64,000 nucleotides of DNA from Mesonia phycicola (GTDB lineage Bacteria > Bacteroidota > Bacteroidia > Flavobacteriales > Flavobacteriaceae), in NCBI RefSeq assembly GCF_900141885.1, contig NZ_FQYY01000008.1:62001-126000 (forward strand). The letters are read 5' to 3'. Positions within the stretch are counted from its first letter, which is position 1. Each line of letters starts with the position of its first letter. Of the stretch, positions 1-64,000 are shown piece by piece. The notes under the pieces were generated by a model. That model had not been told where the DNA came from, searched no databases, and worked only from the letters and a program-made list of their open reading frames with translations. Both the position numbers and the translations under genes were made by a program.

Positions 1-529
1 CTTCTGTACCCCAAGTAAAAGTTCTTGCACTACCTGTATAATCTAAATTTAAAGCAGTATCATAATATTTATCATCTAAAGTTGCATTATCTATGCCACC
101 TTGAGAAGAATTATGAGTAAGAGAAATACCTAATTCTTGATTTCTATTTACTTGTAGACCGCCATAAAACTCTGCCATTATATTAGCATAGTTACCAAAA
201 CCTAATGCCGCATAATTATTATACAAAGAAGGCCTTGCTTTACTTGCTACGGCTGCTGCTCTTCCTTTAGCAGGGGTAAAAGTCGAAGCTACTGGAAAAG
301 AAAAAATATCATAATTTACATTTTTCTTTTTGCGTTCTGTAGAGTCGTTAATTTTTGGGGTTTGCTTAACCTTAAAAGCATCACTCACTGTTGGTGAGTA
401 TGGTTTTACAATTATTAATCGTTCGGTATCAATTGTACCTTCTTCTTCATCTTCTTGAGCAAATAGTACGCCTGAAAATATAAATATCGAAAAATATAAA
501 AGTCCTTTACTTAATGTAATGCGTTGCAT
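1..529 (-). CDS. Outer-membrane receptor-like protein, N-terminal part (cut by window edge)
   Basis: About 176 residues can be read on the minus strand from an ATG at 529 to the window edge with no stop. The protein starts MQRITLSKGLLYFSIFIFSG..LFAQ, a signal peptide, then an acidic stretch (EDEEEG) and alternating beta-strand-like sequence. In flavobacteria the gene directly after the giant TPR protein usually encodes a TonB-receptor-like beta-barrel, and the order fits here: the gene begins 30 bp after the TPR stop on the same strand. A plug domain is not recognisable in what is visible. I infer an outer-membrane location; the precise function is unknown. Confidence 0.7.
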   Translation of the reverse strand, partial: MQRITLSKGLLYFSIFIFSGVLFAQEDEEEGTIDTERLIIVKPYSPTVSDAFKVKQTPKINDSTERKKKNVNYDIFSFPVASTFTPAKGRAAAVASKARPSLYNNYAALGFGNYANIMAEFYGGLQVNRNQELGISLTHNSSQGGIDNATLDDKYYDTALNLDYTGSARTFTWGTE

Positions 530-559
530 ATAAGAAAGTTTAATTTGTTTGTTGTTGAA

Positions 560-3500
560 TTAATTTTGATTTGCTTCTACAGAAGAATTAGTTTCTGCTT
601 GTTTATTTTTTATTCTAGATAACTCTGCTTTTGCTTCTGCTACCAAATCTGTATATTCTGGATAACCATTAATTAAACCATTTAATACATAAGTTGCTTG
701 GTAAGCATCTCCTAAATCATCAAAGTTTTTCCCCATTAATAGTAAACTTTTAGCAGACCATTTTGGGTAACCAGAATATTCTTTAGCTAGAGTTTGTATA
801 GCTTCATTAGAAGCTTCATAATTACCAGCTTCTCTTTTAAAATAAACTTCATAATATTGTGCTTCTGCTGCTAACTCACCAGTTGCTATTTTTTGTACTT
901 CTTGATAGGCTGTTTTTGCTCTAGCTTCATCTCCTGTTTGCATTGCAGAACGAGCAATAAATACTTGCGCGTCACTCTTTACATTATTTTCTATTTTAGT
1001 GTCTTGCAATACTTTCTCTGCATACTGCACCGTACTTTCATAATTTTCTAATTGATAGTAAGACTTCATTAAATTAGATTGCGCAAAGGTGATATTTTGC
1101 GGAAAATCTGCTTCTGCTTCTAACCTTTTAAGAATAGGAATTGCTTCTTTATAATTTTTATTTTCTAAGTATAATTGAGATAATCTTGCTAATGCTTGCT
1201 CTGTAAATTCATTTCTAGATTTTTCTACCACATACTTATAATGAGGTATGGCTTCATTTTTTTCATTATCTCTATATTGCAACTGACCTAAATAGAAATG
1301 AGCAGACATAGCGTGTAAACCATTAGGGAAATCATTTAAATATTTTTGAAATCCTTTTTTAGCGTTTTTAGTATTATTTTCTATAAATTGATTTTCTGCA
1401 GCTTCATAAGTAGCATTATCTATATCTGAATCTGACACCTCTACAAAATCTAACGTGCTAACCCAAGCAGCATACTCATCTGTTCTACCTAAATCTACAT
1501 ATACAACTCTTGCTGTTTTTACAGCTTGATTTGCTTCTTCTGTGCCTGGATATTGTTGTACTACTTTTTTAAATTTTTGTAACGCCTCATTACCTCGATC
1601 ATTATTGTAATATATGAGTCCTTGTTTTAATAAAGATTTAGATACAAATGAGCTGGCTGGTACATTATTAATTAATTGATCATAAGCTTGAATTGCTTTG
1701 TTTGTATTACCTATTGCTACATAAGTGTTTCCTAACTCATAATATGCATCATCTCTATAGATAGATTTTTTATACTTTTTTAAGAAAGCTTCTAAATCTT
1801 CAATTTTTCTGTCGTTTTTATCTACAAACCCGTAGCTAATTGCTTTTTGAAAATAGGCATAATCACTATCTATCCCTTTCATGGCAATTGCTTTGTTATA
1901 CGCTTCCATTGCAGACCAGTAATCACTCGTAACAAAGTAACTATCTCCCAATCTTAAATAAGCGTCATTTTTTTGAGTTAATGGGATATTAGACTTTTCA
2001 GAATAATTTTTAAAAGCATTTATTGCAGTAGCATATTCTTTTCTTTTAAAGTAGGTATAAGCTATATTATAATCTATACTTTCATACTCTACCGTATTTT
2101 TTGCAGCTGCCATACCTTTAAATTCTTTATAACCTATTAAAGCATCTTGATAGTTTTCTAAGTTATAATCACTCTCTGCTTTCCAATAAGTAGCCTTTGC
2201 GGTAAAAGTTTGGTCGTTTCTTTCTGCTAAAGATTTATTGAAGAGAACTAAAGAACCAGAATAATTGCCTTGGTTGTAAATCTCTACCCCACGGTAATAA
2301 GCAACTTTTTGGTAAACTACTTTGTCTTTATAATCGTTACTATCTTCTAGTAATTTAAGTGCTTTTTCATAGTTTTTAGAAGTAATATAAGAGTCTACTA
2401 ACAATTCTTCTACTGCCTCACGCTCTTGAGATGCTGGGTATTTTTCTAGAAAATCTGTTAATACTTCTGGTATGCTCTTGTAGTTATTTCCTATTTCATA
2501 ACTTAATTTCGCATAATTTAGAGCTGCATCTTCTTGAATTTTCTCATCAAACTCCATTTCAGATGCATTTTTAAATGCGTTCAAGGCTTCTTGCTTTTTC
2601 CCTAATTCTATATAAGACTCTGCTAAATGGTAGTAAGCATTTTGAGCTACATGATTTTGCCCGTCTATAATTTTATTAAATTCTGAAACTGCATTTTCAT
2701 AATCTTGTTGTTTATAATATGCATACCCTAATTGGTAGTAGTCTGTATTATTCCACTTTCCTTTTTTACCTCTATACTCTTTTAAATAAGGAATAGCTTC
2801 TTCGTATTTTTTTAAATTGAAATAACTTTCTCCTATAATCTTATTTAATTCTGAACGCTCTATCGCACTAGATTTGTCTAATTGAGCTAAACCTAAACTT
2901 ATAGCTTCTTCAAACTTGCCCAATTTAAAATTCATATCTGCCTGAAAATATGAAAGGTTACGATCGTAACGGTTTTCTCCTTTTACTTGATCAAACATTT
3001 CGTTGGCTTCTTTATAATCGTCTCCTTCATAAGCCATAAAACCTAAATAATATTTAGCTTGAGAGCCATACTCTTTAGAGTCTCTTACTTTATTAAAATA
3101 TTTTTTAGCTTCTCCTTTTCTGTCTGCTTTAAAGTAAGCATACCCATTATTAAAGTTAAACTCCTCTAACTCTTCTCTAGACAAGCTACTTTCATCTACT
3201 TCATCAAACCATTTACGAGCATAATCATACTGCCCATTTTCAAAATAATAATTTGCTACATTAATATATGCAGAGTTTCTTTTTGTGCTAGAAGGGTAAT
3301 TTTGCACAAAATCTTCCATTAGCTCATCTGCATTAGACTGATTTAATCTCACTGCACAATTAGCCACGTAGTAAGCACAGTCTGACTCTAAAGAAGAAGT
3401 TTCTGCTTGACTTTTTACTTCTTTAAACAGTTTTTGCGCTGCTTTATATTGATGGTTATTGTAAAGCTCTAGTGCCTTTGTATAATCTGCAAAATCATTA

Positions 3501-3583
3501 GTATACACTGCAGATTGCTGTGCTATAGCACTATGCCCTACTATAAAAATTATTAAAAAACTAAAAAAAGAGTTGTAACGCAT
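560..3583 (-). CDS. Giant periplasmic TPR-repeat protein
   Basis: A 1007-residue protein made almost entirely of tetratricopeptide helices (recurring Y-x-x-A/G and A-x-x-x-F/Y-x-x-A patterns such as DYENAVSEFNKII). A signal peptide (MRYNSFFSFLIIFIVGHSAIA, cut before QQ) directs it to the periplasm. I chose the ATG at 3583 because the longer frame begins with a TTG lying inside the promoter-like box at 3614-3621. It precedes a receptor-like gene by 30 bp and is divergent from ftsE, a conserved order in Flavobacteriia. TPR proteins of this kind are scaffolds for protein complexes, and pairing with an outer-membrane barrel suggests an envelope assembly role, but no partner can be named from sequence. 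Confidence 0.85.
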   Translation of the reverse strand: MRYNSFFSFLIIFIVGHSAIAQQSAVYTNDFADYTKALELYNNHQYKAAQKLFKEVKSQAETSSLESDCAYYVANCAVRLNQSNADELMEDFVQNYPSSTKRNSAYINVANYYFENGQYDYARKWFDEVDESSLSREELEEFNFNNGYAYFKADRKGEAKKYFNKVRDSKEYGSQAKYYLGFMAYEGDDYKEANEMFDQVKGENRYDRNLSYFQADMNFKLGKFEEAISLGLAQLDKSSAIERSELNKIIGESYFNLKKYEEAIPYLKEYRGKKGKWNNTDYYQLGYAYYKQQDYENAVSEFNKIIDGQNHVAQNAYYHLAESYIELGKKQEALNAFKNASEMEFDEKIQEDAALNYAKLSYEIGNNYKSIPEVLTDFLEKYPASQEREAVEELLVDSYITSKNYEKALKLLEDSNDYKDKVVYQKVAYYRGVEIYNQGNYSGSLVLFNKSLAERNDQTFTAKATYWKAESDYNLENYQDALIGYKEFKGMAAAKNTVEYESIDYNIAYTYFKRKEYATAINAFKNYSEKSNIPLTQKNDAYLRLGDSYFVTSDYWSAMEAYNKAIAMKGIDSDYAYFQKAISYGFVDKNDRKIEDLEAFLKKYKKSIYRDDAYYELGNTYVAIGNTNKAIQAYDQLINNVPASSFVSKSLLKQGLIYYNNDRGNEALQKFKKVVQQYPGTEEANQAVKTARVVYVDLGRTDEYAAWVSTLDFVEVSDSDIDNATYEAAENQFIENNTKNAKKGFQKYLNDFPNGLHAMSAHFYLGQLQYRDNEKNEAIPHYKYVVEKSRNEFTEQALARLSQLYLENKNYKEAIPILKRLEAEADFPQNITFAQSNLMKSYYQLENYESTVQYAEKVLQDTKIENNVKSDAQVFIARSAMQTGDEARAKTAYQEVQKIATGELAAEAQYYEVYFKREAGNYEASNEAIQTLAKEYSGYPKWSAKSLLLMGKNFDDLGDAYQATYVLNGLINGYPEYTDLVAEAKAELSRIKNKQAETNSSVEANQN

Positions 3584-3613
3584 TCGGTTGAAAATTTTTG
3601 TTAACTGCAAGAC

Positions 3614-3621
3614 CAAATATA
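3614..3621 (-). promoter_or_regulatory. Bacteroidota -7 promoter element for the TPR gene
   Basis: On the minus strand the box reads TATATTTG, a full match to the TAnnTTTG consensus of the Bacteroidota primary sigma factor. It lies 31 bp upstream of the chosen ATG, giving a leader of about 25 nt. No clear -33 TTTG is present. Confidence 0.55.
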
Positions 3622-3774
3622 ATTTAAACTGAATTTTTAAAACGCATAAAAAATGCTTTAATTATGTTAATGTTAAACCAATTTTATATGGATATTTGAC
3701 CATTCATAGATTTTTTGGAGAATTATGAGTTTTATTTTCTAGAAAAATTTACCTTTAAACCTAAAATGTAATTC

Positions 3775-4458
3775 ATGGCAGAAACCATCTTAGAACTGAA
3801 AAATGCTGCAATCTATCAAAGAGAAAATTTGATATTATCTGAAGTTGATGTAGAAATTAACCAAGGTGATTTTGTATATCTTATTGGTAAAACTGGTACT
3901 GGTAAAAGTAGTTTCATGAAAACTCTTTATGGAGATCTTTCTCTATCTGAAGGAGAAGGAAGCATAGTTGGTTTTGATTTACGTAAACTTAAACAGAAAG
4001 AAATACCACATTTACGCAGAAAACTTGGTGTAGTTTTTCAAGATTTTAAATTGCTTAACGACCGTACTATAAAAGACAATCTTATGTTTGTTTTAAAAGC
4101 TACTGGTTGGAAAGAAAAAAAGGCTATGGAAAACAAAATTGATGAAGTACTTGGCAAAGTTGGCATGAAAACCAAAAACTTTAAGTACCCTTATCAACTT
4201 TCTGGTGGTGAGCAACAACGTATCGCTATTGCTCGTGCTTTATTAAATGACCCAGAATTAATTCTTGCCGATGAGCCTACAGGTAATTTAGATCCGCAAA
4301 CATCTGTAGAGGTGATGGAGGTTTTAAAAGAAATTAATAAAAACGGTCGTACTATTTTAATGGCTACGCACGATTACGCGCTTCTTTTAAAATACCCTTC
4401 TAAAACTTTAAAATGTGACGGACAAAAAGTGTTTGAGGTAGTACAAAAAAGTGCTTAA
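3775..4458 (+). CDS. ftsE: Cell-division ATP-binding protein FtsE
   Basis: A 227-residue ABC ATPase with Walker [10 protein letters not shown] at residues 38-46, signature LSGGEQQ at 142-148 and Walker B LILADEP at 162-168. Length, single-domain build and the N-terminal pattern match FtsE, which pairs with the membrane protein FtsX to control peptidoglycan hydrolysis at the division septum. ftsX is not adjacent here; Bacteroidota often encode it elsewhere. The downstream capsule-type transferase starts 12 bp after the stop, so they are probably co-transcribed. A LolD-type lipoprotein ATPase is the main alternative given the shared fold, but the context with the giant TPR gene is the usual flavobacterial ftsE context. 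Confidence 0.85.
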
Positions 4459-4470
4459 GCAGAATAACAA

Positions 4471-5781
4471 ATGAATGTTTTTTGCATAGGGTATTACGAT
4501 AAATTTTCAAGGTTTTTTGCCCATATAGAAAAACACCTAAAACAAAAATATCCCGATTTAAAATTCTCTATTGCTAGCATTTATGCCAGTGGTTATGTGT
4601 ACTCTAAATTAAGAAATATACCCTCTTATGCTATTGCTTATCAAGCTTGGCTACTAGCTTTTAAGAATAGAAAAAAATATGATGAAATTATTTCTACAGA
4701 AACTTATTACAAAGAATTTCATATAAAACAATTAATTTCTTCTTATAAAAAAAACCACTCTAATTTAATAAATAAACAAGCCTTAGCCTATATAGATATA
4801 CTAGACGAAAAATTAAAAAATGTAAATCTATTATTATTAATCGGTGACTTAAGGCTGCCTATAGAAATTGCAAAAACAATAGCTAAAAAACGTAAAATCA
4901 CTACTTATTTTATAGAACAGGGACCTTACCAAACTACCCTTTTTGATACACAAGGTGTAAATGCAAATGCTTCAATTAGAGGTTACCATTCTACAGAAAC
5001 TAAAAACTTAAAAGAAAAAGAAGATTTTATAAATCACTTCACCACTAAAGAAAAAAAGAAAAAATATAACCGCTCACCATTGTATAGAGGGTTAGATTAT
5101 CTCTTAGAAGTATTATTAAACAAAACCCCAATACTTCCGCCAGATTTAAAAATTAAGAATCCGTTATTTAAATTTAAAAATAGAAAACTAGTCTCTAAAT
5201 CATTTTCAAATTATAGAGATACCTCTCAAAAAAATATCTTCTTATTAATTTGCCAAGTTCCGTTTGATGTAAATATGACTCACCATAGTCCATTTTATAA
5301 AAATCACGAAGAAATTTTACAAGATGTTTACTCTAATTTACCAGAAAACAGTATTCTAGTGGTAAGAGAACATCCTATTTATAAAGGAAAATATGGTACT
5401 AAATTTTATAATTTTATTCTTGAAAAGAAAAATATATTTTTAGACACTCATCCAGATTTTAATAAAATTTTAGCTGCAACCAATGTAGTTATTGTAAACA
5501 ATTCTACCGTAGGTTTAGAAGCTATTGTAAAAAATAAAACTGTAGTAGCCCTAGCAAATTCTTATTATGACGATAGTGACATTTGTTTAAAGCTCACAGA
5601 AAAAGAACAACTAAACCTGTTGTTAAAGAAAGCTCTTACCTACAAAATAGACAAGACAAGTAAAGTGAATTTCTTGCATGAATTTTTTAAACATCATCTT
5701 ATTGAAGGTTTTATTACCGATGAATATTTAACTGCACCTAAAACAATTGCAGAAAAAATTAATAGTAATTTTATAGAATAA
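4471..5781 (+). CDS. Capsule polysaccharide transferase-like protein (KpsS/KpsC type)
   Basis: A 436-residue cytosolic protein without signal peptide or membrane segments. Residues 148-168 carry the IEQGP..FDTQGVNANAS segment and residues of about 344-353 carry NNSTVGLEAI, preceded by a VREHP motif. All three resemble the capsule biosynthesis family (Pfam Capsule_synth) of KpsS/KpsC beta-Kdo transferases, which build the linker between capsule and lipid. Its neighbour 9 bp downstream is a GT2 glycosyltransferase, and kdsA (Kdo-8-P synthase) lies in the same window. I infer a role in adding sugar to a surface lipid or polysaccharide; the sugar is not certain. Confidence 0.65.
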   Translation: MNVFCIGYYDKFSRFFAHIEKHLKQKYPDLKFSIASIYASGYVYSKLRNIPSYAIAYQAWLLAFKNRKKYDEIISTETYYKEFHIKQLISSYKKNHSNLINKQALAYIDILDEKLKNVNLLLLIGDLRLPIEIAKTIAKKRKITTYFIEQGPYQTTLFDTQGVNANASIRGYHSTETKNLKEKEDFINHFTTKEKKKKYNRSPLYRGLDYLLEVLLNKTPILPPDLKIKNPLFKFKNRKLVSKSFSNYRDTSQKNIFLLICQVPFDVNMTHHSPFYKNHEEILQDVYSNLPENSILVVREHPIYKGKYGTKFYNFILEKKNIFLDTHPDFNKILAATNVVIVNNSTVGLEAIVKNKTVVALANSYYDDSDICLKLTEKEQLNLLLKKALTYKIDKTSKVNFLHEFFKHHLIEGFITDEYLTAPKTIAEKINSNFIE

Positions 5782-5790
5782 TTTAAGCGC

Positions 5791-6726
5791 ATGCCATTTT
5801 TCTCTGTCGTTATTCCTCTTTACAATAAAGAAACTCATATTAAGAACACTTTACAAGACGTTCTTGATCAAAATTTCAAAGATTTTGAAGTAATTATAGT
5901 GAATGACGGGTCTACAGATAAAAGTGTTTCTATTGTTGAAAAATTTACAGACACTAGAATTAAACTATTTCATCAAGATAACCAAGGCGCCGCAGCAGCA
6001 AGAAACTACGGAATTGAACAAGCTAGCGCAAAGCATATTGCACTTCTAGATGCAGATGATATGTGGAAAAATAACCACTTAGAAGAGTTTTATAAAAGCC
6101 TACAAAAATTTCCTGATGCAGGTGTATACTGCAACGCATACCAATTAAAGTTACGCTCTAACTTTACACACAATGCTTCTTATAATTTAGAGAACTTAAA
6201 GGAGATTCAACTAGTGAAAGATTATTTTAAAGCTAGCTGTATTCATCCATTAATAATGACTTCTGGAGTGGCATTTAAAAAACAGAAATTTTTTGATGTT
6301 GGAGGTTTTGACCCTAAAATAATATCTGGACAAGATATAGATTTATGGATACGCTTTGCGCTATACACAGAGATTGTTTTTAATCCAAAAATAACTGCTT
6401 GCTACGATAAAACTGTAGCTAATAGCTTATCTAAAAAACATTTAAGAAAGATTAAATATGAATTTTTAAATAATTACAAAGAACAAGAAAACAAAAACCC
6501 TTCTTTTAAAAACTACTTAGATCTTAATAGGTATGCTGTTGCTATTCAATGTAAATATTATAATGACAAAGAAGTTTTTCAGTTATTAAAAAAAGAGATT
6601 AACGCTGCTTCTCTCACTAAAAAACAGCTCTTTTTATTAAATAGCCCTACATTTTTAGTCAAAAATTTAAAGAAGCTTCACTCCTATTTAATTGAAAAAA
6701 ATATTTATTTAACAGCTTTTAAATAG
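5791..6726 (+). CDS. Glycosyltransferase family 2
   Basis: A 311-residue GT-A fold enzyme. The nucleotide-sugar region opens with FFSVVIPLYNKETHI, followed by NDGSTD at residues 38-43 and the metal-binding LDADD at 86-90. A GGFDPKI..GQDIDLWIRF segment further on is typical of the acceptor side of GT2 enzymes. It is probably soluble or membrane-associated in the cytoplasm. It is the last gene of the ftsE-led plus-strand unit. Its stop is one base from the stop of the convergent gene, with no terminator visible between them, so the two transcripts probably overlap. Donor and acceptor cannot be predicted. Confidence 0.85.
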   Translation: MPFFSVVIPLYNKETHIKNTLQDVLDQNFKDFEVIIVNDGSTDKSVSIVEKFTDTRIKLFHQDNQGAAAARNYGIEQASAKHIALLDADDMWKNNHLEEFYKSLQKFPDAGVYCNAYQLKLRSNFTHNASYNLENLKEIQLVKDYFKASCIHPLIMTSGVAFKKQKFFDVGGFDPKIISGQDIDLWIRFALYTEIVFNPKITACYDKTVANSLSKKHLRKIKYEFLNNYKEQENKNPSFKNYLDLNRYAVAIQCKYYNDKEVFQLLKKEINAASLTKKQLFLLNSPTFLVKNLKKLHSYLIEKNIYLTAFK

Positions 6727-6727
6727 A

Positions 6728-7561
6728 TTACATCTTTCTAATTTCCCCTATAGCCTGATAGCCTTCTTTGTATTTTTTAATAATTGAAGATACTTTAATG
6801 TGTTTTTTCCTAATTAAAAACGATAAGAATTTCACCATCCACAATATACTTAAATTACCATATTGCAAATATTTAGCTGCAGCACGAGCTCTTATAAATT
6901 TATTAGAACCTGGGTTAGATGTGGAGCTTTCTTCTGCATGACACACTATAACTTTAGGAATATGATAGGCTTTAATATGATGGGATAATATTTCTTGAAA
7001 AAATATACTTTCTTCTCCAGATTTAAAATAAGAGCCTAATCCAAACCTTTCATCAAAAAGAATTTTATTCTCTACTATATCTTTTGTTTTACAAGTAATT
7101 TCTATAGAAGAAAGCGAAATTTCTTTTCTTTTTTTTACAAGTTCTCGCTCTTTATTATTGTATTTTTTATAAGGTTTGTTTGTAAAGGTATTTGCTTGAA
7201 AAGAAATAAATCCAGCTTCTGGGTATTTGGTATATCCTGCAGCAATAGTAATTGCAAAATCTTTAGAGAAAACTACATCATCATCTGTGATTACAAAAAT
7301 TGGCTTTACCGTATTTTTTATAGCTAAATTTCTACTTTTAGATAAGCCTACCTCTTGGCAATTTATAACCCGTACGTTGGGCACGTTAGAAATTAATTGA
7401 TGTTCTTTATCTGTTTGATTAATAATTAAAATATGATGTTTACTAATATCATTATTTACAAACATCTTTCCAAGAAAGCTTAACGATGTTCTCTTCATGG
7501 TAGAAACTAAAATTTCTACATCTTCTGGAGTGTAAATAGCTAATTTTGGTAGATTATTCAT
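6728..7561 (-). CDS. Glycosyltransferase, GT2-like
   Basis: A 277-residue protein from the ATG at 7561 (MNNLPKLAIYTPEDV). The segment NCQEVGLSKSRNLAIKN, then FVITDDDVVF, matches the GT2 pattern of a donor-binding loop followed by a D-x-D metal site. FGLGSYFKSGEESIFFQEIL supplies the acidic acceptor-side motif. The start overlaps the stop of the upstream phosphoethanolamine-transferase gene by 8 bp (ATGAATAA), which indicates translational coupling. This is the last gene of a minus-strand glycan operon that begins near 12.57 kb. It probably decorates LPS or another surface glycan; specificity is unknown. Confidence 0.75.
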   Translation of the reverse strand: MNNLPKLAIYTPEDVEILVSTMKRTSLSFLGKMFVNNDISKHHILIINQTDKEHQLISNVPNVRVINCQEVGLSKSRNLAIKNTVKPIFVITDDDVVFSKDFAITIAAGYTKYPEAGFISFQANTFTNKPYKKYNNKERELVKKRKEISLSSIEITCKTKDIVENKILFDERFGLGSYFKSGEESIFFQEILSHHIKAYHIPKVIVCHAEESSTSNPGSNKFIRARAAAKYLQYGNLSILWMVKFLSFLIRKKHIKVSSIIKKYKEGYQAIGEIRKM

Positions 7562-9170
7562 TATTAGTATCCCAATTAAAGGTATCAAAATCTATCCCTT
7601 CCCCTACAATACGCTGTTTAGGTACAAATTTTTCTGAAAATATACTTTTAGACAATACTAGTTCTTCAAAACTTATATCTGATAAATCAGCTAAACTGTG
7701 CAGCAAATCGTCTAAAACATAAGGTTTTTCTGTATTTATATGAAATTCACTATTTGCTTTAAACTTATTTGATTGCCAAAGTAAAAATGGCACTTCAAAC
7801 ATTCCTTTAGTTGGGTTGTTATCTATATGCCCTGCAAAATCTCTAACTTCGTACATTTCTTCTCCGTGATCAGAAAAGTAAAATACGTAACTCGCTTCAT
7901 TATTACTATCTACTCTATTAATAACTTGCTCTAAAATATAATCGTTGTACAAAATAGCATTATCGTAATTATTTCTTCTTGAAAGTGCTAATGGAGAAGT
8001 AAATTTGCCTTTGGGTTTTTCTGTGAATTTTTTAAAATTTGAAGGAAATCTATCTTTATATTTTAAATGAGTACCAAGAATATGCAATACTATAAATTTT
8101 TTAGCTGCAGGATCTTTTAGAGCTTGATCTAAATAAGGTAATAAAACTTCATCATAAGGTGTTTTAGAACCCGAAATAGCAGAATTGGTATATTTACATA
8201 CATCTGAAGCCTTAGAAATTTTTGTCACCAAACTTTCAAATTGCCCAATTGGTCTTTGGTTAGAAAACCAAAAAGTTTTAAATCCTGCCTGATTCATTAA
8301 CTGTATGATAGAAGATTCATTATTCTTCTTAAAACTATTTAAAGTTAATGCTTCTTTTAAAGAACCTATAGTATATGCATGGGGGCTAATAACATTGTTA
8401 TAAATTAAAAAGTCTTCTTTACGGTTTTCTATATTTGGTGTGGTTTGTCTATAATACCCATAAACGCCTAAATGATTTTTATTAGTAGATTCTCCTATCA
8501 CTAATACGTAAGTTACTTTTTTATGATCTCCATTATATTTTACATTTGTTAAACTGCCTACAGAAGTATCAATGTTAAACGAAGCCATTTTTTTTTGTTC
8601 ACTATAATATTCATAAGAAGCTCTAGCTACTAAATAGGGAAAATTAGGAACAATCAGTTTTGTCAATTTTAAAAAGACTAGTATGCTAATAAAAATAAAA
8701 CCTACAAAAAGCCTTTTCTTTTTAGGTAAAAGAACCAAATTAAATTGACTAGACTTATTTTTAAAGAACAAAACCAAGCAAGCTACTAAACTTAAAAAGA
8801 ATAAGATTATGGGTATATCTATATAAAATTGCAAAAACTCTTTAGCTTCAGCAGTATTTGTTTCTAAAGCAATAAATATAGCTGACTCACTAAACTGAGT
8901 TTTAAAAAGTTGATAAAAAGTAGTTTCTAAAAATAGACATACAAGAAATACTACATAATAAATAGATTGCAATATATACTGTACTCTTACCGAAGTAAAC
9001 CATAATACTGTGATTAGCATTGCAATTACAAACAGTATATTTTCAAAAAAATTTTCTAGTCTTGAGAAATCAAATTCAGTAAAAAAAACCTCATAAAAAA
9101 GTGTGATAAAAATAGGTAGTAACCAAATAACTACAAACCAACACTTCACTTTTATTAGGTTTACTTTCAT
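7554..9170 (-). CDS. Phosphoethanolamine transferase (EptA/CptA-like)
   Basis: A 538-residue inner-membrane protein with about five N-terminal transmembrane helices and a periplasmic sulfatase-fold domain. VIGESTNKNHLGVYGY contains the catalytic threonine (T229) that takes the phosphoethanolamine group. YFSDHGEEMYE and the AGHIDNNP segment supply the metal ligands expected for this alkaline-phosphatase superfamily. Members transfer phosphoethanolamine from phosphatidylethanolamine to lipid A, core heptose or other glycans, often changing resistance to cationic peptides. It overlaps both neighbours (8 bp downstream; 1 bp with the flippase gene), so it belongs to the glycan operon. The acceptor is not predictable. 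Confidence 0.88.
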   Translation of the reverse strand: MKVNLIKVKCWFVVIWLLPIFITLFYEVFFTEFDFSRLENFFENILFVIAMLITVLWFTSVRVQYILQSIYYVVFLVCLFLETTFYQLFKTQFSESAIFIALETNTAEAKEFLQFYIDIPIILFFLSLVACLVLFFKNKSSQFNLVLLPKKKRLFVGFIFISILVFLKLTKLIVPNFPYLVARASYEYYSEQKKMASFNIDTSVGSLTNVKYNGDHKKVTYVLVIGESTNKNHLGVYGYYRQTTPNIENRKEDFLIYNNVISPHAYTIGSLKEALTLNSFKKNNESSIIQLMNQAGFKTFWFSNQRPIGQFESLVTKISKASDVCKYTNSAISGSKTPYDEVLLPYLDQALKDPAAKKFIVLHILGTHLKYKDRFPSNFKKFTEKPKGKFTSPLALSRRNNYDNAILYNDYILEQVINRVDSNNEASYVFYFSDHGEEMYEVRDFAGHIDNNPTKGMFEVPFLLWQSNKFKANSEFHINTEKPYVLDDLLHSLADLSDISFEELVLSKSIFSEKFVPKQRIVGEGIDFDTFNWDTNNE

Positions 9171-10459
9171 TATTTTGAGTGCTTAAAAAGTGGTTTTCTA
9201 AAGATAAATAATACAAGTAAAAAGTATAAAAAATTGATAGATGCATGTGCATATACTACCCCTGTTAATCCAAAAACATCTAATAAGTAGATACTAAAAA
9301 TGTACATTCCCACTGCTAAAAATAAATCTGTAGCAATAAATCTTTTTACTTGTCTTTGAGCGTGCATCTGGTAAGTCATTACTAGTGCTAAAATATAAAA
9401 AAAATCTCCTAGTAATTGACCTAAAAACAAATCTTGCATAGGTAAAAATTCTTGCGAATAAACTATTCTTATAATATAATATCTTAATACATAAATAATA
9501 ATTAAGCCCAGACCATAAAAAGGTATAATCCATTTATAAAACTCTAATACAGTTTCTTTAAAGATATTTTGATTTTTTGCAGAAGATAATTTTGGCAAGA
9601 CATATAAGTTAATTACAGAAACCATTAGCAGTATGTAATGTGAAGATAATCTACTCATGGCCTCCCAATAACCAGCATCTGTACTAGATAATGTTACCAT
9701 TATTTCTTTTCTCACACCTAAATAAACCAGCGGAAAGGTAATACTAGAAATTAAAGTCATTACCCCATATTTAGACAAGCTAGAAACTACCTTCTTAGGA
9801 AAGTAAAAAAGTTTCAAATTTTTAAAAAGATAGTAATAAGGTTTAGCGTAATAAAGGGTAATTATAAATTGAAGTGTAGAAAGTAAAACTATAGTTATAA
9901 ATGCACCTTCAAGCCCAACAAAATATAGCAAAGCCGAAAAGAAAACCAAATTACATAAACTGGTAATTATATTTATTGAAATAACTTTTTTAAAATCTGA
10001 TAAGCCTTGAAGTATAGATAAAATAAAAAGATTAAGGGTATTTACAGGAAGACTAAATGCTATTAAATTAATTATCCACGCGTATGCATTAGTTTGAAAT
10101 ATATAATAAGAAACCTTGTTATTAAACACCAACAAAAATACACTTACCGCTACACTTACTAATAGACCTAAACTAAAAAAAGTATTTGCTAATATTTGCA
10201 GTAGCTTTTTTTTATCTTTTCCTTTTGCTGTATGGCTTACTACTCCTTTTTGTACTCCCAAAGAAGCTACCGTATTTATTATATTTTGCCCATTTCTTAA
10301 GTTTCCTATTAGAGCAATACCAACTGGACCAAAAAAATGTGCTGTAAGCTTAGAGGTAATTAGACCTGTAATCATTTTCACTAAAATAGCGCCACTATTA
10401 AGCGATGTTACTTTTAGTATTGGATTATTTTTTATAAATTTTATAAACTTCAGGTACAT
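9170..10459 (-). CDS. Wzx-like O-antigen/polysaccharide flippase
   Basis: A 429-residue protein with about 12 hydrophobic helices and the N-terminal pattern (SGAILVKMITGLITSKLTAHFFGPVG) of the polysaccharide translocase family (MOP superfamily, WzxE-like). Such proteins flip undecaprenyl-linked oligosaccharides across the inner membrane. Its stop shares one base with the start of the phosphoethanolamine transferase (TAATG), so translation is probably coupled. No Wzy polymerase or undecaprenyl-phosphate sugar transferase lies in the window, so the lipid-linked substrate must be made elsewhere. Confidence 0.85.
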   Translation of the reverse strand: MYLKFIKFIKNNPILKVTSLNSGAILVKMITGLITSKLTAHFFGPVGIALIGNLRNGQNIINTVASLGVQKGVVSHTAKGKDKKKLLQILANTFFSLGLLVSVAVSVFLLVFNNKVSYYIFQTNAYAWIINLIAFSLPVNTLNLFILSILQGLSDFKKVISINIITSLCNLVFFSALLYFVGLEGAFITIVLLSTLQFIITLYYAKPYYYLFKNLKLFYFPKKVVSSLSKYGVMTLISSITFPLVYLGVRKEIMVTLSSTDAGYWEAMSRLSSHYILLMVSVINLYVLPKLSSAKNQNIFKETVLEFYKWIIPFYGLGLIIIYVLRYYIIRIVYSQEFLPMQDLFLGQLLGDFFYILALVMTYQMHAQRQVKRFIATDLFLAVGMYIFSIYLLDVFGLTGVVYAHASINFLYFLLVLFIFRKPLFKHSK

Positions 10460-10493
10460 CTACATTAAGTTAAAATACTTAAAACATTAATAG

Positions 10494-11840
10494 TTAATGA
10501 TTATTAGACTGTTTATGTTTTGGAATTTTATTAGTCCATTTATTTTTTAAAACTACAAACCAAGAGAAATGTTTTACAAAAAAATAAGTAACCGTAATAA
10601 TCATTATAAATTCTAAGGGAAAGCTATACCGGCTATTTGAGCCATAAGTTACCATAGCCTGAAGTACAGATGCTGAAAAAACTATAAAAAACAATAGAGT
10701 ATCTTTTTTTACTTTCTTATCTACAACAAATCTATATATATAATAAGGTATTAAGCAAATAAATATAATTCTATAAAAGTACAGAATAGATTTTTGTAGG
10801 TACCATAATATTAAAAATAGTTTCTTTCCTGGTTTTATTTCATCATATTTCCAAAAAATGCTTGGTTCCCAAAAATTTAACCACGAATTAAAAACTACCT
10901 GTTTAATATAATCTCTTGGATTATTATAAATTGTTGCTTTAGCATATTCTCCAAACTCATTAGATAAATCGGGAAAACTCAAATTTTTATATTTAAACGC
11001 TCCTTGATGGTATGCATACCAAATAGACATAGCTACATCTCTATTTTCATCTATAGATTTTTCACGATACACAACATAAGGCTCAATAATCCAATTATAT
11101 TGTTTAGGTCCTTTTTCTGCAAAATGCACGCAATTTTGAGCCATATTTAACCCTAAAAATGTAGTAGAAACAAAATACCCCGTATTTAGCTTGTTAGCGT
11201 AAGACCAACCAAAATATACAAACAATGGTAATATATAAATAAGCAGTAGTTTCCCTAAGTTCTTTTTTAAATGAAAACCTTTAAGCAACCACATCCCGAA
11301 AATTAAAAATGGTAAATAAATATAAAAAGGTTTTATAATTACCAATATTGCTAATACAGCACTTAAGTACAGTACTTTTAAGAAACTAAACTTATAAACC
11401 GAATACTTACTGAGTAAATACACTACCCAAGATAAAAAAAACAAGGTTATAGATTCTGTTAAAATAGCTGACTCATAGAATATAACGTGAAGAAAAGTTA
11501 TCATTAAAAAAGTAATATAAAAACTAATCTTTCTAGGTATTTTTAAGTGAAGTAAAGTTCTATACCACAGAACACTAGCGATAATCCCAAGTAAATTTTG
11601 CAAAACAATAATCCCCCTTAATTTGCCTCCTGCCAATAAAAGAAATAAAGAATACCCAGGACTTCTCCATCCGTTATATCCTTTTAAACTGAAATTTTTA
11701 ATATGCTCTGCTAGTATGTAATAATCTGAACTATCAGGATATTCGGCTATATGATTATAAAATAAAGCGAATATAATCAGTCTAAGCAATACTCCTAATG
11801 CTACTATAAAGTGTATATTTCTATCTTTAATAATGAGCAT
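10494..11840 (-). CDS. GT-C family membrane glycosyltransferase (ArnT/GT39-like)
   Basis: A 448-residue polytopic membrane protein. The first extracytoplasmic loop contains YPDSSDYYILAEHI and NGWRSPGYSLFL, where the acidic residues and the R-x-P-G-Y motif resemble GT-C enzymes of the ArnT/GT39 group that use polyprenyl-phosphate sugars. The gene just upstream encodes a dolichyl/polyprenyl-phosphate hexose synthase type GT2 and overlaps this frame by 14 bp. The pair therefore makes sense as donor synthesis followed by transfer on the periplasmic side. The sugar and acceptor are unknown. Confidence 0.72.
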   Translation of the reverse strand: MLIIKDRNIHFIVALGVLLRLIIFALFYNHIAEYPDSSDYYILAEHIKNFSLKGYNGWRSPGYSLFLLLAGGKLRGIIVLQNLLGIIASVLWYRTLLHLKIPRKISFYITFLMITFLHVIFYESAILTESITLFFLSWVVYLLSKYSVYKFSFLKVLYLSAVLAILVIIKPFYIYLPFLIFGMWLLKGFHLKKNLGKLLLIYILPLFVYFGWSYANKLNTGYFVSTTFLGLNMAQNCVHFAEKGPKQYNWIIEPYVVYREKSIDENRDVAMSIWYAYHQGAFKYKNLSFPDLSNEFGEYAKATIYNNPRDYIKQVVFNSWLNFWEPSIFWKYDEIKPGKKLFLILWYLQKSILYFYRIIFICLIPYYIYRFVVDKKVKKDTLLFFIVFSASVLQAMVTYGSNSRYSFPLEFIMIITVTYFFVKHFSWFVVLKNKWTNKIPKHKQSNNH

Positions 11841-12555
11841 ATAGTTTTATTAATTGAAAAGGAACTAAGAAAAACTCATATAGTTTAATTTTTGAATTTC
11901 CTTTTTCTTCCCAAGCATTTAAAGGGATTTCTACAATTTTACTCGCAAATTGAATATCCTTTTTTTTAAAACGAAGTAAAAGTTCTACATCAAACAACCA
12001 TTTAGTACAAAAGGGATGTTTAAATATTTTTTTAGCCAAATTAGCTTCTAATATTTTTGCTCCGCATTGCGTATCATAAACTGGAGTTTTTAAAACAAAT
12101 TGACTAATAATAGTAGCAAAAACTCTCCCAAAATAATGACGTAATAGGGATCTCTTTACTTTATTACCCATAAGTTTTATACGCGCTCCCATTATTATTT
12201 TTTTATTTGGATTTTCTGTTGCGTAATTTAAAAGTCTTACAATTTCTTCAAAAGGAGTTGCTAAATCTGCATCTAGATAACCTATATAAATATAATTTTC
12301 TGATAAATATGCTAAAACTCCTTTTCTTATGCTTTCTGCTTTCCCTTTATTAGTCTTATTATTTACACAAAACACATTTTGAAATGCATTTGCAAAACCC
12401 TCCATAATTGTTTGTGTTTTATCTGTACTTGCATCATTTACCAATACAAAATCTATGTTAGTATATAACATAAAAGCTTTTTGATAAGCCTCCATCACAA
12501 TTCTATCTGCCTCATTAAACAAAGGAATAATAATTAAAGTTTTTTGCTGAGGCAT
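11827..12555 (-). CDS. Polyprenyl-phosphate hexosyltransferase-type GT2
   Basis: A 242-residue GT2 enzyme with LIIIPLFNEADRI at the N terminus, NDASTD at residues 40-45, NKGKAESIRKGV near 69-80 and the metal site DADLATP starting at 95. This pattern is that of dolichyl-phosphate glucosyl/mannosyl synthases (DPM1/ALG5-like), which load a sugar onto polyprenyl phosphate. A terminal membrane anchor is not obvious. It is the first gene of the minus-strand glycan operon, with a promoter-like box 17 bp upstream. It overlaps the GT-C gene it probably supplies. Confidence 0.8.
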   Translation of the reverse strand: MPQQKTLIIIPLFNEADRIVMEAYQKAFMLYTNIDFVLVNDASTDKTQTIMEGFANAFQNVFCVNNKTNKGKAESIRKGVLAYLSENYIYIGYLDADLATPFEEIVRLLNYATENPNKKIIMGARIKLMGNKVKRSLLRHYFGRVFATIISQFVLKTPVYDTQCGAKILEANLAKKIFKHPFCTKWLFDVELLLRFKKKDIQFASKIVEIPLNAWEEKGNSKIKLYEFFLVPFQLIKLYAHY

Positions 12556-12571
12556 AAGGTAGATTTATATT

Positions 12572-12579
12572 CAAAGGTA
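12572..12579 (-). promoter_or_regulatory. -7 promoter element of the glycan operon
   Basis: The minus strand reads TACCTTTG (TAnnTTTG) 17 bp upstream of the GT2 ATG. This implies a leader of roughly 10-12 nt for the operon running from 12.56 down to 6.73 kb. No -33 TTTG is seen. Confidence 0.5.
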
Positions 12580-12650
12580 CAAGACCATCTGCATAACTGT
12601 TAGTTGAAATTACTAAGTTTTCAAATATAACCAGCTAGTTTCAATAAAAT

Positions 12651-14828
12651 TTACGATCTAATTTTTATAAGATTACGTGCGCTTTTAGGTATATCTATAA
12701 ACCCATCTTGTATAGATATTTTAGAGCTTTTATCTATAGTTAAAGAAACACCTTCTTCTATTTTTAAAGTTGCTCCATTTTTTACAATAATTTTTACTCC
12801 TTTTTCTATAATAAGATGACTTCCTTTTTTAAAAATTAGAGAAGAATTTTCATCTAAAATAATAGTTGATTTTTCAAGAAATTGAAATGTCCCGCCGCTT
12901 TCAACTAATAAAACTGTGTTTTTTATAAAACTTCCGTTAACCGATTTTGCAGAATTAAAAGTTTTGCTCTTATTAATTGTAAGTACCTTTTTTTTAGTTA
13001 AGGTAATTGTTTCGCCAGCAGGCAAAATAATATTACCTGTCATTCTAAAATCATCCTCTATTTTACCATCTTCATAATTAACTACAAGCTCGTAATTTCC
13101 GTCATCCATTTTATTTGGCTGTATAGATAAAGAATGTAAAATAACAGGAGCCATCGTGTCTTTCTTCCAATCAAACTTCTGAAAGTTTGTTAAAGGCGGA
13201 TTACTAAATGCACTAAGTTTTTTATTAGGTAAAGGTAAATTTGGAGCTGCGTATCCCCAAACGGGTTTTCCATTAACTTCTATAATATTACGACCATCAA
13301 TATAATTTCCTCTTGCTCCATTTGCAGACTCTGTATATTCTATTTTATTATTCTCATTAAAATCATACCTAAAAAAACTGGCTTCGTGTTGCCCTCCATA
13401 TGCATTTTCTCCCTCATTATTCACGTCTAAAATCTCTGAATTCCAAGCGTAAGCTTCCTTTTTTAATTCTTTAAAAGTATAATCATAATTTCCTTTTCCG
13501 TAAATAATCTTGATTCCGTTTGTTCCTCTAGAAAACGGATAAAGTTGTTCTCTATTAGATGCTATTTTTTCAATAAACCCAACCAAGCCATTTTGTTTAG
13601 TGATAATAGAATCACCATGCGCATCTACAAGTAAATTTGGCTTTTTGTAATAGGGATTGTTGGATTGATGATTTTCTAACCAAATATATTCGTCTTCTGT
13701 ATTTGGAAGCTTTACTCGCATTGTCTCACCAAACTCTAAATAATCTTTTAAAATATATTTTTTATTTTTTACGTAATTTTCTTCATTAATATCATGGGTT
13801 ATATCTATCCAGCCAGCGTACCAACGCTCCCAAGCATTTGCTAAAGACATAAATTGCCTGTAAGAATCCATTAATCCCCAACCATAATTATAATAATAAT
13901 AATCACCTGAAGCTTTATTAGCCATAACGGTATGTGGATTGTTGATAAGGGTATGCGCCATTTCATGAATAATAAGCTCAATTCTCCCATAAATATCTCC
14001 TTGAAAAAAGAATATTCTTAATCCGTTATTTCCTCCTATTTTTACATCTCCAAAATTATTCTTACCTATAGTTCTCTCCAAACCTGCTCCGGCAATTGCT
14101 TTTGGCCAGTTTGATTTATTTTGCCCATTAGGGTGTGGCGACCAACGATTGTCATTTCTGAAGTTTAAAATAACATAATCAATTTTATTGTCTGGTTGGG
14201 GGTTTTCTAAACTTACAGAACTATCAAACGTAAAACTGGGATTATTTTGAATATTATCAAATCTTGACCAATCATAATCTTGAGGAAAAATTTCAGTTAT
14301 TTTATGAAATACCTCCTCTACAATTTCACCATAACTAGTTAAGCCTTTCGGGTTTATAGTTATCTCTATAGGCTTATTGTTAACAGGATCTTTCAAAACC
14401 TCTGCATAAAAACGAAATTTGCCTTGAGACATGGCATAATAAAACTCTGAAAGATTTAAGTAAATATCATTATTAACAAGTTTTCTTGTTTGAAAATCTG
14501 ACGGATCTTGATGTGCCCATATAAGTTTCCCTGTATTTTTATCTACTACAGATTCTCCCGAATGAATAGGAAATTTAGAGCCAATTGGCCAATGTGGTAT
14601 TTCATTCTTTTTTGAATGTAAAGATGACTCTGTAAAATTTACATAGATTACCAGTGCTCTTAATTCTCCTTTAGGGGTAAAAGCCCCACCGTATATAGAA
14701 GATTTTTCATTACTAAAATTAGTAGTTTGTTGAGCAAAAAAAAATGTAGTTGAGAAAAGAAATAAAAGTGTTATTACATATGGATGAAGAGGACAAATAA
14801 ATTTGTTTATTTTTTCCACAAAAAACAC
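12651..14828 (-). CDS. Secreted metallopeptidase-like protein with C-terminal octad repeats
   Basis: A 725-residue exported protein with a long signal peptide ending TTFFFAQQ. The sequence HEMAHTLINNPH (H288, E289, H292, H299) forms a zinc-protease HExxH site with a possible third histidine. The surrounding layout (large N-terminal region, then a Trp/Tyr-rich segment) recalls M6-like immune-inhibitor-A peptidases. Residues 646-709 form eight 8-residue repeats of type xxLxIxKG (for example SHLIIEKG, VKIIVKNG, ATLKIEEG), probably a beta-solenoid. No T9SS sorting tail of type A is recognisable. Substrate unknown. It stands alone between the glycan operon and typA. Confidence 0.65.
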   Translation of the reverse strand: MFFVEKINKFICPLHPYVITLLFLFSTTFFFAQQTTNFSNEKSSIYGGAFTPKGELRALVIYVNFTESSLHSKKNEIPHWPIGSKFPIHSGESVVDKNTGKLIWAHQDPSDFQTRKLVNNDIYLNLSEFYYAMSQGKFRFYAEVLKDPVNNKPIEITINPKGLTSYGEIVEEVFHKITEIFPQDYDWSRFDNIQNNPSFTFDSSVSLENPQPDNKIDYVILNFRNDNRWSPHPNGQNKSNWPKAIAGAGLERTIGKNNFGDVKIGGNNGLRIFFFQGDIYGRIELIIHEMAHTLINNPHTVMANKASGDYYYYNYGWGLMDSYRQFMSLANAWERWYAGWIDITHDINEENYVKNKKYILKDYLEFGETMRVKLPNTEDEYIWLENHQSNNPYYKKPNLLVDAHGDSIITKQNGLVGFIEKIASNREQLYPFSRGTNGIKIIYGKGNYDYTFKELKKEAYAWNSEILDVNNEGENAYGGQHEASFFRYDFNENNKIEYTESANGARGNYIDGRNIIEVNGKPVWGYAAPNLPLPNKKLSAFSNPPLTNFQKFDWKKDTMAPVILHSLSIQPNKMDDGNYELVVNYEDGKIEDDFRMTGNIILPAGETITLTKKKVLTINKSKTFNSAKSVNGSFIKNTVLLVESGGTFQFLEKSTIILDENSSLIFKKGSHLIIEKGVKIIVKNGATLKIEEGVSLTIDKSSKISIQDGFIDIPKSARNLIKIRS

Positions 14829-14896
14829 TTTTTAAAGAAGTTAATATAAATTGAAACTTTATAAAGATACTATTTTATACCAACAGAACAAGAAGA

Positions 14897-14927
14897 AAAA
14901 ATGGCTGTCTAGATAGACAGCCATTTT
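14897..14927 (-). terminator. Rho-independent terminator of typA
   Basis: Arms AAAAATGGCTGTCT and AGACAGCCATTTT surround a 4-nt AGAT loop. On the minus strand a T-tract follows, 9 bp beyond the typA stop. Confidence 0.85.
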
Positions 14928-14935
14928 AAAAATTT

Positions 14936-16738
14936 TTATATAATCTTATTACGTTTACGCTCGTTTTCTGTTAAGAATATTTTACGTAATCTTAAGTGGT
15001 TAGGCGTTACTTCTACATACTCATCTTTTTGTATGTATTCTAAAGCTTCTTCTAAACTAAATTTAATAGCTGGTACAATTTTAGCTTTATCATCTGCTCC
15101 TGAAGAACGTACGTTAGATAATTTTTTTGTTTTTGTAATATTTACAGACATATCATCTTGACGTGAATTTTCACCAATAACTTGCCCTTCGTAAATATCT
15201 TCTCCCGGATCTACAAAAAACTTACCTCTATCTTGTAATTTATCAATAGAATAAGGGATTGCAGTACCTTTTTCCATAGATACTAAAGAACCGTTTTGAC
15301 GTTCTGGAATACCTCCTTTTAATGGTTGGTATTCTTTGTAACGGTGTGCCATAATTGCCTCTCCAGCAGTAGCTGTAAGTAATTGGTTACGTAAACCTAT
15401 AATCCCTCTTGATGGAATTATAAAATCACAAACCATACGGTCACCTTTAGCTTCCATACTTAACATTTCACCTTTACGTAGTGTTACTAACTCTACCGCT
15501 TTACCTGAAACATTTTCTGGTAAATCTATAGTTAATTCTTCTACTGGCTCACATTTAACACCATCAATTTCTTTGATAATTACCTGTGGCTGACCAATTT
15601 GAAGCTCGTAACCTTCACGACGCATAGTTTCAATTAAAACAGATAAGTGAAGTACACCACGGCCAAAAACCATAAATTTATCAGCACTATCTGTTTCGTT
15701 TACTCTAAGTGCTAAGTTTTTCTCTAGCTCTTTAGTTAAACGATCTTTAATATGTCTTGAAGTTACAAATTTACCATCTTTTCCAAAGAAAGGAGAATCG
15801 TTAATGGTAAATAACATACTCATCGTAGGCTCATCAATTGCTATAGTTTTTAAACCTTCTGGGTTTTCTATATCTGCAACAGTATCTCCAATCTCAAATC
15901 CTTCAAGACCTACAATAGCACAAATATCACCTGCAATTACTTCTTCTACTTTTCTACGGCCAAGACCTTCAAAAATGTGTAATTCTTTAATTTTTGTTTT
16001 CTTAATAGAACCATCACGTTTTACAAGAGAAACTTGCATTCCTTCTTTAAGAATACCTCTTTGTAAACGTCCAATAGCAATTCTTCCTGTAAAAGAAGAG
16101 AAATCTAAAGAAGTAATTAACATTTGAGGAGTACCTTCAGAATCTACTTTAGGTCCAGGGATATGCTTAATTACCATATCTAATAATGGCTCAATATTGT
16201 CTGTTTCGTTTTTCCAATCGTCAGACATCCAGTTATTTTTAGCTGAACCGTATACTGTTGGAAAATCTAACTGCCACTCTTCTGCTCCAAGCTCAAACAT
16301 TAAGTCAAAAACTTTTTCGTGAACTTCGTCTGGAGTACAGTTTTCTTTATCTACTTTGTTTACAACCACACAAGGTTTTAATCCAAGATCAATTGCTTTT
16401 TGAAGTACAAAACGAGTTTGTGGCATCGGTCCTTCAAAAGCATCAACCAATAATAAAACACCATCTGCCATGTTTAATACACGCTCTACCTCTCCACCAA
16501 AATCGGCGTGACCAGGAGTATCAATAATGTTAATTTTTGTGTCTTTGTAAATTACAGAAACGTTTTTAGAGGTAATAGTGATTCCGCGTTCACGTTCTAA
16601 ATCATTATTATCTAAAATTAATTCTCCTGTGCTTTCGTTATCACGAAATAAGCTACAGTGATACATTATTTTATCAACCAGGGTAGTTTTCCCGTGATCT
16701 ACGTGTGCAATAATTGCAATGTTTCTAATATCTGTCAT
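14936..16738 (-). CDS. typA: Translational GTPase TypA/BipA
   Basis: A 600-residue ribosome-binding GTPase. G1 is AHVDHGKTT (residues 11-19), the switch-II motif is DTPGHADF and the G4 motif is NKVDKE. A C-terminal domain specific to TypA/BipA follows ([22 protein letters not shown]). The length is typical. TypA acts in 50S subunit assembly and in adaptation to cold or other stress. It is monocistronic, with a TAnnTTTG box 24 bp upstream and a strong hairpin terminator just after the stop. It is divergent from kdsA. Confidence 0.97.
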
Positions 16739-16761
16739 ATGATGCCTCTTTTAAAAGGCTG

Positions 16762-16769
16762 CAAATGTA
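16762..16769 (-). promoter_or_regulatory. -7 promoter element of typA
   Basis: The minus strand reads TACATTTG, matching TAnnTTTG, 24 bp upstream of the typA ATG. A short inverted repeat (GCCTTTTAAAAGAGGC) lies in the predicted leader. Confidence 0.55.
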
Positions 16770-17073
16770 CGTTTAATTTTCTGTAAATAAAGCTTTAAAC
16801 AAAAAATTATACAGCTATTTAATTGAATGTTATAATTATAGATGCAAAGTATTAACATTGAGACTAATCTACTCTGTTTTAAATAAAAAGAAATGTTTCA
16901 TCAATTAAAAATATCTGTCTAGATAAAATAATAAACTAATCATTAAAAATAAATATCGTGATAAAAGAGAAAATGGCTTTAAAAAAACACAAAACTTCTT
17001 GCTAAAATATATAACAGTATAAAAATATAATGGCTTAAAAAGTAAATCCAATTTTAACTACTGAATAATTAAT
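16770..17073. other. Intergenic spacer between typA and kdsA
   Basis: About 300 bp of AT-rich sequence between divergent genes. Apart from the promoter boxes at either edge I see no ORF with protein-like character, no strong hairpin and no repeat shared with other parts of the window. Confidence 0.6.
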
Positions 17074-17081
17074 TATCTTTG
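17074..17081 (+). promoter_or_regulatory. -7 promoter element of kdsA
   Basis: TATCTTTG matches TAnnTTTG and lies 19 bp upstream of the ATG at 17100. It overlaps the upstream in-frame TTG, which argues that the TTG is not used. Confidence 0.6.
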
Positions 17082-17099
17082 TTTCATAAAATTTTGAAG

Positions 17100-17918
17100 A
17101 TGAAATTAGATAGAATTCCAAAGATAAAACATACTAATAGTGATAATTTCTTTCTATTAGCAGGACCTTGCGCCATTGAAGGTGAAGATATGGCTCTTAG
17201 AATTGCAGAAAAAGTAGTAGAGATTACCAACAAATTAGAAATTCCTTACGTATTTAAAGGTAGTTTTAAAAAAGCAAATCGTAGCCGTATTGATAGTTTT
17301 ACAGGTATTGGTGATGAAAAAGCTTTAAAAATACTACGTAAAGTTTCTGAAACTTTTGATGTACCTACCGTTACAGATATTCATGAAGTAAGTGATGCTG
17401 CATTAGCTGCAGAATATGTAGATATATTACAAATTCCTGCTTTTTTAGTTCGCCAAACAGATTTAGTTGTAGCTGCTGCCAATACTGGCAAAGTTGTAAA
17501 TCTAAAAAAAGGGCAATTTATGAGTCCAGAAAGTATGCAACACGCAGTAAAAAAAGTGACTGACTGTAATAATGAGCAAGTAATGGTAACAGATCGTGGT
17601 ACTATGTTTGGTTACCAAGACATGATTGTAGACTTTAGAGGAATACCTACTATGAGAGAGTTTGCTCCTACCGTGTTAGATGTTACTCACTCTTTACAAC
17701 AGCCTAACCAAACAAGTGGAGTTACGGGCGGAAGGCCAGATATGATTGAAACTATTGCACGTGCAGGGGTTGTAAATAATGTAGATGGTCTTTTTATTGA
17801 AACTCATTTTGATCCTGCAAACGCAAAAAGTGATGGTGCAAATATGCTAGATCTACAATATTTAGAAAAGCTACTTTCTAATCTTGTAGCAATTAGAAAA
17901 ACGATAAATAAATTTTAA
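17100..17918 (+). CDS. kdsA: 3-deoxy-8-phosphooctulonate synthase (Kdo-8-P synthase)
   Basis: A 272-residue (beta/alpha)8 enzyme that condenses phosphoenolpyruvate with arabinose 5-phosphate for LPS Kdo. Hallmarks are LAGPCAIEG (residues 20-28), the substrate loop KANRS, GQFMSPESM and VTDRGTMFGY. Cys24 sits where metal-independent enzymes such as that of E. coli have Asn, so this one should belong to the metal-dependent class. The ATG at 17100 is preferred because the upstream TTG overlaps the -7 promoter box. It is followed by a porin-like gene 83 bp away, with no clear terminator between them. Confidence 0.95.
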   Translation: MKLDRIPKIKHTNSDNFFLLAGPCAIEGEDMALRIAEKVVEITNKLEIPYVFKGSFKKANRSRIDSFTGIGDEKALKILRKVSETFDVPTVTDIHEVSDAALAAEYVDILQIPAFLVRQTDLVVAAANTGKVVNLKKGQFMSPESMQHAVKKVTDCNNEQVMVTDRGTMFGYQDMIVDFRGIPTMREFAPTVLDVTHSLQQPNQTSGVTGGRPDMIETIARAGVVNNVDGLFIETHFDPANAKSDGANMLDLQYLEKLLSNLVAIRKTINKF

Positions 17919-18001
17919 AGTAGTATTAATATTTAGCCAATTAAAAGATAGTTTTAGAATTTTCGGCTTAATTTTCATGGTATCCAACCAAAAAATTAAG
18001 A

Positions 18002-19156
18002 ATGACGAAAATTCTAAAACTTTTTTATTTTCTAGGGTTAACTTTTTTTATTTCTCTTCCAAATCACTGTCTCTCTCAAGAGAATCAAGAAAAGGAAAAA
18101 CCTAAATTAGACTTAGGTGGCGCTGTACGTTTTAATTACATCAATTCTTCTTGGAAAAAAGAACAAAAAGCTAAAGGCGGTGAATTTGGTTATGATATGA
18201 TTGCCATACAGCCCAAAGCTTCTTACAAAAAGCTTAGCTTAAATGCAGAATATAGATTTTATTCGGAAGCCTTTGGCGGAAGTTTTTTAAAATACGGTTG
18301 GATAGCTTACCAATTTAACAATCAAGATCAACTACAAGCTGGGCTAGTTTACGTACCATTTGGCATTCAGCAATACAATTCTAACAATTGGTTTTTCAAT
18401 ATATCTTATTATGTGGGATTAGAAGACGACCACGATATGGGATTAAAATATGTGCACGAAGACGAAAATTTTGAATATGCTTTTGCTTTTTTTAAAAATG
18501 CTGAAGAGATGCAATTTATTGGTGGCGAAGAAAATAACTCTAGCCGCTATGCTTATGATATTGTAGGAAGAAATAAAGAAACTAACCAGATTAACGGAAA
18601 TTTTGTTTGGAAGTTTGGCGGACACGTAGACCATCGATTAGGAATGTCTGCACAACTTGGTCAGCTATACAACTTAGACACCAAAGAAAACGGAAATCAC
18701 TATGCACTCGCGTTACACTATGAGGTTTATTACCACGAATGGAATTTTAAAATAAGTTTAAACCACGTAGCACATAACCCGAAAAACGGAAACGCATCTT
18801 CTAACGATGTATTGCAAATGGGTGCCTACGGAGCTCCTTACGAGATTGCTGCAGATTTTAATATTTATACTTTATCTGCATCTAGGAAATTTGATATTGA
18901 TTGGGGACCTTTAGAAAAAATTGAAGCTTATAACGATTTTGGATGGATGCATAAAAAGAAAGAGGAGTTTGACTCTTCTTTAATGAATGTGATAGGCTTC
19001 AAAATTACTGCTGGTAATTTGCTAACTTTTGTAGATTATGCTGCTGGTTATAACCACTCTTGGCTAGGCGGAAACTTTATAGATGACTTCTCTACCGGTT
19101 CTCCAGATGCTAAGTGGGAAGCTAGATTTAATATTAATTTTGGGTATTATTTTTAA
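18002..19156 (+). CDS. Putative outer-membrane porin (phosphate-selective-porin-like)
   Basis: A 384-residue protein with a signal peptide (MTKILKLFYFLGLTFFISLP...CLSQ). The rest is alternating hydrophobic/polar strands rich in Tyr, Trp and Phe, ending in FNINFGYYF. A terminal aromatic is typical of beta-barrels. Segments such as GEFGYDMIAIQPKASYKKLSLNAEYRF and AGLVYVPFGIQQYNSN resemble Bacteroidota porins of the OprO/OprP type. It is expected in the outer membrane as a diffusion channel. A hairpin between its stop and the convergent neighbour may serve both genes. The substrate is unknown. Confidence 0.75.
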   Translation: MTKILKLFYFLGLTFFISLPNHCLSQENQEKEKPKLDLGGAVRFNYINSSWKKEQKAKGGEFGYDMIAIQPKASYKKLSLNAEYRFYSEAFGGSFLKYGWIAYQFNNQDQLQAGLVYVPFGIQQYNSNNWFFNISYYVGLEDDHDMGLKYVHEDENFEYAFAFFKNAEEMQFIGGEENNSSRYAYDIVGRNKETNQINGNFVWKFGGHVDHRLGMSAQLGQLYNLDTKENGNHYALALHYEVYYHEWNFKISLNHVAHNPKNGNASSNDVLQMGAYGAPYEIAADFNIYTLSASRKFDIDWGPLEKIEAYNDFGWMHKKKEEFDSSLMNVIGFKITAGNLLTFVDYAAGYNHSWLGGNFIDDFSTGSPDAKWEARFNINFGYYF

Positions 19157-19162
19157 AGCATT

Positions 19163-19189
19163 GAAGCCTCATAAAATTTACGAGACTTC
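19163..19189. terminator. Possible bidirectional terminator hairpin
   Basis: GAAGcCTC and GAGaCTTC pair around an AT-rich loop (TAAAATTTA), with one mismatch per arm, between two convergent genes. The T-tract is weak, so this is a moderate call. Confidence 0.4.
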
Positions 19190-19216
19190 TATACTTATAA
19201 AAATTTTATTGAAGCC

Positions 19217-20422
19217 TTACTCTTTCCCTTCTACAAAATCTTGTAAATACGCAAAACGCGGAGTGAGTTTTCCTTGAAAGGTCATTCGGGCACGTTCTAA
19301 AATTCCGTCGGCATCATCGTTATAAAATGATGGAATTACGTGTTTTAAAAACATTTCTCCAAAACCTTCGCTGGCATCTTTTGGTAACTCGCAAGGTAAA
19401 TTATCTACTGCCATTACGGTAATGGCTTGCGGAGCATCAAAAGCAACTTCTTTTTCGGTGGTTGGATTGTAACCATAAAAAGGATCGGCTATCGTAGAAG
19501 GTCTTAGAGTGCTTGCCACCGGACCATCAATATCACAACTTATATCGGCTACTAAATTGATTTTAAATTCTGGATGTTTTGCGTCTTCTCGAGTAAATAA
19601 AAATGGAGCACCATCTCCATAAAAATGTCCGGCAATAAATATATCACTCACTTTTGCAAAGCGCATAAAATTTGATTCATATTCATCTGGATTATTATAA
19701 AAATCAAAACGATCTAGGTTTTTTCCATCTTTACGCTTGTTATAATCTAACACGTCTATTTGACAGAATACTGGCTCATCAAAATTATTAACCAAATAAT
19801 CTTGAACGTTGACTTCTTTTAATTGTAGATGTTCTAAAATTTCTCGAGCTCCACGAGCTACCTTCCCTACTCCGGTTAGTATAATTTTTAACGAAGAAAA
19901 TTTTACTTTACTAAGTTCTTGCTTTAAGGCTTTGTAGTCTGGTAGGTTTTCTACTTTTTCTAATTGAAATGATTTTTCTCTTAAACCTAAAGCACGTAAA
20001 CCGTTATATGCACCAACAATACCCGCGTAGCGTCCAAAACCTATTAGTCTATTTCCTTTAGCATCGGTAATAGTTTCATGATCGTATAGTTCTATGTTTT
20101 TTTCTAAAATTGCTTTTAACAACTCTCGATTATAAGGTTGTTTCTTTATGGTATGCGAGAAGAAAAAATATTTTTTGTTCGGAATTAATTCTGAAATAGG
20201 TACTTCTTTTACTCCTAAAAGCACATCACCATCTGATACGTTTTCACTTACTTCTATGCCTTGTTCTTGGTAAGCTGAATCTGGAAAAATTCTGATATTA
20301 GAGCTTTCTACTTTTATTTGAGTTTGCGGAAACTGCTTTTTTAGTTGCTTTAGTTTTTCTGGTGAAAAAACAACTCTTCTATCTGGTGGGGTTTTGCGTT
20401 CTTGAATAATTGCTATTTTCAT
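19217..20422 (-). CDS. Saccharopine/alanine dehydrogenase-like NAD(P) oxidoreductase
   Basis: A 401-residue protein with the AlaDH/PNT N-terminal fold (MKIAIIQERKTPPDRRVVFSPEKL, DGDVLLGVKEVP, FFFSHTIKKQPYN). A Rossmann segment, LKIILTGVGKVARGA, lies near residue 180. The histidine-containing FFFSHTIK motif and overall length are like lysine-forming saccharopine dehydrogenases of the Lys1 type, and Bacteroidota homologues are commonly labelled that way. Whether it acts in lysine catabolism or on another amino acid cannot be told. It is monocistronic and convergent with the porin gene. Confidence 0.7.
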   Translation of the reverse strand: MKIAIIQERKTPPDRRVVFSPEKLKQLKKQFPQTQIKVESSNIRIFPDSAYQEQGIEVSENVSDGDVLLGVKEVPISELIPNKKYFFFSHTIKKQPYNRELLKAILEKNIELYDHETITDAKGNRLIGFGRYAGIVGAYNGLRALGLREKSFQLEKVENLPDYKALKQELSKVKFSSLKIILTGVGKVARGAREILEHLQLKEVNVQDYLVNNFDEPVFCQIDVLDYNKRKDGKNLDRFDFYNNPDEYESNFMRFAKVSDIFIAGHFYGDGAPFLFTREDAKHPEFKINLVADISCDIDGPVASTLRPSTIADPFYGYNPTTEKEVAFDAPQAITVMAVDNLPCELPKDASEGFGEMFLKHVIPSFYNDDADGILERARMTFQGKLTPRFAYLQDFVEGKE

Positions 20423-20515
20423 AAATTTTAGTTTCTATAGTTATTAGCCTGAAATGGTTAACTTGGCACAGGCTTTGCAATTTAAATACTGTTATGTAAA
20501 TATATGATTTTATTG

Positions 20516-20523
20516 TATCTTTG
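20516..20523 (+). promoter_or_regulatory. -7 promoter element upstream of the hairpin element and ssrA
   Basis: TATCTTTG matches TAnnTTTG on the plus strand. It is the only such box between the divergent dehydrogenase gene and ssrA. If it is the ssrA promoter, the precursor carries a leader of about 190 nt that includes the structured element at 20567-20680. Confidence 0.45.
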
Positions 20524-20566
20524 CCTGCCTTACTTAAGGGTAAGAGTTCTTAATTTTATTGGTTTT

Positions 20567-20680
20567 GCGTTAGGGATAGTAGCGGTATCCTTTTTATTTT
20601 GTTTTAGGATTTTGCTTTTTTACAAAATAAAAATATATAGCGAATAGCCCGCCGTTTGCCTGTGAAGGCTAACGAAACGC
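20567..20680 (+). ncRNA. Structured multi-hairpin element, copy A
   Basis: Closing arms GCGTT (20567) and AACGC (20676-20680) enclose three hairpins. The first is GGATA-GTAGCGG-TATCC (20574-20590). The second is an 11-bp arm TTTTTATTTTG with CAAAATAAAAA. The third contains GCCTGTGAAGGC. A second copy at 55280-55363 keeps the loop bases and the TATAGCG segment while changing stem pairs in a compensatory way. It may correspond to a published flavobacterial RNA motif such as Flavo-1 or to a REP-like repeat; I cannot decide without a search. Confidence 0.6.
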
Positions 20681-20710
20681 CCAAAAGAGTTAAGTAAGTT
20701 AATTGAATAT

Positions 20711-21108
20711 GGGGTCGACTGGTTTTGACAGCGAGTCTAATTGGGTAGTAAGCACGTCGAGCGCTGGGATATAGCTCGTAAATCTCATGTTTCACACTTT
20801 TTTAAACGGCGAAAATAATTACGCCTTAGCTGCATAATCTGAATTATAGTAAGATTTGCCTTTGTCCCTACTAGGTAGGGAGCTAAGATGTCTCGCGGAA
20901 GCCTTGATTTACGGCGTCTGCACTAGAGGCACCGATAAAGTAAATATAGAAACCATAGGGTCTTGATGTGGTTTTGAAACTTAATTGAGAATACGTGTAA
21001 AGTTGGTGGTTTTCGGCCGGCTTTATGCCGACAATTAAATGAAAACTAAGCGTGTAGAAAGCTGTTTAATTGCTTGTTTGGACGGGAGTTCGAATCTCCC
21101 CGACTCCA
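20711..21108 (+). ncRNA. ssrA: Transfer-messenger RNA (tmRNA)
   Basis: The 5' end GGGGTCGACTGG pairs with the 3' end CGACTCC(A) to form the alanyl acceptor stem. The T-arm GGGAGTTCGAATCTCCC is intact at 21084-21100. The tag reading frame at 20808-20837 encodes GENNYALAA followed by TAA, a Bacteroidota-type tag ending in the ALAA degradation signal. The 3' CCA is not encoded (the sequence continues CT). tmRNA rescues stalled ribosomes with SmpB. A strong terminator follows 8 bp later. Confidence 0.97.
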
Positions 21109-21116
21109 CTTAAAAA

Positions 21117-21154
21117 GCCTCCATCATCTAAAATAAGATGATGGAGGCTTTTTT
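21117..21154 (+). terminator. Rho-independent terminator of ssrA
   Basis: A 13-bp perfect stem, GCCTCCATCATCT with AGATGATGGAGGC, with a 6-nt loop and a run of six T residues. Confidence 0.93.
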
Positions 21155-21181
21155 ATTTTAAACATAATACTGTTAATGTTA

Positions 21182-21934
21182 TTAGTATCTTTTATTTTCA
21201 CTACTCCGAAAAAGGTTAAAAAACCGTTTAAAAATATTAGGGCGATAAACTACAATCTCTCCCAAAAGTTCGCCGTGCATTTCTAATTTTATATTTTGAA
21301 GTTCTTGGGCTTCATTTATCTGTATAAATTTAGTCTCGAAACCTAGGTAAGAAACTTCTAAAAAAATTTCATTTTCAAAATCTTGTTTTGGGATGGTTAT
21401 AGAAAAATTACCATCAAAATCTGTTTGTGTAGAATTTGTTGAGTTTTGCTGAAGTACATAAACACCTGGCAATGGTAAGTTTTCTTCATCTGTCACAATT
21501 CCTGTAATTATTATGGAGTCGTTTAAACCACCAACAGGCATTTTGTTTTTTAAAATTTTAGATATATTAACCTCTTCTTTTTGTTGCTGACTTTTCTCAT
21601 TTTGGAAACTTAATACCGACTTTTGAATAGAGCGTTTTTCTTGTGCAAAACTCGGTTGAGCTACTGCAATGATTGACCCCAAACCTAAAGAAAGTCCTAA
21701 TCTATTTAATCCGCTTGAAGATGACAAAACATATTTTTCTTCCAGCTGAGCCTTAGTAAATCTACCACATAGCTGTTTATCTTTACTCATTTTACGAGCA
21801 ATTTCAGAAGATGAAAGTTTGGTGAAATCTGTCACTTCTTTTTGACATCTTGCACAAAATTTACCTTTTTGAGAAGGGGTCATTTCTTGCCAGTTTTCTT
21901 GACAAGGTTCTGGTATGTTAATTTTAAATTTCAA
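21182..21934 (-). CDS. Cys-motif protein with carboxypeptidase-regulatory-like domain
   Basis: A 250-residue protein. The N terminus (INIPEPCQENWQEM, then GKFCARCQKEVTDFT) is a conserved Bacteroidota module with four cysteines that could bind metal. A hydrophobic segment around residues 77-97 (LGLSLGLGSIIAVAQPSFAQ) may be a membrane anchor. The C-terminal half (ITGIVTDEENLPLPGVYV...FDGNFSI) is a CarboxypepD_reg-like beta-sandwich. I chose the TTG at 21934 because it gives MKFKINIPEPC, matching the usual family start; a longer frame opens at another TTG inside the upstream gene. No enzyme site is seen. Possibly a membrane-anchored sensor or adaptor. Confidence 0.6.
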   Translation of the reverse strand: MKFKINIPEPCQENWQEMTPSQKGKFCARCQKEVTDFTKLSSSEIARKMSKDKQLCGRFTKAQLEEKYVLSSSSGLNRLGLSLGLGSIIAVAQPSFAQEKRSIQKSVLSFQNEKSQQQKEEVNISKILKNKMPVGGLNDSIIITGIVTDEENLPLPGVYVLQQNSTNSTQTDFDGNFSITIPKQDFENEIFLEVSYLGFETKFIQINEAQELQNIKLEMHGELLGEIVVYRPNIFKRFFNLFRSSENKRY

Positions 21935-21974
21935 TCTACTTGCTATTAATACTACTAAATATAAGTAGTTTTTT

Positions 21975-22607
21975 TTATTCAGGGATTTCAATTTTAGATA
22001 CTTCTGCTGCTAGAGCTCCTTGTATTTTCAAGATAGCTACCAAATCATTTTCTTTAAAAAAGAGGTTAATTACCTGTATTTGATCTATTGCTCCAAAAAC
22101 TAAAACGCCTTCTTTTACTTCTATAATGTTTTCTAATTTATCATTGATGTTTTGAATTGCTTCTTCTATTTTTGGAAGAAGTAACAACTTAGATTTATCT
22201 AAAATTTTCTTTTTCAAGAGAGTATTCATCATCACTTTTAAAACTTGGTTAGTAAGCCAAGCTTTATTTTCTCCTTCTACCTTGTATTTACTCACTACTA
22301 ATTCTTGCAATAGGTAATCGTATTCAAACTTTAATTGAATACTAAATTTCACCTTTTTATTACTAAAAAGTATGGTATCTAGTAGAACTTCTTGATGAAT
22401 ATTAACATCATACTCTTCTTCTCCTGGAGATAAACTAATAGCTGTAATTTCTCCTAGTTCTTTTTCTTCTGAAGAATTATCTTTCTTTATTTTAAAGCCA
22501 ATTAATTTATCTTGAATTAGCTTCTCTAAAGCTTCTAATTTTATTTTTACAGGTATATTGATAATTATACCGTCTTCGTTATAATTTCTATTCTCTACCT
22601 CTTTCAT
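21975..22607 (-). CDS. Conserved hypothetical protein of unknown function
   Basis: A 210-residue protein from the ATG at 22607, which has a purine-rich GAAAGG just upstream. It has no signal peptide or membrane helix. It alternates amphipathic strands and helices (IIINIPVKIKLEALEKLIQDKL; VKFSIQLKFEYDYLLQELVV), which recalls lipid-binding or DUF4403-like tubular folds, but I cannot assign a family. The next gene begins 40 bp downstream on the same strand. It is isolated from the MFS transporter by a terminator upstream. Confidence 0.6.
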   Translation of the reverse strand: MKEVENRNYNEDGIIINIPVKIKLEALEKLIQDKLIGFKIKKDNSSEEKELGEITAISLSPGEEEYDVNIHQEVLLDTILFSNKKVKFSIQLKFEYDYLLQELVVSKYKVEGENKAWLTNQVLKVMMNTLLKKKILDKSKLLLLPKIEEAIQNINDKLENIIEVKEGVLVFGAIDQIQVINLFFKENDLVAILKIQGALAAEVSKIEIPE

Positions 22608-22641
22608 TACCTTTCTCTTTTTGTGGATAAGGTACAAAATA

Positions 22642-22670
22642 AAAAATCCTTCAGCAGTAGAAGGATTTTT
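22642..22670 (-). terminator. Terminator after the sugar transporter
   Basis: AAAAATCCTTC and GAAGGATTTTT around a 7-nt loop. It lies 7 bp past the transporter stop and is symmetric, so it could work in both directions. Confidence 0.8.
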
Positions 22671-22676
22671 AAAAAG

Positions 22677-23996
22677 TTATATAGTTACTTCTGTTTTCTT
22701 ATGCCTGTAAGCAAAGAAGAAGATATAGGAGTAGCAACAAATTACTAATATAAGCGCTAGACCAAACCCGAAGTTATCTGTTAAAAGTCCGAATAACGGT
22801 GGTACAATAGCTCCACCAACAATCATAGTACACATTATACCTGAGCCTTGAGGTTTACTGTCTCCTAATTCATCTATACCTAAACTAAAAATAGTAGGAA
22901 ACATTATTGAATTGAATAAACCTACGCTTATAATTGTCCACATAGCTACCAAACCAGTACTTTGTGTTGAAATTATAATTAAAGAAACCGCTATAATTGC
23001 AAAAATACTCAGCACTTTAGACGGACTAATTATACTTGTTAAGTAAGCACCGATAAATCTACCTACCATAGCCCCTGTCCAATAAAAGGTAACAAAAATA
23101 CCTACTACTGCTTTTGCATCTACACTTTGTAAATCATCTGTTAAAAACCAATGTGCTATGCTACTCATAAATGGCGTATTTCTAATTATTTCCGCAAGCT
23201 CTAACTGCATAAAATAATTTACCATATAACTACCAATTGCTACTTCTGCACCCACGTAACAAAAAAGACCTATAGCACCTAAGATTAGATTTTTATTTTT
23301 AAAAGCTGTAGCATAGCTTCCTTTTTGCTCTCCTTCTCCAATTACCTTTGGTAAGTTTACAAATACAAATACCAAAGCTATTGCTATTAATATACCTGCA
23401 ATAACAATAAATGGGGTTTGAACAGCAGAAGCTTCTGCTGCATAATATTCTGTTTGTTCTATAGTTGTTAAAGAACTTATTTCTCCAGCTGTTTTAATTT
23501 TATCACTTAATATAAACAAAGCTCCAACAATTGGTGCAATAGAGGCACCTAGTGAATTGAAAGCTTGTGAAAGATTTAAACGGCTAGCCGCACTTTTTTC
23601 TGGTCCTAAAATAGTTACATAAGGGTTTGCTGCTACTTGAAGTATAGTAATACCTCCAGCCAAAATAAAGTAACCTAACATGAAGATCCAGAAAATACGT
23701 AGGGAGGAAGCTGGGTAAAATAACAGACATCCGCCTGCCATCATTAATATTCCTAAAACGATTCCTTTTTTGTATCCAATTTTAGATAAGATAAAACTAG
23801 CGGGAATAGAAAGTAGAAAATATGCTCCAAAAAAAGCAAACTGTACCATTCCTGCTTGAAAGTAACTTAACTCAAACACTTCTTTTAATCTTGGTATAAG
23901 AGAGTCTACAATTACAGTTAAAAAACCCCATAGAAAAAAAAGCAATGTTAAAAATATAAACGCAGTACGGTAAGTAGTTTTAGTTGAATTACTCAT
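22677..23996 (-). CDS. Sugar MFS transporter (FucP/GluP family)
   Basis: A 439-residue permease with 12 predicted membrane helices. The N-terminal FFLWGFLTVIVDSLIPRLKEVFELSYFQAGMV and the GGITILQVAANPYV segment are characteristic of the fucose:H+ symporter / glucose-galactose (FHS) family. SAASRLNLSQAFNSLGASIAP is the matching helix-5 segment. Substrate is probably a hexose or N-acetylhexosamine. No sugar catabolic gene is adjacent, so the substrate cannot be inferred from context. A TAnnTTTG box lies 29 bp upstream and a terminator follows, so it is probably transcribed alone. Confidence 0.88.
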   Translation of the reverse strand: MSNSTKTTYRTAFIFLTLLFFLWGFLTVIVDSLIPRLKEVFELSYFQAGMVQFAFFGAYFLLSIPASFILSKIGYKKGIVLGILMMAGGCLLFYPASSLRIFWIFMLGYFILAGGITILQVAANPYVTILGPEKSAASRLNLSQAFNSLGASIAPIVGALFILSDKIKTAGEISSLTTIEQTEYYAAEASAVQTPFIVIAGILIAIALVFVFVNLPKVIGEGEQKGSYATAFKNKNLILGAIGLFCYVGAEVAIGSYMVNYFMQLELAEIIRNTPFMSSIAHWFLTDDLQSVDAKAVVGIFVTFYWTGAMVGRFIGAYLTSIISPSKVLSIFAIIAVSLIIISTQSTGLVAMWTIISVGLFNSIMFPTIFSLGIDELGDSKPQGSGIMCTMIVGGAIVPPLFGLLTDNFGFGLALILVICCYSYIFFFAYRHKKTEVTI

Positions 23997-24024
23997 TATT
24001 GAAAATTAAAATTTATCTAAAAAT

Positions 24025-24032
24025 CAAAAATA
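24025..24032 (-). promoter_or_regulatory. -7 promoter element of the sugar transporter
   Basis: The minus strand reads TATTTTTG (TAnnTTTG) 29 bp upstream of the ATG at 23996. No -33 TTTG is obvious. Confidence 0.45.
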
Positions 24033-24095
24033 GAATTATTCTTAAAAGAAATTAAGAAATAGATATATAAAAACGAATGAAAATTTTAATTCCAT

Positions 24096-24126
24096 AAAAA
24101 AAGCCTATTTTTCAATAGGCTTTTTT
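24096..24126 (-). terminator. Rho-independent terminator of guaB
   Basis: AAAAAAGCCTATT and AATAGGCTTTTTT around a short loop, 24 bp past the guaB stop, with T-runs on both sides. Confidence 0.88.
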
Positions 24127-24149
24127 ATAAATAATATGATTTTATATTC

Positions 24150-25622
24150 TTATCTAGAATAATTTGGTGCTTCTTTGGTAATGGTTACATCATGTGGATG
24201 ACTCTCCATAATACCAGAAGAAGTAATTTTAATAAATTTAGCATCATTTTTAAGTGTAGCAATATTATTAGCTCCACAATAGCCCATACCTGCTCGTAAA
24301 CCACCAATAAATTGGTTCATACTTTCATAAAGTTCTCCTTTATAAGGTACACGACCTACAATACCTTCTGGAACTAGTTTTTTAATATCATCTTCTACAT
24401 CTTGAAAATAACGATCTTTAGAACCTTTTTGCATTGCCTCTACAGAACCCATCCCACGGTAAGACTTAAATTTTCTTCCTTCGTAAATAATAGTTTCTCC
24501 TGGAGACTCTTTTGTTCCTGCTAATAAAGAACCTAGCATTACACAATCTGCTCCCGCTGCTAAAGCTTTAGGTATATCTCCTGTATAACGAATACCTCCA
24601 TCTGCTATCACTGGCACTCCTGTACCTTTAATAGCTTCTGCAACTTCTAAAACTGCAGAAAATTGAGGAAAACCAACACCTGCTACTACACGAGTAGTAC
24701 AAATAGAACCTGGGCCAATACCAACTTTTACAGCATCTGCTCCTGCTTCTACCAAATATTTTGCTGCATCTGCTGTAGCTATATTACCTACAACAACCTC
24801 TAATTCTGGAAATTTCTTCTTAACTTCTTGTAAAACGTGCACCACTCCTTTAGTATGGCCGTGAGCCGTATCTATCACAACTGCATCTACCCCAGCATTT
24901 ACTAATGCTTCTGCTCTATCTACCGCATCTGCAGTAACACCTAAAGCTGCCGCAACACGTAACCTACCAAAATGATCTTTATTAGCTATTGGTTTTTGTG
25001 TAAGTTTAGTTATATCTCTAAAAGTGATTAAACCTACTAACTTATTTTCATTATTAACTACCGGAAGTTTTTCAATTTTATTTTCTTGTAAAATTACTTC
25101 TGCATCTTCTAATGAGGTTCCTTCAGCAACGGTTACTAAGTTTTCTGAAGTCATTACTTCTGCAATTGGTCTCTCTAAGTTTTTTTCGAAACGTAAATCT
25201 CTATTAGTTACAATCCCTAATAATTTACCTTCATCATCTACTATTGGAATACCCCCAATACTATGCTCTGCCATATTAGATTTAGCATCTCTAACTTTAG
25301 CTGTAATAGGTAAAGTTACAGGATCTATAATCATTCCGCTCTCTGCACGCTTCACCTTTCTAACCTTAAGAGCTTGCTGCTCTATAGTCATATTTTTGTG
25401 TAAAACACCAATACCACCTTCTCTAGCAATAGCAATTGCCATTCTAGATTCTGTTACAGTATCCATTGCAGCAGAAACTATAGGTACATTGATAGTAATG
25501 TTACGCGTAAATTTGGTTTGAATATTTACTTCTCTAGGAAGTACTTCTGAAAAAGCGGGTACAAGTAGAACGTCGTCATAAGTAAGACCTTCGCCCAAAA
25601 TCTTGTTGTCGTGTGCAGTCAT
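24150..25622 (-). CDS. guaB: Inosine-5'-monophosphate dehydrogenase
   Basis: A 490-residue (beta/alpha)8 enzyme that oxidises IMP to XMP, the committed step to GMP. The start [24 protein letters not shown] is typical. Paired CBS domains occupy about residues 95-205. The catalytic loop is [38 protein letters not shown] and the flap with SHPHDV-type tail complete the family pattern. I prefer the ATG at 25622 over a TTG at 25649 because the TTG lies inside a TAnnTTTG promoter box. Monocistronic. Confidence 0.97.
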
Positions 25623-25646
25623 AGCAATTAAGGATTTAATTGCATG

Positions 25647-25654
25647 CAAATATA
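25647..25654 (-). promoter_or_regulatory. -7 promoter element of guaB
   Basis: The minus strand reads TATATTTG 25 bp upstream of the guaB ATG, leaving a leader of about 18 nt. Confidence 0.55.
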
Positions 25655-25676
25655 GGCTATTGTCTTTAGAATATGG

Positions 25677-26174
25677 CTAAATAGCCTTATTATTTTTGAA
25701 GAGCTGAAAAAAGATAACAATTACGGAACATATAAACGAAGTACTCATTAATATACCAGAAACCATTACTACATACTTCATAAAACTCCAACCAGACCAC
25801 ATAAAATAAATACCTCCAAAAGTTAAGAGTACAGAAGTAAGTGGCTCTAGCATTAATATTTTTTTTATCGTAGGTTTTAAACTTGTTAGACTTACTAAAC
25901 CTCCTAAAAGAAAAAATATAACAGACATAGATAGTATGTGTGTATGTATAATGGTGATTATCTCTCTTTTTGGTTTTTTAAATTTCATGACTTGAGCTTC
26001 CAAGTCTTCTTCATTACCTAAGTAATTTTCGTGTATACCTTGTGGTGTATTTTCTGTAGTTTCATAAACAAAACTAACACCTGTAAAATAACCGACGCTT
26101 AACACTACTAGAAAAGCGCCGATTAGTAATTTTACTTCTTTAGGAAATGTAGATATACATCCGTTAAAATTCAT
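25677..26174 (-). CDS. Four-TM membrane protein of a flavin/haem-linked cluster
   Basis: A 165-residue integral membrane protein with four hydrophobic helices (about residues 15-33, 75-95, 107-125 and 135-157). The second helix begins ITIIHTHILSMSVIFFLLGGL, where the paired histidines are plausible haem or metal ligands, but no named family is recognised. It ends the minus-strand unit after the FMN-binding protein with a 1-bp gap, so co-transcription is almost certain. I infer that it may be the membrane partner of that flavoprotein; this is not shown. Confidence 0.65.
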   Translation of the reverse strand: MNFNGCISTFPKEVKLLIGAFLVVLSVGYFTGVSFVYETTENTPQGIHENYLGNEEDLEAQVMKFKKPKREIITIIHTHILSMSVIFFLLGGLVSLTSLKPTIKKILMLEPLTSVLLTFGGIYFMWSGWSFMKYVVMVSGILMSTSFICSVIVIFFQLFKNNKAI

Positions 26175-26175
26175 A

Positions 26176-26697
26176 TTAAATAACTTCTTTTTCTTGAAGA
26201 ATTTTCATGGTTTTTAACACTTTGTTTACTGCTCTAGCCATAGAAGATGCAGATATTGTTGCTCCGCTAATTGCAGCCACATTTTCACCATATTTTACTT
26301 CTGAAGACGGAGACATTCCTATAAATTGTCTTAACCAACGTTGTGTACCAATTTGTTGCCCGTAATTTTCACGATAAATAAGTACTTTAGATTTTTTAAT
26401 AATCAATTCGTTGTCAAACATAACCACATAGTCAAACTCTTTTTTCTTACTAGGGGCTTGCCCTAAATAGGCGTAACCTATTAATTTACCTTCAGAAAAA
26501 ATTTGAAAAAGATTTTTATTTCCTGTTTTTGCAGGTAACGTTTCATTGATTGCAGAAGTAGTTTTAATTTCTTCTACGGTAAAATTTTCTACTTCGTAAG
26601 TAGTTTTTATGGCTTTGTTAAATTTCTCTTCTAATTCGTTATTAGTAAAACTAAAACCAATAATTATAAAAACTACTATAAAAAATCTCTTTACCAT
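26176..26697 (-). CDS. FMN-binding domain protein (periplasmic, covalently flavinylated type)
   Basis: A 173-residue protein with an N-terminal signal or anchor (MVKRFFIVVFIIIGFSFT) and one FMN_bind domain. The motif SGATISASS near residue 148 resembles the S-G-A-T flavinylation site used by ApbE to attach FMN to a threonine, as in RnfG/NqrC-type proteins. It probably carries electrons on the outer face of the inner membrane. Neighbours are 1-3 bp away: a four-TM protein downstream and a DUF6607-like protein upstream. The unit is divergent from a TonB receptor operon, which suggests a redox step in metal or haem uptake. No apbE is in the window. Confidence 0.8.
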   Translation of the reverse strand: MVKRFFIVVFIIIGFSFTNNELEEKFNKAIKTTYEVENFTVEEIKTTSAINETLPAKTGNKNLFQIFSEGKLIGYAYLGQAPSKKKEFDYVVMFDNELIIKKSKVLIYRENYGQQIGTQRWLRQFIGMSPSSEVKYGENVAAISGATISASSMARAVNKVLKTMKILQEKEVI

Positions 26698-26700
26698 TTA

Positions 26701-27600
26701 TTATCCTTTTACAACGTAAGCTTCAATTATCTCGTCTATCTTTTCTTGGTTGGTAGTTATATCCATTGGGAAAAGTTTCATAAATAAAGCTTGCCCTTCT
26801 ACTTTTTTCTCTAAAGTTAAGTCTTTATCTCTACCGTAAACTTCACTCCACTTTGTTCTTACCTTGCTCCAAAAATCTTGATTAGCAGTCCACCATTTTT
26901 TTGCTGCTGCACATTTTGCATCTGGTACTTTGGTATAAATATTATAACCTTTTTCTTGCACTAAAAGCTCGTCTTCTTTACCAGCTTCTCTTATTACTTT
27001 CTCATTATCTTGTTCGTGAATCCAGCCATTATCTGTAATCTCTACGTGATTTCCACGCATCATTACATTGTAATCACTTCTTTTACTATATTCTCTACGT
27101 GGTAATGGTGAGTTAGCAGTGTTTTCCCAAAAATGTCTTCCATCTGCATGAAACCATGTTGCAGAGCCAGAATAACGTGGGCTATCATCTACTTGATATA
27201 CATTTTGAGTCCACTGCCCTTTTACTTCTTTTTTTGGCATTTCTATAAACGACCATTGGTTATCATAATTATAATCATAACGCTTTGTGTTTTCATATAA
27301 CCAATCTTGACGCCAATGCTTAATTATCATAGTATCGTTTACCACTAATAAATGCTGAATAGACAGTTCGTCTTTTTCATCTTTAATTAACTGCGCCCAC
27401 TCTAATGCACTAGCATTATAATCGTAATGTTTTTCATAATCAATTTCTGGAGCAAAAGTCTCTGTGTACTTAAATGTAATTTCAAAACAACCACACATAT
27501 CTTTAATAGCCTCTATGTCTTGTTTCTTTGAGTTTTGAGCTTGAACTGCTGTAATTGCAAATCCTAAAAAAGCGCCTGCAAGTAATTTTTTAAAATTCAT
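26701..27600 (-). CDS. DUF6607-like exported protein
   Basis: A 299-residue protein with signal peptide MNFKKLLAGAFLGFAITAVQAQ. The mature region begins with AIKDMCGCFEITFKYTETFAPE and includes HWRQDWLYEN and GNHVEITDNGWIHEQDN, features I associate with the Bacteroidota DUF6607 family, a probable beta-barrel calycin-like fold; this assignment is from memory. It heads the minus-strand unit with the FMN-binding protein and lies back to back with the TonB/HmuY operon. Such genes are often found beside haem or iron uptake systems. Function unknown. Confidence 0.65.
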   Translation of the reverse strand: MNFKKLLAGAFLGFAITAVQAQNSKKQDIEAIKDMCGCFEITFKYTETFAPEIDYEKHYDYNASALEWAQLIKDEKDELSIQHLLVVNDTMIIKHWRQDWLYENTKRYDYNYDNQWSFIEMPKKEVKGQWTQNVYQVDDSPRYSGSATWFHADGRHFWENTANSPLPRREYSKRSDYNVMMRGNHVEITDNGWIHEQDNEKVIREAGKEDELLVQEKGYNIYTKVPDAKCAAAKKWWTANQDFWSKVRTKWSEVYGRDKDLTLEKKVEGQALFMKLFPMDITTNQEKIDEIIEAYVVKG

Positions 27601-27634
27601 TTGTTATGAGTTTATGTTGTATTTAATTTTTTGA

Positions 27635-27642
27635 CAAAAATA
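27635..27642 (-). promoter_or_regulatory. -7 promoter element of the DUF6607/FMN unit
   Basis: The minus strand reads TATTTTTG 35 bp upstream of the ATG at 27600. It lies in the 116-bp divergent region shared with the TonB receptor gene. Confidence 0.45.
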
Positions 27643-27675
27643 TAAATTTTATTTAGATTGATTTAAAATAACTTA

Positions 27676-27683
27676 TATATTTG
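27676..27683 (+). promoter_or_regulatory. -7 promoter element of the TonB/HmuY operon
   Basis: TATATTTG matches TAnnTTTG 34 bp upstream of the receptor ATG. A TTG ends 15 bp before it, slightly short for a -33 element. Confidence 0.5.
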
Positions 27684-27716
27684 CAATCAAATTATTATTA
27701 AGATTCAATTTAAATA

Positions 27717-29858
27717 ATGAGAAATACATTACTTCTTTCTTCTCTAATTCTGTTTTTTAATTCGCTATTGGCGCAAAATAATAGCGAAACAGAAAATGAT
27801 TCTATTAAACGTAATGAGTTAGAAGAGGTAATATTAACTGGGCAATACAACAAACAGTCTATAAGTAAATCTGTATTTGAAGTAGAAGTGTTAACCCAAG
27901 ACGACATACAACGTTTAGCTGGTAACAATCTGGCAGACGTACTTACCCAAACTTTAAATATGAATATTGTACCACAAGCAGGAGAAGGCAGCTCTGGTAT
28001 AGAACAGTTTGGTTTTAACTCTGAGTATATTAAAATTTTAGTAGATAATGTGCCTATTGTAGGAGATGAAGGTTTTGGTAATGCTATTGATGTTACCCAA
28101 ATAAACTTAGATGATATTGAACAAATTGAAATTATCGAAGGATCTATGGGAGTACAATATGGAGCAAATGCTGTTACTGGTGTTGTAAATATTATCACCA
28201 AAAAATCTGCGAAGCATAAATGGCAAATTACTCCTTACGTACAAGAAGAAACTATTGGGAATGAATATAGTTGGTTTGATGAGGGTAGACACATTCAATC
28301 TATAAAAGTAGGACACAATTTTTCGGATAAACTATATGCTAATGCCCTTTATACTCGTAATGATTTTAAGGGCTTTTTAAATAATAATAAGGGAGAAAAC
28401 TACTACAATACCAATAGTGAAAACGATAGTTTAAGAGGTTACGAGTGGTTACCTAAAGAACAAAACACTTTTAAAGCTCTGGTAAACTTTAATAACAAAA
28501 AGAATTTTAGAGCCTTTTATAAGTTTGAATATTTTACAGAAAGAACTCAAAATTTTGCTGAAAACGTATTTTTTAATGAAAATTCTTCCACACAAACTGT
28601 AAACCCTTCTGCTAATGATGAGCTTTTTAAATCTACTAGGTTTTATCATCATTTAAACGCAACAGGGCAAATAAAAAACAAAATAAGATACAACATATCT
28701 GCATCTTACCAAGAACAAGTTAAAAACTACGAGCTATATACGTATTGGTTACATAGTGGTAATAAAACTACCATAGATAAATATGACTATAATACTAGAC
28801 AAGGTATTTTTTCTAGAGGAACATTTAACAACTTTTTTAATAATGAAAATGCTAAACTAGAAGTAGGTTACGAAATAAATTTAGATGAGGGTTCTGCTAG
28901 TGGCTTAGCCTCTCAAAATATAGACGACAGAACTAAAACTAATAAATTAAACACATATAGCCTTTTTGCTTCATCTGAATTAAAAACCAGTAAAAATATA
29001 TCTTTAAGACCTGGTGCTAGAGTAATTACCTCATCACAATTTTCTACCCAATACGCTCTATCATTAAGCGCTAAGTTTAAATTACCAAATAGTTATCAAC
29101 TAAGGGTAATTGCAGGATCATCCCCTAAGTTACCTAATTTTGAGCAACTATATTATTATTTAGTAGATTCTAACCATAACGTACAAGGAAACGAAAACCT
29201 TAATACAGAAAATGGAAAGTCTATTTTTGTACACTTTAAAAAAACTTATTGGGGTAAAGACTCTAATTTAAAATACACCCCTAAACTTTCTACTTGGTAC
29301 CTGGATGTAGATGATAAAATAGATTTAATTGTAGAAAGCACATCCCCGTTAGCTTATAAATACCAAAATATCGATTTATACAGAACTTGGGGATTATCCT
29401 TCAGAAATAAAATAGACTACAAAAATCTATCAGCAAGTATTGGGGTTAGCTTTTCTGGAGAATCCCAAGTTCTAAATAGTGCCGAGAATTTTAATGATGA
29501 TTACTTGTATGGTTTTCAAATAAATTCTAACATTTCTTATCAACTCCCAAAGTGGCAAACTACCTTTTCTGCCTTTTTTAAATACAACGGACCTACTTAT
29601 CAATTTGTGTATGATGTAGATGATCCGTCTATTATAAGAAAAAGTAAGTTAAACGGCTATAGTTGGCTTAATGCTTCTATTCAACAAAAATTGGCTAACA
29701 ACTTTATTATTACACTAGGTGCAAGAAATGTGCTAGATATTACACGTGTTAATTTAGATAATGGTCAAGCAGGCACACACAGTAGTAGTTCAAGCAGCCA
29801 ATTACTAGGTTATGGGCGTTCTTACTTTTTAAAATGTTTATACAATTTAAATTTCTAA
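27717..29858 (+). CDS. TonB-dependent outer-membrane receptor
   Basis: A 713-residue protein with signal peptide (MRNTLLLSSLILFFNSLLAQ) and a plug domain: LEEVILTGQYNKQSISKSVFEVEVLT, then LADVLTQTLNMNIVPQAG and IEIIEGSMGVQYGANAVTGVVNIITKK. A beta-barrel ending ARNVLDIT...YFLKCLYNLNF follows. The size is in the range of siderophore, haem or cobalamin receptors rather than the ~1000-residue SusC type. Two HmuY-like genes follow immediately (4 bp to the first), which points to haem or a related iron complex as ligand. Energised by TonB-ExbBD, which are not in the window. Confidence 0.9.
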   Translation: MRNTLLLSSLILFFNSLLAQNNSETENDSIKRNELEEVILTGQYNKQSISKSVFEVEVLTQDDIQRLAGNNLADVLTQTLNMNIVPQAGEGSSGIEQFGFNSEYIKILVDNVPIVGDEGFGNAIDVTQINLDDIEQIEIIEGSMGVQYGANAVTGVVNIITKKSAKHKWQITPYVQEETIGNEYSWFDEGRHIQSIKVGHNFSDKLYANALYTRNDFKGFLNNNKGENYYNTNSENDSLRGYEWLPKEQNTFKALVNFNNKKNFRAFYKFEYFTERTQNFAENVFFNENSSTQTVNPSANDELFKSTRFYHHLNATGQIKNKIRYNISASYQEQVKNYELYTYWLHSGNKTTIDKYDYNTRQGIFSRGTFNNFFNNENAKLEVGYEINLDEGSASGLASQNIDDRTKTNKLNTYSLFASSELKTSKNISLRPGARVITSSQFSTQYALSLSAKFKLPNSYQLRVIAGSSPKLPNFEQLYYYLVDSNHNVQGNENLNTENGKSIFVHFKKTYWGKDSNLKYTPKLSTWYLDVDDKIDLIVESTSPLAYKYQNIDLYRTWGLSFRNKIDYKNLSASIGVSFSGESQVLNSAENFNDDYLYGFQINSNISYQLPKWQTTFSAFFKYNGPTYQFVYDVDDPSIIRKSKLNGYSWLNASIQQKLANNFIITLGARNVLDITRVNLDNGQAGTHSSSSSSQLLGYGRSYFLKCLYNLNF

Positions 29859-29862
29859 CAAA

Positions 29863-31281
29863 ATGAAAATTAACTTTCCTTTTTTATCTATAGTACTACT
29901 CTTCATTTTTAGTTCTTGTAGTGAAGATGATTCATCTAACACTAATAATATTCAATTTGTTGCCGCTTTTGAAAATCAATCTGTCAGCTTCACCGATACC
30001 GAAGATGAAAAAGTAATTAAACTTGTTTTTTCTGAAACTGCAGCCCAAAACGGAGTAATTACTATTAATTACACCGAAAACAATTTAAGTTACTCTACAG
30101 ATTTCACAACGACTCCTTCTGCAGAAAATGGTAGTATAGAAATTGCTTACCAAGCTGGTGAGGCAGAAACATCTTTTACCTTTAACAAACTCACAGAAAA
30201 CCCTAGAGAAGGGGAAAACGAAAAGAGTATTGAATTTTATATTACAGATGTTACCAATGGTACTACACAAGGTAATACCAACTTACTAGTTAATTTTTCT
30301 GAAGCAGCCTCTCTTGGCGGAAGCGTTGCTCCAACCATAGGCGGACCAAATGAAGGTAACCAAGTTTATATAGATTTAAGCGCACAAACAGAAACTATTG
30401 TTGCTAGAGATAAATGGGATCTAGCATTTTATAGTGGAGAAGAATTTCGTGTAAAACTTAACAATTCTCTTTTTATGATGGCTGCCGAATTGAATACTAA
30501 CAATATAGATGAAATTACAGAAGCAGATGTAGAAGATTTACAAGCACAAATGCAACTTCTTCAAGCAGGGTCTGATGTTTATGTAGATAACCCTAACGGA
30601 ACGATAACTGGTACTGCCATTAATGAAATTTCTAGTGTGTTAGATGAAAATAAAGTCTACTTAATTAATATGGGTAACGAAGTTGGTACAGACACACCAG
30701 AAACAGGAAGTGTAGCTGTAGCAGGAGATAGCAGAGGTTGGAAAAAAATTAAAGTAACACTAGAAAATGATACTTATGTTTTACAATATGCCAATTTAAA
30801 TGAAACCACTCACCAACAACAAAATATCTCTAAAACTCCAGATTACAACTTTACTTTCTTCAGCATTATAACAGAAAGTATTGTAGATGTAGAACCTTTA
30901 CAAACTAAATGGGATTTAAATTTTACTGTTTTTACAGAAGTACTTGAGCTTAACGCTACAGAATACACAGCTTATGGATTTTCTGACTATGTAGCTACAA
31001 ATGTTTTAGCCAACACCAATGCTTACCAAGTCACCGTAAACGAATCTATTAATTACTCAGATTTTTCTATAGAAGATGTAGATGAAAGTTTATTTGAGTT
31101 AGACCAAAGAGTAATTGGTAGTAATTGGAGAGATGTTTTTAATCATTCTGTAGAAACAAATTTATTTTACATAGTTAAAGATCCTGAAGGTAATATTTAC
31201 AAATTACGTTTTACTGCCTTAGTTAACGAAAACGGTGTACGTGGGTACCCAACTTTTGAATATAATTTACTTAATCTATAA
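29863..31281 (+). CDS. HmuY-family lipoprotein
   Basis: A 472-residue lipoprotein with a type II signal peptide (FIFSSC, C19) and acidic residues after the cysteine (SEDDSS). Residues of about 30-145 look like a Calx-beta-type strand domain (ITINYTENNLSYSTDFT). The rest is HmuY-like: KWDLAFYSGEEFRVKLNNS, TKWDLNFTVFTEV, and VETNLFYIVKDPEGNIYKLRFTA. HmuY proteins bind haem at the cell surface and hand it to the TonB receptor. Candidate ligands include the Met pair in SLFMMAAEL, but this is only a guess. It is second in the operon, 4 bp after the receptor gene. Confidence 0.82.
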   Translation: MKINFPFLSIVLLFIFSSCSEDDSSNTNNIQFVAAFENQSVSFTDTEDEKVIKLVFSETAAQNGVITINYTENNLSYSTDFTTTPSAENGSIEIAYQAGEAETSFTFNKLTENPREGENEKSIEFYITDVTNGTTQGNTNLLVNFSEAASLGGSVAPTIGGPNEGNQVYIDLSAQTETIVARDKWDLAFYSGEEFRVKLNNSLFMMAAELNTNNIDEITEADVEDLQAQMQLLQAGSDVYVDNPNGTITGTAINEISSVLDENKVYLINMGNEVGTDTPETGSVAVAGDSRGWKKIKVTLENDTYVLQYANLNETTHQQQNISKTPDYNFTFFSIITESIVDVEPLQTKWDLNFTVFTEVLELNATEYTAYGFSDYVATNVLANTNAYQVTVNESINYSDFSIEDVDESLFELDQRVIGSNWRDVFNHSVETNLFYIVKDPEGNIYKLRFTALVNENGVRGYPTFEYNLLNL

Positions 31282-31309
31282 TTTATAAATACAATTAAAA
31301 TCAACTTAA

Positions 31310-32545
31310 ATGAAAACAAAATTATTTTTTATTGCGTTATTATCTATTTTTTTTAACGTTAACGCTCAAACAGCGGTAAACTTATCTATGGGCGCTGCCT
31401 ATGCAGATGAAGTTTTTTATGACTTTTCTACCAACCAATCTAATAGCTATACTGCTTCAAGCTGGGAAATTGCATTTTTAAGAAACAATACTTATTCTTT
31501 TGCAATCCGTATTAACGATGGTATAAATATAGAAGTTTTTCAAGCATCAAATACAGCTACAGATTATGCTACAATAGATGTTGCTAATGAAGCTAACTGG
31601 ACACCACTTTATAACGATACCACTACTTGGGATTATGGTGCTTTTGATCAAGGTAGTGCAACTTACGGGTGGGGAGAATACAACGCTACTACACACCACG
31701 TAGAAGGTACAGCTACTTTTGTATTAAAATATAGCGATGGTACTTACCGTAAACTATTTATTGAAGATTATTTTGGCGGTTATACTTTTAAATATGCCAC
31801 TTGGGACGCTACTACCTCTACTTGGGGAGCAGATACTAGTGCTACAGTTTCTAACTCTAGCAACCCTGATAATATTTTTAACTACTACAGCTTATCTACA
31901 TCAAGTGAAGTAATTGCAGAACCTGTTTCTACAGATTGGGATATAAAATTTACAAAATTCACTGTAGACTATCCATATAACGGAACTACTATTAAGTATA
32001 ACGTAACAGGAGTTTTACATCACCCAGATGTAACTGTTGCTGAAAATATTGAAACAGGTGCTGGAGACCCAAACACTCAAAACTATAGCTCAGACATTAG
32101 TACTATTGGTTATGATTGGAAAGGTTATAACGGACAAGGATACGCAGTAGAAACTGACTTGTATTACTATGTAAAAGATATAAACAATAATGTTTACAGA
32201 TTACACTTTACTTCTTTTGATGGTAGCTCTACAGGAAACTTAAGCTTTAATAGTGAAGACGTTACATCATTACTAGGGGTAACAAGTTTAGATAATGGTG
32301 ATTTATTTGGTTTTTACCCTAATCCAGCACAAGACCAAATTGAAATTATTTACGAAAACACTAACAGCAACGATGTTAACATTAGTATTTACTCTATAAC
32401 AGGACAAAAAGTATTAGAGAAAAAATTAAACACAAGTGGTTTTTACAACCAAAAATTAGATGTATCTAACCTGAGCAAAGGAAATTATTTAATTCACTTT
32501 CAATCAGGTAATCAAATTACTACAAAAAAATTGATCTTGAATTAG
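31310..32545 (+). CDS. HmuY-like protein with T9SS type A sorting domain
   Basis: A 411-residue protein with a cleavable signal peptide (MKTKLFFIALLSIFFNVNAQ). Residues of about 45-320 are paralogous to the upstream HmuY lipoprotein: STDWDIKFTKFT corresponds to TKWDLNFTVFT, and VETDLYYYVKDINNNVYRLHFTSF to VETNLFYIVKDPEGNIYKLRFTAL. The last 80 or so residues (FGFYPNPAQDQIEI, SIYSITGQKV, LSKGNYLIHF, TTKKLILN) form a T9SS type A sorting tail. The protein should therefore be secreted or surface-attached by T9SS, possibly as a diffusible haem scavenger. Last gene of the operon, followed by a terminator. Confidence 0.85.
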   Translation: MKTKLFFIALLSIFFNVNAQTAVNLSMGAAYADEVFYDFSTNQSNSYTASSWEIAFLRNNTYSFAIRINDGINIEVFQASNTATDYATIDVANEANWTPLYNDTTTWDYGAFDQGSATYGWGEYNATTHHVEGTATFVLKYSDGTYRKLFIEDYFGGYTFKYATWDATTSTWGADTSATVSNSSNPDNIFNYYSLSTSSEVIAEPVSTDWDIKFTKFTVDYPYNGTTIKYNVTGVLHHPDVTVAENIETGAGDPNTQNYSSDISTIGYDWKGYNGQGYAVETDLYYYVKDINNNVYRLHFTSFDGSSTGNLSFNSEDVTSLLGVTSLDNGDLFGFYPNPAQDQIEIIYENTNSNDVNISIYSITGQKVLEKKLNTSGFYNQKLDVSNLSKGNYLIHFQSGNQITTKKLILN

Positions 32546-32570
32546 CCTTTATTTATTTTTTGAACTTTGA

Positions 32571-32605
32571 GAAAAGTTACCTTCGGGTAACTTTTCTTGT
32601 TTTTA
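32571..32605 (+). terminator. Terminator of the TonB/HmuY operon
   Basis: GAAAAGTTACC and GGTAACTTTTC close a stable TTCG tetraloop, followed by TTGTTTTT. Confidence 0.9.
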
Positions 32606-32701
32606 ACCAATCTAATTATAAAATACTCTAAAACAGTTATTTAAATTGCTTCTACGTTTTACTCACAGTAATTTTAGATTATTAATTAAAAATGAAAAGC
32701 T

Positions 32702-32944
32702 ATGAGTATTAGACTAGGAAACAGTTGTGTTAACTGTCAAGAATTTGAAAATCATTTTTGTACAGTACACGAAACTAAAGTAGCACAACAACACACTTGT
32801 GACAGTTTTGACATGCGTGCTGCAATAAAAAATGACCCAAACTGCACTACTTGTGCAAGATATATGGGCGCTACCTGCCCTAATCCTAAGAAAGCTGCAC
32901 CACATATGCTTTGTTCTCATTGGGCACCGCAAGAAGTAGCTTAA
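32702..32944 (+). CDS. Small cysteine-rich protein, probable metal-binding
   Basis: An 80-residue soluble protein with eight cysteines (C9, C12, C20, C33, C48, C51, C59, C70) in pairs CVNC and CTTC, and several histidines. The spacing is like a small zinc-ribbon or iron-sulfur-type module. It has no signal peptide, so it is probably cytoplasmic. I do not recognise a named family. It stands alone between the operon terminator and a 50-bp palindrome. The ATG at 32702 is the only good start. Confidence 0.75.
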   Translation: MSIRLGNSCVNCQEFENHFCTVHETKVAQQHTCDSFDMRAAIKNDPNCTTCARYMGATCPNPKKAAPHMLCSHWAPQEVA

Positions 32945-32954
32945 AAAGTAAACT

Positions 32955-33004
32955 TATAAAACAATTAGAGCTGTAATTTAAATTACAGCTCTAATTGTTT
33001 TATA
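32955..33004. terminator. 50-bp perfect palindrome, bidirectional terminator
   Basis: A perfect inverted repeat centred on TTTAAA between 32979 and 32980. Each arm is 25 nt, with core AGAGCTGTAATT and outer ACAATT/AATTGT. It ends in A/T runs and lies between convergent genes (stops at 32944 and 33020), fitting a shared terminator. Confidence 0.8.
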
Positions 33005-33019
33005 CCAATTTTAAATAAC

Positions 33020-34849
33020 TTATTGATTTAAACATATAACAAAATCACTCCCATCTTTTTTTCGTTGTATTTTTAAACTACCTTGATTCACTTTTACTGA
33101 ATATTTAACCAACGCTAAACCTAGACCTGTACCCAGCTCACTTTTTGTACCTTCTTCTGAAATTATTTGGAAATCACTTTCTAAAATTTCTTTTATTTTT
33201 TTATCAGATATTGGTACGCCTTGGTTATAAACATGTACACAACATTTTTCTGAAAAAGTATAGAATATTTTAATTTCTCCACCTTCAAAAGTATACTTTA
33301 AAGCATTAGATATGAGGTTTCTTAAAATTAGCTCCAAATATGCTTTATCTGCTTTCACAAGACTATCTCTCTCTGGTAATTCGTGAATAATCTTTATTGA
33401 TTTTTGTTGAGCAGGAATTTGAAAAACTTTCAGTAAATTATCTACTACACTTACAATATTTACTTTTTCTAAAGAAATATTTACTCCTTGCAATTGAGAT
33501 TTAGACCAAGACAATAAGTTTTGTAATAATAATGAAGTAGAAGAAAGTTGTAAACTCATTTGCTTTAAAACCTCTTCTTTTTCTTCTACAGTGAATAAAT
33601 CTTGCCTAAGTAGGTCTAACAATTGGCTCATAGAAGCTAAAGGAGAACGTAAATCATGTGAAAGAATAGAAAAAAGTTTAATTTTATCTTCATTAAGCCT
33701 TTCTAATAATTGATTAGAGGTTTCTAATTTCTCATTAAGTATTGCCTTTTGCTTATCTGTTTTCTTATAATGAATTAAAAAAGCCCCTAAAACAATTACC
33801 ACTACTATAATAAAACCTATTATATAACTATTAAACAACAAACGCCTTTCATCAATTTCTTTTTCTGTGAGCAGTTGCTGGTTTTCTATTTCTTTTTGTT
33901 CAAGTTCCATTAAATTGAACTTTCTTATAAAATCATTCTGAACTAAAGAATCTTTGTATTGATAACTACTATTTAAAAACTTATTAGCTTGTTGGTAATC
34001 CCCTTTTGCTTCATAAATATCTGCAAGAATTTTAGTATTTCGTTGAAGATCCCAATTACCATTACTCTTTAGTGCATTTTGGTAAGCTATTATTGCATTA
34101 TCTTCTGCTTTTGCCAAATCTCCTAAAGCTAAATAGTCTTCTGCCAAACCTGCATAAGCAAAAGATTTTTCCCAATTAGATGGCTCTAAACTATTATTGA
34201 GTACACTTTCATATAATAAAATGGACTTTTCTATGTCTCCCTGCAAAAATGCTGCCTGTGCTTTTCTATTTAAAGACATATGAATCACTTCCCTTCTATT
34301 AGCCTTTCTTCCTAATAATAACGCTTTATCTAAATATGTTTCAACAGAATCGTACTGTTTTAATTTAATTAAAGATATTGCTGTGTTTAAATGAAAAGAG
34401 CCTACTAAATCTTCTTTAGGAGCAATTTTTAGAGATTTTTTAAAATTTAGAATAGCTTCCTTTTGTTGACCAATTGCCTGCTGTATTAACCCTATACCAT
34501 TGTAACCCCAAGAAGCTTTGAAGGCTAAGTTATTATTCTTATAATACCTTAAAGCACTTTTATACTTTTGTATAGAATTTTTATAATCCCCCTTAATGTA
34601 TAATAACGAAGCTTTTCTATAATCCCAATCAGCTTGAATCAAGCTATCTTTTGCAGAAAAAAACTCTCTTGCTTTTTCTAAATATGAATTTGCTAAAACA
34701 GGTTCTTTATAGCAAAATATCTTGGCTTTTTGTATATAATAAACGGCAGAATCAGAAGAATTAAGATTTGCTTGAAGTACTGTTTTTGAAAAACTTAACT
34801 GCGCGCAAATAAAAAATAGTATATAAAAAATAGGTCTCTTAAAGGCCAT
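33020..34849 (-). CDS. TPR-containing sensor histidine kinase
   Basis: A 609-residue membrane kinase. A signal sequence (MAFKRPIFYILFFICAQLSFS) is followed by about 300 residues of periplasmic TPR repeats (YKNSIQKYKSALRYYK and similar). A transmembrane helix (YIIGFIIVVVIVLGAFLIHY) and a coiled-coil linker come next. The HisKA box SHDLRSPLASMSQL has phospho-acceptor H398, and the HATPase domain has the N-box LILRNLISNALKYTF and GTGLGLALVK. No receiver domain or cognate response regulator is adjacent. This layout is common in Bacteroidota. The signal sensed is unknown. Confidence 0.9.
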   Translation of the reverse strand: MAFKRPIFYILFFICAQLSFSKTVLQANLNSSDSAVYYIQKAKIFCYKEPVLANSYLEKAREFFSAKDSLIQADWDYRKASLLYIKGDYKNSIQKYKSALRYYKNNNLAFKASWGYNGIGLIQQAIGQQKEAILNFKKSLKIAPKEDLVGSFHLNTAISLIKLKQYDSVETYLDKALLLGRKANRREVIHMSLNRKAQAAFLQGDIEKSILLYESVLNNSLEPSNWEKSFAYAGLAEDYLALGDLAKAEDNAIIAYQNALKSNGNWDLQRNTKILADIYEAKGDYQQANKFLNSSYQYKDSLVQNDFIRKFNLMELEQKEIENQQLLTEKEIDERRLLFNSYIIGFIIVVVIVLGAFLIHYKKTDKQKAILNEKLETSNQLLERLNEDKIKLFSILSHDLRSPLASMSQLLDLLRQDLFTVEEKEEVLKQMSLQLSSTSLLLQNLLSWSKSQLQGVNISLEKVNIVSVVDNLLKVFQIPAQQKSIKIIHELPERDSLVKADKAYLELILRNLISNALKYTFEGGEIKIFYTFSEKCCVHVYNQGVPISDKKIKEILESDFQIISEEGTKSELGTGLGLALVKYSVKVNQGSLKIQRKKDGSDFVICLNQ

Positions 34850-34909
34850 ACTCTGAAAACGTATATGTTTATCAAAACTAAACCAAACCTATAATATATA
34901 CACTAAAAA

Positions 34910-35773
34910 TTAGTGATATTTGTTAAAAATCTTTAAAGCCTCGTTATAAGAAGCTTCAAAACTCCCCATTCTAATCTGACTATTGGTTTTTTTAGAAGTA
35001 AAATAAGAAACCAATTTTTCTGTAGGCATGTTACCCGTTAAATCATCTTTTGCCATTGGGCAACCGCCAAAACCTTGTATAGCACCATCAAAACGTTTGC
35101 ATCCTGCAAGGTAAGCAGCATTCACTTTTTCGTGCCAAGAGTCTGGTGTGGTATGTAAATGTGCACCAAATTCTATTGCTGGATATTTCGGAATTAAATT
35201 TGAAAACAAATACGTAATCGTTTCTGCATCAGATGTTCCTACGGTATCAGAAAGTGATAAAATTTTTACTCCCATTGCAGAAAGTTTTTCTGTCCACTCT
35301 CCTACAATTTCTACATTCCAAGGATCTCCGTAAGGGTTACCAAAACCCATAGAAAGATATGCTACCACTTCTTTATTATGAGCGTATGCTAACTCTAAAA
35401 TTTCTTTTAAAATATCTACAGATTGAGCAATAGTTTTATGCGTATTACGCATCTGAAAATTTTCTGATATTGAAAAAGGGTAACCTAGGTAATCTATTTC
35501 TGGATGAATAACGGCATCTTGCGCTCCACGAACATTAGCAACAATTGCCAATAATTTGCTTTTTGTAGTAGATAGATCAAGCTGTGCCAAAACCTCTTTG
35601 GTGTCTACCATTTGCGGAATTGCCTTTGGCGAAACAAAACTACCAAAGTCTATGGTATCAAAACCACAGCGCAACAACGACTGTATATATTGAACTTTCT
35701 TCTCGGTTGGAATAAAAGTTTTAATGCCTTGCATTGCATCTCGAGGGCACTCAATAAGCTTGATATTATCCAT
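34910..35773 (-). CDS. Hydroxymethylglutaryl-CoA lyase
   Basis: A 287-residue DRE-TIM metallolyase that cleaves HMG-CoA to acetyl-CoA and acetoacetate, the last step of leucine catabolism. ECPRDAMQG at the N terminus takes the place of the usual PRDGLQ. LSDTVGTS, FGAHLHTT and the catalytic-cysteine loop GFGGCPMAKDDLTGN are all present. The family is usually 290-310 residues. A TAnnTTTG box lies only 5 bp before the ATG, so the message may be leaderless. No other leucine catabolic gene is adjacent. Confidence 0.92.
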   Translation of the reverse strand: MDNIKLIECPRDAMQGIKTFIPTEKKVQYIQSLLRCGFDTIDFGSFVSPKAIPQMVDTKEVLAQLDLSTTKSKLLAIVANVRGAQDAVIHPEIDYLGYPFSISENFQMRNTHKTIAQSVDILKEILELAYAHNKEVVAYLSMGFGNPYGDPWNVEIVGEWTEKLSAMGVKILSLSDTVGTSDAETITYLFSNLIPKYPAIEFGAHLHTTPDSWHEKVNAAYLAGCKRFDGAIQGFGGCPMAKDDLTGNMPTEKLVSYFTSKKTNSQIRMGSFEASYNEALKIFNKYH

Positions 35774-35777
35774 ATTT

Positions 35778-35785
35778 CAAATATA
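35778..35785 (-). promoter_or_regulatory. -7 promoter element of HMG-CoA lyase
   Basis: The minus strand reads TATATTTG, ending 5 bp before the ATG at 35773. With the usual spacing, transcription would start at or next to the start codon. Confidence 0.5.
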
Positions 35786-35873
35786 CATTTTCAGCTTTAA
35801 AAAATGAATATTTTATAAAAAATATAGACTTAAACTAACTTCTGTTGAGAAATATATAATTAAAAAATAAAAT

Positions 35874-36491
35874 CTAAACTAATATAAAAATCGCAATTCC
35901 TATAAAAACAACAATTTGCATCCATTTTAAAAATACTCCGGAATGTTGGTGCTTTTCTAAATAGGTTTTTAACGATCCTGCCAAGAAAGCAATACTCCCA
36001 AAAACCAGGAAAGAAACGAGAATAAAAAGTACGCCCAGCATAAAAAACTGTAAAGTTTCATTTAGACTTTCAGAAAATAAAAATCCAGGAAAAAGTGCTA
36101 AAAAGAATAAGGAAACTTTCGGGTTTAAGACATTCATCATAAAACCTTGTCGAAAAAGTTTTAATAAAGGTTTCGCTTCTACTTCTTCTGCTGAAAAATT
36201 AATCTGACCTGAAGATCGATAAACCTTATAAGCCAAGAAAAGTAGGTATGCAGCTCCAAAAATCTTCAACAGCATAAATAGCATTTCATTCTTAGCGATC
36301 AATAAAGAAACCCCAAAAGCTACTAATGAGGTATGCACCAAACATCCCGTCATTAATCCTGCCACTACTGCCAAAGCATATTTTTTACCAAACCTAATGC
36401 TTTGTACCAACACAAAAATATTATCTGGCCCTGGTGAAAGTGCTAATGCAAAAACTGCTAAGCAGAAAGAAATAAGAATTTCGGTATTCAT
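35874..36491 (-). CDS. LysE/RhtB-family amino-acid exporter
   Basis: A 205-residue inner-membrane protein with six hydrophobic helices. SPGPDNIFVLVQSIRFGKKYALAVVAG at the N terminus is the LysE/RhtB signature, followed by FKIFGAAYLLFLAYKV-type and FMMNVLNPKVSLFFLALFPGF segments. Members export basic or hydrophobic amino acids such as lysine, threonine or homoserine lactones; the substrate cannot be read from sequence. It appears monocistronic, flanked upstream (5') by a REP-like hairpin locus. Confidence 0.9.
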   Translation of the reverse strand: MNTEILISFCLAVFALALSPGPDNIFVLVQSIRFGKKYALAVVAGLMTGCLVHTSLVAFGVSLLIAKNEMLFMLLKIFGAAYLLFLAYKVYRSSGQINFSAEEVEAKPLLKLFRQGFMMNVLNPKVSLFFLALFPGFLFSESLNETLQFFMLGVLFILVSFLVFGSIAFLAGSLKTYLEKHQHSGVFLKWMQIVVFIGIAIFILV

Positions 36492-36534
36492 TTAAACTTT
36501 TATGAAGTATTCAATTTATTCGACGATTAGTCAT

Positions 36535-36617
36535 GCGGAACTTGATTCAGCATCACATTAAATTCTGATGAGAAAACAACTTAAAAAAAAAACACTTCGA
36601 CTCCGCTCAGTGTGACA
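36535..36617 (+). repeat. REP-like locus 1 (conserved-loop hairpin)
   Basis: ACACT (36592-36596), the 12-nt loop TCGACTCCGCTC (36597-36608), AGTGT (36609-36613) and trailing GACA. An upstream GAACTTGATTCAGCATC segment accompanies it. Both modules recur at 63743-63856 in the opposite orientation, with a different but still complementary stem. Confidence 0.75.
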
Positions 36618-36639
36618 ATAAATATCACGTTATTTTAAA

Positions 36640-37659
36640 TTACTCTTTTAAAATCGCCTGATTAATGTCCTTGATTAATTGCGGACCTTCATAAATAAAA
36701 CCTGTATACAATTGTACTAAACTTGCGCCTGCCTCTAGTTTTTCTAAAGCGTCTTTAGCAGAATGAATCCCTCCTACTCCAATAATAGGAAAAGATCGAT
36801 TACTTTTTTCTGCTAAAAACTTAATTACTTCTGTAGAGCGAGAAGTTAAAGGTTTACCACTCAAACCTCCCATTTCTCCTTTATTTTCAGACTGTAAACC
36901 TTCTCTAGAAATAGTAGTATTAGTAGCTATGACACCATCAATTTTCGTGGTTTGCACAATCTCGATAATATCTAATAATTGGCTATCGGTTAAATCTGGA
37001 GCAATTTTTAATAGAATTGGCTTTTGGTTTTGTTTTTTGGCGTTTAATTGCTTTAGCGTATTTAACAAATTAGTTAATGGCTCTTTATCTTGTAAGGCAC
37101 GTAAATTTGGCGTGTTAGGAGAGCTAACATTCACCACAAAATAATCTACATAAGGGAAAAGTGCTTCAAAACAAATCTTGTAATCTTCTACCGCTTCTTC
37201 ATTAGGTGTGACTTTGTTCTTCCCAATATTTCCGCCAATTAAAACGTCTCCATTGTTCTTCTTTAAACGTTCTACAGCAGCCTCAACTCCTTCATTATTA
37301 AACCCCATTCGGTTAATAATAGCCTGGTCTTCTTTTAACCTAAATAATCTTTTTTTAGGATTTCCTGCTTGTGGTTTAGGCGTTAATGTACCTATTTCTA
37401 CAAAACCGAATCCTAATCCAGAAAGTTCTTTGTACAATTTTGCATCTTTATCAAAACCAGCAGCTAAACCCACCGGATTTTTAAATTTCAATCCAAATAC
37501 TTCTCGCTCTAAACGCTTGTCTTCTACCGCATATTTAGCTTTTAAAAAACTTGCCATTCCTGGCACTTTAAAAGATTTACGTAAAAAAGAAAAAGTGAAA
37601 TAATGAATTTTTTCTGGATCAAAATTAAATAAGAAAGGGCGTATAAGTTGCTTGTACAT
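36640..37659 (-). CDS. pyrD: Dihydroorotate dehydrogenase, quinone-dependent (class 2)
   Basis: A 339-residue FMN enzyme of pyrimidine synthesis that oxidises dihydroorotate with quinone. The N-terminal extension ([28 protein letters not shown]) is the membrane-associating helix pair of class 2 enzymes. [15 protein letters not shown], the [21 protein letters not shown] segment, [11 protein letters not shown] with the active-site serine, and IGVGGI near the end complete the family pattern. It is divergent from pepT, with well-formed -33/-7 promoters for both genes. Confidence 0.96.
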
Positions 37660-37676
37660 CTTGGCTATGGTTTGCG

Positions 37677-37706
37677 CAAAAATACGTTAAAAATAAAAAA
37701 GGCAAA
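37677..37706 (-). promoter_or_regulatory. Promoter of pyrD (-33 and -7)
   Basis: On the minus strand, TTTG (37703-37706), 18 bp, then TATTTTTG (37677-37684): a full match to TTTG-N17-23-TAnnTTTG, 18 bp before the pyrD ATG. Confidence 0.75.
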
Positions 37707-37722
37707 GCCTAATGTAAAAGTC

Positions 37723-37754
37723 TTTGTTTAGCACTTTTTGAATATGTATTTTTG
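37723..37754 (+). promoter_or_regulatory. Promoter of pepT (-33 and -7)
   Basis: TTTG (37723-37726), 20 bp, then TATTTTTG (37747-37754), 15 bp before the pepT ATG at 37770. It shows that the in-frame TTG at 37752 lies in the promoter. Confidence 0.75.
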
Positions 37755-37769
37755 AGAAAAATTTCTAAG

Positions 37770-39014
37770 ATGATCGAAAAACAACATATTATCAATCGCT
37801 TTGTTTCTTACGTAACTATAGACACAGAAAGTGATCCAGCTAGTGACAGTACTCCAAGCACGAAAAAACAATGGGATTTAGCTAATAAACTAGCTGATGA
37901 ACTAAAAGAAATGGGGATGAGTGATGTTACAATAGACGAGAATGCCTACGTAATGGCAACTTTACCTTCTAACGTAGATCACGAAGTACCTGCCATTGGT
38001 TTTGTATCTCATTTTGATACTTCTCCAGATTTTACTGGAGCAAATGTAAAACCTCAAATTATCGAAAATTATGATGGTAAAGATATCGTGTTAAATAAAG
38101 CAGAAGATATTATACTTTCACCAGATTATTTTGATGATTTATTACAATACAAAGGGCAAACGCTCATCACTACCGACGGAACCACGCTTTTAGGAGCCGA
38201 TGATAAAGCGGGTATTACCGAAATTATGAGTGCTGTTGAGTACCTAATTCAACATCCAGAAATTAAACACGGACCTATAAAAGTTGGTTTTACTCCAGAC
38301 GAAGAAATTGGACGTGGCGCACACAAATTTGATGTAGAAAAATTTGGAGCCGAATGGGCATACACTATGGATGGTAGCCAAATTGGAGAGCTTGAGTACG
38401 AGAACTTTAATGCCGCTGGAGCAGATGTTACGGTAAAAGGCAAAATTGTACACCCAGGTTATGCCAAAGGTAAAATGATAAACAGCATGTATATTGCGCA
38501 AGATTTTATCAACTCGTTACCAAGATTAGAAACCCCAGAACATACCGAAGGTAGACAGGGATTTTTTCACTTAACCCAAATTAGTGGAAAGGTAGAAGAA
38601 ACCAACCTGCACTACATAATTCGAGATCACGATAAAGAACATTTTGAAGCTCGTAAAAAAGTAATGCTCGATTTAGCTGCAGAAATTAACGCTCAGCATG
38701 AAAAAGAAGTGATTTTAATAGAAATTAAAGATCAATACTTTAATATGCGCGAAAAAGTAGAACCAGTAATGCATATTGTAGATATTGCAGAAAATGCAAT
38801 GAAAGCCGTAGATGTAGAACCTATTATTAAACCTATTCGTGGTGGTACAGATGGTTCTCAACTTTCATTTATGGGCTTACCTTGTCCTAATATTTTTGCC
38901 GGCGGTCACAACTTTCACGGGCGTTACGAATACGTTCCTGTAGAGAGTATGATTAAAGCTACCCAAGTGATTGTAAAAATTGCAGAACTTACTGCAGAAA
39001 AGTATAAATCTTAA
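37770..39014 (+). CDS. pepT: Peptidase T (tripeptide aminopeptidase)
   Basis: A 414-residue M20B zinc aminopeptidase. The start [23 protein letters not shown] is typical. [10 protein letters not shown] carries the first metal histidine, [11 protein letters not shown] the bridging aspartate, and [15 protein letters not shown] the catalytic glutamate pair. [29 protein letters not shown] carries the dimer and distal-metal residues. It removes the N-terminal residue of tripeptides in the cytoplasm. The ATG at 37770 is chosen because the earlier TTG falls inside the -7 box. Confidence 0.97.
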
Positions 39015-39069
39015 GGGCGGCAATTCTCGCTGTACGCTTATAGTTATATTTCAAAAAAACAAAAAATTT

Positions 39070-39111
39070 AAAGGCTGGCAGGAGCTTCTTTTAGTCGCTC
39101 TACCAGTCTTT
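39070..39111 (+). terminator. Probable terminator of pepT
   Basis: AAAGGCTGG..AGGAGC pairs imperfectly with GCTCTACCAGTCTTT and is followed by TATTTTTT, 56 bp after the pepT stop. Confidence 0.6.
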
Positions 39112-39282
39112 ATTTTTTAAGTTTCTTTTCAATATAAGCTATCGCTGCCATCGAGGCCGCAATAATTACTAATTTCCTTAAATCAATAAATCATTTTAAT
39201 TTGTTTTGCTTTTTTAAAACGGAGTAAAAAGATGAAAGCAATATTTTCTTAACTTCAACAACAAAATTTAGCGTAATTTACT

Positions 39283-39876
39283 ATGTCTATAAAATCTTTT
39301 GAAGAATACGTAGAAAAACACAAACAATGGAAAGAAGAGTTACAACAACTTCGTAAAATGCTTCTTTCTACAGAATTAGAAGAGACTATAAAATGGGGAG
39401 CGCCAACTTACGTGATAGCTAATAAAAATGTAGTAGGTTTAGGTGCTTTTAAAAATCACTACGCATTATGGTTTTTTAACGGTGCATTACTTCAGCAAAA
39501 CACCAAATTACTGGTTAATGCACAAGAAGGAAAAACCAAAGCATTACGCCAAATTAAATTTAAAAAAGAGGAAGAGCTCTCTATTTCAACCTTAAAAAAA
39601 TATGTAGAAGAAGCTATACAGCTACAAAAAGCCGGTAAAGAAATTTTGCCTCAAAAAAACAAACCACTAGAAATACCAATTGAATTAGAAGAAGCTTTTA
39701 AAAGCGACGCATCATTAAAATCTGCATTTGAGAAGTTTACCAAAGGTAAACAACGCGAATTTACAGATCACATTGCTAGTGCAAAGCGAGAAGCCACAAG
39801 AATTTCTCGTTTAAAAAAATGTATTCCTATGATAAAAGCAGGAGTTGGTTTACACGATAAGTATAAAAAAAGTTAA
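39283..39876 (+). CDS. DUF1801/YdeI-like (OmdA-type) protein
   Basis: A 197-residue soluble protein. The N-terminal half (MSIKSFEEYVEKHKQWKEELQQLRKMLLST...EETIKWGAPTY) is a DUF1801/YdhG-like domain. The C-terminal half (EIPIELEEAFKSDASLKSAFEKFTKGKQREFTDHIASAKREATRISRL) is the YdeI/OmpD-associated family, linked in some bacteria to resistance against antimicrobial peptides. The molecular function is not established. Its stop is 2 bp from the stop of the convergent small membrane protein gene, and the first terminator downstream lies beyond that gene. Confidence 0.85.
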   Translation: MSIKSFEEYVEKHKQWKEELQQLRKMLLSTELEETIKWGAPTYVIANKNVVGLGAFKNHYALWFFNGALLQQNTKLLVNAQEGKTKALRQIKFKKEEELSISTLKKYVEEAIQLQKAGKEILPQKNKPLEIPIELEEAFKSDASLKSAFEKFTKGKQREFTDHIASAKREATRISRLKKCIPMIKAGVGLHDKYKKS

Positions 39877-39878
39877 GA

Positions 39879-40094
39879 TTATACCACCGAGTTTATTTTT
39901 TGTTTTCTACCTATAGCATAATATAAAATAGCCCCAAATACTCCAGTAAACAGAACTACGAGAGTCCAAATTAATTTATTATTACCTTCAAATTCGCTTC
40001 GTAAAATATCTATTAAAGCTATTACGGGGATAATAAATATAATTAATCCCACAATTAAAATTTGCCAACCAGAAATTGCAGTAAAAAATGTCAT
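39879..40094 (-). CDS. Small two-TM protein with PLDc_N-like domain
   Basis: A 71-residue membrane protein with two helices (about residues 10-28 and 41-62) and the pattern IPVIALIDILRSEFEGNNKLIWTLVVLFTGVFGAILYYAIGRKQK. This matches the PLD-nuclease N-terminal (PLDc_N) membrane module found alone or before phospholipase D domains. It is probably in the inner membrane. Function unknown. The gene is covered on the other strand by the probable 3' extension of the upstream YdeI-like transcript. Confidence 0.8.
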   Translation of the reverse strand: MTFFTAISGWQILIVGLIIFIIPVIALIDILRSEFEGNNKLIWTLVVLFTGVFGAILYYAIGRKQKINSVV

Positions 40095-40122
40095 TTTAAA
40101 TATTTTTTTTCAAATATATTAA

Positions 40123-40166
40123 AAAAACACAAAAGCCTTTCTGAATAGAAAGGCTTTTGTGTTTTT
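40123..40166. terminator. Strong terminator hairpin upstream of the small membrane protein gene
   Basis: A perfect 20-bp stem whose core AAAAGCCTTTCT pairs with AGAAAGGCTTTT, with loop GAAT and A/T runs on both sides. It sits between divergent genes, so it most simply ends the plus-strand transcript from 39283; it could also act as an attenuator for the minus-strand gene. Confidence 0.85.
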
Positions 40167-40242
40167 AGAAATAGTATTTACCTCTATAATTCAATTACTC
40201 AACTAAAGTTTTCACGATCTAAACATTTTTATCATTGTTTAC

Positions 40243-40268
40243 GCAACCTTTTGCATTAAAACAGACTA
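40243..40268 (+). promoter_or_regulatory. ECF-type promoter 1
   Basis: GCAACC (40243-40248), 15 bp, GACTA (40264-40268), 29 bp before the lipoprotein ATG. The same element with identical spacing recurs at 41592-41617. Confidence 0.55.
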
Positions 40269-40296
40269 TTTAATGAACCACTAAAACTAAAACGTT

Positions 40297-41367
40297 ATGA
40301 AAAGACTTTTTTTAATAATTATTATAAGTTTCACAGTTTTATCATGTGAAAACGAGATTATAGGGTTACCAGCGTATGAAGATGTAGAAATTATAGAAAA
40401 AGAATCTGAACTTAGTTCTTACATTAACAGAATAGCTAGCTCAGATAACCCTAACGAAGAAACTATTAGCTGCATAAAATTTAATTATCCGTTAGTTATA
40501 TATCTTTTTGATGCAAATCAAGATTATGTAAGTTCAAATTATATTAATAGTGGAACTGAGTTTAGTGATTTTCTAAATTCAATCCCCATCAATTTACAAA
40601 TGGGTATTAATTACCCTCTAATGACAACCGACAGCAATGGAAATATTATAGAAATTCAAAATAATCAAGATTTAAAAGAGTCTATTGAAACTTGCGTTAA
40701 TGAAGAATTAATCATTGCTTGTAAAAATTATTTAACTGGCACTAACGAAGGGGAAGCTTATGATATTTGCTATTGGGAAATTAAATCATTTACAAATCAC
40801 ACAGAGTTTGAAGGTGATTTATTTAGCTTATCAGAAAGTGGCAGACTCTCTTTTTATCATGACAACATTAGATACGACGGGAGTTGGTTAGCCCATTCAG
40901 ATATTAGTGAAGATAATTTATATCTAAACATTTTTTTAAAAAATAACGGAGAATTAAACTTTCTTAATAAAGATTGGGAAGTACTATCTGGTTTTAACGA
41001 GTGCTGCAATTTTGAAATTACAGATGGCACCAATACCATTTTAATGCAGAGAATTTGTCTTGCAAAATGTATAAATTACGAAATTGAAATATGCCAAGAA
41101 GACCCTCAACAACCGCTAGTTGTTTCTTTGGAAAAATATATACCTTGTATGTTTACTATTAATACTGAAGAGTTTCTAGACCCTATTCAATTTAATTTTT
41201 ACGAAACTCAAGATTGGGCAACTACCGCAACAGATAGTATAAATTTAGAAAGTTATACATTAATCAGTAATCCTCAATCTTTATATTTAAACCGAAAATC
41301 TTATTATACAGGGACCAACATAGATGACATAGAAATAACTGTAGAAGGTGTCACAGACTGTAATTAA
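40297..41367 (+). CDS. Lipoprotein of unknown function, ECF-locus paralogue 1
   Basis: A 356-residue protein with a type II signal peptide (MKRLFLIIIISFTVLSC, C17). The N-terminal third (YEDVEIIEKESELSSYI...FNYPLVIYLFDANQDYVSS...LQMGINYPLM) recurs in the degraded copy 278 bp downstream. The rest contains a WEIKSFTNHTEFEGDLFSL segment and several cysteines, and looks beta-rich. No family is recognised. Its promoter resembles that of the neighbouring sigma-factor operon, so I infer membership of that regulon. It probably sits in the outer membrane facing the periplasm or the surface. Confidence 0.75.
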   Translation: MKRLFLIIIISFTVLSCENEIIGLPAYEDVEIIEKESELSSYINRIASSDNPNEETISCIKFNYPLVIYLFDANQDYVSSNYINSGTEFSDFLNSIPINLQMGINYPLMTTDSNGNIIEIQNNQDLKESIETCVNEELIIACKNYLTGTNEGEAYDICYWEIKSFTNHTEFEGDLFSLSESGRLSFYHDNIRYDGSWLAHSDISEDNLYLNIFLKNNGELNFLNKDWEVLSGFNECCNFEITDGTNTILMQRICLAKCINYEIEICQEDPQQPLVVSLEKYIPCMFTINTEEFLDPIQFNFYETQDWATTATDSINLESYTLISNPQSLYLNRKSYYTGTNIDDIEITVEGVTDCN

Positions 41368-41397
41368 AAGGTAATTACTAAAAAAAACAAGAAAGGC

Positions 41398-41437
41398 AAA
41401 AACAGCTTTACAAACCTTATAAACAAAAGCTGTTTTT
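41398..41437 (+). terminator. Terminator of lipoprotein paralogue 1
   Basis: AAAAACAGCTTT (41398-41409) pairs with AAAGCTGTTTTT (41426-41437), 30 bp after the stop. Confidence 0.75.
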
Positions 41438-41591
41438 GATTTACCTTTAGTATTAAAAAATTAAGTAGAAGCAAATCATAACTAATAGATTAAAATTATA
41501 ATTTACTAACTTATTGTAAAAATGGAAATGAATTATAACTGTTGAAAAATTAATTTTTACAGGTAAAACAAAAAAAATATTTTTTTTTCAC

Positions 41592-41617
41592 GCAACCTTT
41601 TGCTTTAACTAAGACTA
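41592..41617 (+). promoter_or_regulatory. ECF-type promoter 2
   Basis: GCAACC (41592-41597), 15 bp, GACTA (41613-41617), 28 bp before the ATG at 41645. The surrounding leader (CGCAACCTTTTGC, then AAACCACTAAAA) is also shared with promoter 1. Confidence 0.6.
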
Positions 41618-41644
41618 TTTATTAAACCACTAAAATTAAACATT

Positions 41645-42072
41645 ATGAAAAAAATAATTTTATTGCCTGTAGTCACATTTGTATCGGTAAGTAATAACAA
41701 ACATTATAAAAAAAATACTAGGTATGAAGATATCGAAATCTTAGATCAATCTTCAGAGTTATATGAATTACTTGCTCAAAATACACTTAGAGAAGGAGAA
41801 TTTGTTTTTTCAAAATTTAATTCTCCAATTAGTTTTCATTTATTAAATAAAGAGCAAAAATATATAGACACCATTACTATTAATGAGGAAGATGAAATAG
41901 CAGATTTTCTATCAGCTGTAGACCCTAGTTTAAAAATAGGTATTAGTTACCCTATTTATGCTTCCTCTTTTTTAGAAGAAAATACAGTTATAGATATAAA
42001 CACCAATAATGAATTAAAAGAGTATGTAGAAAAGTGCACGATGAAGATTTAATAATTACATGCGAAAATTAG
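41645..42072 (+). pseudogene. Degraded paralogue of the 40.3-kb lipoprotein
   Basis: An open frame of 135 codons runs from 41645 to 42052 and matches the N-terminal third of the 40297 lipoprotein (YEDIEIL..SELYELL, FNSPISFHLLNKEQKYID, LKIGISYPIY, NNELKEYVEKC). The lipobox cysteine is lost: VSVSNN replaces VLSCEN (one base, TGT to AGT). After C131 one base is missing near 42038. In the restored frame the match continues as DEDLIITCEN (compare NEELIIACKN) to a TAG at 42070-42072. The remaining two thirds of the gene are absent. The sigma-factor gene starts at 42060 inside this tail. Confidence 0.7.
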
Positions 42073-42638
42073 AAAATAGCTATTTGACAGAAAAAGAACT
42101 CATACTTTCTTGCAAAAAGAACAATAGAAAAGCTCAAAAAGAACTCTATGAAATTTACAAAGAGAGGTTGTTTTTGGTATGCTTAAAATATTGTAGAAAT
42201 AAAGCAGAGGCAGAAGATAACCTGCACGATACTTTCGTGGAGGTTTTTCTGAATATAAAAAAGTATAAATTTAAAGGATCATTTGAAGGTTGGCTAAAAA
42301 GAATTGCTATTAATAAAGCTATAAGTCTCTATAAAAACAAAAAAGAAATTAACGTAATATTTTACGATTCTCAGCTTAAAGAAGAAGAAGAAACTAAGCT
42401 ATCTGAATTTAACGATTTACCATTACAAAGTATAATTAATGCTATACAAAAATTACCCAATCAATATAGATTAGTGTTTAGTTTATATTACCTAGACGGT
42501 TACTCTCATAAAGAAGTTAGCGAAAAATTAGATATATCTATAAGTACCTCTAAATCTAATTTACATAGAGCCAAAATTCATCTAAGAGAAAATTTAAATA
42601 ATAGTAGTAATTTAAAAAAAGCTAAACGTGGAGCCTAA
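42060..42638 (+). CDS. ECF RNA polymerase sigma factor
   Basis: A 192-residue sigma factor with region 2 (AQKELYEIYKERLFLVCLKYCRNKAEAEDNLHDTFVEVFLNIKKYKFKGSFEGWLKRIAIN) and region 4 (LPNQYRLVFSLYYLDGYSHKEVSEKLDISISTSKSNLHRAK). The ATG at 42060 overlaps the tail of the degraded lipoprotein frame. A TTG at 42084 (MTEKELILSCKKN) would match the usual family start and cannot be excluded. The anti-sigma-like gene overlaps its end by 11 bp. The upstream ECF-type promoter suggests autoregulation. The inducing signal is unknown. Confidence 0.93.
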   Translation: MRKLENSYLTEKELILSCKKNNRKAQKELYEIYKERLFLVCLKYCRNKAEAEDNLHDTFVEVFLNIKKYKFKGSFEGWLKRIAINKAISLYKNKKEINVIFYDSQLKEEEETKLSEFNDLPLQSIINAIQKLPNQYRLVFSLYYLDGYSHKEVSEKLDISISTSKSNLHRAKIHLRENLNNSSNLKKAKRGA

Positions 42639-43953
42639 CAATAATTGGAAAAATAAATTTAACAATCCCGATAAAAACTTTGTTCCTAGTGATAAAGTTT
42701 GGGACTCTATAGATCAAACTATTAGCTACAGACGTAAGAAAAAAAGATTCGTATTTTTACTCTTATTTGTTGGCCTTTTTTCTATTATTTCAATTGGCGG
42801 TTATACTACTTTTGTAAATTCTGATAAGGTTAAAATTACCAATAACAAGAATAACACTAGTAACACCAACAAAACCACACCTAATGAGGTTAATGATAGC
42901 AGCAATAAATCTTTGCATGAAAACGAAAAAATCACGCATAAAAATCACAACAATAAAGATTCTATTAAATTAGTAAACAACAACAAAAAATCACTTTTTA
43001 AAAGTGAAAATACTATAGGCTTTAAGAGTAAAAAAACAGATAATCATAAAATTGCTTCGGTAAACAAACAAGAAGAATCTTACTATAGTAAAAAACACAA
43101 CCAACCTATAACAAAACCTATCAATTCTAGTCATATTAGTTTTGCTTCTAATAAAGATTCATTTATTTCTTGCCAGTTAAATCCGTTAGGTTTAGAATTT
43201 TATAAGTTTGATATTTCAGGAGAGCTACTAAAAAGAAAGAGTAAAAAGAATAAAAACCAAGTAAAAGAACAATTTATTACTTGGGGAATAAAACCAGTAG
43301 CAGGAATAAATATTCTAAAACCTCCTTACAAGAATCATCCGTTAGAAGCAAATAACCCTAATTATAAACAAAATATTAAAATAGGATACAGCTATGGTTT
43401 TCAAATATCTGCAGAGGTAACCCCAAAACTATGGGTTTACACAGGACTTACCGTAAATCATTATAAATATGATATTAAAAACATAAGCATAGACGAGCAA
43501 GAACCACTTAGCTTAGAAAAATTTATAAACATTAACACCAACACATTTATAAGTCAACAAATGCTAAACAATTTTGCCAATGGTACTAATCAATTAGATT
43601 TACAATATAAGTTAGAGTTTTATGAAATACCTTTAATGGCATCTTACAACATACTTAATAAAAGAAACAAAAAACTAAAACTAAATGCAGAAGCAGGTTT
43701 CAGTTTCTTCTTTCAAAAAAATAATTCTATTAACCTAACTAACCAAGAGCAAACACTACCAGCAGGTGAATTAAATTTTTTAAATAAAAATCCATTTAGT
43801 ATTCAAACAGGTTTGCTATCTACCTATCCCTTAAACAATAATTTCTCTATAGAAGCAGGTAGTTTATTTAAATATCATTTCAATTTATTAAATAACGTAA
43901 ACACTTATTCTATTAACCTACAACTTGGGATTAAGTATAAATTTGATTATTAA
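42628..43953 (+). CDS. Anti-sigma-like protein fused to an outer-membrane beta-barrel
   Basis: A 441-residue protein starting at a GTG that overlaps the sigma gene by 11 bp. Residues 1-36 are a short cytosolic segment (MEPNNNWKNKFNNPDKNFVPSDKVWDSIDQTI), followed by RRKKKR and one membrane helix (about 38-60). A 110-residue Asn/Lys/Ser-rich linker is next. The C-terminal 220 residues (WGIKPVAGINI, YSYGFQISAEVTPKLWVYTGL, YEIPLMASY, LNAEAGFSFFF, LQLGIKYKFDY) look like a PorT-type beta-barrel. One chain would thus span from cytoplasm to outer membrane. Its place after the sigma gene suggests it restrains the sigma factor; that is inference. Confidence 0.7.
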   Translation: MEPNNNWKNKFNNPDKNFVPSDKVWDSIDQTISYRRKKKRFVFLLLFVGLFSIISIGGYTTFVNSDKVKITNNKNNTSNTNKTTPNEVNDSSNKSLHENEKITHKNHNNKDSIKLVNNNKKSLFKSENTIGFKSKKTDNHKIASVNKQEESYYSKKHNQPITKPINSSHISFASNKDSFISCQLNPLGLEFYKFDISGELLKRKSKKNKNQVKEQFITWGIKPVAGINILKPPYKNHPLEANNPNYKQNIKIGYSYGFQISAEVTPKLWVYTGLTVNHYKYDIKNISIDEQEPLSLEKFININTNTFISQQMLNNFANGTNQLDLQYKLEFYEIPLMASYNILNKRNKKLKLNAEAGFSFFFQKNNSINLTNQEQTLPAGELNFLNKNPFSIQTGLLSTYPLNNNFSIEAGSLFKYHFNLLNNVNTYSINLQLGIKYKFDY

Positions 43954-44018
43954 AAACAACTTATAACACGTTTACTTAAAAGCTATACAGATAAAATAAA
44001 ATTTTTCTTATTCTTTTT

Positions 44019-44044
44019 GTAACCTTTTATTAATGCTTACGTAT
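44019..44044 (+). promoter_or_regulatory. ECF-like promoter 3, upstream of rpoD
   Basis: GTAACC (44019-44024), 15 bp, CGTAT (44040-44044), 42 bp before the rpoD ATG. Spacing equals promoters 1 and 2, but the -10 differs (CGTAT instead of GACTA). Confidence 0.4.
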
Positions 44045-44085
44045 AATTATATATAACACTCTTAAACATAATCTAGAGAACGTAA

Positions 44086-44949
44086 ATGAGACAACTTAAA
44101 ATTACGAAGCAGGTAACTAATAGAGAAACGGCTTCGCTAGACAAGTATTTACAAGAAATTGGTAAAGTAGATTTAATTACTGCAGATGAAGAAGTAGAAT
44201 TAGCACAACGTATTAGAGCTGGAGATGATAGAGCTTTAGAGAAATTAACAAAAGCTAACCTACGTTTTGTAGTATCTGTATCTAAACAATACCAAAACCA
44301 AGGATTAACTTTGCCAGATTTAATTAATGAAGGTAATTTAGGATTAATTAAAGCTGCAAAACGTTTTGATGAAACTCGTGGTTTTAAATTTATCTCTTAT
44401 GCTGTTTGGTGGATTAGACAATCTATATTACAAGCATTAGCAGAGCAATCTAGAATTGTTAGACTACCTCTAAATAAAATTGGGTCTATAAATAAAATAA
44501 ATAAAACTTATGCTTTTTTAGAGCAATCTAATGAGAGACCTCCAAATGCAGAAGAAATTGCAAAAGAGTTAGACATGAGTATTAATGACGTAAAAGAATC
44601 TTTAAAAAATTCTGGTCGTCACGTATCTATGGATGCCCCTTTAATTGAAGGAGAAAACTCTAATTTATACGATGTTTTACGTTCTGGAGAATCACCAAAC
44701 CCTGATAAAGATTTATTACACGATTCTTTAAAAACAGAAATTGAAAGATCTTTAGAAACACTTACTCCAAGAGAAGCAGACGTAATTAGATTATACTTTG
44801 GTTTAGGAGATCAGCAACCTATGACTCTAGAAGAAATTGGAGAAACTTTTGATTTAACTAGAGAAAGAGTAAGACAAATTAAAGAAAAAGCAATTAGAAG
44901 ATTAAAACATACCTCTAGAAGCAAAATTTTAAAAACCTACTTAGGTTAA
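44086..44949 (+). CDS. rpoD: Primary RNA polymerase sigma factor RpoD (Bacteroidota type)
   Basis: A 287-residue sigma-70 family protein, short because Bacteroidota RpoD lacks the long N-terminal domain. Region 1.2 is [27 protein letters not shown] and region 2 is [56 protein letters not shown]. Region 4 is [48 protein letters not shown]. It recognises the TTTG/TAnnTTTG promoters seen across this window. It is monocistronic with a strong terminator and lies directly after the ECF operon. Confidence 0.97.
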
Positions 44950-45014
44950 ATTTTTGTAACTTTACAGTAACAAACAGTTAATAACATAACTGTTCGTTTT
45001 TTGATTGATGAATG

Positions 45015-45042
45015 AAACCCCGGCTGATTACCGGGGTTTTTT
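45015..45042 (+). terminator. Rho-independent terminator of rpoD
   Basis: AAACCCCGG and CCGGGGTTT around loop CTGATTA, then TTT and ATTCC; 66 bp after the rpoD stop. It is GC-rich, unlike the surroundings. Confidence 0.92.
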
Positions 45043-45116
45043 CATTCCAAAATCATATTTTTTCAAAAAAAATATGATTTAATCTGTTTTTTATTACTTT
45101 TATCTAAAATCACTCT

Positions 45117-45524
45117 ATGAGACACGCCATTTGCTATCTAAGTAATTCTAATTTAAATTTCACTAAAGAAGAGATACTAAAATTACTTATTGCTACGCAA
45201 GAAAAATATGAAAAAAGAAATATAAAAGGAGTGTTTCTATATTCAGAACGTAATGTATTTCAAATCATAGAAGGAGAAACAAAAGAAGTACTTGCCCTAT
45301 GGGAAGAAAAACAAAACGATAAAAGACATAAAAACATTATCAAAATTTTTGAAGAAGAATTAAAAACCTCCCCTTTTGATAGTTATATATGTGAATATAT
45401 TTCTGATGACGATAAATTTAATACAGAAAAAGTTAATAGATTACATCACCACCTTAGACTTTTAGAAGATAAACCAAGAAACGCTGCAGAAGAAATTTTA
45501 AAATTATTTCTAAAAAGCCGTTAA
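45117..45524 (+). CDS. BLUF-domain-like protein
   Basis: A 135-residue single-domain protein. The N terminus MRHAICYLSNSN has the tyrosine (Y7) expected in BLUF blue-light sensors. NIKGVFLYSERNVFQIIEGE aligns with the ITGLLLY..FLQVLEG segment and keeps the glutamine (Q49). DKRHKNI matches the conserved D-x-RH. The flavin-contacting asparagine of canonical domains appears replaced (Y31 at that column), and no Trp or Met equivalent is evident near the C terminus. It may be a BLUF photoreceptor with altered chemistry or a fold-only relative. No effector domain is attached. Confidence 0.7.
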   Translation: MRHAICYLSNSNLNFTKEEILKLLIATQEKYEKRNIKGVFLYSERNVFQIIEGETKEVLALWEEKQNDKRHKNIIKIFEEELKTSPFDSYICEYISDDDKFNTEKVNRLHHHLRLLEDKPRNAAEEILKLFLKSR

Positions 45525-45547
45525 GAAAATAATCCATTATTTCTTAG

Positions 45548-45555
45548 TATTTTTG
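45548..45555 (+). promoter_or_regulatory. -7 promoter element of rpe
   Basis: TATTTTTG (TAnnTTTG) 21 bp before the rpe ATG, directly after the BLUF gene stop. Confidence 0.5.
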
Positions 45556-45575
45556 TTACTTACTAGATAAAAATT

Positions 45576-46235
45576 ATGACAAAATTAATTGCCCCTTCTA
45601 TTTTAGCAGCAGACTTTGCTAATTTACAACGTGATATTGAAATGGTTAATCAAAGTGAAGCAGACTGGTTTCATATTGATATTATGGATGGTGTTTTTGT
45701 ACCAAACATTTCTTTTGGAATGCCTGTTTTACAAGCTATTAACAAACACGCAGGTAAAGTAATAGATGTTCACTTAATGATTGTAGATCCAGATCGTTAC
45801 ATTACCACATTTGCAGACTTAGGTGCAGATATCTTAACTGTGCATTATGAAGCTTGTACTCATTTACACAGAACATTACAAGCCATTAAAGCTGCAGGTA
45901 TGCGTGCAGGAGTTGCCGTAAACCCTCATACCAACATTAGTCTTTTAGAAGATGTAATTAATGATATAGATTTAGTTTGCATAATGAGCGTAAATCCAGG
46001 TTTTGGTGGACAAAGCTTTATTCCAAACACCTATAAAAAAATTAAACAATTAAAAGAGCTTATTCTAGACAACAACGCAGATACTCAAATAGAAATTGAT
46101 GGCGGTGTAAATAGTGATAATGCTAAAAAATTAATAGATGCTGGTGCAGATGTACTAGTTGCAGGTAGTTTTGTTTTTAAATCTTCCAACCCTACAGATA
46201 CTATTAAAAACTTAAAAGAAATTGCCAATTCTTAA
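45576..46235 (+). CDS. rpe: Ribulose-phosphate 3-epimerase
   Basis: A 219-residue TIM-barrel enzyme interconverting ribulose 5-phosphate and xylulose 5-phosphate. APSILAADFANLQRDI, WFHIDIMDGVFVPNISFG, VDVHLM-type (IDVHLMIVDPDRY), the flexible MSVNPGFGGQSFIP loop, EIDGGVN and ADVLVAGSFVFK are all present, covering the metal and phosphate sites. Length is typical. The ypdA gene follows within about 10 bp, so the two are probably co-transcribed, linking pentose-phosphate flux (NADPH) with a thiol reductase. Confidence 0.97.
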   Translation: MTKLIAPSILAADFANLQRDIEMVNQSEADWFHIDIMDGVFVPNISFGMPVLQAINKHAGKVIDVHLMIVDPDRYITTFADLGADILTVHYEACTHLHRTLQAIKAAGMRAGVAVNPHTNISLLEDVINDIDLVCIMSVNPGFGGQSFIPNTYKKIKQLKELILDNNADTQIEIDGGVNSDNAKKLIDAGADVLVAGSFVFKSSNPTDTIKNLKEIANS

Positions 46236-46245
46236 ATCAGATATT

Positions 46246-47205
46246 TTGCTAGATGTTGTTATAGTTGGCGCAGGACCAATTGGTATTGCTTGTGCTATAG
46301 AAGCGCAAAAAAGAAATTTAACCTACAAAGTAATAGAAAAAGGACCTTTGGTTAATTCTTTATACCACTACCCTACCAACATGACTTTTTTTTCTTCTTC
46401 AGAAAAACTAGAAATAGACCAAATTCCTTTTATAAGTAAAAATGCAAAACCTTCTAAGGCAGAAGCATTAGAATACTATAGAAGAATAGCTACTTCTAAA
46501 AATCTAGACATTCATTTATTTGAAGAAGTAAACCATATAGAAAAAGAAGATAACAGTTACACCATTACTACTTCTAAAAGCAATTACAAAAGTAAAAATG
46601 TAGTAGTTGCTACTGGTTTTTACGACATCCCTAATTATATGAATGTAAAGGGAGAAGATTTACCAAAAGTTTTTCATTACTATAAAGACCCACATTACTT
46701 TGCTAACCAAGAAGTAATTGTAGTAGGCGCAAGTAATTCTTCTGTAGATGCCGCTCTAGAAGTCTACAGAAAAGGTGGTAATGTAACAATGATAGTTAGA
46801 GGTAAACAAATAGGAGAAAGAGTAAAATACTGGGTAAGACCAGATATTATTAATAGAATTGAAGAAGGGAGTATAAAAGCTTTTTTTAATGCTAATATTA
46901 CCGAAATAAGGCAAGATGAAGTAGATATTAAAGATGAAAACGGCCAAATAAAAACATTAGCAAATAATTTTGTTTTAGCACTTACAGGGTACAGACCCAA
47001 CTTTACTTTTCTTAAAAAAATTGGCATAACCATTCAAGAAGACAATCATAACATACCACAATACAACAAGCAAACTATGGAGACAAACCTAAAAGGAGTC
47101 TACTTAGCTGGAGTAATTTGTGGCGGATTAGAAACACACAAATGGTTTATAGAAAATTCTAGAATTCATGCTAAGATGATTATGGAAAACATCGCAGCTA
47201 AATAA
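46246..47205 (+). CDS. ypdA: YpdA-type bacillithiol disulfide reductase
   Basis: A FAD/NADPH oxidoreductase of about 319 residues. DVVIVGAGPIGIACAIEAQKR is the FAD Rossmann motif and EVIVVGASNSSVDAALEVYRKGG the NADPH motif (here QEVIVVGASNS). YHYPTNMTFFSSSEKLEI and FVLALTGYRPNF are hallmarks of YpdA, which reduces bacillithiol disulfide. No ATG is available. I propose the TTG at 46246 (MLDVVIVGAGP); an earlier TTG at 46222 lies within the rpe frame. Its presence implies a bacillithiol system, known in several Bacteroidota. Confidence 0.85.
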   Translation: MLDVVIVGAGPIGIACAIEAQKRNLTYKVIEKGPLVNSLYHYPTNMTFFSSSEKLEIDQIPFISKNAKPSKAEALEYYRRIATSKNLDIHLFEEVNHIEKEDNSYTITTSKSNYKSKNVVVATGFYDIPNYMNVKGEDLPKVFHYYKDPHYFANQEVIVVGASNSSVDAALEVYRKGGNVTMIVRGKQIGERVKYWVRPDIINRIEEGSIKAFFNANITEIRQDEVDIKDENGQIKTLANNFVLALTGYRPNFTFLKKIGITIQEDNHNIPQYNKQTMETNLKGVYLAGVICGGLETHKWFIENSRIHAKMIMENIAAK

Positions 47206-47217
47206 AAAGTTATACTT

Positions 47218-47961
47218 ATGGATACCAAATTAGCAGTTTTAATAGATGGTGATAACATTCCGTCTGCATACATCAAAGAAATGTTAGAAGAAATTGCTAA
47301 ATACGGAAACCCCACCATTAAACGTATTTATGGAGATTGGACCAAACCGCATTTAAACAAATGGAAAAATGTTTTGTTAGAAAATGCCGTAAACCCCATT
47401 CAACAATACGGTTATACCCAAGGTAAAAACGCTACAGATTCTGCTATGATTATTGATGCTATGGATATTTTATATTCAGATAAAGTAGATGGTTTTTGCT
47501 TAGTTTCTAGCGACAGTGATTTTACAAAATTAGCAACTAGACTTAGAGAAGCAGGTAAAAATGTAATAGGAATTGGTGAAAAGAAAACACCAGAACCTTT
47601 TATTGTTGCTTGTGATAAGTTTATTTATATCGAAATTTTAAAAAATAAAACTAAAGAAATTGAAAACGGACAAGTTTCTTCTAAAAATAAAACCGATAAA
47701 AAAGAAGATGTAGATAATATTACACCTAAAGTAATAAAACTAATTGCCAATACAATTTCTGATGTAGCAGATGAAGACGGATGGGCTTTTTTGGGTGATG
47801 TAGGTAGTTTACTGCAAAAAAAACAACCTAATTTTGATTCTAGAAACTTTGGTTTTCAAAAACTTACTCCTATGATTAATTCTATTCCAGATTTTGAAAT
47901 AGAATCAAGAGAAAATCAAAATAATAAGTTTAAACTTATTTACGTAAGAAATAAAGAATAG
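47218..47961 (+). CDS. NYN-domain (LabA-like) putative RNase with OST-HTH domain
   Basis: A 247-residue protein. The N-terminal PIN-like NYN domain has VLIDGDN (D10, D12), the ATDSAMIIDAMDIL segment and LVSSDSDF, which together form the acidic metal site of the family. The C-terminal KVIKLIANTISDVADEDGWAFLGDVGSLLQKKQPNFDSRNFGFQKLTPMI is an OST-HTH/LOTUS module that binds RNA. NYN-LOTUS proteins are candidate ribonucleases with no defined target here. It follows ypdA by 12 bp on the same strand. Confidence 0.9.
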   Translation: MDTKLAVLIDGDNIPSAYIKEMLEEIAKYGNPTIKRIYGDWTKPHLNKWKNVLLENAVNPIQQYGYTQGKNATDSAMIIDAMDILYSDKVDGFCLVSSDSDFTKLATRLREAGKNVIGIGEKKTPEPFIVACDKFIYIEILKNKTKEIENGQVSSKNKTDKKEDVDNITPKVIKLIANTISDVADEDGWAFLGDVGSLLQKKQPNFDSRNFGFQKLTPMINSIPDFEIESRENQNNKFKLIYVRNKE

Positions 47962-47970
47962 CGGTAACAA

Positions 47971-48798
47971 TTAATACCCTCTAAAATTATAATTAAGCAT
48001 TTCCCTGATTTTTAAATAAAACTCAGGGAAATTTTGTTTCAGCTCTAGTGGGTTTTCAATAAAATACTCTACCAAAACTGCTAAAAATTCAAATTGATTT
48101 GTATACGCATAATCTCTAAAATACTCTGTAGAATCTAGACGCGCTCTAATGTTTTTATTTAAAAGAAGAGCTAACATTTCTTTACTAGCATCTGTAAACA
48201 TAGCAGAACTTACATCGCTATACTTTAAACTATTTATCTGAATTACATGAATAAACTCATGAACCGCTAAATTTAGATTATCTCTGCGCGTTGCAAAACC
48301 TTGCAAAAAATCTTTCCAAGAAAAAACTAATGCTTCTAACTTTGGGTTAAACTCTCCTTTATGGTATGTATTATTTATGGTAGAGTGGTAAACATCTGGA
48401 TATATAATAATCTTGCTTAAAGAAGGTAACAAAAATTTTCTCATTCCAAAAGTAAGCATCACTGCTGTAGCTGCTATATACAATTTAACTTCTTGTGTAA
48501 CTTTAAATCCTTCACGGCCTTCAAAGCTTTTATCTTTTATAAAAAGAAATACTCTATGCTGAAAAAAAGTTTTTTGTTTCTTGGTTAATCTATTGTAAAA
48601 AACAAATTTATCTTTTAAAAAACGCTCTTCCTCCAACGGTAGCTTTTTTAACCTGAAATAGAAATGAACATAGGCAGGTTTCTTATAAAACAATAAATAT
48701 AAATATTCTATTAACTCTATAAATTTCACAAAAACAAGAGTGCATAACCCAAAAATGAATAGCGCAAATATTAAATAATAAACATTAGTATTTTCCAT
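47971..48798 (-). CDS. mtfA: MtfA-like zinc peptidase (M90)
   Basis: A 275-residue protein with an N-terminal membrane helix (YYLIFALFIFGLCTLVFVKFI) and an MtfA/anthrax-lethal-factor-like catalytic domain. The zinc motif is HEFIH (H180, E181, H184), with LNLAVHEFIHVIQINS around it. FEGREGFKVTQEVKLYIAATAVMLTFG is the conserved upstream segment. E. coli MtfA controls the Mlc/PtsG regulon; that pathway is not obvious in Bacteroidota, so its substrate here is unknown. It is convergent with the NYN gene, 9 bp apart. Confidence 0.85.
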   Translation of the reverse strand: MENTNVYYLIFALFIFGLCTLVFVKFIELIEYLYLLFYKKPAYVHFYFRLKKLPLEEERFLKDKFVFYNRLTKKQKTFFQHRVFLFIKDKSFEGREGFKVTQEVKLYIAATAVMLTFGMRKFLLPSLSKIIIYPDVYHSTINNTYHKGEFNPKLEALVFSWKDFLQGFATRRDNLNLAVHEFIHVIQINSLKYSDVSSAMFTDASKEMLALLLNKNIRARLDSTEYFRDYAYTNQFEFLAVLVEYFIENPLELKQNFPEFYLKIREMLNYNFRGY

Positions 48799-48972
48799 AG
48801 AAACAATTTCGAATATAATCGAAAAATATCAAAACATCATTGTATTTCACACATACTAATTGTTCTTTATTCCATATTTAAAAACGTATAAAAGATTCTT
48901 AGAGATATTGTATAAAACTTGCATTTCAGCATAAAAAAACTTATTATATCACGAATAATTCAATAATAAAAA

Positions 48973-50016
48973 ATGCGGGATTTTATAATAATTGGGGCTG
49001 CACAAGCAGGGCTCTCTATGGCTTATTATCTAGAGCAACTCCAACAAGATTATTTAGTAATAGATAAAGAAGATGAAATTGGTGCTAGTTGGCTTAACCG
49101 CTGGGACTCCCTCACCTTATTTACCCCTACAGAATTTAACCATATGGCAGGCATGGATTTTCCTGCAAAAAAAGGGCACTACCCTAATAAATATGAAGTA
49201 GCAGAATATTTTAAAACCTATGTAAAAAAATTTAACATACCAGTACAACTAAATACACTAGTACAAAAAATAGAAAAACAAGCAGACAAATTTATACTTA
49301 CCACCAATCAAGGTAATTTGGCTTGCAAACAAGTTATAATAGCTACAGGCCCTTTTCATATACCTTACACTCCGCCTTGTAGTAAATTAATAGCTTCAAA
49401 TATTTTTCAAATACATAGTAATTATTACAAAAACCCATCTCAACTACAAGATGGTCCAGCAATGGTGGTAGGAGCTGGAGATAGCGGATTTCAAATTCTA
49501 GATGAAATATCTAAAAATGGAAGAAAAACCTATTTTTCTGGTGATACAGATGTAAAAACGCTTCCGCAGGAAATATTAGGAAAAACACTTTGGTGGTGGT
49601 TTACCAAATCTGGATTTTTAAGTTTTAGCAAGAATTCTTGGATTGGTAAAAAAATTACCCATTCTAAACAGCCTGTAATTGGTACAGATGTAAAAAAAAT
49701 TTTAGGCAGAAAACAGGTCATTGCGGTAGGTAGAACTAATGCTGCTCAAGAAGAAATTATAGAAACAGAAAAGCAACAACTTACAGATGTAAAAAATATT
49801 ATTTGGGCTACGGGTTATAGACCTAACTTTTCTTGGATTGATGGTTTAGAGCTAGATCACGAAGGTTACCCCGTGCACCAACGAGGTGTAAGTAGTATAA
49901 AAGGTTTATATTTTATTGGCTTACCTTGGTTACACACAAGAGGTTCTGCTACATTGGGAGGTATTAAAAAAGATGCCGAATATTTAGCTAAACAGATAAA
50001 GAAAGAAACGGTTTAA
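48973..50016 (+). CDS. Flavin-containing monooxygenase-like oxidoreductase (CzcO type)
   Basis: A 347-residue FAD/NAD(P) enzyme. The N-terminal FAD motif is FIIIGAAQAGLSMAYYLEQL, with alanine in the second glycine position. The second Rossmann motif is AMVVGAGDSGFQILDEI, and WATGYRPNFSWI lies near the C terminus. WLNRWDSLTLFTP is characteristic of the group called CzcO/trimethylamine-monooxygenase-like. The substrate is not predictable. It appears monocistronic with its own terminator. Confidence 0.85.
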   Translation: MRDFIIIGAAQAGLSMAYYLEQLQQDYLVIDKEDEIGASWLNRWDSLTLFTPTEFNHMAGMDFPAKKGHYPNKYEVAEYFKTYVKKFNIPVQLNTLVQKIEKQADKFILTTNQGNLACKQVIIATGPFHIPYTPPCSKLIASNIFQIHSNYYKNPSQLQDGPAMVVGAGDSGFQILDEISKNGRKTYFSGDTDVKTLPQEILGKTLWWWFTKSGFLSFSKNSWIGKKITHSKQPVIGTDVKKILGRKQVIAVGRTNAAQEEIIETEKQQLTDVKNIIWATGYRPNFSWIDGLELDHEGYPVHQRGVSSIKGLYFIGLPWLHTRGSATLGGIKKDAEYLAKQIKKETV

Positions 50017-50021
50017 AACTT

Positions 50022-50060
50022 AAAAAAGCGTCATTCTAAAATTTAGAATAACGCTTTTTT
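50022..50060 (+). terminator. Terminator of the flavoprotein gene
   Basis: AAAAAAGCGT.ATTCTAAA pairs with TTTAGAAT.ACGCTTTTTT with one mismatch. It can also serve the convergent DoxX gene. Confidence 0.85.
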
Positions 50061-50091
50061 AATTATATAAAATTAAAATATAGCTTGTAAA

Positions 50092-50499
50092 TTATTTCTT
50101 TAAAAAGTAATGATCTAAAGAATACTTACCACCTCCTGTAAAAATTAATAATCCGTAACTAAACAGATATAACAAAGGTAATTCTTGATGAGACATACCA
50201 TCTGGTGCGTGAACTATAAATACAGCAACCGCCATAGTAATTGCTAATGGTATTGCTGCTAATTTGGTACCTAAACCAATAATTAATAGTATAGAGCAAA
50301 CCACCTCGGCAAAAACAGCTAGTGCTAGACTTGGTGTAGCTCCTATACCCATTGGGTCTGCAAATACAATATCATTTCCACTAAAAAGTTTCAACATTTT
50401 AGAGTATCCGTGGTTTAACATTAAAACAGATATTCCTATTCTAAATAAAAGTAAGCTTATATCTGTAGCTCGTAAATTAAGATTTGTTTTATAGCTCAT
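50092..50499 (-). CDS. DoxX family membrane protein
   Basis: A 135-residue protein with four hydrophobic helices. LLLFRIGISVLMLNHGYSKMLKLF and ALAVFAEVVCSILLIIGLGTKLAAIPLAITM are characteristic of the DoxX/SURF4-like family. Members occur with oxidoreductases and thiol-redox systems; no quinol-oxidase role can be assumed for this short form. A lipoprotein gene ends 2 bp upstream on the same strand, so the pair is an operon. Confidence 0.88.
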   Translation of the reverse strand: MSYKTNLNLRATDISLLLFRIGISVLMLNHGYSKMLKLFSGNDIVFADPMGIGATPSLALAVFAEVVCSILLIIGLGTKLAAIPLAITMAVAVFIVHAPDGMSHQELPLLYLFSYGLLIFTGGGKYSLDHYFLKK

Positions 50500-50501
50500 A
50501 T

Positions 50502-50936
50502 TTATTCTTGTTTTTCTAAAAGGCTTTTTGCTTTCTCTACACTTCTAAAAACCATAGACTTCATCTCTTGTACTTTCTGCTTCTCATTTTCTACTTTAGG
50601 TTCTCTTTTATGGTATTCTTCTATAGAATAAAGAGTATCTTTTAACGCATTAGGAAATTCATCTCCAAACTCTACCATCCACGTCATCATAGACTCGTGA
50701 GCTTCTTTTAAATTTTCATTTACGTGCTTAAACTTTTTACCTTCTGCTGTAGTATCTATTTTAGCTTCCGTTTTTTCAATTAAGCTGCTCAACGTTCCCA
50801 TTTGAGGCATTACCTCATCATGTACTGCTAAAATTTCTGATATAGCTTTATCATACTCTTGTTTTTCTTTAGGAATCTTCTTGTCGCAACTCCACACAAC
50901 AACACTTAACAACACCAATAAAAGGCCTTTTTTCAT
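50502..50936 (-). CDS. Small helical lipoprotein
   Basis: A 144-residue protein with a type II signal peptide (MKKGLLLVLLSVVVWSC, C17). The mature part is mainly helical and charged (YDKAISEILAVHDEVMPQMGTLSSLIEKTEAKID; ENEKQKVQEMKSMVFRSVEKAKSLLEK). It looks like a coiled-coil envelope lipoprotein common in Bacteroidota, without a defined role. It is followed 2 bp later by the DoxX gene. Confidence 0.8.
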   Translation of the reverse strand: MKKGLLLVLLSVVVWSCDKKIPKEKQEYDKAISEILAVHDEVMPQMGTLSSLIEKTEAKIDTTAEGKKFKHVNENLKEAHESMMTWMVEFGDEFPNALKDTLYSIEEYHKREPKVENEKQKVQEMKSMVFRSVEKAKSLLEKQE

Positions 50937-50993
50937 AATTATAATATTTAAGTATAAAAATAAACAAATTTAACAATAGACCAACCAAATACT

Positions 50994-51001
50994 TATTTTT
51001 G
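50994..51001 (+). promoter_or_regulatory. -7 promoter element of the BaiN-like gene
   Basis: TATTTTTG ends 5 bp before the ATG at 51006, so the transcript would be leaderless or nearly so. Confidence 0.5.
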
Positions 51002-51005
51002 CCTT

Positions 51006-52241
51006 ATGGTTCAACAATATGATATTTTAATAATTGGTGGTGGTGCAGCAGGTTTTTTTACAGCTATTAATGCTGCAGAAGCTAATCTTGATTTAAACAT
51101 TGCTATTTTAGAGCGTGGTAAAGAAGTATTAACTAAAGTAAGAATTTCTGGAGGTGGACGCTGTAATGTAACTCACGCAGAATTTTTACCTAAAGAACTT
51201 TCTAAAAATTACCCACGTGGAGAACGTGAGTTGTTAGGGCCTTTTCATCAATTTATGACAGGAGATACTATTGCTTGGTTTGAAGAAAGAGGTATTGAAC
51301 TTAAAATAGAAGAAGATGGAAGAATGTTTCCTTCTACAGATTCTTCTGAAACTATTATTGATTGTTTTTTAAATGAAACGGAAAGACTTGGCGTAGAAAT
51401 TAAAACAAGTCACTCGGTTCAAAAAATTAAAAAATCTAACAATTCTTGGGTTATAAAAACCAATAAAGGAGATTTTACTGCTAAAAAGATTTTGGTAGCT
51501 ACAGGAAGTAACCCTAAAATTTGGAATCTATTAGAAACCTTAGGCCATCAAATTGTACCAGCCGTACCTTCTTTATTCACATTTAATATACAAGACCATT
51601 TAATTAAAGACTTAGCTGGCGTTTCTACTTTTGCACATGTAAAATTAGTAGATGAAAAACTAGAAAGTGAAGGACCTTTATTAATTACCCATTGGGGATT
51701 AAGCGGACCTGGAATTTTAAAACTTTCTGCCTGGGGAGCACAATTATTGGCTGAAAAAAAATATTTATTTAAAATTCAGGTTAATTGGTTAGGTTATACT
51801 TCTACAGATGATGCTTTAGAGCAATTAAAAGAATTAAAAATTAAGTATGCTAAACAAAATGTAAGCACCTACGCTCAATTTGAACTACCTAAAAGATTGT
51901 GGCAAAATTTATTAATAAGTATTAAAATTTCTGATCAACAAAAATGGGCAGACCTTAACAAAAAACAACTGCTATTGTTAAGTGAAAAACTTACCGCTTG
52001 TAGGTTTACAGTGAATGGTAAAAGTACTTTTAAAGAAGAATTTGTTACCGCTGGTGGTGTAGATTTAAAAGAGGTAAATTTTAAAACTTTTGAAAGTAAG
52101 CTTTATAAAAATTTATTTTTAGCAGGTGAAGTAATAAATATAGACGCCATCACAGGCGGATTTAATTTTCAAAACGCATGGACGGGTGGTTTTATAGCCG
52201 CAAAAGCCATGACTAATACAACAAAAAACGATGAAGATTAA
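51006..52241 (+). CDS. BaiN/HI0933-family flavoprotein
   Basis: A 411-residue FAD-dependent oxidoreductase. ILIIGGGAAGFFTAINAAE is the FAD motif, KVRISGGGRCNVTH the family signature, EDGRMFPSTDSSETI follows, and VTAGGVDLKEVNFKTFESKLYKNLFLAGEVINIDAITGGFNFQNAWTGGFIAAKAM is the C-terminal FAD segment. Related proteins include BaiN, proposed to act in bile-acid dehydroxylation, but most members have no known substrate. The next gene overlaps by 11 bp. Confidence 0.9.
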   Translation: MVQQYDILIIGGGAAGFFTAINAAEANLDLNIAILERGKEVLTKVRISGGGRCNVTHAEFLPKELSKNYPRGERELLGPFHQFMTGDTIAWFEERGIELKIEEDGRMFPSTDSSETIIDCFLNETERLGVEIKTSHSVQKIKKSNNSWVIKTNKGDFTAKKILVATGSNPKIWNLLETLGHQIVPAVPSLFTFNIQDHLIKDLAGVSTFAHVKLVDEKLESEGPLLITHWGLSGPGILKLSAWGAQLLAEKKYLFKIQVNWLGYTSTDDALEQLKELKIKYAKQNVSTYAQFELPKRLWQNLLISIKISDQQKWADLNKKQLLLLSEKLTACRFTVNGKSTFKEEFVTAGGVDLKEVNFKTFESKLYKNLFLAGEVINIDAITGGFNFQNAWTGGFIAAKAMTNTTKNDED

Positions 52242-53178
52242 CGGTTTTGTAGTTTCTTTACTAGCTACTATTTTGGTTGCCTATCTTTTTCCGCAACTGG
52301 GAGATTATCTTCCTTTAAAAACAATTACAGATATTGGAATTGGCTTTATTTTCTTTTTTTACGGACTAAAACTTTCTGTTTCTGAATTAAAATTAGGAAT
52401 GAGTAATTACAAATTACACATTTTAATACAACTCACCACATTTCTGCTTTTTCCGGCATTGGTACTCATTGCATATCCGTTTTTAAAAGATACTACTGCA
52501 GAAGAATATTGGCTTGCTTTTTTCTTTTTAGCAGCTTTACCTTCTACCGTTTCTTCTTCTGTAGTTATGGTTTCTTTAGCAAAAGGAAATATACCTGCTG
52601 CTATTTTTAACGCTAGTTTATCTGGAATTATAGGCGTAATTATCACTCCGTTTTGGTTAGGCTTTTTCTTAGATGCTTCAGAAGGTTTTACCTTTACAGA
52701 TGTCTTTTTAAAATTATTGTACCAAATTATTATACCGCTTACTTTAGGTTTTTTACTTCACCGTACATTAAGAGTTTTTGTTAATAGGTATAAAAGTAAA
52801 CTTGGCTTATTTGATAAATGTATTATTGTACTAATTGTATATAGTAGTTTTAGTACATCTTTTACAGCTAATATTTTTTCTAACCTAAGCTTTTTAAGTC
52901 TTCTGCTTTTATTTGCGTGTGTACTCGCATTATTCTATATAATTTACGGAGCTACGGGATTAATTGCTAATTGGCTGCATTTTAATAAAGAAGATACGAT
53001 TACTGCACGTTTTTGCGGATCTAAAAAATCTTTAGTTCACGGCTCTGTAATGGCTAAAATTATTTTTGGTAATTCTGCTGGCGCAGGTTTGTTTTTGCTA
53101 CCAATTATGCTATTTCATATCACCCAATTAATTTTAGTTTCTATCTTTGCAGAAAGGTATGCGAAAAGGGGAAATTAA
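52231..53178 (+). CDS. SBF-like (bile acid:sodium symporter fold) transporter
   Basis: A 315-residue membrane protein with about nine or ten helices. IGIGFIFFFYGLKLS, FLAALPSTVSSSVVMVSLAKGN, ASLSGIIGVIITPFWL and FCGSKKSLVHGSVMAKIIFG match the SBF_like/YfeH group related to sodium-bile acid symporters. Its ion coupling and solute are unknown. The start overlaps the BaiN-like gene by 11 bp. The joint names are suggestive of steroid chemistry, but neither family is specific to it. Confidence 0.88.
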   Translation: MKINGFVVSLLATILVAYLFPQLGDYLPLKTITDIGIGFIFFFYGLKLSVSELKLGMSNYKLHILIQLTTFLLFPALVLIAYPFLKDTTAEEYWLAFFFLAALPSTVSSSVVMVSLAKGNIPAAIFNASLSGIIGVIITPFWLGFFLDASEGFTFTDVFLKLLYQIIIPLTLGFLLHRTLRVFVNRYKSKLGLFDKCIIVLIVYSSFSTSFTANIFSNLSFLSLLLLFACVLALFYIIYGATGLIANWLHFNKEDTITARFCGSKKSLVHGSVMAKIIFGNSAGAGLFLLPIMLFHITQLILVSIFAERYAKRGN

Positions 53179-53193
53179 AGGTTAGTTATATTT

Positions 53194-55158
53194 TTATATT
53201 TCTTCAATACCAATCTCTTTGAAATATTTCCAGGTTCCATTATAGAATAAATCAGATCTTGTAAAATCAACTTCCGAGCCTTCAGGAATAAATATAACCA
53301 TTCCTTGTCTAGCTCTAGTTAAAAGAACTCTATATGTATTTTTTAAGTATTCTTTACTTGTCTCTTGTTTAATATTTTGCCATTTAGTTCCTTTAAAGCT
53401 CTGATAATTCCATGAATTATCATTAAAATAAAAATTTGCCCCCCAAGCTAAACATGACCAATCAATTTCAAGGCCTTGAATATCAAACTCAGTAGCCACT
53501 TCTTCTAAAAAATACGATGAACGTATATCTCTTTCACTATTTAAGAACCAAACAGGAGCTGATATTTCATTTTTAACATTAATCCCGAAAGGTCGTAATC
53601 TTCTTGCTCCGGAAGAAGCTATTACCCCTGTTCTTTCAGATCCCTTTGCTTTTTTTCTCAACCAGTTTTTGGCCTTAGATAAGTCTCTAGTGATATAAAT
53701 AGGAAAATCTTTATGAATTTGATTATATATCTTTTTTGCTTCAGTTATATTTAACTCTAAAAGCTCTTGAATAAAAGCCGAAATTTTTTCAGATCGAAAT
53801 GATCTTATACACACTGAAAGGTGTAATTCTGATTCTGAATGCGCATTATTTTTCAACCATTTTTTTTGAATCTTTGTCTTTATATAATTTGAACTACCAG
53901 TTATGAGGTTTGAATAATGAACATTCCATCCTGAATAATTTTTAATTAAAGAGTTGATCCACTCTTCAATACCTGCTTCTCCTGTATTAATTTCCTGCCC
54001 TCCTCCAATTAAACAAATAATTACACACCAATCTTTGTGTCTATTCATTACATCTATTAAGAATTCAGGTTCAGACATTTTAAAATTCTCAATGCCTTTT
54101 TTGCGCTTCATAAAAGAACTAACTTGTTTTTCATTCCAAGCCCTTTGTGCTTCGTCAAAAACAACAACTTTTTCAGTAGGTTCTATATCTTGCTTTAGAT
54201 ACTCATCTCTGAAATGATGTATATTCTGAATAAAAGCACTCGTTTCTCGTTTTGCTTTTTCCTTAGTAATTGGATTGCCCTTTAGTTTTGAATTTTCAAC
54301 TAAGTCTCTTGTCAATGCTTCTCTAAGTACATCTACTAAAGGCCCATTTCCTGAAAGAAAAACAGCGTGTTCATCTTCATCTACTTTCATTCTTTCATTA
54401 GCTATATTTAACCCTGCTAATGTTTTTCCTGCCCCTGGAACACCTGTTACAAAGCATATAGTCTTTATTTTATGATGTTTTGAATGCTCTATTATCTTAT
54501 TTAAACAATTAGTTGTTTTGGATAAATTAATTTCACCTGAACCAGATCTAGAAATATCTTTAACATTATGCCCTTTATATAAAGCTTGGGCAGCCTCAAT
54601 AATAGTTGGTGTAGGTTTGTAAATTGAATTTTCCCAAAAATCACAATTAATAGATTTATTACCTTTCCCTAAGAATAGTTCTAAAGTATTCTTTAACTCT
54701 CTTTTATTCGTTTTTGCCACAGCTCTATGATTAACCACCTCTTCTATGTCAGGTACTACACCTTTTGCATTTGTTGCTATTAAAAGAGGTATTAATTTAG
54801 TGTTATGACTCCCTTCATGAAAATTTTTTAAATCTAAAGTATAATCTAGTACTTGAGTTTGAGCATGACTTTCAAAATTCCCTTCTCCAACTTTAAATTC
54901 TACAACAAAAATAGTATCTGAAATAATAATAATATTATCAACTCTTTTTCCCATTCTAGGAATAGCAAATTCAAAATATATTTTACCTTTAAAATTAACT
55001 AATTGTTCTTTTAGTATCTCGATTTGCTTTACCCAAGCATTTTTTTGTAAATCTTCTAATTGTCTATTTGAATGGTTTAGACTTAATTGTCCCAATATTG
55101 AATTTAGATTCTCCGTAATGAAATTCGAAATTGAGTTTTCATAATAAGCTCTATTCAT
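53194..55158 (-). CDS. PD-(D/E)XK nuclease-DUF2075 helicase fusion
   Basis: A 654-residue protein. The N-terminal 120 residues resemble a PD-(D/E)XK nuclease: E63, D74 (RVDNIIIIS) and E87-F-K89 (VVEFKVGEG), then QTQVLDY. A DUF2075 superfamily 1 helicase/ATPase core follows with Walker A GVPGAGKT at 239-246, Walker B VVVFDEAQRAW at 331-341, ICLIGGGQEINTGEAGIEEW at 381-400, and YRVLLTRARQGMVIFIP near the C terminus. Such fusions are found among candidate phage-defence genes. No partner gene lies on either side. Confidence 0.82.
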   Translation of the reverse strand: MNRAYYENSISNFITENLNSILGQLSLNHSNRQLEDLQKNAWVKQIEILKEQLVNFKGKIYFEFAIPRMGKRVDNIIIISDTIFVVEFKVGEGNFESHAQTQVLDYTLDLKNFHEGSHNTKLIPLLIATNAKGVVPDIEEVVNHRAVAKTNKRELKNTLELFLGKGNKSINCDFWENSIYKPTPTIIEAAQALYKGHNVKDISRSGSGEINLSKTTNCLNKIIEHSKHHKIKTICFVTGVPGAGKTLAGLNIANERMKVDEDEHAVFLSGNGPLVDVLREALTRDLVENSKLKGNPITKEKAKRETSAFIQNIHHFRDEYLKQDIEPTEKVVVFDEAQRAWNEKQVSSFMKRKKGIENFKMSEPEFLIDVMNRHKDWCVIICLIGGGQEINTGEAGIEEWINSLIKNYSGWNVHYSNLITGSSNYIKTKIQKKWLKNNAHSESELHLSVCIRSFRSEKISAFIQELLELNITEAKKIYNQIHKDFPIYITRDLSKAKNWLRKKAKGSERTGVIASSGARRLRPFGINVKNEISAPVWFLNSERDIRSSYFLEEVATEFDIQGLEIDWSCLAWGANFYFNDNSWNYQSFKGTKWQNIKQETSKEYLKNTYRVLLTRARQGMVIFIPEGSEVDFTRSDLFYNGTWKYFKEIGIEEI

Positions 55159-55279
55159 TATACTATTTATGTATTAGTAATTAATTAAAAATGTAAGCGA
55201 ATTTATTTTATAAATTTTTCTTTCCCTGTAAGATATCACAAATCAAAGTGTTAAAAATTATCTCACACTAAAAAACCCC

Positions 55280-55363
55280 GCGTTAAGGATGGAAGCGGCA
55301 TCCTTTTGTGTAGCGGCAGCAAAACAAAAGATATAGCGTACAGCCTGACCTGTAAGGTAACGC
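55280..55363 (+). ncRNA. Structured multi-hairpin element, copy B
   Basis: GCGTT (55280) and AACGC (55359-55363) enclose GGATG-GAAGCGG-CATCC (55287-55303), a CTTTTGT/ACAAAAG arm, ATATAGCG and an ACC-TGTAA-GGT hairpin. Relative to copy A at 20.57 kb the first stem differs by an A-T to G-C exchange on both arms. It lies between two minus-strand genes and does not look coding. Confidence 0.6.
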
Positions 55364-55376
55364 CATAAGCTAAGCT

Positions 55377-55982
55377 TTATTTAAAATGTTCTTTTTTAAG
55401 GTCTTTTGCTAATTGGTGGTTTCCTTCTTTTGATAAGTGCTTCATTACGTTTTTTACATCGGTAATTTTAGCGCCTTGGTGATGTTTGGCAATGGCTTTT
55501 ATTTGGTATGGCTTCAACCAAAAACCTGTAATTAATGGCAAGTGGTCTTCTACCATTTGTGTGGGTAAATTGTTATAAGTGAGGGGTTGTTCTTGTTTGT
55601 TTTCAAAGTGATTTACTAGTTGGGCTAGTGAGGTTTTTAATTCTGATAAACTTTGCAATTGTATGTTTGCTGATATATGAACGGCAGAATAATCCCAAGT
55701 ACTTATATCTTTTTCTTGGTATAAAGAAGAAGATATATAACCGTGTGCTCCTTGAAAAATTAATAACACTTTAGTATTATTTTTTAAAAAAGAATGCATC
55801 TCATTGTGGTTTGCTATATGGCTGTATAATTGAAAGCTAGTAGAAGTACCTTTTACTAACACAGGTATGTGAGTTGCTAGTAAATCTGTGCCTTGTATTA
55901 CTAAGGTTGCAAATGGGTGTTGCTGTATAAATTTAAATATATACGCTTGGTCTTGTTTAAGGTATTTTTTGGGTTGGTACAT
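55377..55982 (-). CDS. PaiB-like FMN-binding regulator
   Basis: A 201-residue protein of the split-barrel flavin family. MYQPKKYLKQDQAYIFKFIQQHPFATLVIQG, ATHIPVLVKG, YSHIANHNEMHSFL, LIFQGAHGYISSSLYQ and STWDYSAVHISANIQL are typical of PaiB. Bacillus PaiB is called a transcriptional repressor of sporulation and protease genes, although the family may be an FMN-dependent enzyme. Its ATG directly follows the stop of the YetF-like gene, so the two are co-transcribed. Confidence 0.88.
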   Translation of the reverse strand: MYQPKKYLKQDQAYIFKFIQQHPFATLVIQGTDLLATHIPVLVKGTSTSFQLYSHIANHNEMHSFLKNNTKVLLIFQGAHGYISSSLYQEKDISTWDYSAVHISANIQLQSLSELKTSLAQLVNHFENKQEQPLTYNNLPTQMVEDHLPLITGFWLKPYQIKAIAKHHQGAKITDVKNVMKHLSKEGNHQLAKDLKKEHFK

Positions 55983-56504
55983 TTACTTTTCTACTCCTTT
56001 TAATAATTGTTGTTCTATTTGTATGTCTTTATCTTGGGTATGCAAAACAGATATATCTCCTGTAGCTTCAAAAATAACTGCTCTTACTTGAGACAATTGT
56101 AAGACATTAGCTTCTCTTAGTTTTGAATATAAATCTGACTTGGTGACTTGTGCTTTTTTTAAATTTTCTTCTAAAATATGCTGCCCGTCCATTAACAATA
56201 ATGGGGAGTTGTCTATAACTTTTTCAAAGAAAGAAAATCTTCTTAATACAGCAGCTATCATCTTTAATAAATATACAGCTAGTAAACCAACTGCCCCGTC
56301 TATTAAACTTACAGAAGATGATAAAATAGTAGATGCAACCATAGAACCTATGGCTACGGTAATAGCAAAATCAAAGCTAGACATTTTAGAAAAACTCCGT
56401 TTCCCTGCTATTCTAGTACATATTATTACTGCTATGTAAATACCAATAGCGCATAAAACAATATTAATAAGTGATTGCGGACTTGTTTGTAACCATTTTT
56501 CCAT
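55983..56504 (-). CDS. YetF/DUF421 family membrane protein
   Basis: A 173-residue protein with three N-terminal helices, containing IAGKRSFSKMSSFDFAITVAIGSMVASTIL, the DUF421 signature. A cytosolic domain follows with the conserved PLLLMDGQHILEENLKKAQVTKSDLYSKLREANVLQLSQVRAVIFEATGDISVL segment. In Bacillus, DUF421 proteins such as YetF are linked to spore or membrane stress, but the biochemical role is unknown. Operon with the PaiB-like gene (no gap). Confidence 0.9.
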   Translation of the reverse strand: MEKWLQTSPQSLINIVLCAIGIYIAVIICTRIAGKRSFSKMSSFDFAITVAIGSMVASTILSSSVSLIDGAVGLLAVYLLKMIAAVLRRFSFFEKVIDNSPLLLMDGQHILEENLKKAQVTKSDLYSKLREANVLQLSQVRAVIFEATGDISVLHTQDKDIQIEQQLLKGVEK

Positions 56505-56583
56505 CTTATTTTTTTATTTAGTTGAGTATTTACTAAATAAAAATAAATTAAAACAGACCATCAAGTGTATTAACGAAGATTTA

Positions 56584-57063
56584 TTAATTGAGCCTCCAAA
56601 TTTCAAAATTTACTATTGCGGTATAAGCTATCCAAACTGTATAGGGTATTAACAAATAGGCAGCTATTGGTTTTACTATTTTAAACCACTTCATAGTAAA
56701 AAGTAATAATATAAATAATGCCGCAATAAGTAAAAAAGCTAATAAAGGAGATTTTAGCTCAAAAAAGACTAAAAACCAAGCTGCAGTTAATAATAACTGA
56801 AACCCAAAATGATATAATGCTGTTTTAACCCATATGTGATGCAAGCCTCTACTCCACACTACTCCTGCTGCAATTCCCATAAAAGCAAAATTGATTATCC
56901 ATAAAGAAGTGTATAACCAATCTGCTATCACAAAAGAAGGCTTGTTAATTACCGCCAACCAATTATGCAAACTTTTTTGAATAGCTAGCGTACTCAAAAA
57001 ACCTATTAGCACGCAAATAAGCACACTAGAAGCTATTTTATAGTAGTTTGGTTTTCTATTCAC
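56584..57063 (-). CDS. tspO: TspO/MBR family protein
   Basis: A 160-residue membrane protein with five helices, the normal length for TspO. INKPSFVIADWLYTSLWIINFAFMGIAAGVVW carries the conserved W-x-P-like entrance (here NKPSF), and GFQLLLTAAWFLVFFELKSPLLAF matches helix 3-4. IPYTVWIAYTAIVNFEIWRLN is the C-terminal porphyrin-site region. It binds tetrapyrroles. I choose the GTG at 57063; a TTG at 57129 adds 22 residues that look non-membrane and span a 31-bp inverted repeat. Divergent from mvaD. Confidence 0.85.
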   Translation of the reverse strand: MNRKPNYYKIASSVLICVLIGFLSTLAIQKSLHNWLAVINKPSFVIADWLYTSLWIINFAFMGIAAGVVWSRGLHHIWVKTALYHFGFQLLLTAAWFLVFFELKSPLLAFLLIAALFILLLFTMKWFKIVKPIAAYLLIPYTVWIAYTAIVNFEIWRLN

Positions 57064-57082
57064 GATATTACAATTAGCATTG

Positions 57083-57113
57083 TTGTAATTTAAAAATATT
57101 TTTTGAATTACAA
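57083..57113. promoter_or_regulatory. Inverted repeat, candidate operator between tspO and mvaD
   Basis: TTGTAATT (57083-57090) and AATTACAA (57106-57113), perfect 8-bp arms with a 15-bp AT-rich centre, in the short divergent region. It could bind a dimeric regulator of tspO, mvaD or both. Confidence 0.4.
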
Positions 57114-57138
57114 CACCTTCTTCAGACAATCATTCTTT

Positions 57139-57146
57139 TATATTTG
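57139..57146 (+). promoter_or_regulatory. -7 promoter element of mvaD
   Basis: TATATTTG (TAnnTTTG) 17 bp before the mvaD ATG. Confidence 0.5.
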
Positions 57147-57162
57147 CACAAAAGTTTAAAAG

Positions 57163-58245
57163 ATGTCTACAGAGCGTTTTATTTTAAAGAAAAGCCATGA
57201 ACTACCAACCAATGGTAAAGTAAGTTGGGAGTCACCGAGTAATATTGCCTTGGTTAAGTATTGGGGCAAATATGGAGAACAACTACCTAAAAACCCATCT
57301 GTTAGTTTTACTTTAAACAACTGTAAGACAACGACTACGCTTTTGTTTGAGAAAAAAAATGACACTACAGATTTTTCTTTTGAAGTTTTTTTAGAAGAAG
57401 AAAAAACTCCGTCTTTTGAACCTAAAATTAGAAAGTTTTTTGAAAGAATACAGGTTTATTTACCATTCTTAAAAGATTTTCATTTTGTGATAAAAACTTC
57501 TAACTCTTTTCCGCACAGTAGTGGTATTGCCTCTTCTGCTAGCGGAATGAGCGCACTAGCTTGTTGCTTAATGAGCATAGAAAAAATGATAGATTCTAGC
57601 ATTTCTGCAGAATATTTTCAGCAAAAAGCATCATTTTTAGCCAGATTAGGTTCTGGTAGTGCTGCTAGAAGTATTGAAGGTGGTTTAGTTGTTTGGGGGG
57701 AACATAAAAATATAGACCATAGTAGTAACCTTTACGGTACACCGTACCCTTACCAAATAGCTGATGTTTTTACTACTTACCAAGATACCATTTTACTAGT
57801 AGACAAAGGTGAGAAAGTAGTAAGTAGTACAGTTGGGCACAACTTAATGCATAACCACCCTTATGCAGAAAATAGATTTCAGCAAGCGCATGATAATCTA
57901 GATACCCTCAAAACTATTTTTGAAGAAGGAAATCTAGATAAATTTATTAACTTAGTAGAGAGTGAAGCACTTACCTTACACGCTATGATGCTTACAAGTA
58001 ACCCTTATTTTATACTAATGAAACCTAATACGTTACATATTATAAATAAAATTTGGAGTTACAGAAAAGAGACAGGTAGCAAGGTTTGTTTTACCTTAGA
58101 TGCTGGGGCTAATGTGCATTTATTATACCCTGAAAATGAAAAACAACAAATTTTAGATTTCATTAATAACCAGTTAATTGCACATTGTCAAAATGCGCAG
58201 TATATTTGTGATAATGTTGGAACTGGAGCAAAGCAACTTGCTTAA
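57163..58245 (+). CDS. mvaD: Diphosphomevalonate decarboxylase
   Basis: A 360-residue GHMP-fold enzyme converting mevalonate diphosphate to isopentenyl diphosphate. SPSNIALVKYWGKYGEQLPKNPSVSFTLNN is the family signature. SSGIASSASGMSALACCL is the ATP loop, and FLARLGSGSAARSIEGGLVVW carries further conserved residues. CFTLDAGANVHLLYP is near the C terminus. With the kinase 24 bp downstream this shows the organism uses the mevalonate route. A prenyltransferase gene follows. Confidence 0.95.
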   Translation: MSTERFILKKSHELPTNGKVSWESPSNIALVKYWGKYGEQLPKNPSVSFTLNNCKTTTTLLFEKKNDTTDFSFEVFLEEEKTPSFEPKIRKFFERIQVYLPFLKDFHFVIKTSNSFPHSSGIASSASGMSALACCLMSIEKMIDSSISAEYFQQKASFLARLGSGSAARSIEGGLVVWGEHKNIDHSSNLYGTPYPYQIADVFTTYQDTILLVDKGEKVVSSTVGHNLMHNHPYAENRFQQAHDNLDTLKTIFEEGNLDKFINLVESEALTLHAMMLTSNPYFILMKPNTLHIINKIWSYRKETGSKVCFTLDAGANVHLLYPENEKQQILDFINNQLIAHCQNAQYICDNVGTGAKQLA

Positions 58246-58268
58246 TTTTTCTAACGGAAAATAATACT

Positions 58269-59207
58269 ATGAAAGGACCTTTATTTTATTCAAAAATTTT
58301 ATTGTTTGGTGAGTACGGAATCATTAAAGATTCTAAAGGTTTATCTATACCTTATAATTTCTATAATGGAGCTTTAAAGGTTGATGAAAACCCATCTGAA
58401 GCTCAGAAAAAATCTAACCATAACCTTAGAAAATTTTCAGAATATTTAGCTACTTTACATCAAGAACAGCCTAGCTTAGTTTCTTTTAATATGAAAGAAT
58501 TAAAAAAAGATATTGAAAAAGGCATGTATTTTGACAGTAGTATACCGCAAGGTTACGGTGTAGGTAGTAGCGGAGCTTTAGTGGCTGCTATTTACGATAA
58601 ATATGCATTGAATAAAATTACTGTTCTAGAAAATTTAAGTAGAGAAAAACTCTTAAAACTTAAAAATATTTTCGGACAAATGGAATCTTTCTTCCACGGG
58701 AAATCTTCTGGTCTAGACCCTTTAAACAGTTATTTAAGTCTACCTATTTTAATAAACTCTAAAGATAATATAGAAGCTGCCGGTATCCCTTCTCAAACAA
58801 CTAACGGTAAGGGAGCTGTTTTTTTAATAGATAGTGGTATTGTTGGTGAAACTGCACCAATGGTAAATATCTTTATGGAGAATATGAAGCAAGAAGGCTT
58901 TAGAAAAATGCTTAAAGACAAGTTTATTAAAAATACCGATGCTTGCGTAGATGATTTTTTAAGAGGCGATGTCAAATCTCTTTTTAGTAATATAAAAGAA
59001 CTTTCTCATACGGTTTTAGATAATTTTAAACCAATGATCCCAAAGCAATTTCATAAACTTTGGAAAGAAGGTATAGATACAGGCAACTATTACTTAAAAC
59101 TTTGTGGCTCTGGTGGCGGTGGTTATATTCTTGGTTTTACAGAAGATTTAGAGAAAGCTAGAAAAGCACTTCATAATTATAATTTAGAAGTAGTATATAA
59201 TTTTTAA
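58269..59207 (+). CDS. Mevalonate kinase (GHMP family)
   Basis: A 312-residue cytosolic GHMP kinase. YSKILLFGEYGIIKDSKGLSIPY is the N-terminal substrate motif, IPQGYGVGSSGALVAAIYDKY the phosphate-binding loop and FHGKSSGLDPLNSYL holds the catalytic aspartate region. LCGSGGGGYILGF is the C-terminal motif. Position between mvaD and a UbiA gene supports mevalonate kinase. Phosphomevalonate kinase is not present in the window and must be elsewhere. Confidence 0.88.
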   Translation: MKGPLFYSKILLFGEYGIIKDSKGLSIPYNFYNGALKVDENPSEAQKKSNHNLRKFSEYLATLHQEQPSLVSFNMKELKKDIEKGMYFDSSIPQGYGVGSSGALVAAIYDKYALNKITVLENLSREKLLKLKNIFGQMESFFHGKSSGLDPLNSYLSLPILINSKDNIEAAGIPSQTTNGKGAVFLIDSGIVGETAPMVNIFMENMKQEGFRKMLKDKFIKNTDACVDDFLRGDVKSLFSNIKELSHTVLDNFKPMIPKQFHKLWKEGIDTGNYYLKLCGSGGGGYILGFTEDLEKARKALHNYNLEVVYNF

Positions 59208-59225
59208 TATCCCTAATTTTATTTT

Positions 59226-60140
59226 ATGGGAATATTATCTAGAAATAATAAGCTAGTATTGCTAAAACTTGCAAGTTTATTTTCTGTAGTGCGCGGCTAC
59301 AACATTCTTATTATTTTTATTGCTCAGTACTTAGCTTCTATCTACATATTAGCACCAGACAAACCTTTAAGTAAAGTGTTGTTTGACCCTAATTTATTTA
59401 TCATTGTTATAGCATCTACTCTTGCAATTGCTTCTGGTTACTTAATTAATAACTTCTACGACACAGAAAAAGACTTAATTAACAGACCACAAAAAACTCT
59501 TTTAGATAATTACATTAGTCAAAAAACAAAACTAGCTATATACTTTACGCTTAACTTTGTTTCTGTAATTCTTGCTAGTTACGTTTCTTTTAAAGCAGTA
59601 ATTTTCTTTTCAGTTTTTATTTTTTTTCTTTGGTTTTACTCTCATAAATTAAAAAAGTATCCATTTATAGGCACATTAGCGGCATCTTTGCTAGCTATCA
59701 CACCATTTTTTGTAGTCTTTATATACTACCATAATTTTGATATGGTAATTTTTGTACACGCTACTTTTCTCTTTTTAATTATATCTATTAGAGAATTAGT
59801 AAAAGATCTAGAAAACCTTAAAGGAGATCTTACTCAAAATTACAGAACAATTCCTGTGGTTTATGGTGTAGGCGTTTCTAAAAAAATAATTAGTGCTTTA
59901 GTAGCATTAACTCTTGCTCCCACCCTAATATTAATTACCAATAAATTTGCTATTGGGTATATGCACTATTACTTTTTATTAAGCTTTGTGCTATTAATAA
60001 TTTTCTTATTCTTTTTATGGAAATCTTCTTCAAAAATGCAATACACTTTACTACACAATTTGTTAAAGCTAATTATTGTAGTTGGTGTTTTTAGTATTTT
60101 ATTAATTGATGTAGATGTAGTTTTAAACAGAGTTTTATAA
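59226..60140 (+). CDS. UbiA-family prenyltransferase (geranylgeranylglycerol-phosphate type)
   Basis: A 304-residue membrane protein with about eight or nine helices. NNFYDTEKDLINRPQKTL is the first Asp-rich motif and RELVKDLENLKGDLTQNYRTIP the second; together they bind Mg-diphosphate. Bacteroidota members of this group are annotated as geranylgeranylglycerol-phosphate geranylgeranyltransferases. Its location after the mevalonate genes (19 bp after the kinase) supports an isoprenoid substrate. The acceptor remains uncertain. Confidence 0.85.
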   Translation: MGILSRNNKLVLLKLASLFSVVRGYNILIIFIAQYLASIYILAPDKPLSKVLFDPNLFIIVIASTLAIASGYLINNFYDTEKDLINRPQKTLLDNYISQKTKLAIYFTLNFVSVILASYVSFKAVIFFSVFIFFLWFYSHKLKKYPFIGTLAASLLAITPFFVVFIYYHNFDMVIFVHATFLFLIISIRELVKDLENLKGDLTQNYRTIPVVYGVGVSKKIISALVALTLAPTLILITNKFAIGYMHYYFLLSFVLLIIFLFFLWKSSSKMQYTLLHNLLKLIIVVGVFSILLIDVDVVLNRVL

Positions 60141-60211
60141 CAAATAACCTACTGAATATCAAAATTATAAATTATTAAGTAAACAATTTAAAAAAATCAT
60201 TTATTAAACAG

Positions 60212-60219
60212 TACCTTTG
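60212..60219 (+). promoter_or_regulatory. -7 promoter element of the pseudouridine synthase gene
   Basis: TACCTTTG (TAnnTTTG) 15 bp before the ATG at 60234. Confidence 0.5.
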
Positions 60220-60233
60220 CAAAAAATTTAATT

Positions 60234-61064
60234 ATGGGCAATTCAAGAAATCAAGGAAAAGGAAATATGAAGAAGAAGAACAAGCCTCTTAACAAAAAAA
60301 GTAGCGCACCTAAACGTAAAGTTGTAGTAGATAAGCAAGTAAAAGACCCTTCTGCAGGTATGCGTTTAAATAAATACATTGCCAATTCTGGTATATGTAG
60401 TCGTCGTGATGCAGATATTTACATTGCTGCAGGTAACGTAAGAGTAAATGGAGAGGTGGTAACAGAAATGGGGCATAAAGTTAAACTTACAGATGAAGTT
60501 AAGTTTGACGGCAGAAGAATTAATCCAGAGAAAAAAGAATATGTTTTACTAAACAAACCAAGCGGGTTTTACGTAACAGGTAGTTTAGAAAAAAACAACA
60601 GAACAGTAATGGATTTAATTGCTAGCGCTTCTAAATCTAAACTAGATCCTGTTGGTAAATTAGACACTAGCTCTATGGGGTTATTGTTATTTACTAACGA
60701 TGGTACTCTAGCAAAAACCTTAGGTAGCACTAAAACTAGAGTAAGACAAATTTTTCACATTGAGCTTAATAAAAATCTTGATGAAGAAGATATAGACAAA
60801 ATTAGAGATGGTAGAGTAATTTTAGAAGACGGTAAAGTAACTGTAGATGAAATTAGCTATGTAGATAATAGACCAAAACGTGAAGTTGGTATAGAGTTAC
60901 AAAGCACCAGACCACATATTGTACAACGTACTTTTAAAAAATTAGGTTACGAAGTAGTAAAACTTGATCGCGTGGTATATGGCGGATTAACTAAAAAAGA
61001 CTTAACCAGAGGTCATTTTAGACACCTAACCAAACAAGAAGTAATTAACTTAGGAATGATATAA
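60234..61064 (+). CDS. rRNA pseudouridine synthase, RsuA/RluB/E/F type
   Basis: A 276-residue protein. A basic N-terminal tail (KKKNKPLNKKSSAPKRK) precedes an S4 RNA-binding domain (MRLNKYIANSGICSRRDADIYIAAGNVRVNGEVV). The catalytic domain has GKLDTSSMGLLLFTNDG with catalytic D144, and the VRQIFHIEL and GHFRHLTKQEV motifs follow. It converts specific uridines in rRNA to pseudouridine. The catalytic motif has SMG where the family usually has TSG. The exact target base is not predictable. Confidence 0.92.
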   Translation: MGNSRNQGKGNMKKKNKPLNKKSSAPKRKVVVDKQVKDPSAGMRLNKYIANSGICSRRDADIYIAAGNVRVNGEVVTEMGHKVKLTDEVKFDGRRINPEKKEYVLLNKPSGFYVTGSLEKNNRTVMDLIASASKSKLDPVGKLDTSSMGLLLFTNDGTLAKTLGSTKTRVRQIFHIELNKNLDEEDIDKIRDGRVILEDGKVTVDEISYVDNRPKREVGIELQSTRPHIVQRTFKKLGYEVVKLDRVVYGGLTKKDLTRGHFRHLTKQEVINLGMI

Positions 61065-61088
61065 TATTAAGTTAACCAATATTTTACA

Positions 61089-61119
61089 AGCCTTTTGATT
61101 TATTTCAAAAGGCTTTTTT
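61089..61119 (+). terminator. Terminator of the pseudouridine synthase gene
   Basis: AGCCTTTTGA and TCAAAAGGCT around a short loop, then a run of T; 24 bp after the stop. Confidence 0.9.
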
Positions 61120-61433
61120 ATTTTTAATAATTTAACATTTCAACTATTTCACAGAAATAAAAAATAGATTTTATTTGCGCCGCATTTAGCTGAACATATC
61201 TTGAAAACTGTTTGTAGTTTCGGATTTTTGAACGTGAGGAAGTCAATTTCAAAAATAGGTTACCAGGTAAACCACCGAATTTTAAAGCTAGCTTCCGTTT
61301 TATCACCTACCCCTTTCCAAGAATTGGCTTTTACGCCAATTACTTCTAAACAAATTTTGCTTTAATTTAAGATAGTTCTATTCAGCATTTTATAACTTTC
61401 TATAATTAATAATTTATTTTTTAATAACTTTTA
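61120..61433. other. Intergenic region with protein-like but unassigned frame
   Basis: No gene is convincing in these 314 bp. A minus-strand frame from a GTG at 61306 to 61124 encodes 60 residues (LALKFGGLPGNLFLKL...QIKSIFYF) bounded by an in-frame stop immediately upstream. It looks protein-like but matches no family I know. A GAATTGGC/GCCAATT hairpin follows at about 61320-61341. The block could be a gene relic or a dispersed intergenic repeat. Confidence 0.4.
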
Positions 61434-62834
61434 ATGAATACAAAATATATCAATCTTATTGATCAAACTTATTATTTCCCACAAGAAGAGTTTGACTTAA
61501 AAGAAGACAGCTTACAATTTCACGGTATAGATCTAATGAAATTGATAGAGCAATATGGAGCACCTCTTAAATTTACCTATTTACCTAAAATTTCTGAGAA
61601 CATACAAAAAGCTAAGTCTTGGTTTGCAAACGCAATAGAAACCCATAATTACAAGGGTAACTACAATTATTGTTATTGCACCAAAAGTTCGCATTTTCAA
61701 CACGTGTTAGATGAAGCTCTTAATAACGATATTCATATTGAAACCTCATCGGCGTTTGATATTAATATTGTTGAAAAACTTCAGAAAAAAGGAAAAATCA
61801 CTAAAGACACTTACGTAATTTGTAATGGTTTTAAGAGAGAGCAATACATTACCAATATTGCAAGACTAATTAATAACGGACATAAAAACTGTATCCCGAT
61901 TATTGATAACTATGAAGAGATTGATTTACTTTCAGACGAAATTAAAGACGATTTTAAAATAGGTATACGTATTGCTTCTGAAGAAGAACCTAAATTTGAG
62001 TTTTATACCTCAAGGTTAGGTATTGGTTATAAAAATATCGTACCTTTTTATGAAGATCAAATAAAAAATAACGATAAGGTTGAGCTAAAAATGCTTCACT
62101 TCTTTATTAATACCGGTATTCGAGATACTGCTTATTATTGGAATGAATTATTAAAGTGTTTAAAAGTTTATATTCGTTTAAAACGTATTTGCCCTAGTTT
62201 AGATAGTTTAAATATTGGTGGCGGTTTTCCTATAAAAAACTCGCTTCAGTTTGATTATGATTATCAATACATGATAGATGAAATTATTAATCAAATTAAC
62301 ATTGCGTGCCAAGAAGCAGAGGTACCTGTACCACATATTTTTACAGAATTTGGTAGCTTTACTGTAGGTGAAAGCGGCGGCGCTATCTATGAGGTTTTAT
62401 ACCAAAAGCAACAAAACGATCGTGAAAAATGGAATATGATTAACTCTTCATTTATTACAACATTACCAGATACTTGGGCTATAAACAAGCGTTTTATAAT
62501 GCTAGCCATTAACCGCTGGAATGATGAGTATGAAAGAGTATTGCTAGGCGGCCTTACTTGTGATAGTGACGATTATTATAATAGTGAGCAAAACATGAAC
62601 GCTATTTATTTACCAAAATTTAAAAAAGAAAAACCATTATACATCGGCTTCTTTAACACGGGAGCCTATCAAGAAACTATAGGTGGCTTTGGCGGGCTGC
62701 AACACTGCTTAATACCAAGCCCAAAACACATCTTGATAAACAAAGATGAAAACGGAAATATTAGTACCAAATTATTTAGTGAACAACAAAAAAGTGAAGA
62801 CTTACTTAAAATTTTAGGTTACGATGACAACTAA
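61434..62834 (+). CDS. Arginine decarboxylase, fold-III PLP enzyme (short Bacteroidota form)
   Basis: A 466-residue enzyme with the alanine-racemase/ornithine-decarboxylase fold. YCTKSSHFQHVLDEAL holds the PLP lysine, IHIETSSAFDINIVEKL follows, and LNIGGGFPIKNSL is the phosphate-binding glycine motif. GLTCDSDDYY carries the active-site cysteine and aspartates, and GFFNTGAYQET is near the C terminus. It is shorter than the roughly 630-residue SpeA of E. coli. Overlap of 11 bp with agmatinase supports arginine as substrate: Arg to agmatine. Confidence 0.88.
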   Translation: MNTKYINLIDQTYYFPQEEFDLKEDSLQFHGIDLMKLIEQYGAPLKFTYLPKISENIQKAKSWFANAIETHNYKGNYNYCYCTKSSHFQHVLDEALNNDIHIETSSAFDINIVEKLQKKGKITKDTYVICNGFKREQYITNIARLINNGHKNCIPIIDNYEEIDLLSDEIKDDFKIGIRIASEEEPKFEFYTSRLGIGYKNIVPFYEDQIKNNDKVELKMLHFFINTGIRDTAYYWNELLKCLKVYIRLKRICPSLDSLNIGGGFPIKNSLQFDYDYQYMIDEIINQINIACQEAEVPVPHIFTEFGSFTVGESGGAIYEVLYQKQQNDREKWNMINSSFITTLPDTWAINKRFIMLAINRWNDEYERVLLGGLTCDSDDYYNSEQNMNAIYLPKFKKEKPLYIGFFNTGAYQETIGGFGGLQHCLIPSPKHILINKDENGNISTKLFSEQQKSEDLLKILGYDDN

Positions 62835-63702
62835 AAAAAACTACGCAGGCATTGCAGACAAGTATGCTCGTCTAGACGAAGCAAAAGTAGTATTAATCCC
62901 TGTTCCTTACGACGGCACTAGCACTTGGCAAAAAGGTGCAGATAAAGGTCCGCAGGCATTTTTAGAAGCTTCAGAAAATATGGAGCTTTTTGATATTGAA
63001 ACTCGTACAGAGGTGTATAAAAAAGGAGTGTATTTAGCGCCAACAGTAACCGAAAATTCTTCGCCAGAAAAAATGGTAGAAACGGTGTATAAAACCACCA
63101 AAAACTACATTCAGCAAGAAAAGTTTGTTACACTTTTTGGTGGTGAACATTCTATCTCTATTGGTACAATTAGAGCTTTTAATGAAGCTTTTGAAGATTT
63201 AACCGTAGTACAACTAGATGCACACGCAGATTTACGTAAAGAGTATGAAGGTTCTTCTTGCAATCACGCTTGTGCGTTACACGAAGCGAGTAAAACTACC
63301 AATTTAATACAAGTTGGTATTCGCTCTTTAGATGCGGAAGAATTAGAATATATGGATGAAAATCAAGTCTATTTTGCTCACGATTTGTATGATGATTGGA
63401 TGGATGATGCAATCGGACAAATGACGCCAAACGTTTTTATAACTATAGATTTAGATGCTTTTGATCCTTCTATTCTTCCTTCCACAGGAACTCCAGAACC
63501 AGGAGGTTTGTTTTGGTATGAAACTTTAGACTTTATAAAAACTATCTTTAAAAAGAAAAATGTAGTAGGTTTTGATATTGTAGAGCTTTGCCCTAATTCT
63601 GCCGAAAAATCATCAGACTTTTTAGCTGCTAAGCTTTACTATAAAATGCTTAGCTATAAGTTTAAATATGAAAATTACGACGGCGAAGAGGAAGACGAAT
63701 AG
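62824..63702 (+). CDS. speB: Agmatinase (ureohydrolase family)
   Basis: A 292-residue Mn-dependent ureohydrolase with the metal motifs FGGEHSIS, QLDAHADL and TIDLDAFDPS, plus GVYLAPTV near the start. It hydrolyses agmatine to putrescine and urea. It overlaps the decarboxylase gene by 11 bp and is followed, after a REP-like locus, by a deoxyhypusine-synthase-like gene, giving an Arg-to-putrescine-to-polyamine order. Arginase or formiminoglutamase are alternatives within the family, but context favours agmatinase. Confidence 0.92.
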   Translation: MTTKKNYAGIADKYARLDEAKVVLIPVPYDGTSTWQKGADKGPQAFLEASENMELFDIETRTEVYKKGVYLAPTVTENSSPEKMVETVYKTTKNYIQQEKFVTLFGGEHSISIGTIRAFNEAFEDLTVVQLDAHADLRKEYEGSSCNHACALHEASKTTNLIQVGIRSLDAEELEYMDENQVYFAHDLYDDWMDDAIGQMTPNVFITIDLDAFDPSILPSTGTPEPGGLFWYETLDFIKTIFKKKNVVGFDIVELCPNSAEKSSDFLAAKLYYKMLSYKFKYENYDGEEEDE

Positions 63703-63742
63703 GTTTTAAATTTTAATAAAAAAAGGATGACCGAACATCGTC

Positions 63743-63856
63743 ACCCTGAACTTGATTCAGGGTCTCATTCTAAGCAGAGCGAGATGCTGAATCGAGTTCT
63801 GTACAACAAAATAATTATCAATAAAATATTTGTCAGTTCGAGCGGAGTCGAGAACT
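63743..63856 (-). repeat. REP-like locus 2 (conserved-loop hairpin and paired GAACTyGATTCAG core)
   Basis: ACCCTGAA-CTTGA-TTCAGGGT forms a hairpin at 63743-63763. A second GAACTCGATTCAGCATC core lies in inverse orientation at about 63783-63800. At 63831-63856 the minus strand reads AGTTC, loop TCGACTCCGCTC, GAACT, GACA. Both core types are shared with locus 1 at 36.5 kb. Confidence 0.75.
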
Positions 63857-63907
63857 AAACAGTTCAAAATTTATACGTTTCTCAAGAAGACAAACAAAAA
63901 CAGAAAA

Positions 63908-64000
63908 ATGAGTAAAGGAGCAATTTCAGAATTTATACAAAAATATTATTTACATTTTAACGCAGCATCGGTTGTCGATGCGGCAAAAGCGTACGAAGAT
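63908..64000 (+). CDS. Deoxyhypusine-synthase-like protein, N-terminal part (cut by window edge)
   Basis: Thirty-one codons are visible, starting MSKGAISEFIQKYYLHFNAASVVDAAKAYED. The pattern ISEFIxKxxxHFNAAxxVDAAxxYE is what I know from bacterial deoxyhypusine-synthase-like proteins, which often act as homospermidine synthases. Its place after arginine decarboxylase and agmatinase fits a polyamine role using putrescine or agmatine. The catalytic region lies beyond the window, so specificity cannot be checked. Confidence 0.7.
   Translation, partial: MSKGAISEFIQKYYLHFNAASVVDAAKAYED

Follow-up and report, generated by a model that had tools for sequence, protein, structure and literature searches.

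A conserved putative ECF-type promoter upstream of rpoD in Flavobacteriales and a candidate ECF sigma factor for its recognition

The analysed DNA, referred to as the window, is a stretch of 64,000 nucleotides from Mesonia phycicola in which a lipoprotein-like gene, an ECF sigma operon and rpoD follow each other on the forward strand. The first gene (40297–41367) encodes a lipoprotein-like protein of 356 amino acids without a Pfam family and is preceded by the putative ECF promoter GCAACC-N15-GACTA (site 1, 40243–40268, forward strand, 28 nt to the ATG). The same element recurs at 41592–41617 (site 2, forward strand), 27 nt before the ATG of a truncated paralog (41645–42052), a pseudogene that shows 30% identity to residues 1–133 of the 356-aa protein and then ends. 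This pseudogene opens an operon which continues with an ECF sigma factor gene (42060–42638) and a gene for a putative anti-sigma factor (42628–43953). The sigma factor was assigned to group 4 based on the Pfam domains Sigma70 r2 and r4_2, both above cut-off, and a TIGR02937 score of 88.6 bits (cut-off 42.9); within this genome, its sister is the ECF linked to recA (46% amino acid identity). The putative anti-sigma factor consists of a short N-terminal part, a hydrophobic stretch, a long linker and a C-terminal OMP_b-brl_2 domain (PF13568), and its role is suggested by this domain and by its place directly after the sigma gene. Further downstream lies rpoD (44086–44949), coding for the canonical primary sigma factor, with the ECF-type sequence GTAAC-N16-CGTATAA in front of it (site 3, 44019–44046, forward strand, 41 nt to the ATG). 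Site 3 is missing from two additional RpoD-like genes at other places in the genome. The gene calls of the initial annotation (pseudogene, ECF sigma, putative anti-sigma and rpoD) hold, and the three sequences it had described before the lipoprotein gene, the sigma operon and rpoD are present as stated, the third as GTAACC-N15-CGTAT at 44019–44044. Its view of them as three look-alikes applies to the −35 half AACCTTTT, which all three have in common, but not to the −10 half, which at site 3 is CGTATAA and not AGACTA. Judged by these elements, the three sites look like two different promoters, one represented by sites 1 and 2 and the other by site 3.

Across 80 nt, the sequences at sites 1 and 2 share 81% identity, whereas the proteins encoded behind them share 30%. 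GCAACC-N15-GACTA has only two matches in the 3.28-Mb genome, both in the window, and the reversed pattern has none. In its fuller form the element reads GCAACCTTTT-N-AGACTA. The slightly relaxed GCAACCTTTT-N-AGWCTA precedes the window ECF or one of its relatives at eight places in five genomes (two each in Aquimarina, Tenacibaculum and the window, one each in a Dokdonia MAG and in G027), compared to no reversed match in 1.15 Mb. It is absent at the 17 recA-near ECF loci among the 30 loci examined. At the Aquimarina locus L371, a lipoprotein homolog (27% amino acid identity) stands behind the same element, and in Aquimarina both this motif and the site-3 motif are present, each before its own gene. 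Sites 1 and 2 thus look like an autoregulated promoter pair of the local ECF, as the proposal of a local regulon had implied, with the 356-aa lipoprotein as a predicted member. The consensus suggested earlier for a genome scan, GYAACC-N15-SRYWT, misses sites 1 and 2, as GACTA ends in A; in the window it matched site 3 and one minus-strand position within the lipoprotein gene, with 0.41 matches expected. Since 10 of 100 shuffles reached at least two matches, this pattern alone is no evidence, and it is the comparison between genomes that provides it. For AACCTTTT-N9-13-GTMT, 20 matches were counted in the genome against 10 for the reversed pattern. Like other autoregulated ECF/anti-sigma operons of group 4, this one has a promoter element in common with a neighbouring lipoprotein gene and a candidate membrane anti-sigma factor encoded directly 3' of the sigma gene. 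It differs from them in the element itself, in the fusion of the putative anti-sigma factor to an outer-membrane beta-barrel domain and in the decay of its first gene.

The conservation of site 3 in relatives, which had been proposed as a check, could be established for 50 of 58 Flavobacteriales genomes: an ECF-type G[TA]AAC-N16/17-CGTATAA-like sequence lies upstream of rpoD (the semi-strict rule for the site was set after the sequences of the order had been seen). Among the 30 nearest rpoD upstream regions, 27 contain GTAAC-N16/17-CGTATAA exactly and three carry one-element variants. More broadly, an AAC −35 and a CGT −10 at fixed spacing occur in 51 of 59 upstream regions (spacing 17 in 37, 16 in 14), and in the alignment of 51 upstream regions the information peaks at TTTGTAAC and CGTATAA and is low in the flanks. 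The upstream region of G045 fits the loosest rule only. Searching 60 genomes for the strict form TGTAAC-N16/17-CGTATAA yielded 45 matches, 36 at rpoD and nine elsewhere, compared to 13 for the reversed pattern; on these counts the strict form appears essentially confined to rpoD. GTAAC-N15-18-CGTAT has 20 matches in the M. phycicola genome against 18 reversed, which argues against a large regulon.

A candidate for the sigma factor that reads site 3 is encoded outside the window (G000:C34:10476-11024), in a cluster that runs from a gene for a small membrane-type protein through a GT2 glycosyltransferase gene, the ECF itself and lipA to GAPDH. It is a group 4 ECF (Sigma70 r2 above the Pfam cut-off; TIGR02937 92.5 bits), and no anti-sigma gene was seen among its neighbours when these were tested by Pfam. 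Its orthologs form one branch comprising 36 of 62 tree rows (support 100/99), with 26 other ECFs, some of them very long-branched, outside. In a profile search, the orthologs scored at least 180 bits in 15 positive genomes and every other match at most 112 bits; in 50 genomes without the candidate ECF the best match reached at most 108 bits. As a member of the PG0214/GFO_1088 family (NF058625) the candidate ECF was rejected, scoring 79.6 bits against a curated cut-off of 130.

Of the 60 Flavobacteriales genomes, 50 encode the candidate ECF and ten do not; one of the former (G019) has no rpoD match. A prediction fixed before testing held for 4/4 expected absences and 41/42 expected presences. 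Site 3 was found in 49/49 genomes with the candidate ECF and in 1/9 without it (Fisher, p = 5e-9), the strict motif in 36/49 and 0/9, respectively. The exception, G059, is 83% complete, and under the loosest rule G045 joins it (2/9). These counts are not independent: with one row per family, p is 0.004 (f13 counted against), and on the RpoD tree about six changes are needed, only two of them forced by well-supported branches. Omission of G025, whose sole RpoD is equally close to the paralogs and to the canonical copy, and of the 0.3-Mb genome G051 leaves 49/49 against 1/7. In G047 the candidate ECF is the sole ECF and site 3 is kept; in G041 and G054 the sole ECF is another one and site 3 is absent.

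The sigma-A box TAnnTTTG stands at the head of the candidate-ECF cluster in 26 of 28 cases (shuffle rate 7.5%), where no ECF-type site was detected, and at rpoD in five of 49, which is not above chance (shuffle rate 8.8%). Based on the sequence patterns, we consider it probable (roughly 0.7) that sites 1 and 2 are read by the local ECF and site 3 by the candidate ECF, so that rpoD and this ECF are tied into a mutual relay. RpoD would produce the candidate ECF via the sigma-A box, and the candidate ECF, presumably binding site 3 as the promoter of rpoD, would in turn produce RpoD, giving a positive two-sigma loop dedicated to the primary sigma factor. The cluster would be expressed as a single transcript, and the ECF is predicted to be free of anti-sigma control. 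In M. phycicola and most of the Flavobacteriales examined, it thus appears that a small sigma factor of its own, with almost no further conserved targets, turns on rpoD. If true, this ECF would serve essentially a single target, and its pairing with the promoter is therefore open to study by covariation.

Among the alternatives, read-through from the site-2 operon would couple envelope stress to rpoD in cis, in this genome and beside the dedicated promoter. Here, 132 nt separate the stop of the anti-sigma gene from the start of rpoD, with no unusual fold between the two genes (z −0.87) and no terminator-like sequence, although the terminator scan is powerless at this place, with zero also expected (shuffles gave none). 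The same gene order recurs in G010 and G027, but these are the only two of the 12 rpoD upstream stretches fetched that show the operon. We consider such read-through unlikely; it is what remains of the initial idea that stress feeds into rpoD.

That another widespread ECF reads site 3 is highly improbable. The PG0214/GFO_1088 family (G000:C37:180256) was tried first because its conserved own promoter, typically TTGTAACAAAA-N-CGTC (28/30 upstream regions), has the same −35 and spacing. However, its own −10 is CGTC, or CGTT in four cases, and not CGTATAA, and the ECFs read in six genomes that all keep site 3 (G043, G046, G047, G050, G056, G058) include no counterpart; the family was set aside for its −10 and its distribution. 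The ECF at G000:C37:235701, which we take to be like P. gingivalis SigP, was dismissed for its distribution: G047 and G044 lack it and keep the site, whereas G041, G054 and G048 encode it and have lost the site. There is likewise very little probability that RpoD itself or a paralog uses site 3 as an unusual sigma-A promoter. The TATAA within CGTATAA resembles the general −10 and RpoD exists in every genome with site 3, but, like the elements of ECF promoters, the CG before TATAA and the AAC 16–17 nt upstream hardly vary, the TAnnTTTG box at rpoD stays at chance level, and the site is absent in 8/9 genomes without the candidate ECF despite the presence of rpoD. Least credible of all is the reading of the initial annotation that the local envelope-stress ECF serves all three sites and stress directly raises rpoD transcription: the common −35 half AACCTTTT and the position of the operon next to rpoD (here as well as in G010 and G027; in Aquimarina L371 a single gene separates the two) speak for it, yet site 3 persists in G047 (one ECF) and G050 (two), all from families other than that of the window ECF, the −10 elements AGWCTA and CGTATAA each recur in their own place, and the two motifs coexist in Aquimarina. 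The tempting local story is thereby corrected, and the neighbouring sigma factor is most likely not the driver of rpoD, while the local pair and the conservation of the rpoD site find support.

Outside the order, a class set of 121 genomes (52 without and 69 with the candidate ECF) was fixed beforehand and 80 of them (40 + 40) were searched, with RpoD above threshold in 74 (35 without, 39 with). Because the first ECF scoring took at most 14 candidates per genome, the 40 absences were re-tested by profile, and all 40 held. Under the rule fixed on the order, the site occurred in 11/39 genomes with the candidate ECF and in 3/35 without (p = 0.03), and the PWM scores of the two groups differ (p = 7e-4); 26/39 versus 4/35 was reached only when the rule was relaxed with the data already known. 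The link between ECF and site is therefore weak outside the order. The case does not rest on the planned within-family contrasts: f75 agrees, f36 does so under the loosened rule only, in both genomes of f31 a similar sequence overlaps a sigma-A box, f53 and f18 have no site under the fixed rule, and in f57 both genomes (G100 and G137) show the site, G137 without the candidate ECF. It is possible, at slightly less than even odds, that the RpoD of Flavobacteriales is not self-sustaining: rpoD would lack a promoter that the RpoD holoenzyme can use and would need a dedicated, anti-sigma-free ECF with rpoD as its sole conserved target, itself dependent on RpoD. Such a relay would be ancient, given that members of the ECF family occur across the class, and would have been dismantled several times with ECF and site both lost, partly where rpoD lies directly behind pnp.

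Among the literature matches listed (titles and abstract openings, open-licence literature), we found no report on which sigma factor is responsible for transcription of the primary sigma gene in Bacteroidota. In Streptomyces, the ECF sigma factor ShbA drives the principal sigma gene hrdB; the targets reported for S. coelicolor were hrdB and shbA only, shbA was transcribed in vitro by ShbA itself, and SigR reads another promoter of hrdB (PMC9205884). The likeness would lie in an ECF that starts the primary sigma gene and in the very few targets, both predicted in the present case. Unlike ShbA–hrdB, the present case concerns another phylum and a primary sigma factor of the unusual Bacteroidota type, and at the head of the ECF cluster there is a sigma-A box but no site of ECF type, whereas ShbA reportedly transcribes its own gene in vitro. 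In Flavobacterium psychrophilum, promoters of ECF type whose −10 is a CGT box (SM6) were derived from mapped 5' ends; the article leaves the sigma factor that reads SM6 unsettled, and the selection it gives in print names T9SS, Band 7 and ECF/anti-sigma genes, "rpoD" not occurring in the main text (PMC9723704). As far as this description goes, SM6 resembles site 3 in being an ECF-type promoter with a CGT −10 box, from the same family as M. phycicola.

The three ECF-type promoter sequences described in the initial annotation were all confirmed in place: site 1 (GCAACCTTTTGCATTAAAACAGACTA, 40243-40268) upstream of a lipoprotein gene (40297-41367), site 2 (GCAACCTTTTGCTTTAACTAAGACTA, 41592-41617) upstream of a truncated paralog (41645-42052) that heads the operon of the local ECF sigma gene (42060-42638), and site 3 (GTAACCTTTTATTAATGCTTACGTATAA, 44019-44046) upstream of rpoD (44086-44949). 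In the 3.28-Mb genome, sites 1 and 2 are the only two exact matches to GCAACC-N15-GACTA, and the reversed pattern has none; the formula initially suggested for scanning misses both sites, and its two matches in the window are within chance. Sites 1 and 2 share 81% identity over the surrounding 80 nt and the lipoprotein-like proteins behind them 30% over 135 aa, suggesting that the promoter was held while the genes drifted.

For relatives of the local ECF, 30 of the 32 loci found were examined. In Aquimarina sp. (L371, ECF 56% identical), GCAACCTTTT-N-AGTCTA stands upstream of both the sigma gene and a lipoprotein-like gene, an arrangement much like that of the window. Two elements of this type are present in Tenacibaculum aiptasiae (L379, 54%), and one each in a Dokdonia MAG (L374, 51%) and in genome G027 (52%). 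Overall, the pattern returned 15 rows, corresponding to nine distinct sites in 1.15 Mb with overlapping loci included (reversed pattern: 0); the ninth precedes another, related ECF gene of the Mesonia genome (L082). The element is absent from all 17 of the 30 loci with recA nearby, a linkage also seen for a Mesonia ECF (L079, Pfam RecA) 46% identical to the window ECF. The recurrence before related ECF genes supports the local regulon proposed earlier: the local ECF very likely drives its own operon and the lipoprotein gene, and the best reading, we infer, is autoregulation of the operon with the lipoprotein gene under the same control.

Site 3 is a promoter of another class. Judged from sequence comparison, it is real and conserved: rpoD upstream regions keep G[TA]AAC-N16/17-CGTATAA while the surrounding DNA is not conserved. 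Among the 30 nearest upstreams, 27 match the element with GTAAC exactly and the other three are variants (CGTACAA, CGTAATA or GAAAC); it also occurs at more distant rpoD genes, and a profile was built from 51 sequences. Across 60 Flavobacteriales genomes, the strict form matched 45 times in a total of 38 genomes. Of these matches 36 lie at rpoD, and the nine elsewhere fall below the 13 obtained with the pattern reversed. The sigma-A box TAnnTTTG (consensus as given in PMC9723704 and PMC7366714) occurs at rpoD no more often than in shuffled sequence (5/49 vs 8.8%). Second or third RpoD-like copies lack the element at the 11 loci examined and at two in the Mesonia genome itself. These two extra genes (G000:C37:136096-136959 and G000:C16:109147-110010) share 79% and 77% identity with the canonical copy, and 14 of the 16 genomes of the genus that were searched show three RpoD matches. 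The region upstream of L082 (G000:C15:180593), GCAACCTTTTTCACTTTATCTTCGTCT, combines features of both promoter classes.

The own genome has 17 Sigma70_r2 matches, comprising 14 ECF genes and three RpoD-like genes. By the same Pfam search, G047 encodes RpoD and one ECF, the counterpart of a gene outside the window (G000:C34:10476-11024, hereafter the candidate ECF), and keeps site 3; in G041 and G054 the single ECF beside RpoD belongs to another family, and site 3 is absent. This pattern led to the prediction that candidate ECF and site go together. Before the search, G042, G055, G025 and G048 were named as genomes without the candidate ECF; all four predicted absences and 41 of 42 predicted presences held, leaving out eight site-bearing genomes whose ECF was already known and G041, G045, G051 and G054, whose lack of it was already known. 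A 30-member profile scored at least 180 bits in 15 positive genomes, at most 112 for every other ECF and at most 108 in 50 genomes called lacking. Among the 58 of 60 genomes with examinable rpoD, site 3 is present in 49/49 with the candidate ECF vs 1/9 without, the exception being G059 (83% complete). The loosest rule adds G045 (2/9), and the strict rule gives 36/49 vs 0/9. The earlier idea that the local ECF acts at the rpoD site is not supported; a separate, dedicated ECF is most likely its reader. Separately, the PG0214/GFO_1088 ECF (G000:C37:180256-180762, L090; orthologs L091-L119) has its own conserved promoter, typically TTGTAACAAAA-N-CGTC, in 28 of 30 upstreams.

On a tree of 49 RpoD proteins, absence of the candidate ECF requires about six changes (bootstraps 5-7), of which well-supported branches force only two; with one row per family, p = 0.004, the mixed family counted against. 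G025 is doubtful as an absence case because its only RpoD is nearly equally identical to the canonical protein (81.9%) and a paralog (81.3%); canonical rpoD may have been lost altogether. In G041, G042, G045, G054 and G055, the 300 nt preceding rpoD include the coding sequence of a pnp-like C-terminal peptide, and rpoD may therefore be transcribed from pnp in these genomes; the peptide is likewise present in G016, G026, G043, G046, G050, G056 and G058, which all keep site 3.

The candidate ECF falls under every listed NCBIfam cut-off except the superfamily one. In Mesonia, its gene overlaps a GT2 glycosyltransferase gene at the latter's 3' end, and next come a radical-SAM gene resembling lipA (LIAS_N 25.7 bits against a cut-off of 27) and a gene for GAPDH; the first protein of the cluster (66 aa) matches no Pfam family. 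Peptide signatures at 30 Flavobacteriaceae loci (small protein 28, GT2 22, lipA 17) indicate that this neighbourhood is only partly kept, and no anti-sigma-like gene was seen by eye beside the candidate ECF in 10 loci. TAnnTTTG lies at most 70 nt upstream of the cluster head in 26 of 28 loci with a head (shuffle rate 7.5%), and an ECF-type site in 0/28. From this combination we propose a loop in which RpoD would transcribe the candidate ECF cluster via the sigma-A box and the candidate ECF would in turn transcribe rpoD via site 3.

An ECF transcribing a primary sigma gene, as proposed here, is already known from ShbA and hrdB of Streptomyces, reportedly first in S. griseus. A later study describes transcription of hrdB by ShbA and gives only hrdB and shbA as targets found in S. 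coelicolor (PMC9205884). Mapped 5' ends of F. psychrophilum include an ECF-type motif with a CGT box, SM6, and the main text does not name rpoD (PMC9723704). Among the open-licence papers listed, none reports in its title or the start of its abstract that rpoD of Bacteroidota has an ECF promoter.

The candidate ECF family forms a clade spanning the class (support 100/99). Outside the order, a matrix trained only on the order scored higher at rpoD in 39 genomes with the candidate ECF than in 35 without (74 in total; p = 7e-4). The fixed site rule gave 11/39 vs 3/35 (p = 0.03); 26/39 vs 4/35 was obtained with the rule loosened to CGTT after the sequences had been inspected. G137 has a strong site and no candidate ECF, and among the genomes of the four first-branching members as drawn (G193, G263, G073, G113), the three examined (G193, G073 and G113) showed no site at rpoD. 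The relay is therefore well supported in Flavobacteriales and only suggested elsewhere. In some genomes outside the order that have two RpoD copies, one copy has an AAC-N16/17-CGTW site and the second has TAnnTTTG (locus pairs L244/L288, L250/L281, L249/L272, L253/L295 and L283/L280; genomes G071, G093, G100, G125 and G097).

The vicinity of pnp and rpoD is a recurrent neighbourhood of the local ECF operon (L371, L379, L400, L403), which lies between the two genes in G027 and immediately precedes rpoD in G010; in Aquimarina it precedes rpoD with one gene in between, and in Tenacibaculum it directly follows pnp. In the window, the putative anti-sigma protein (42628-43953) has an outer-membrane beta-barrel-like domain (OMP_b-brl_2) fused to it, and the protein encoded after the recA-linked Mesonia ECF has a similar N-terminal layout. 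A BLUF blue-light sensor gene (45117-45524) follows rpoD.
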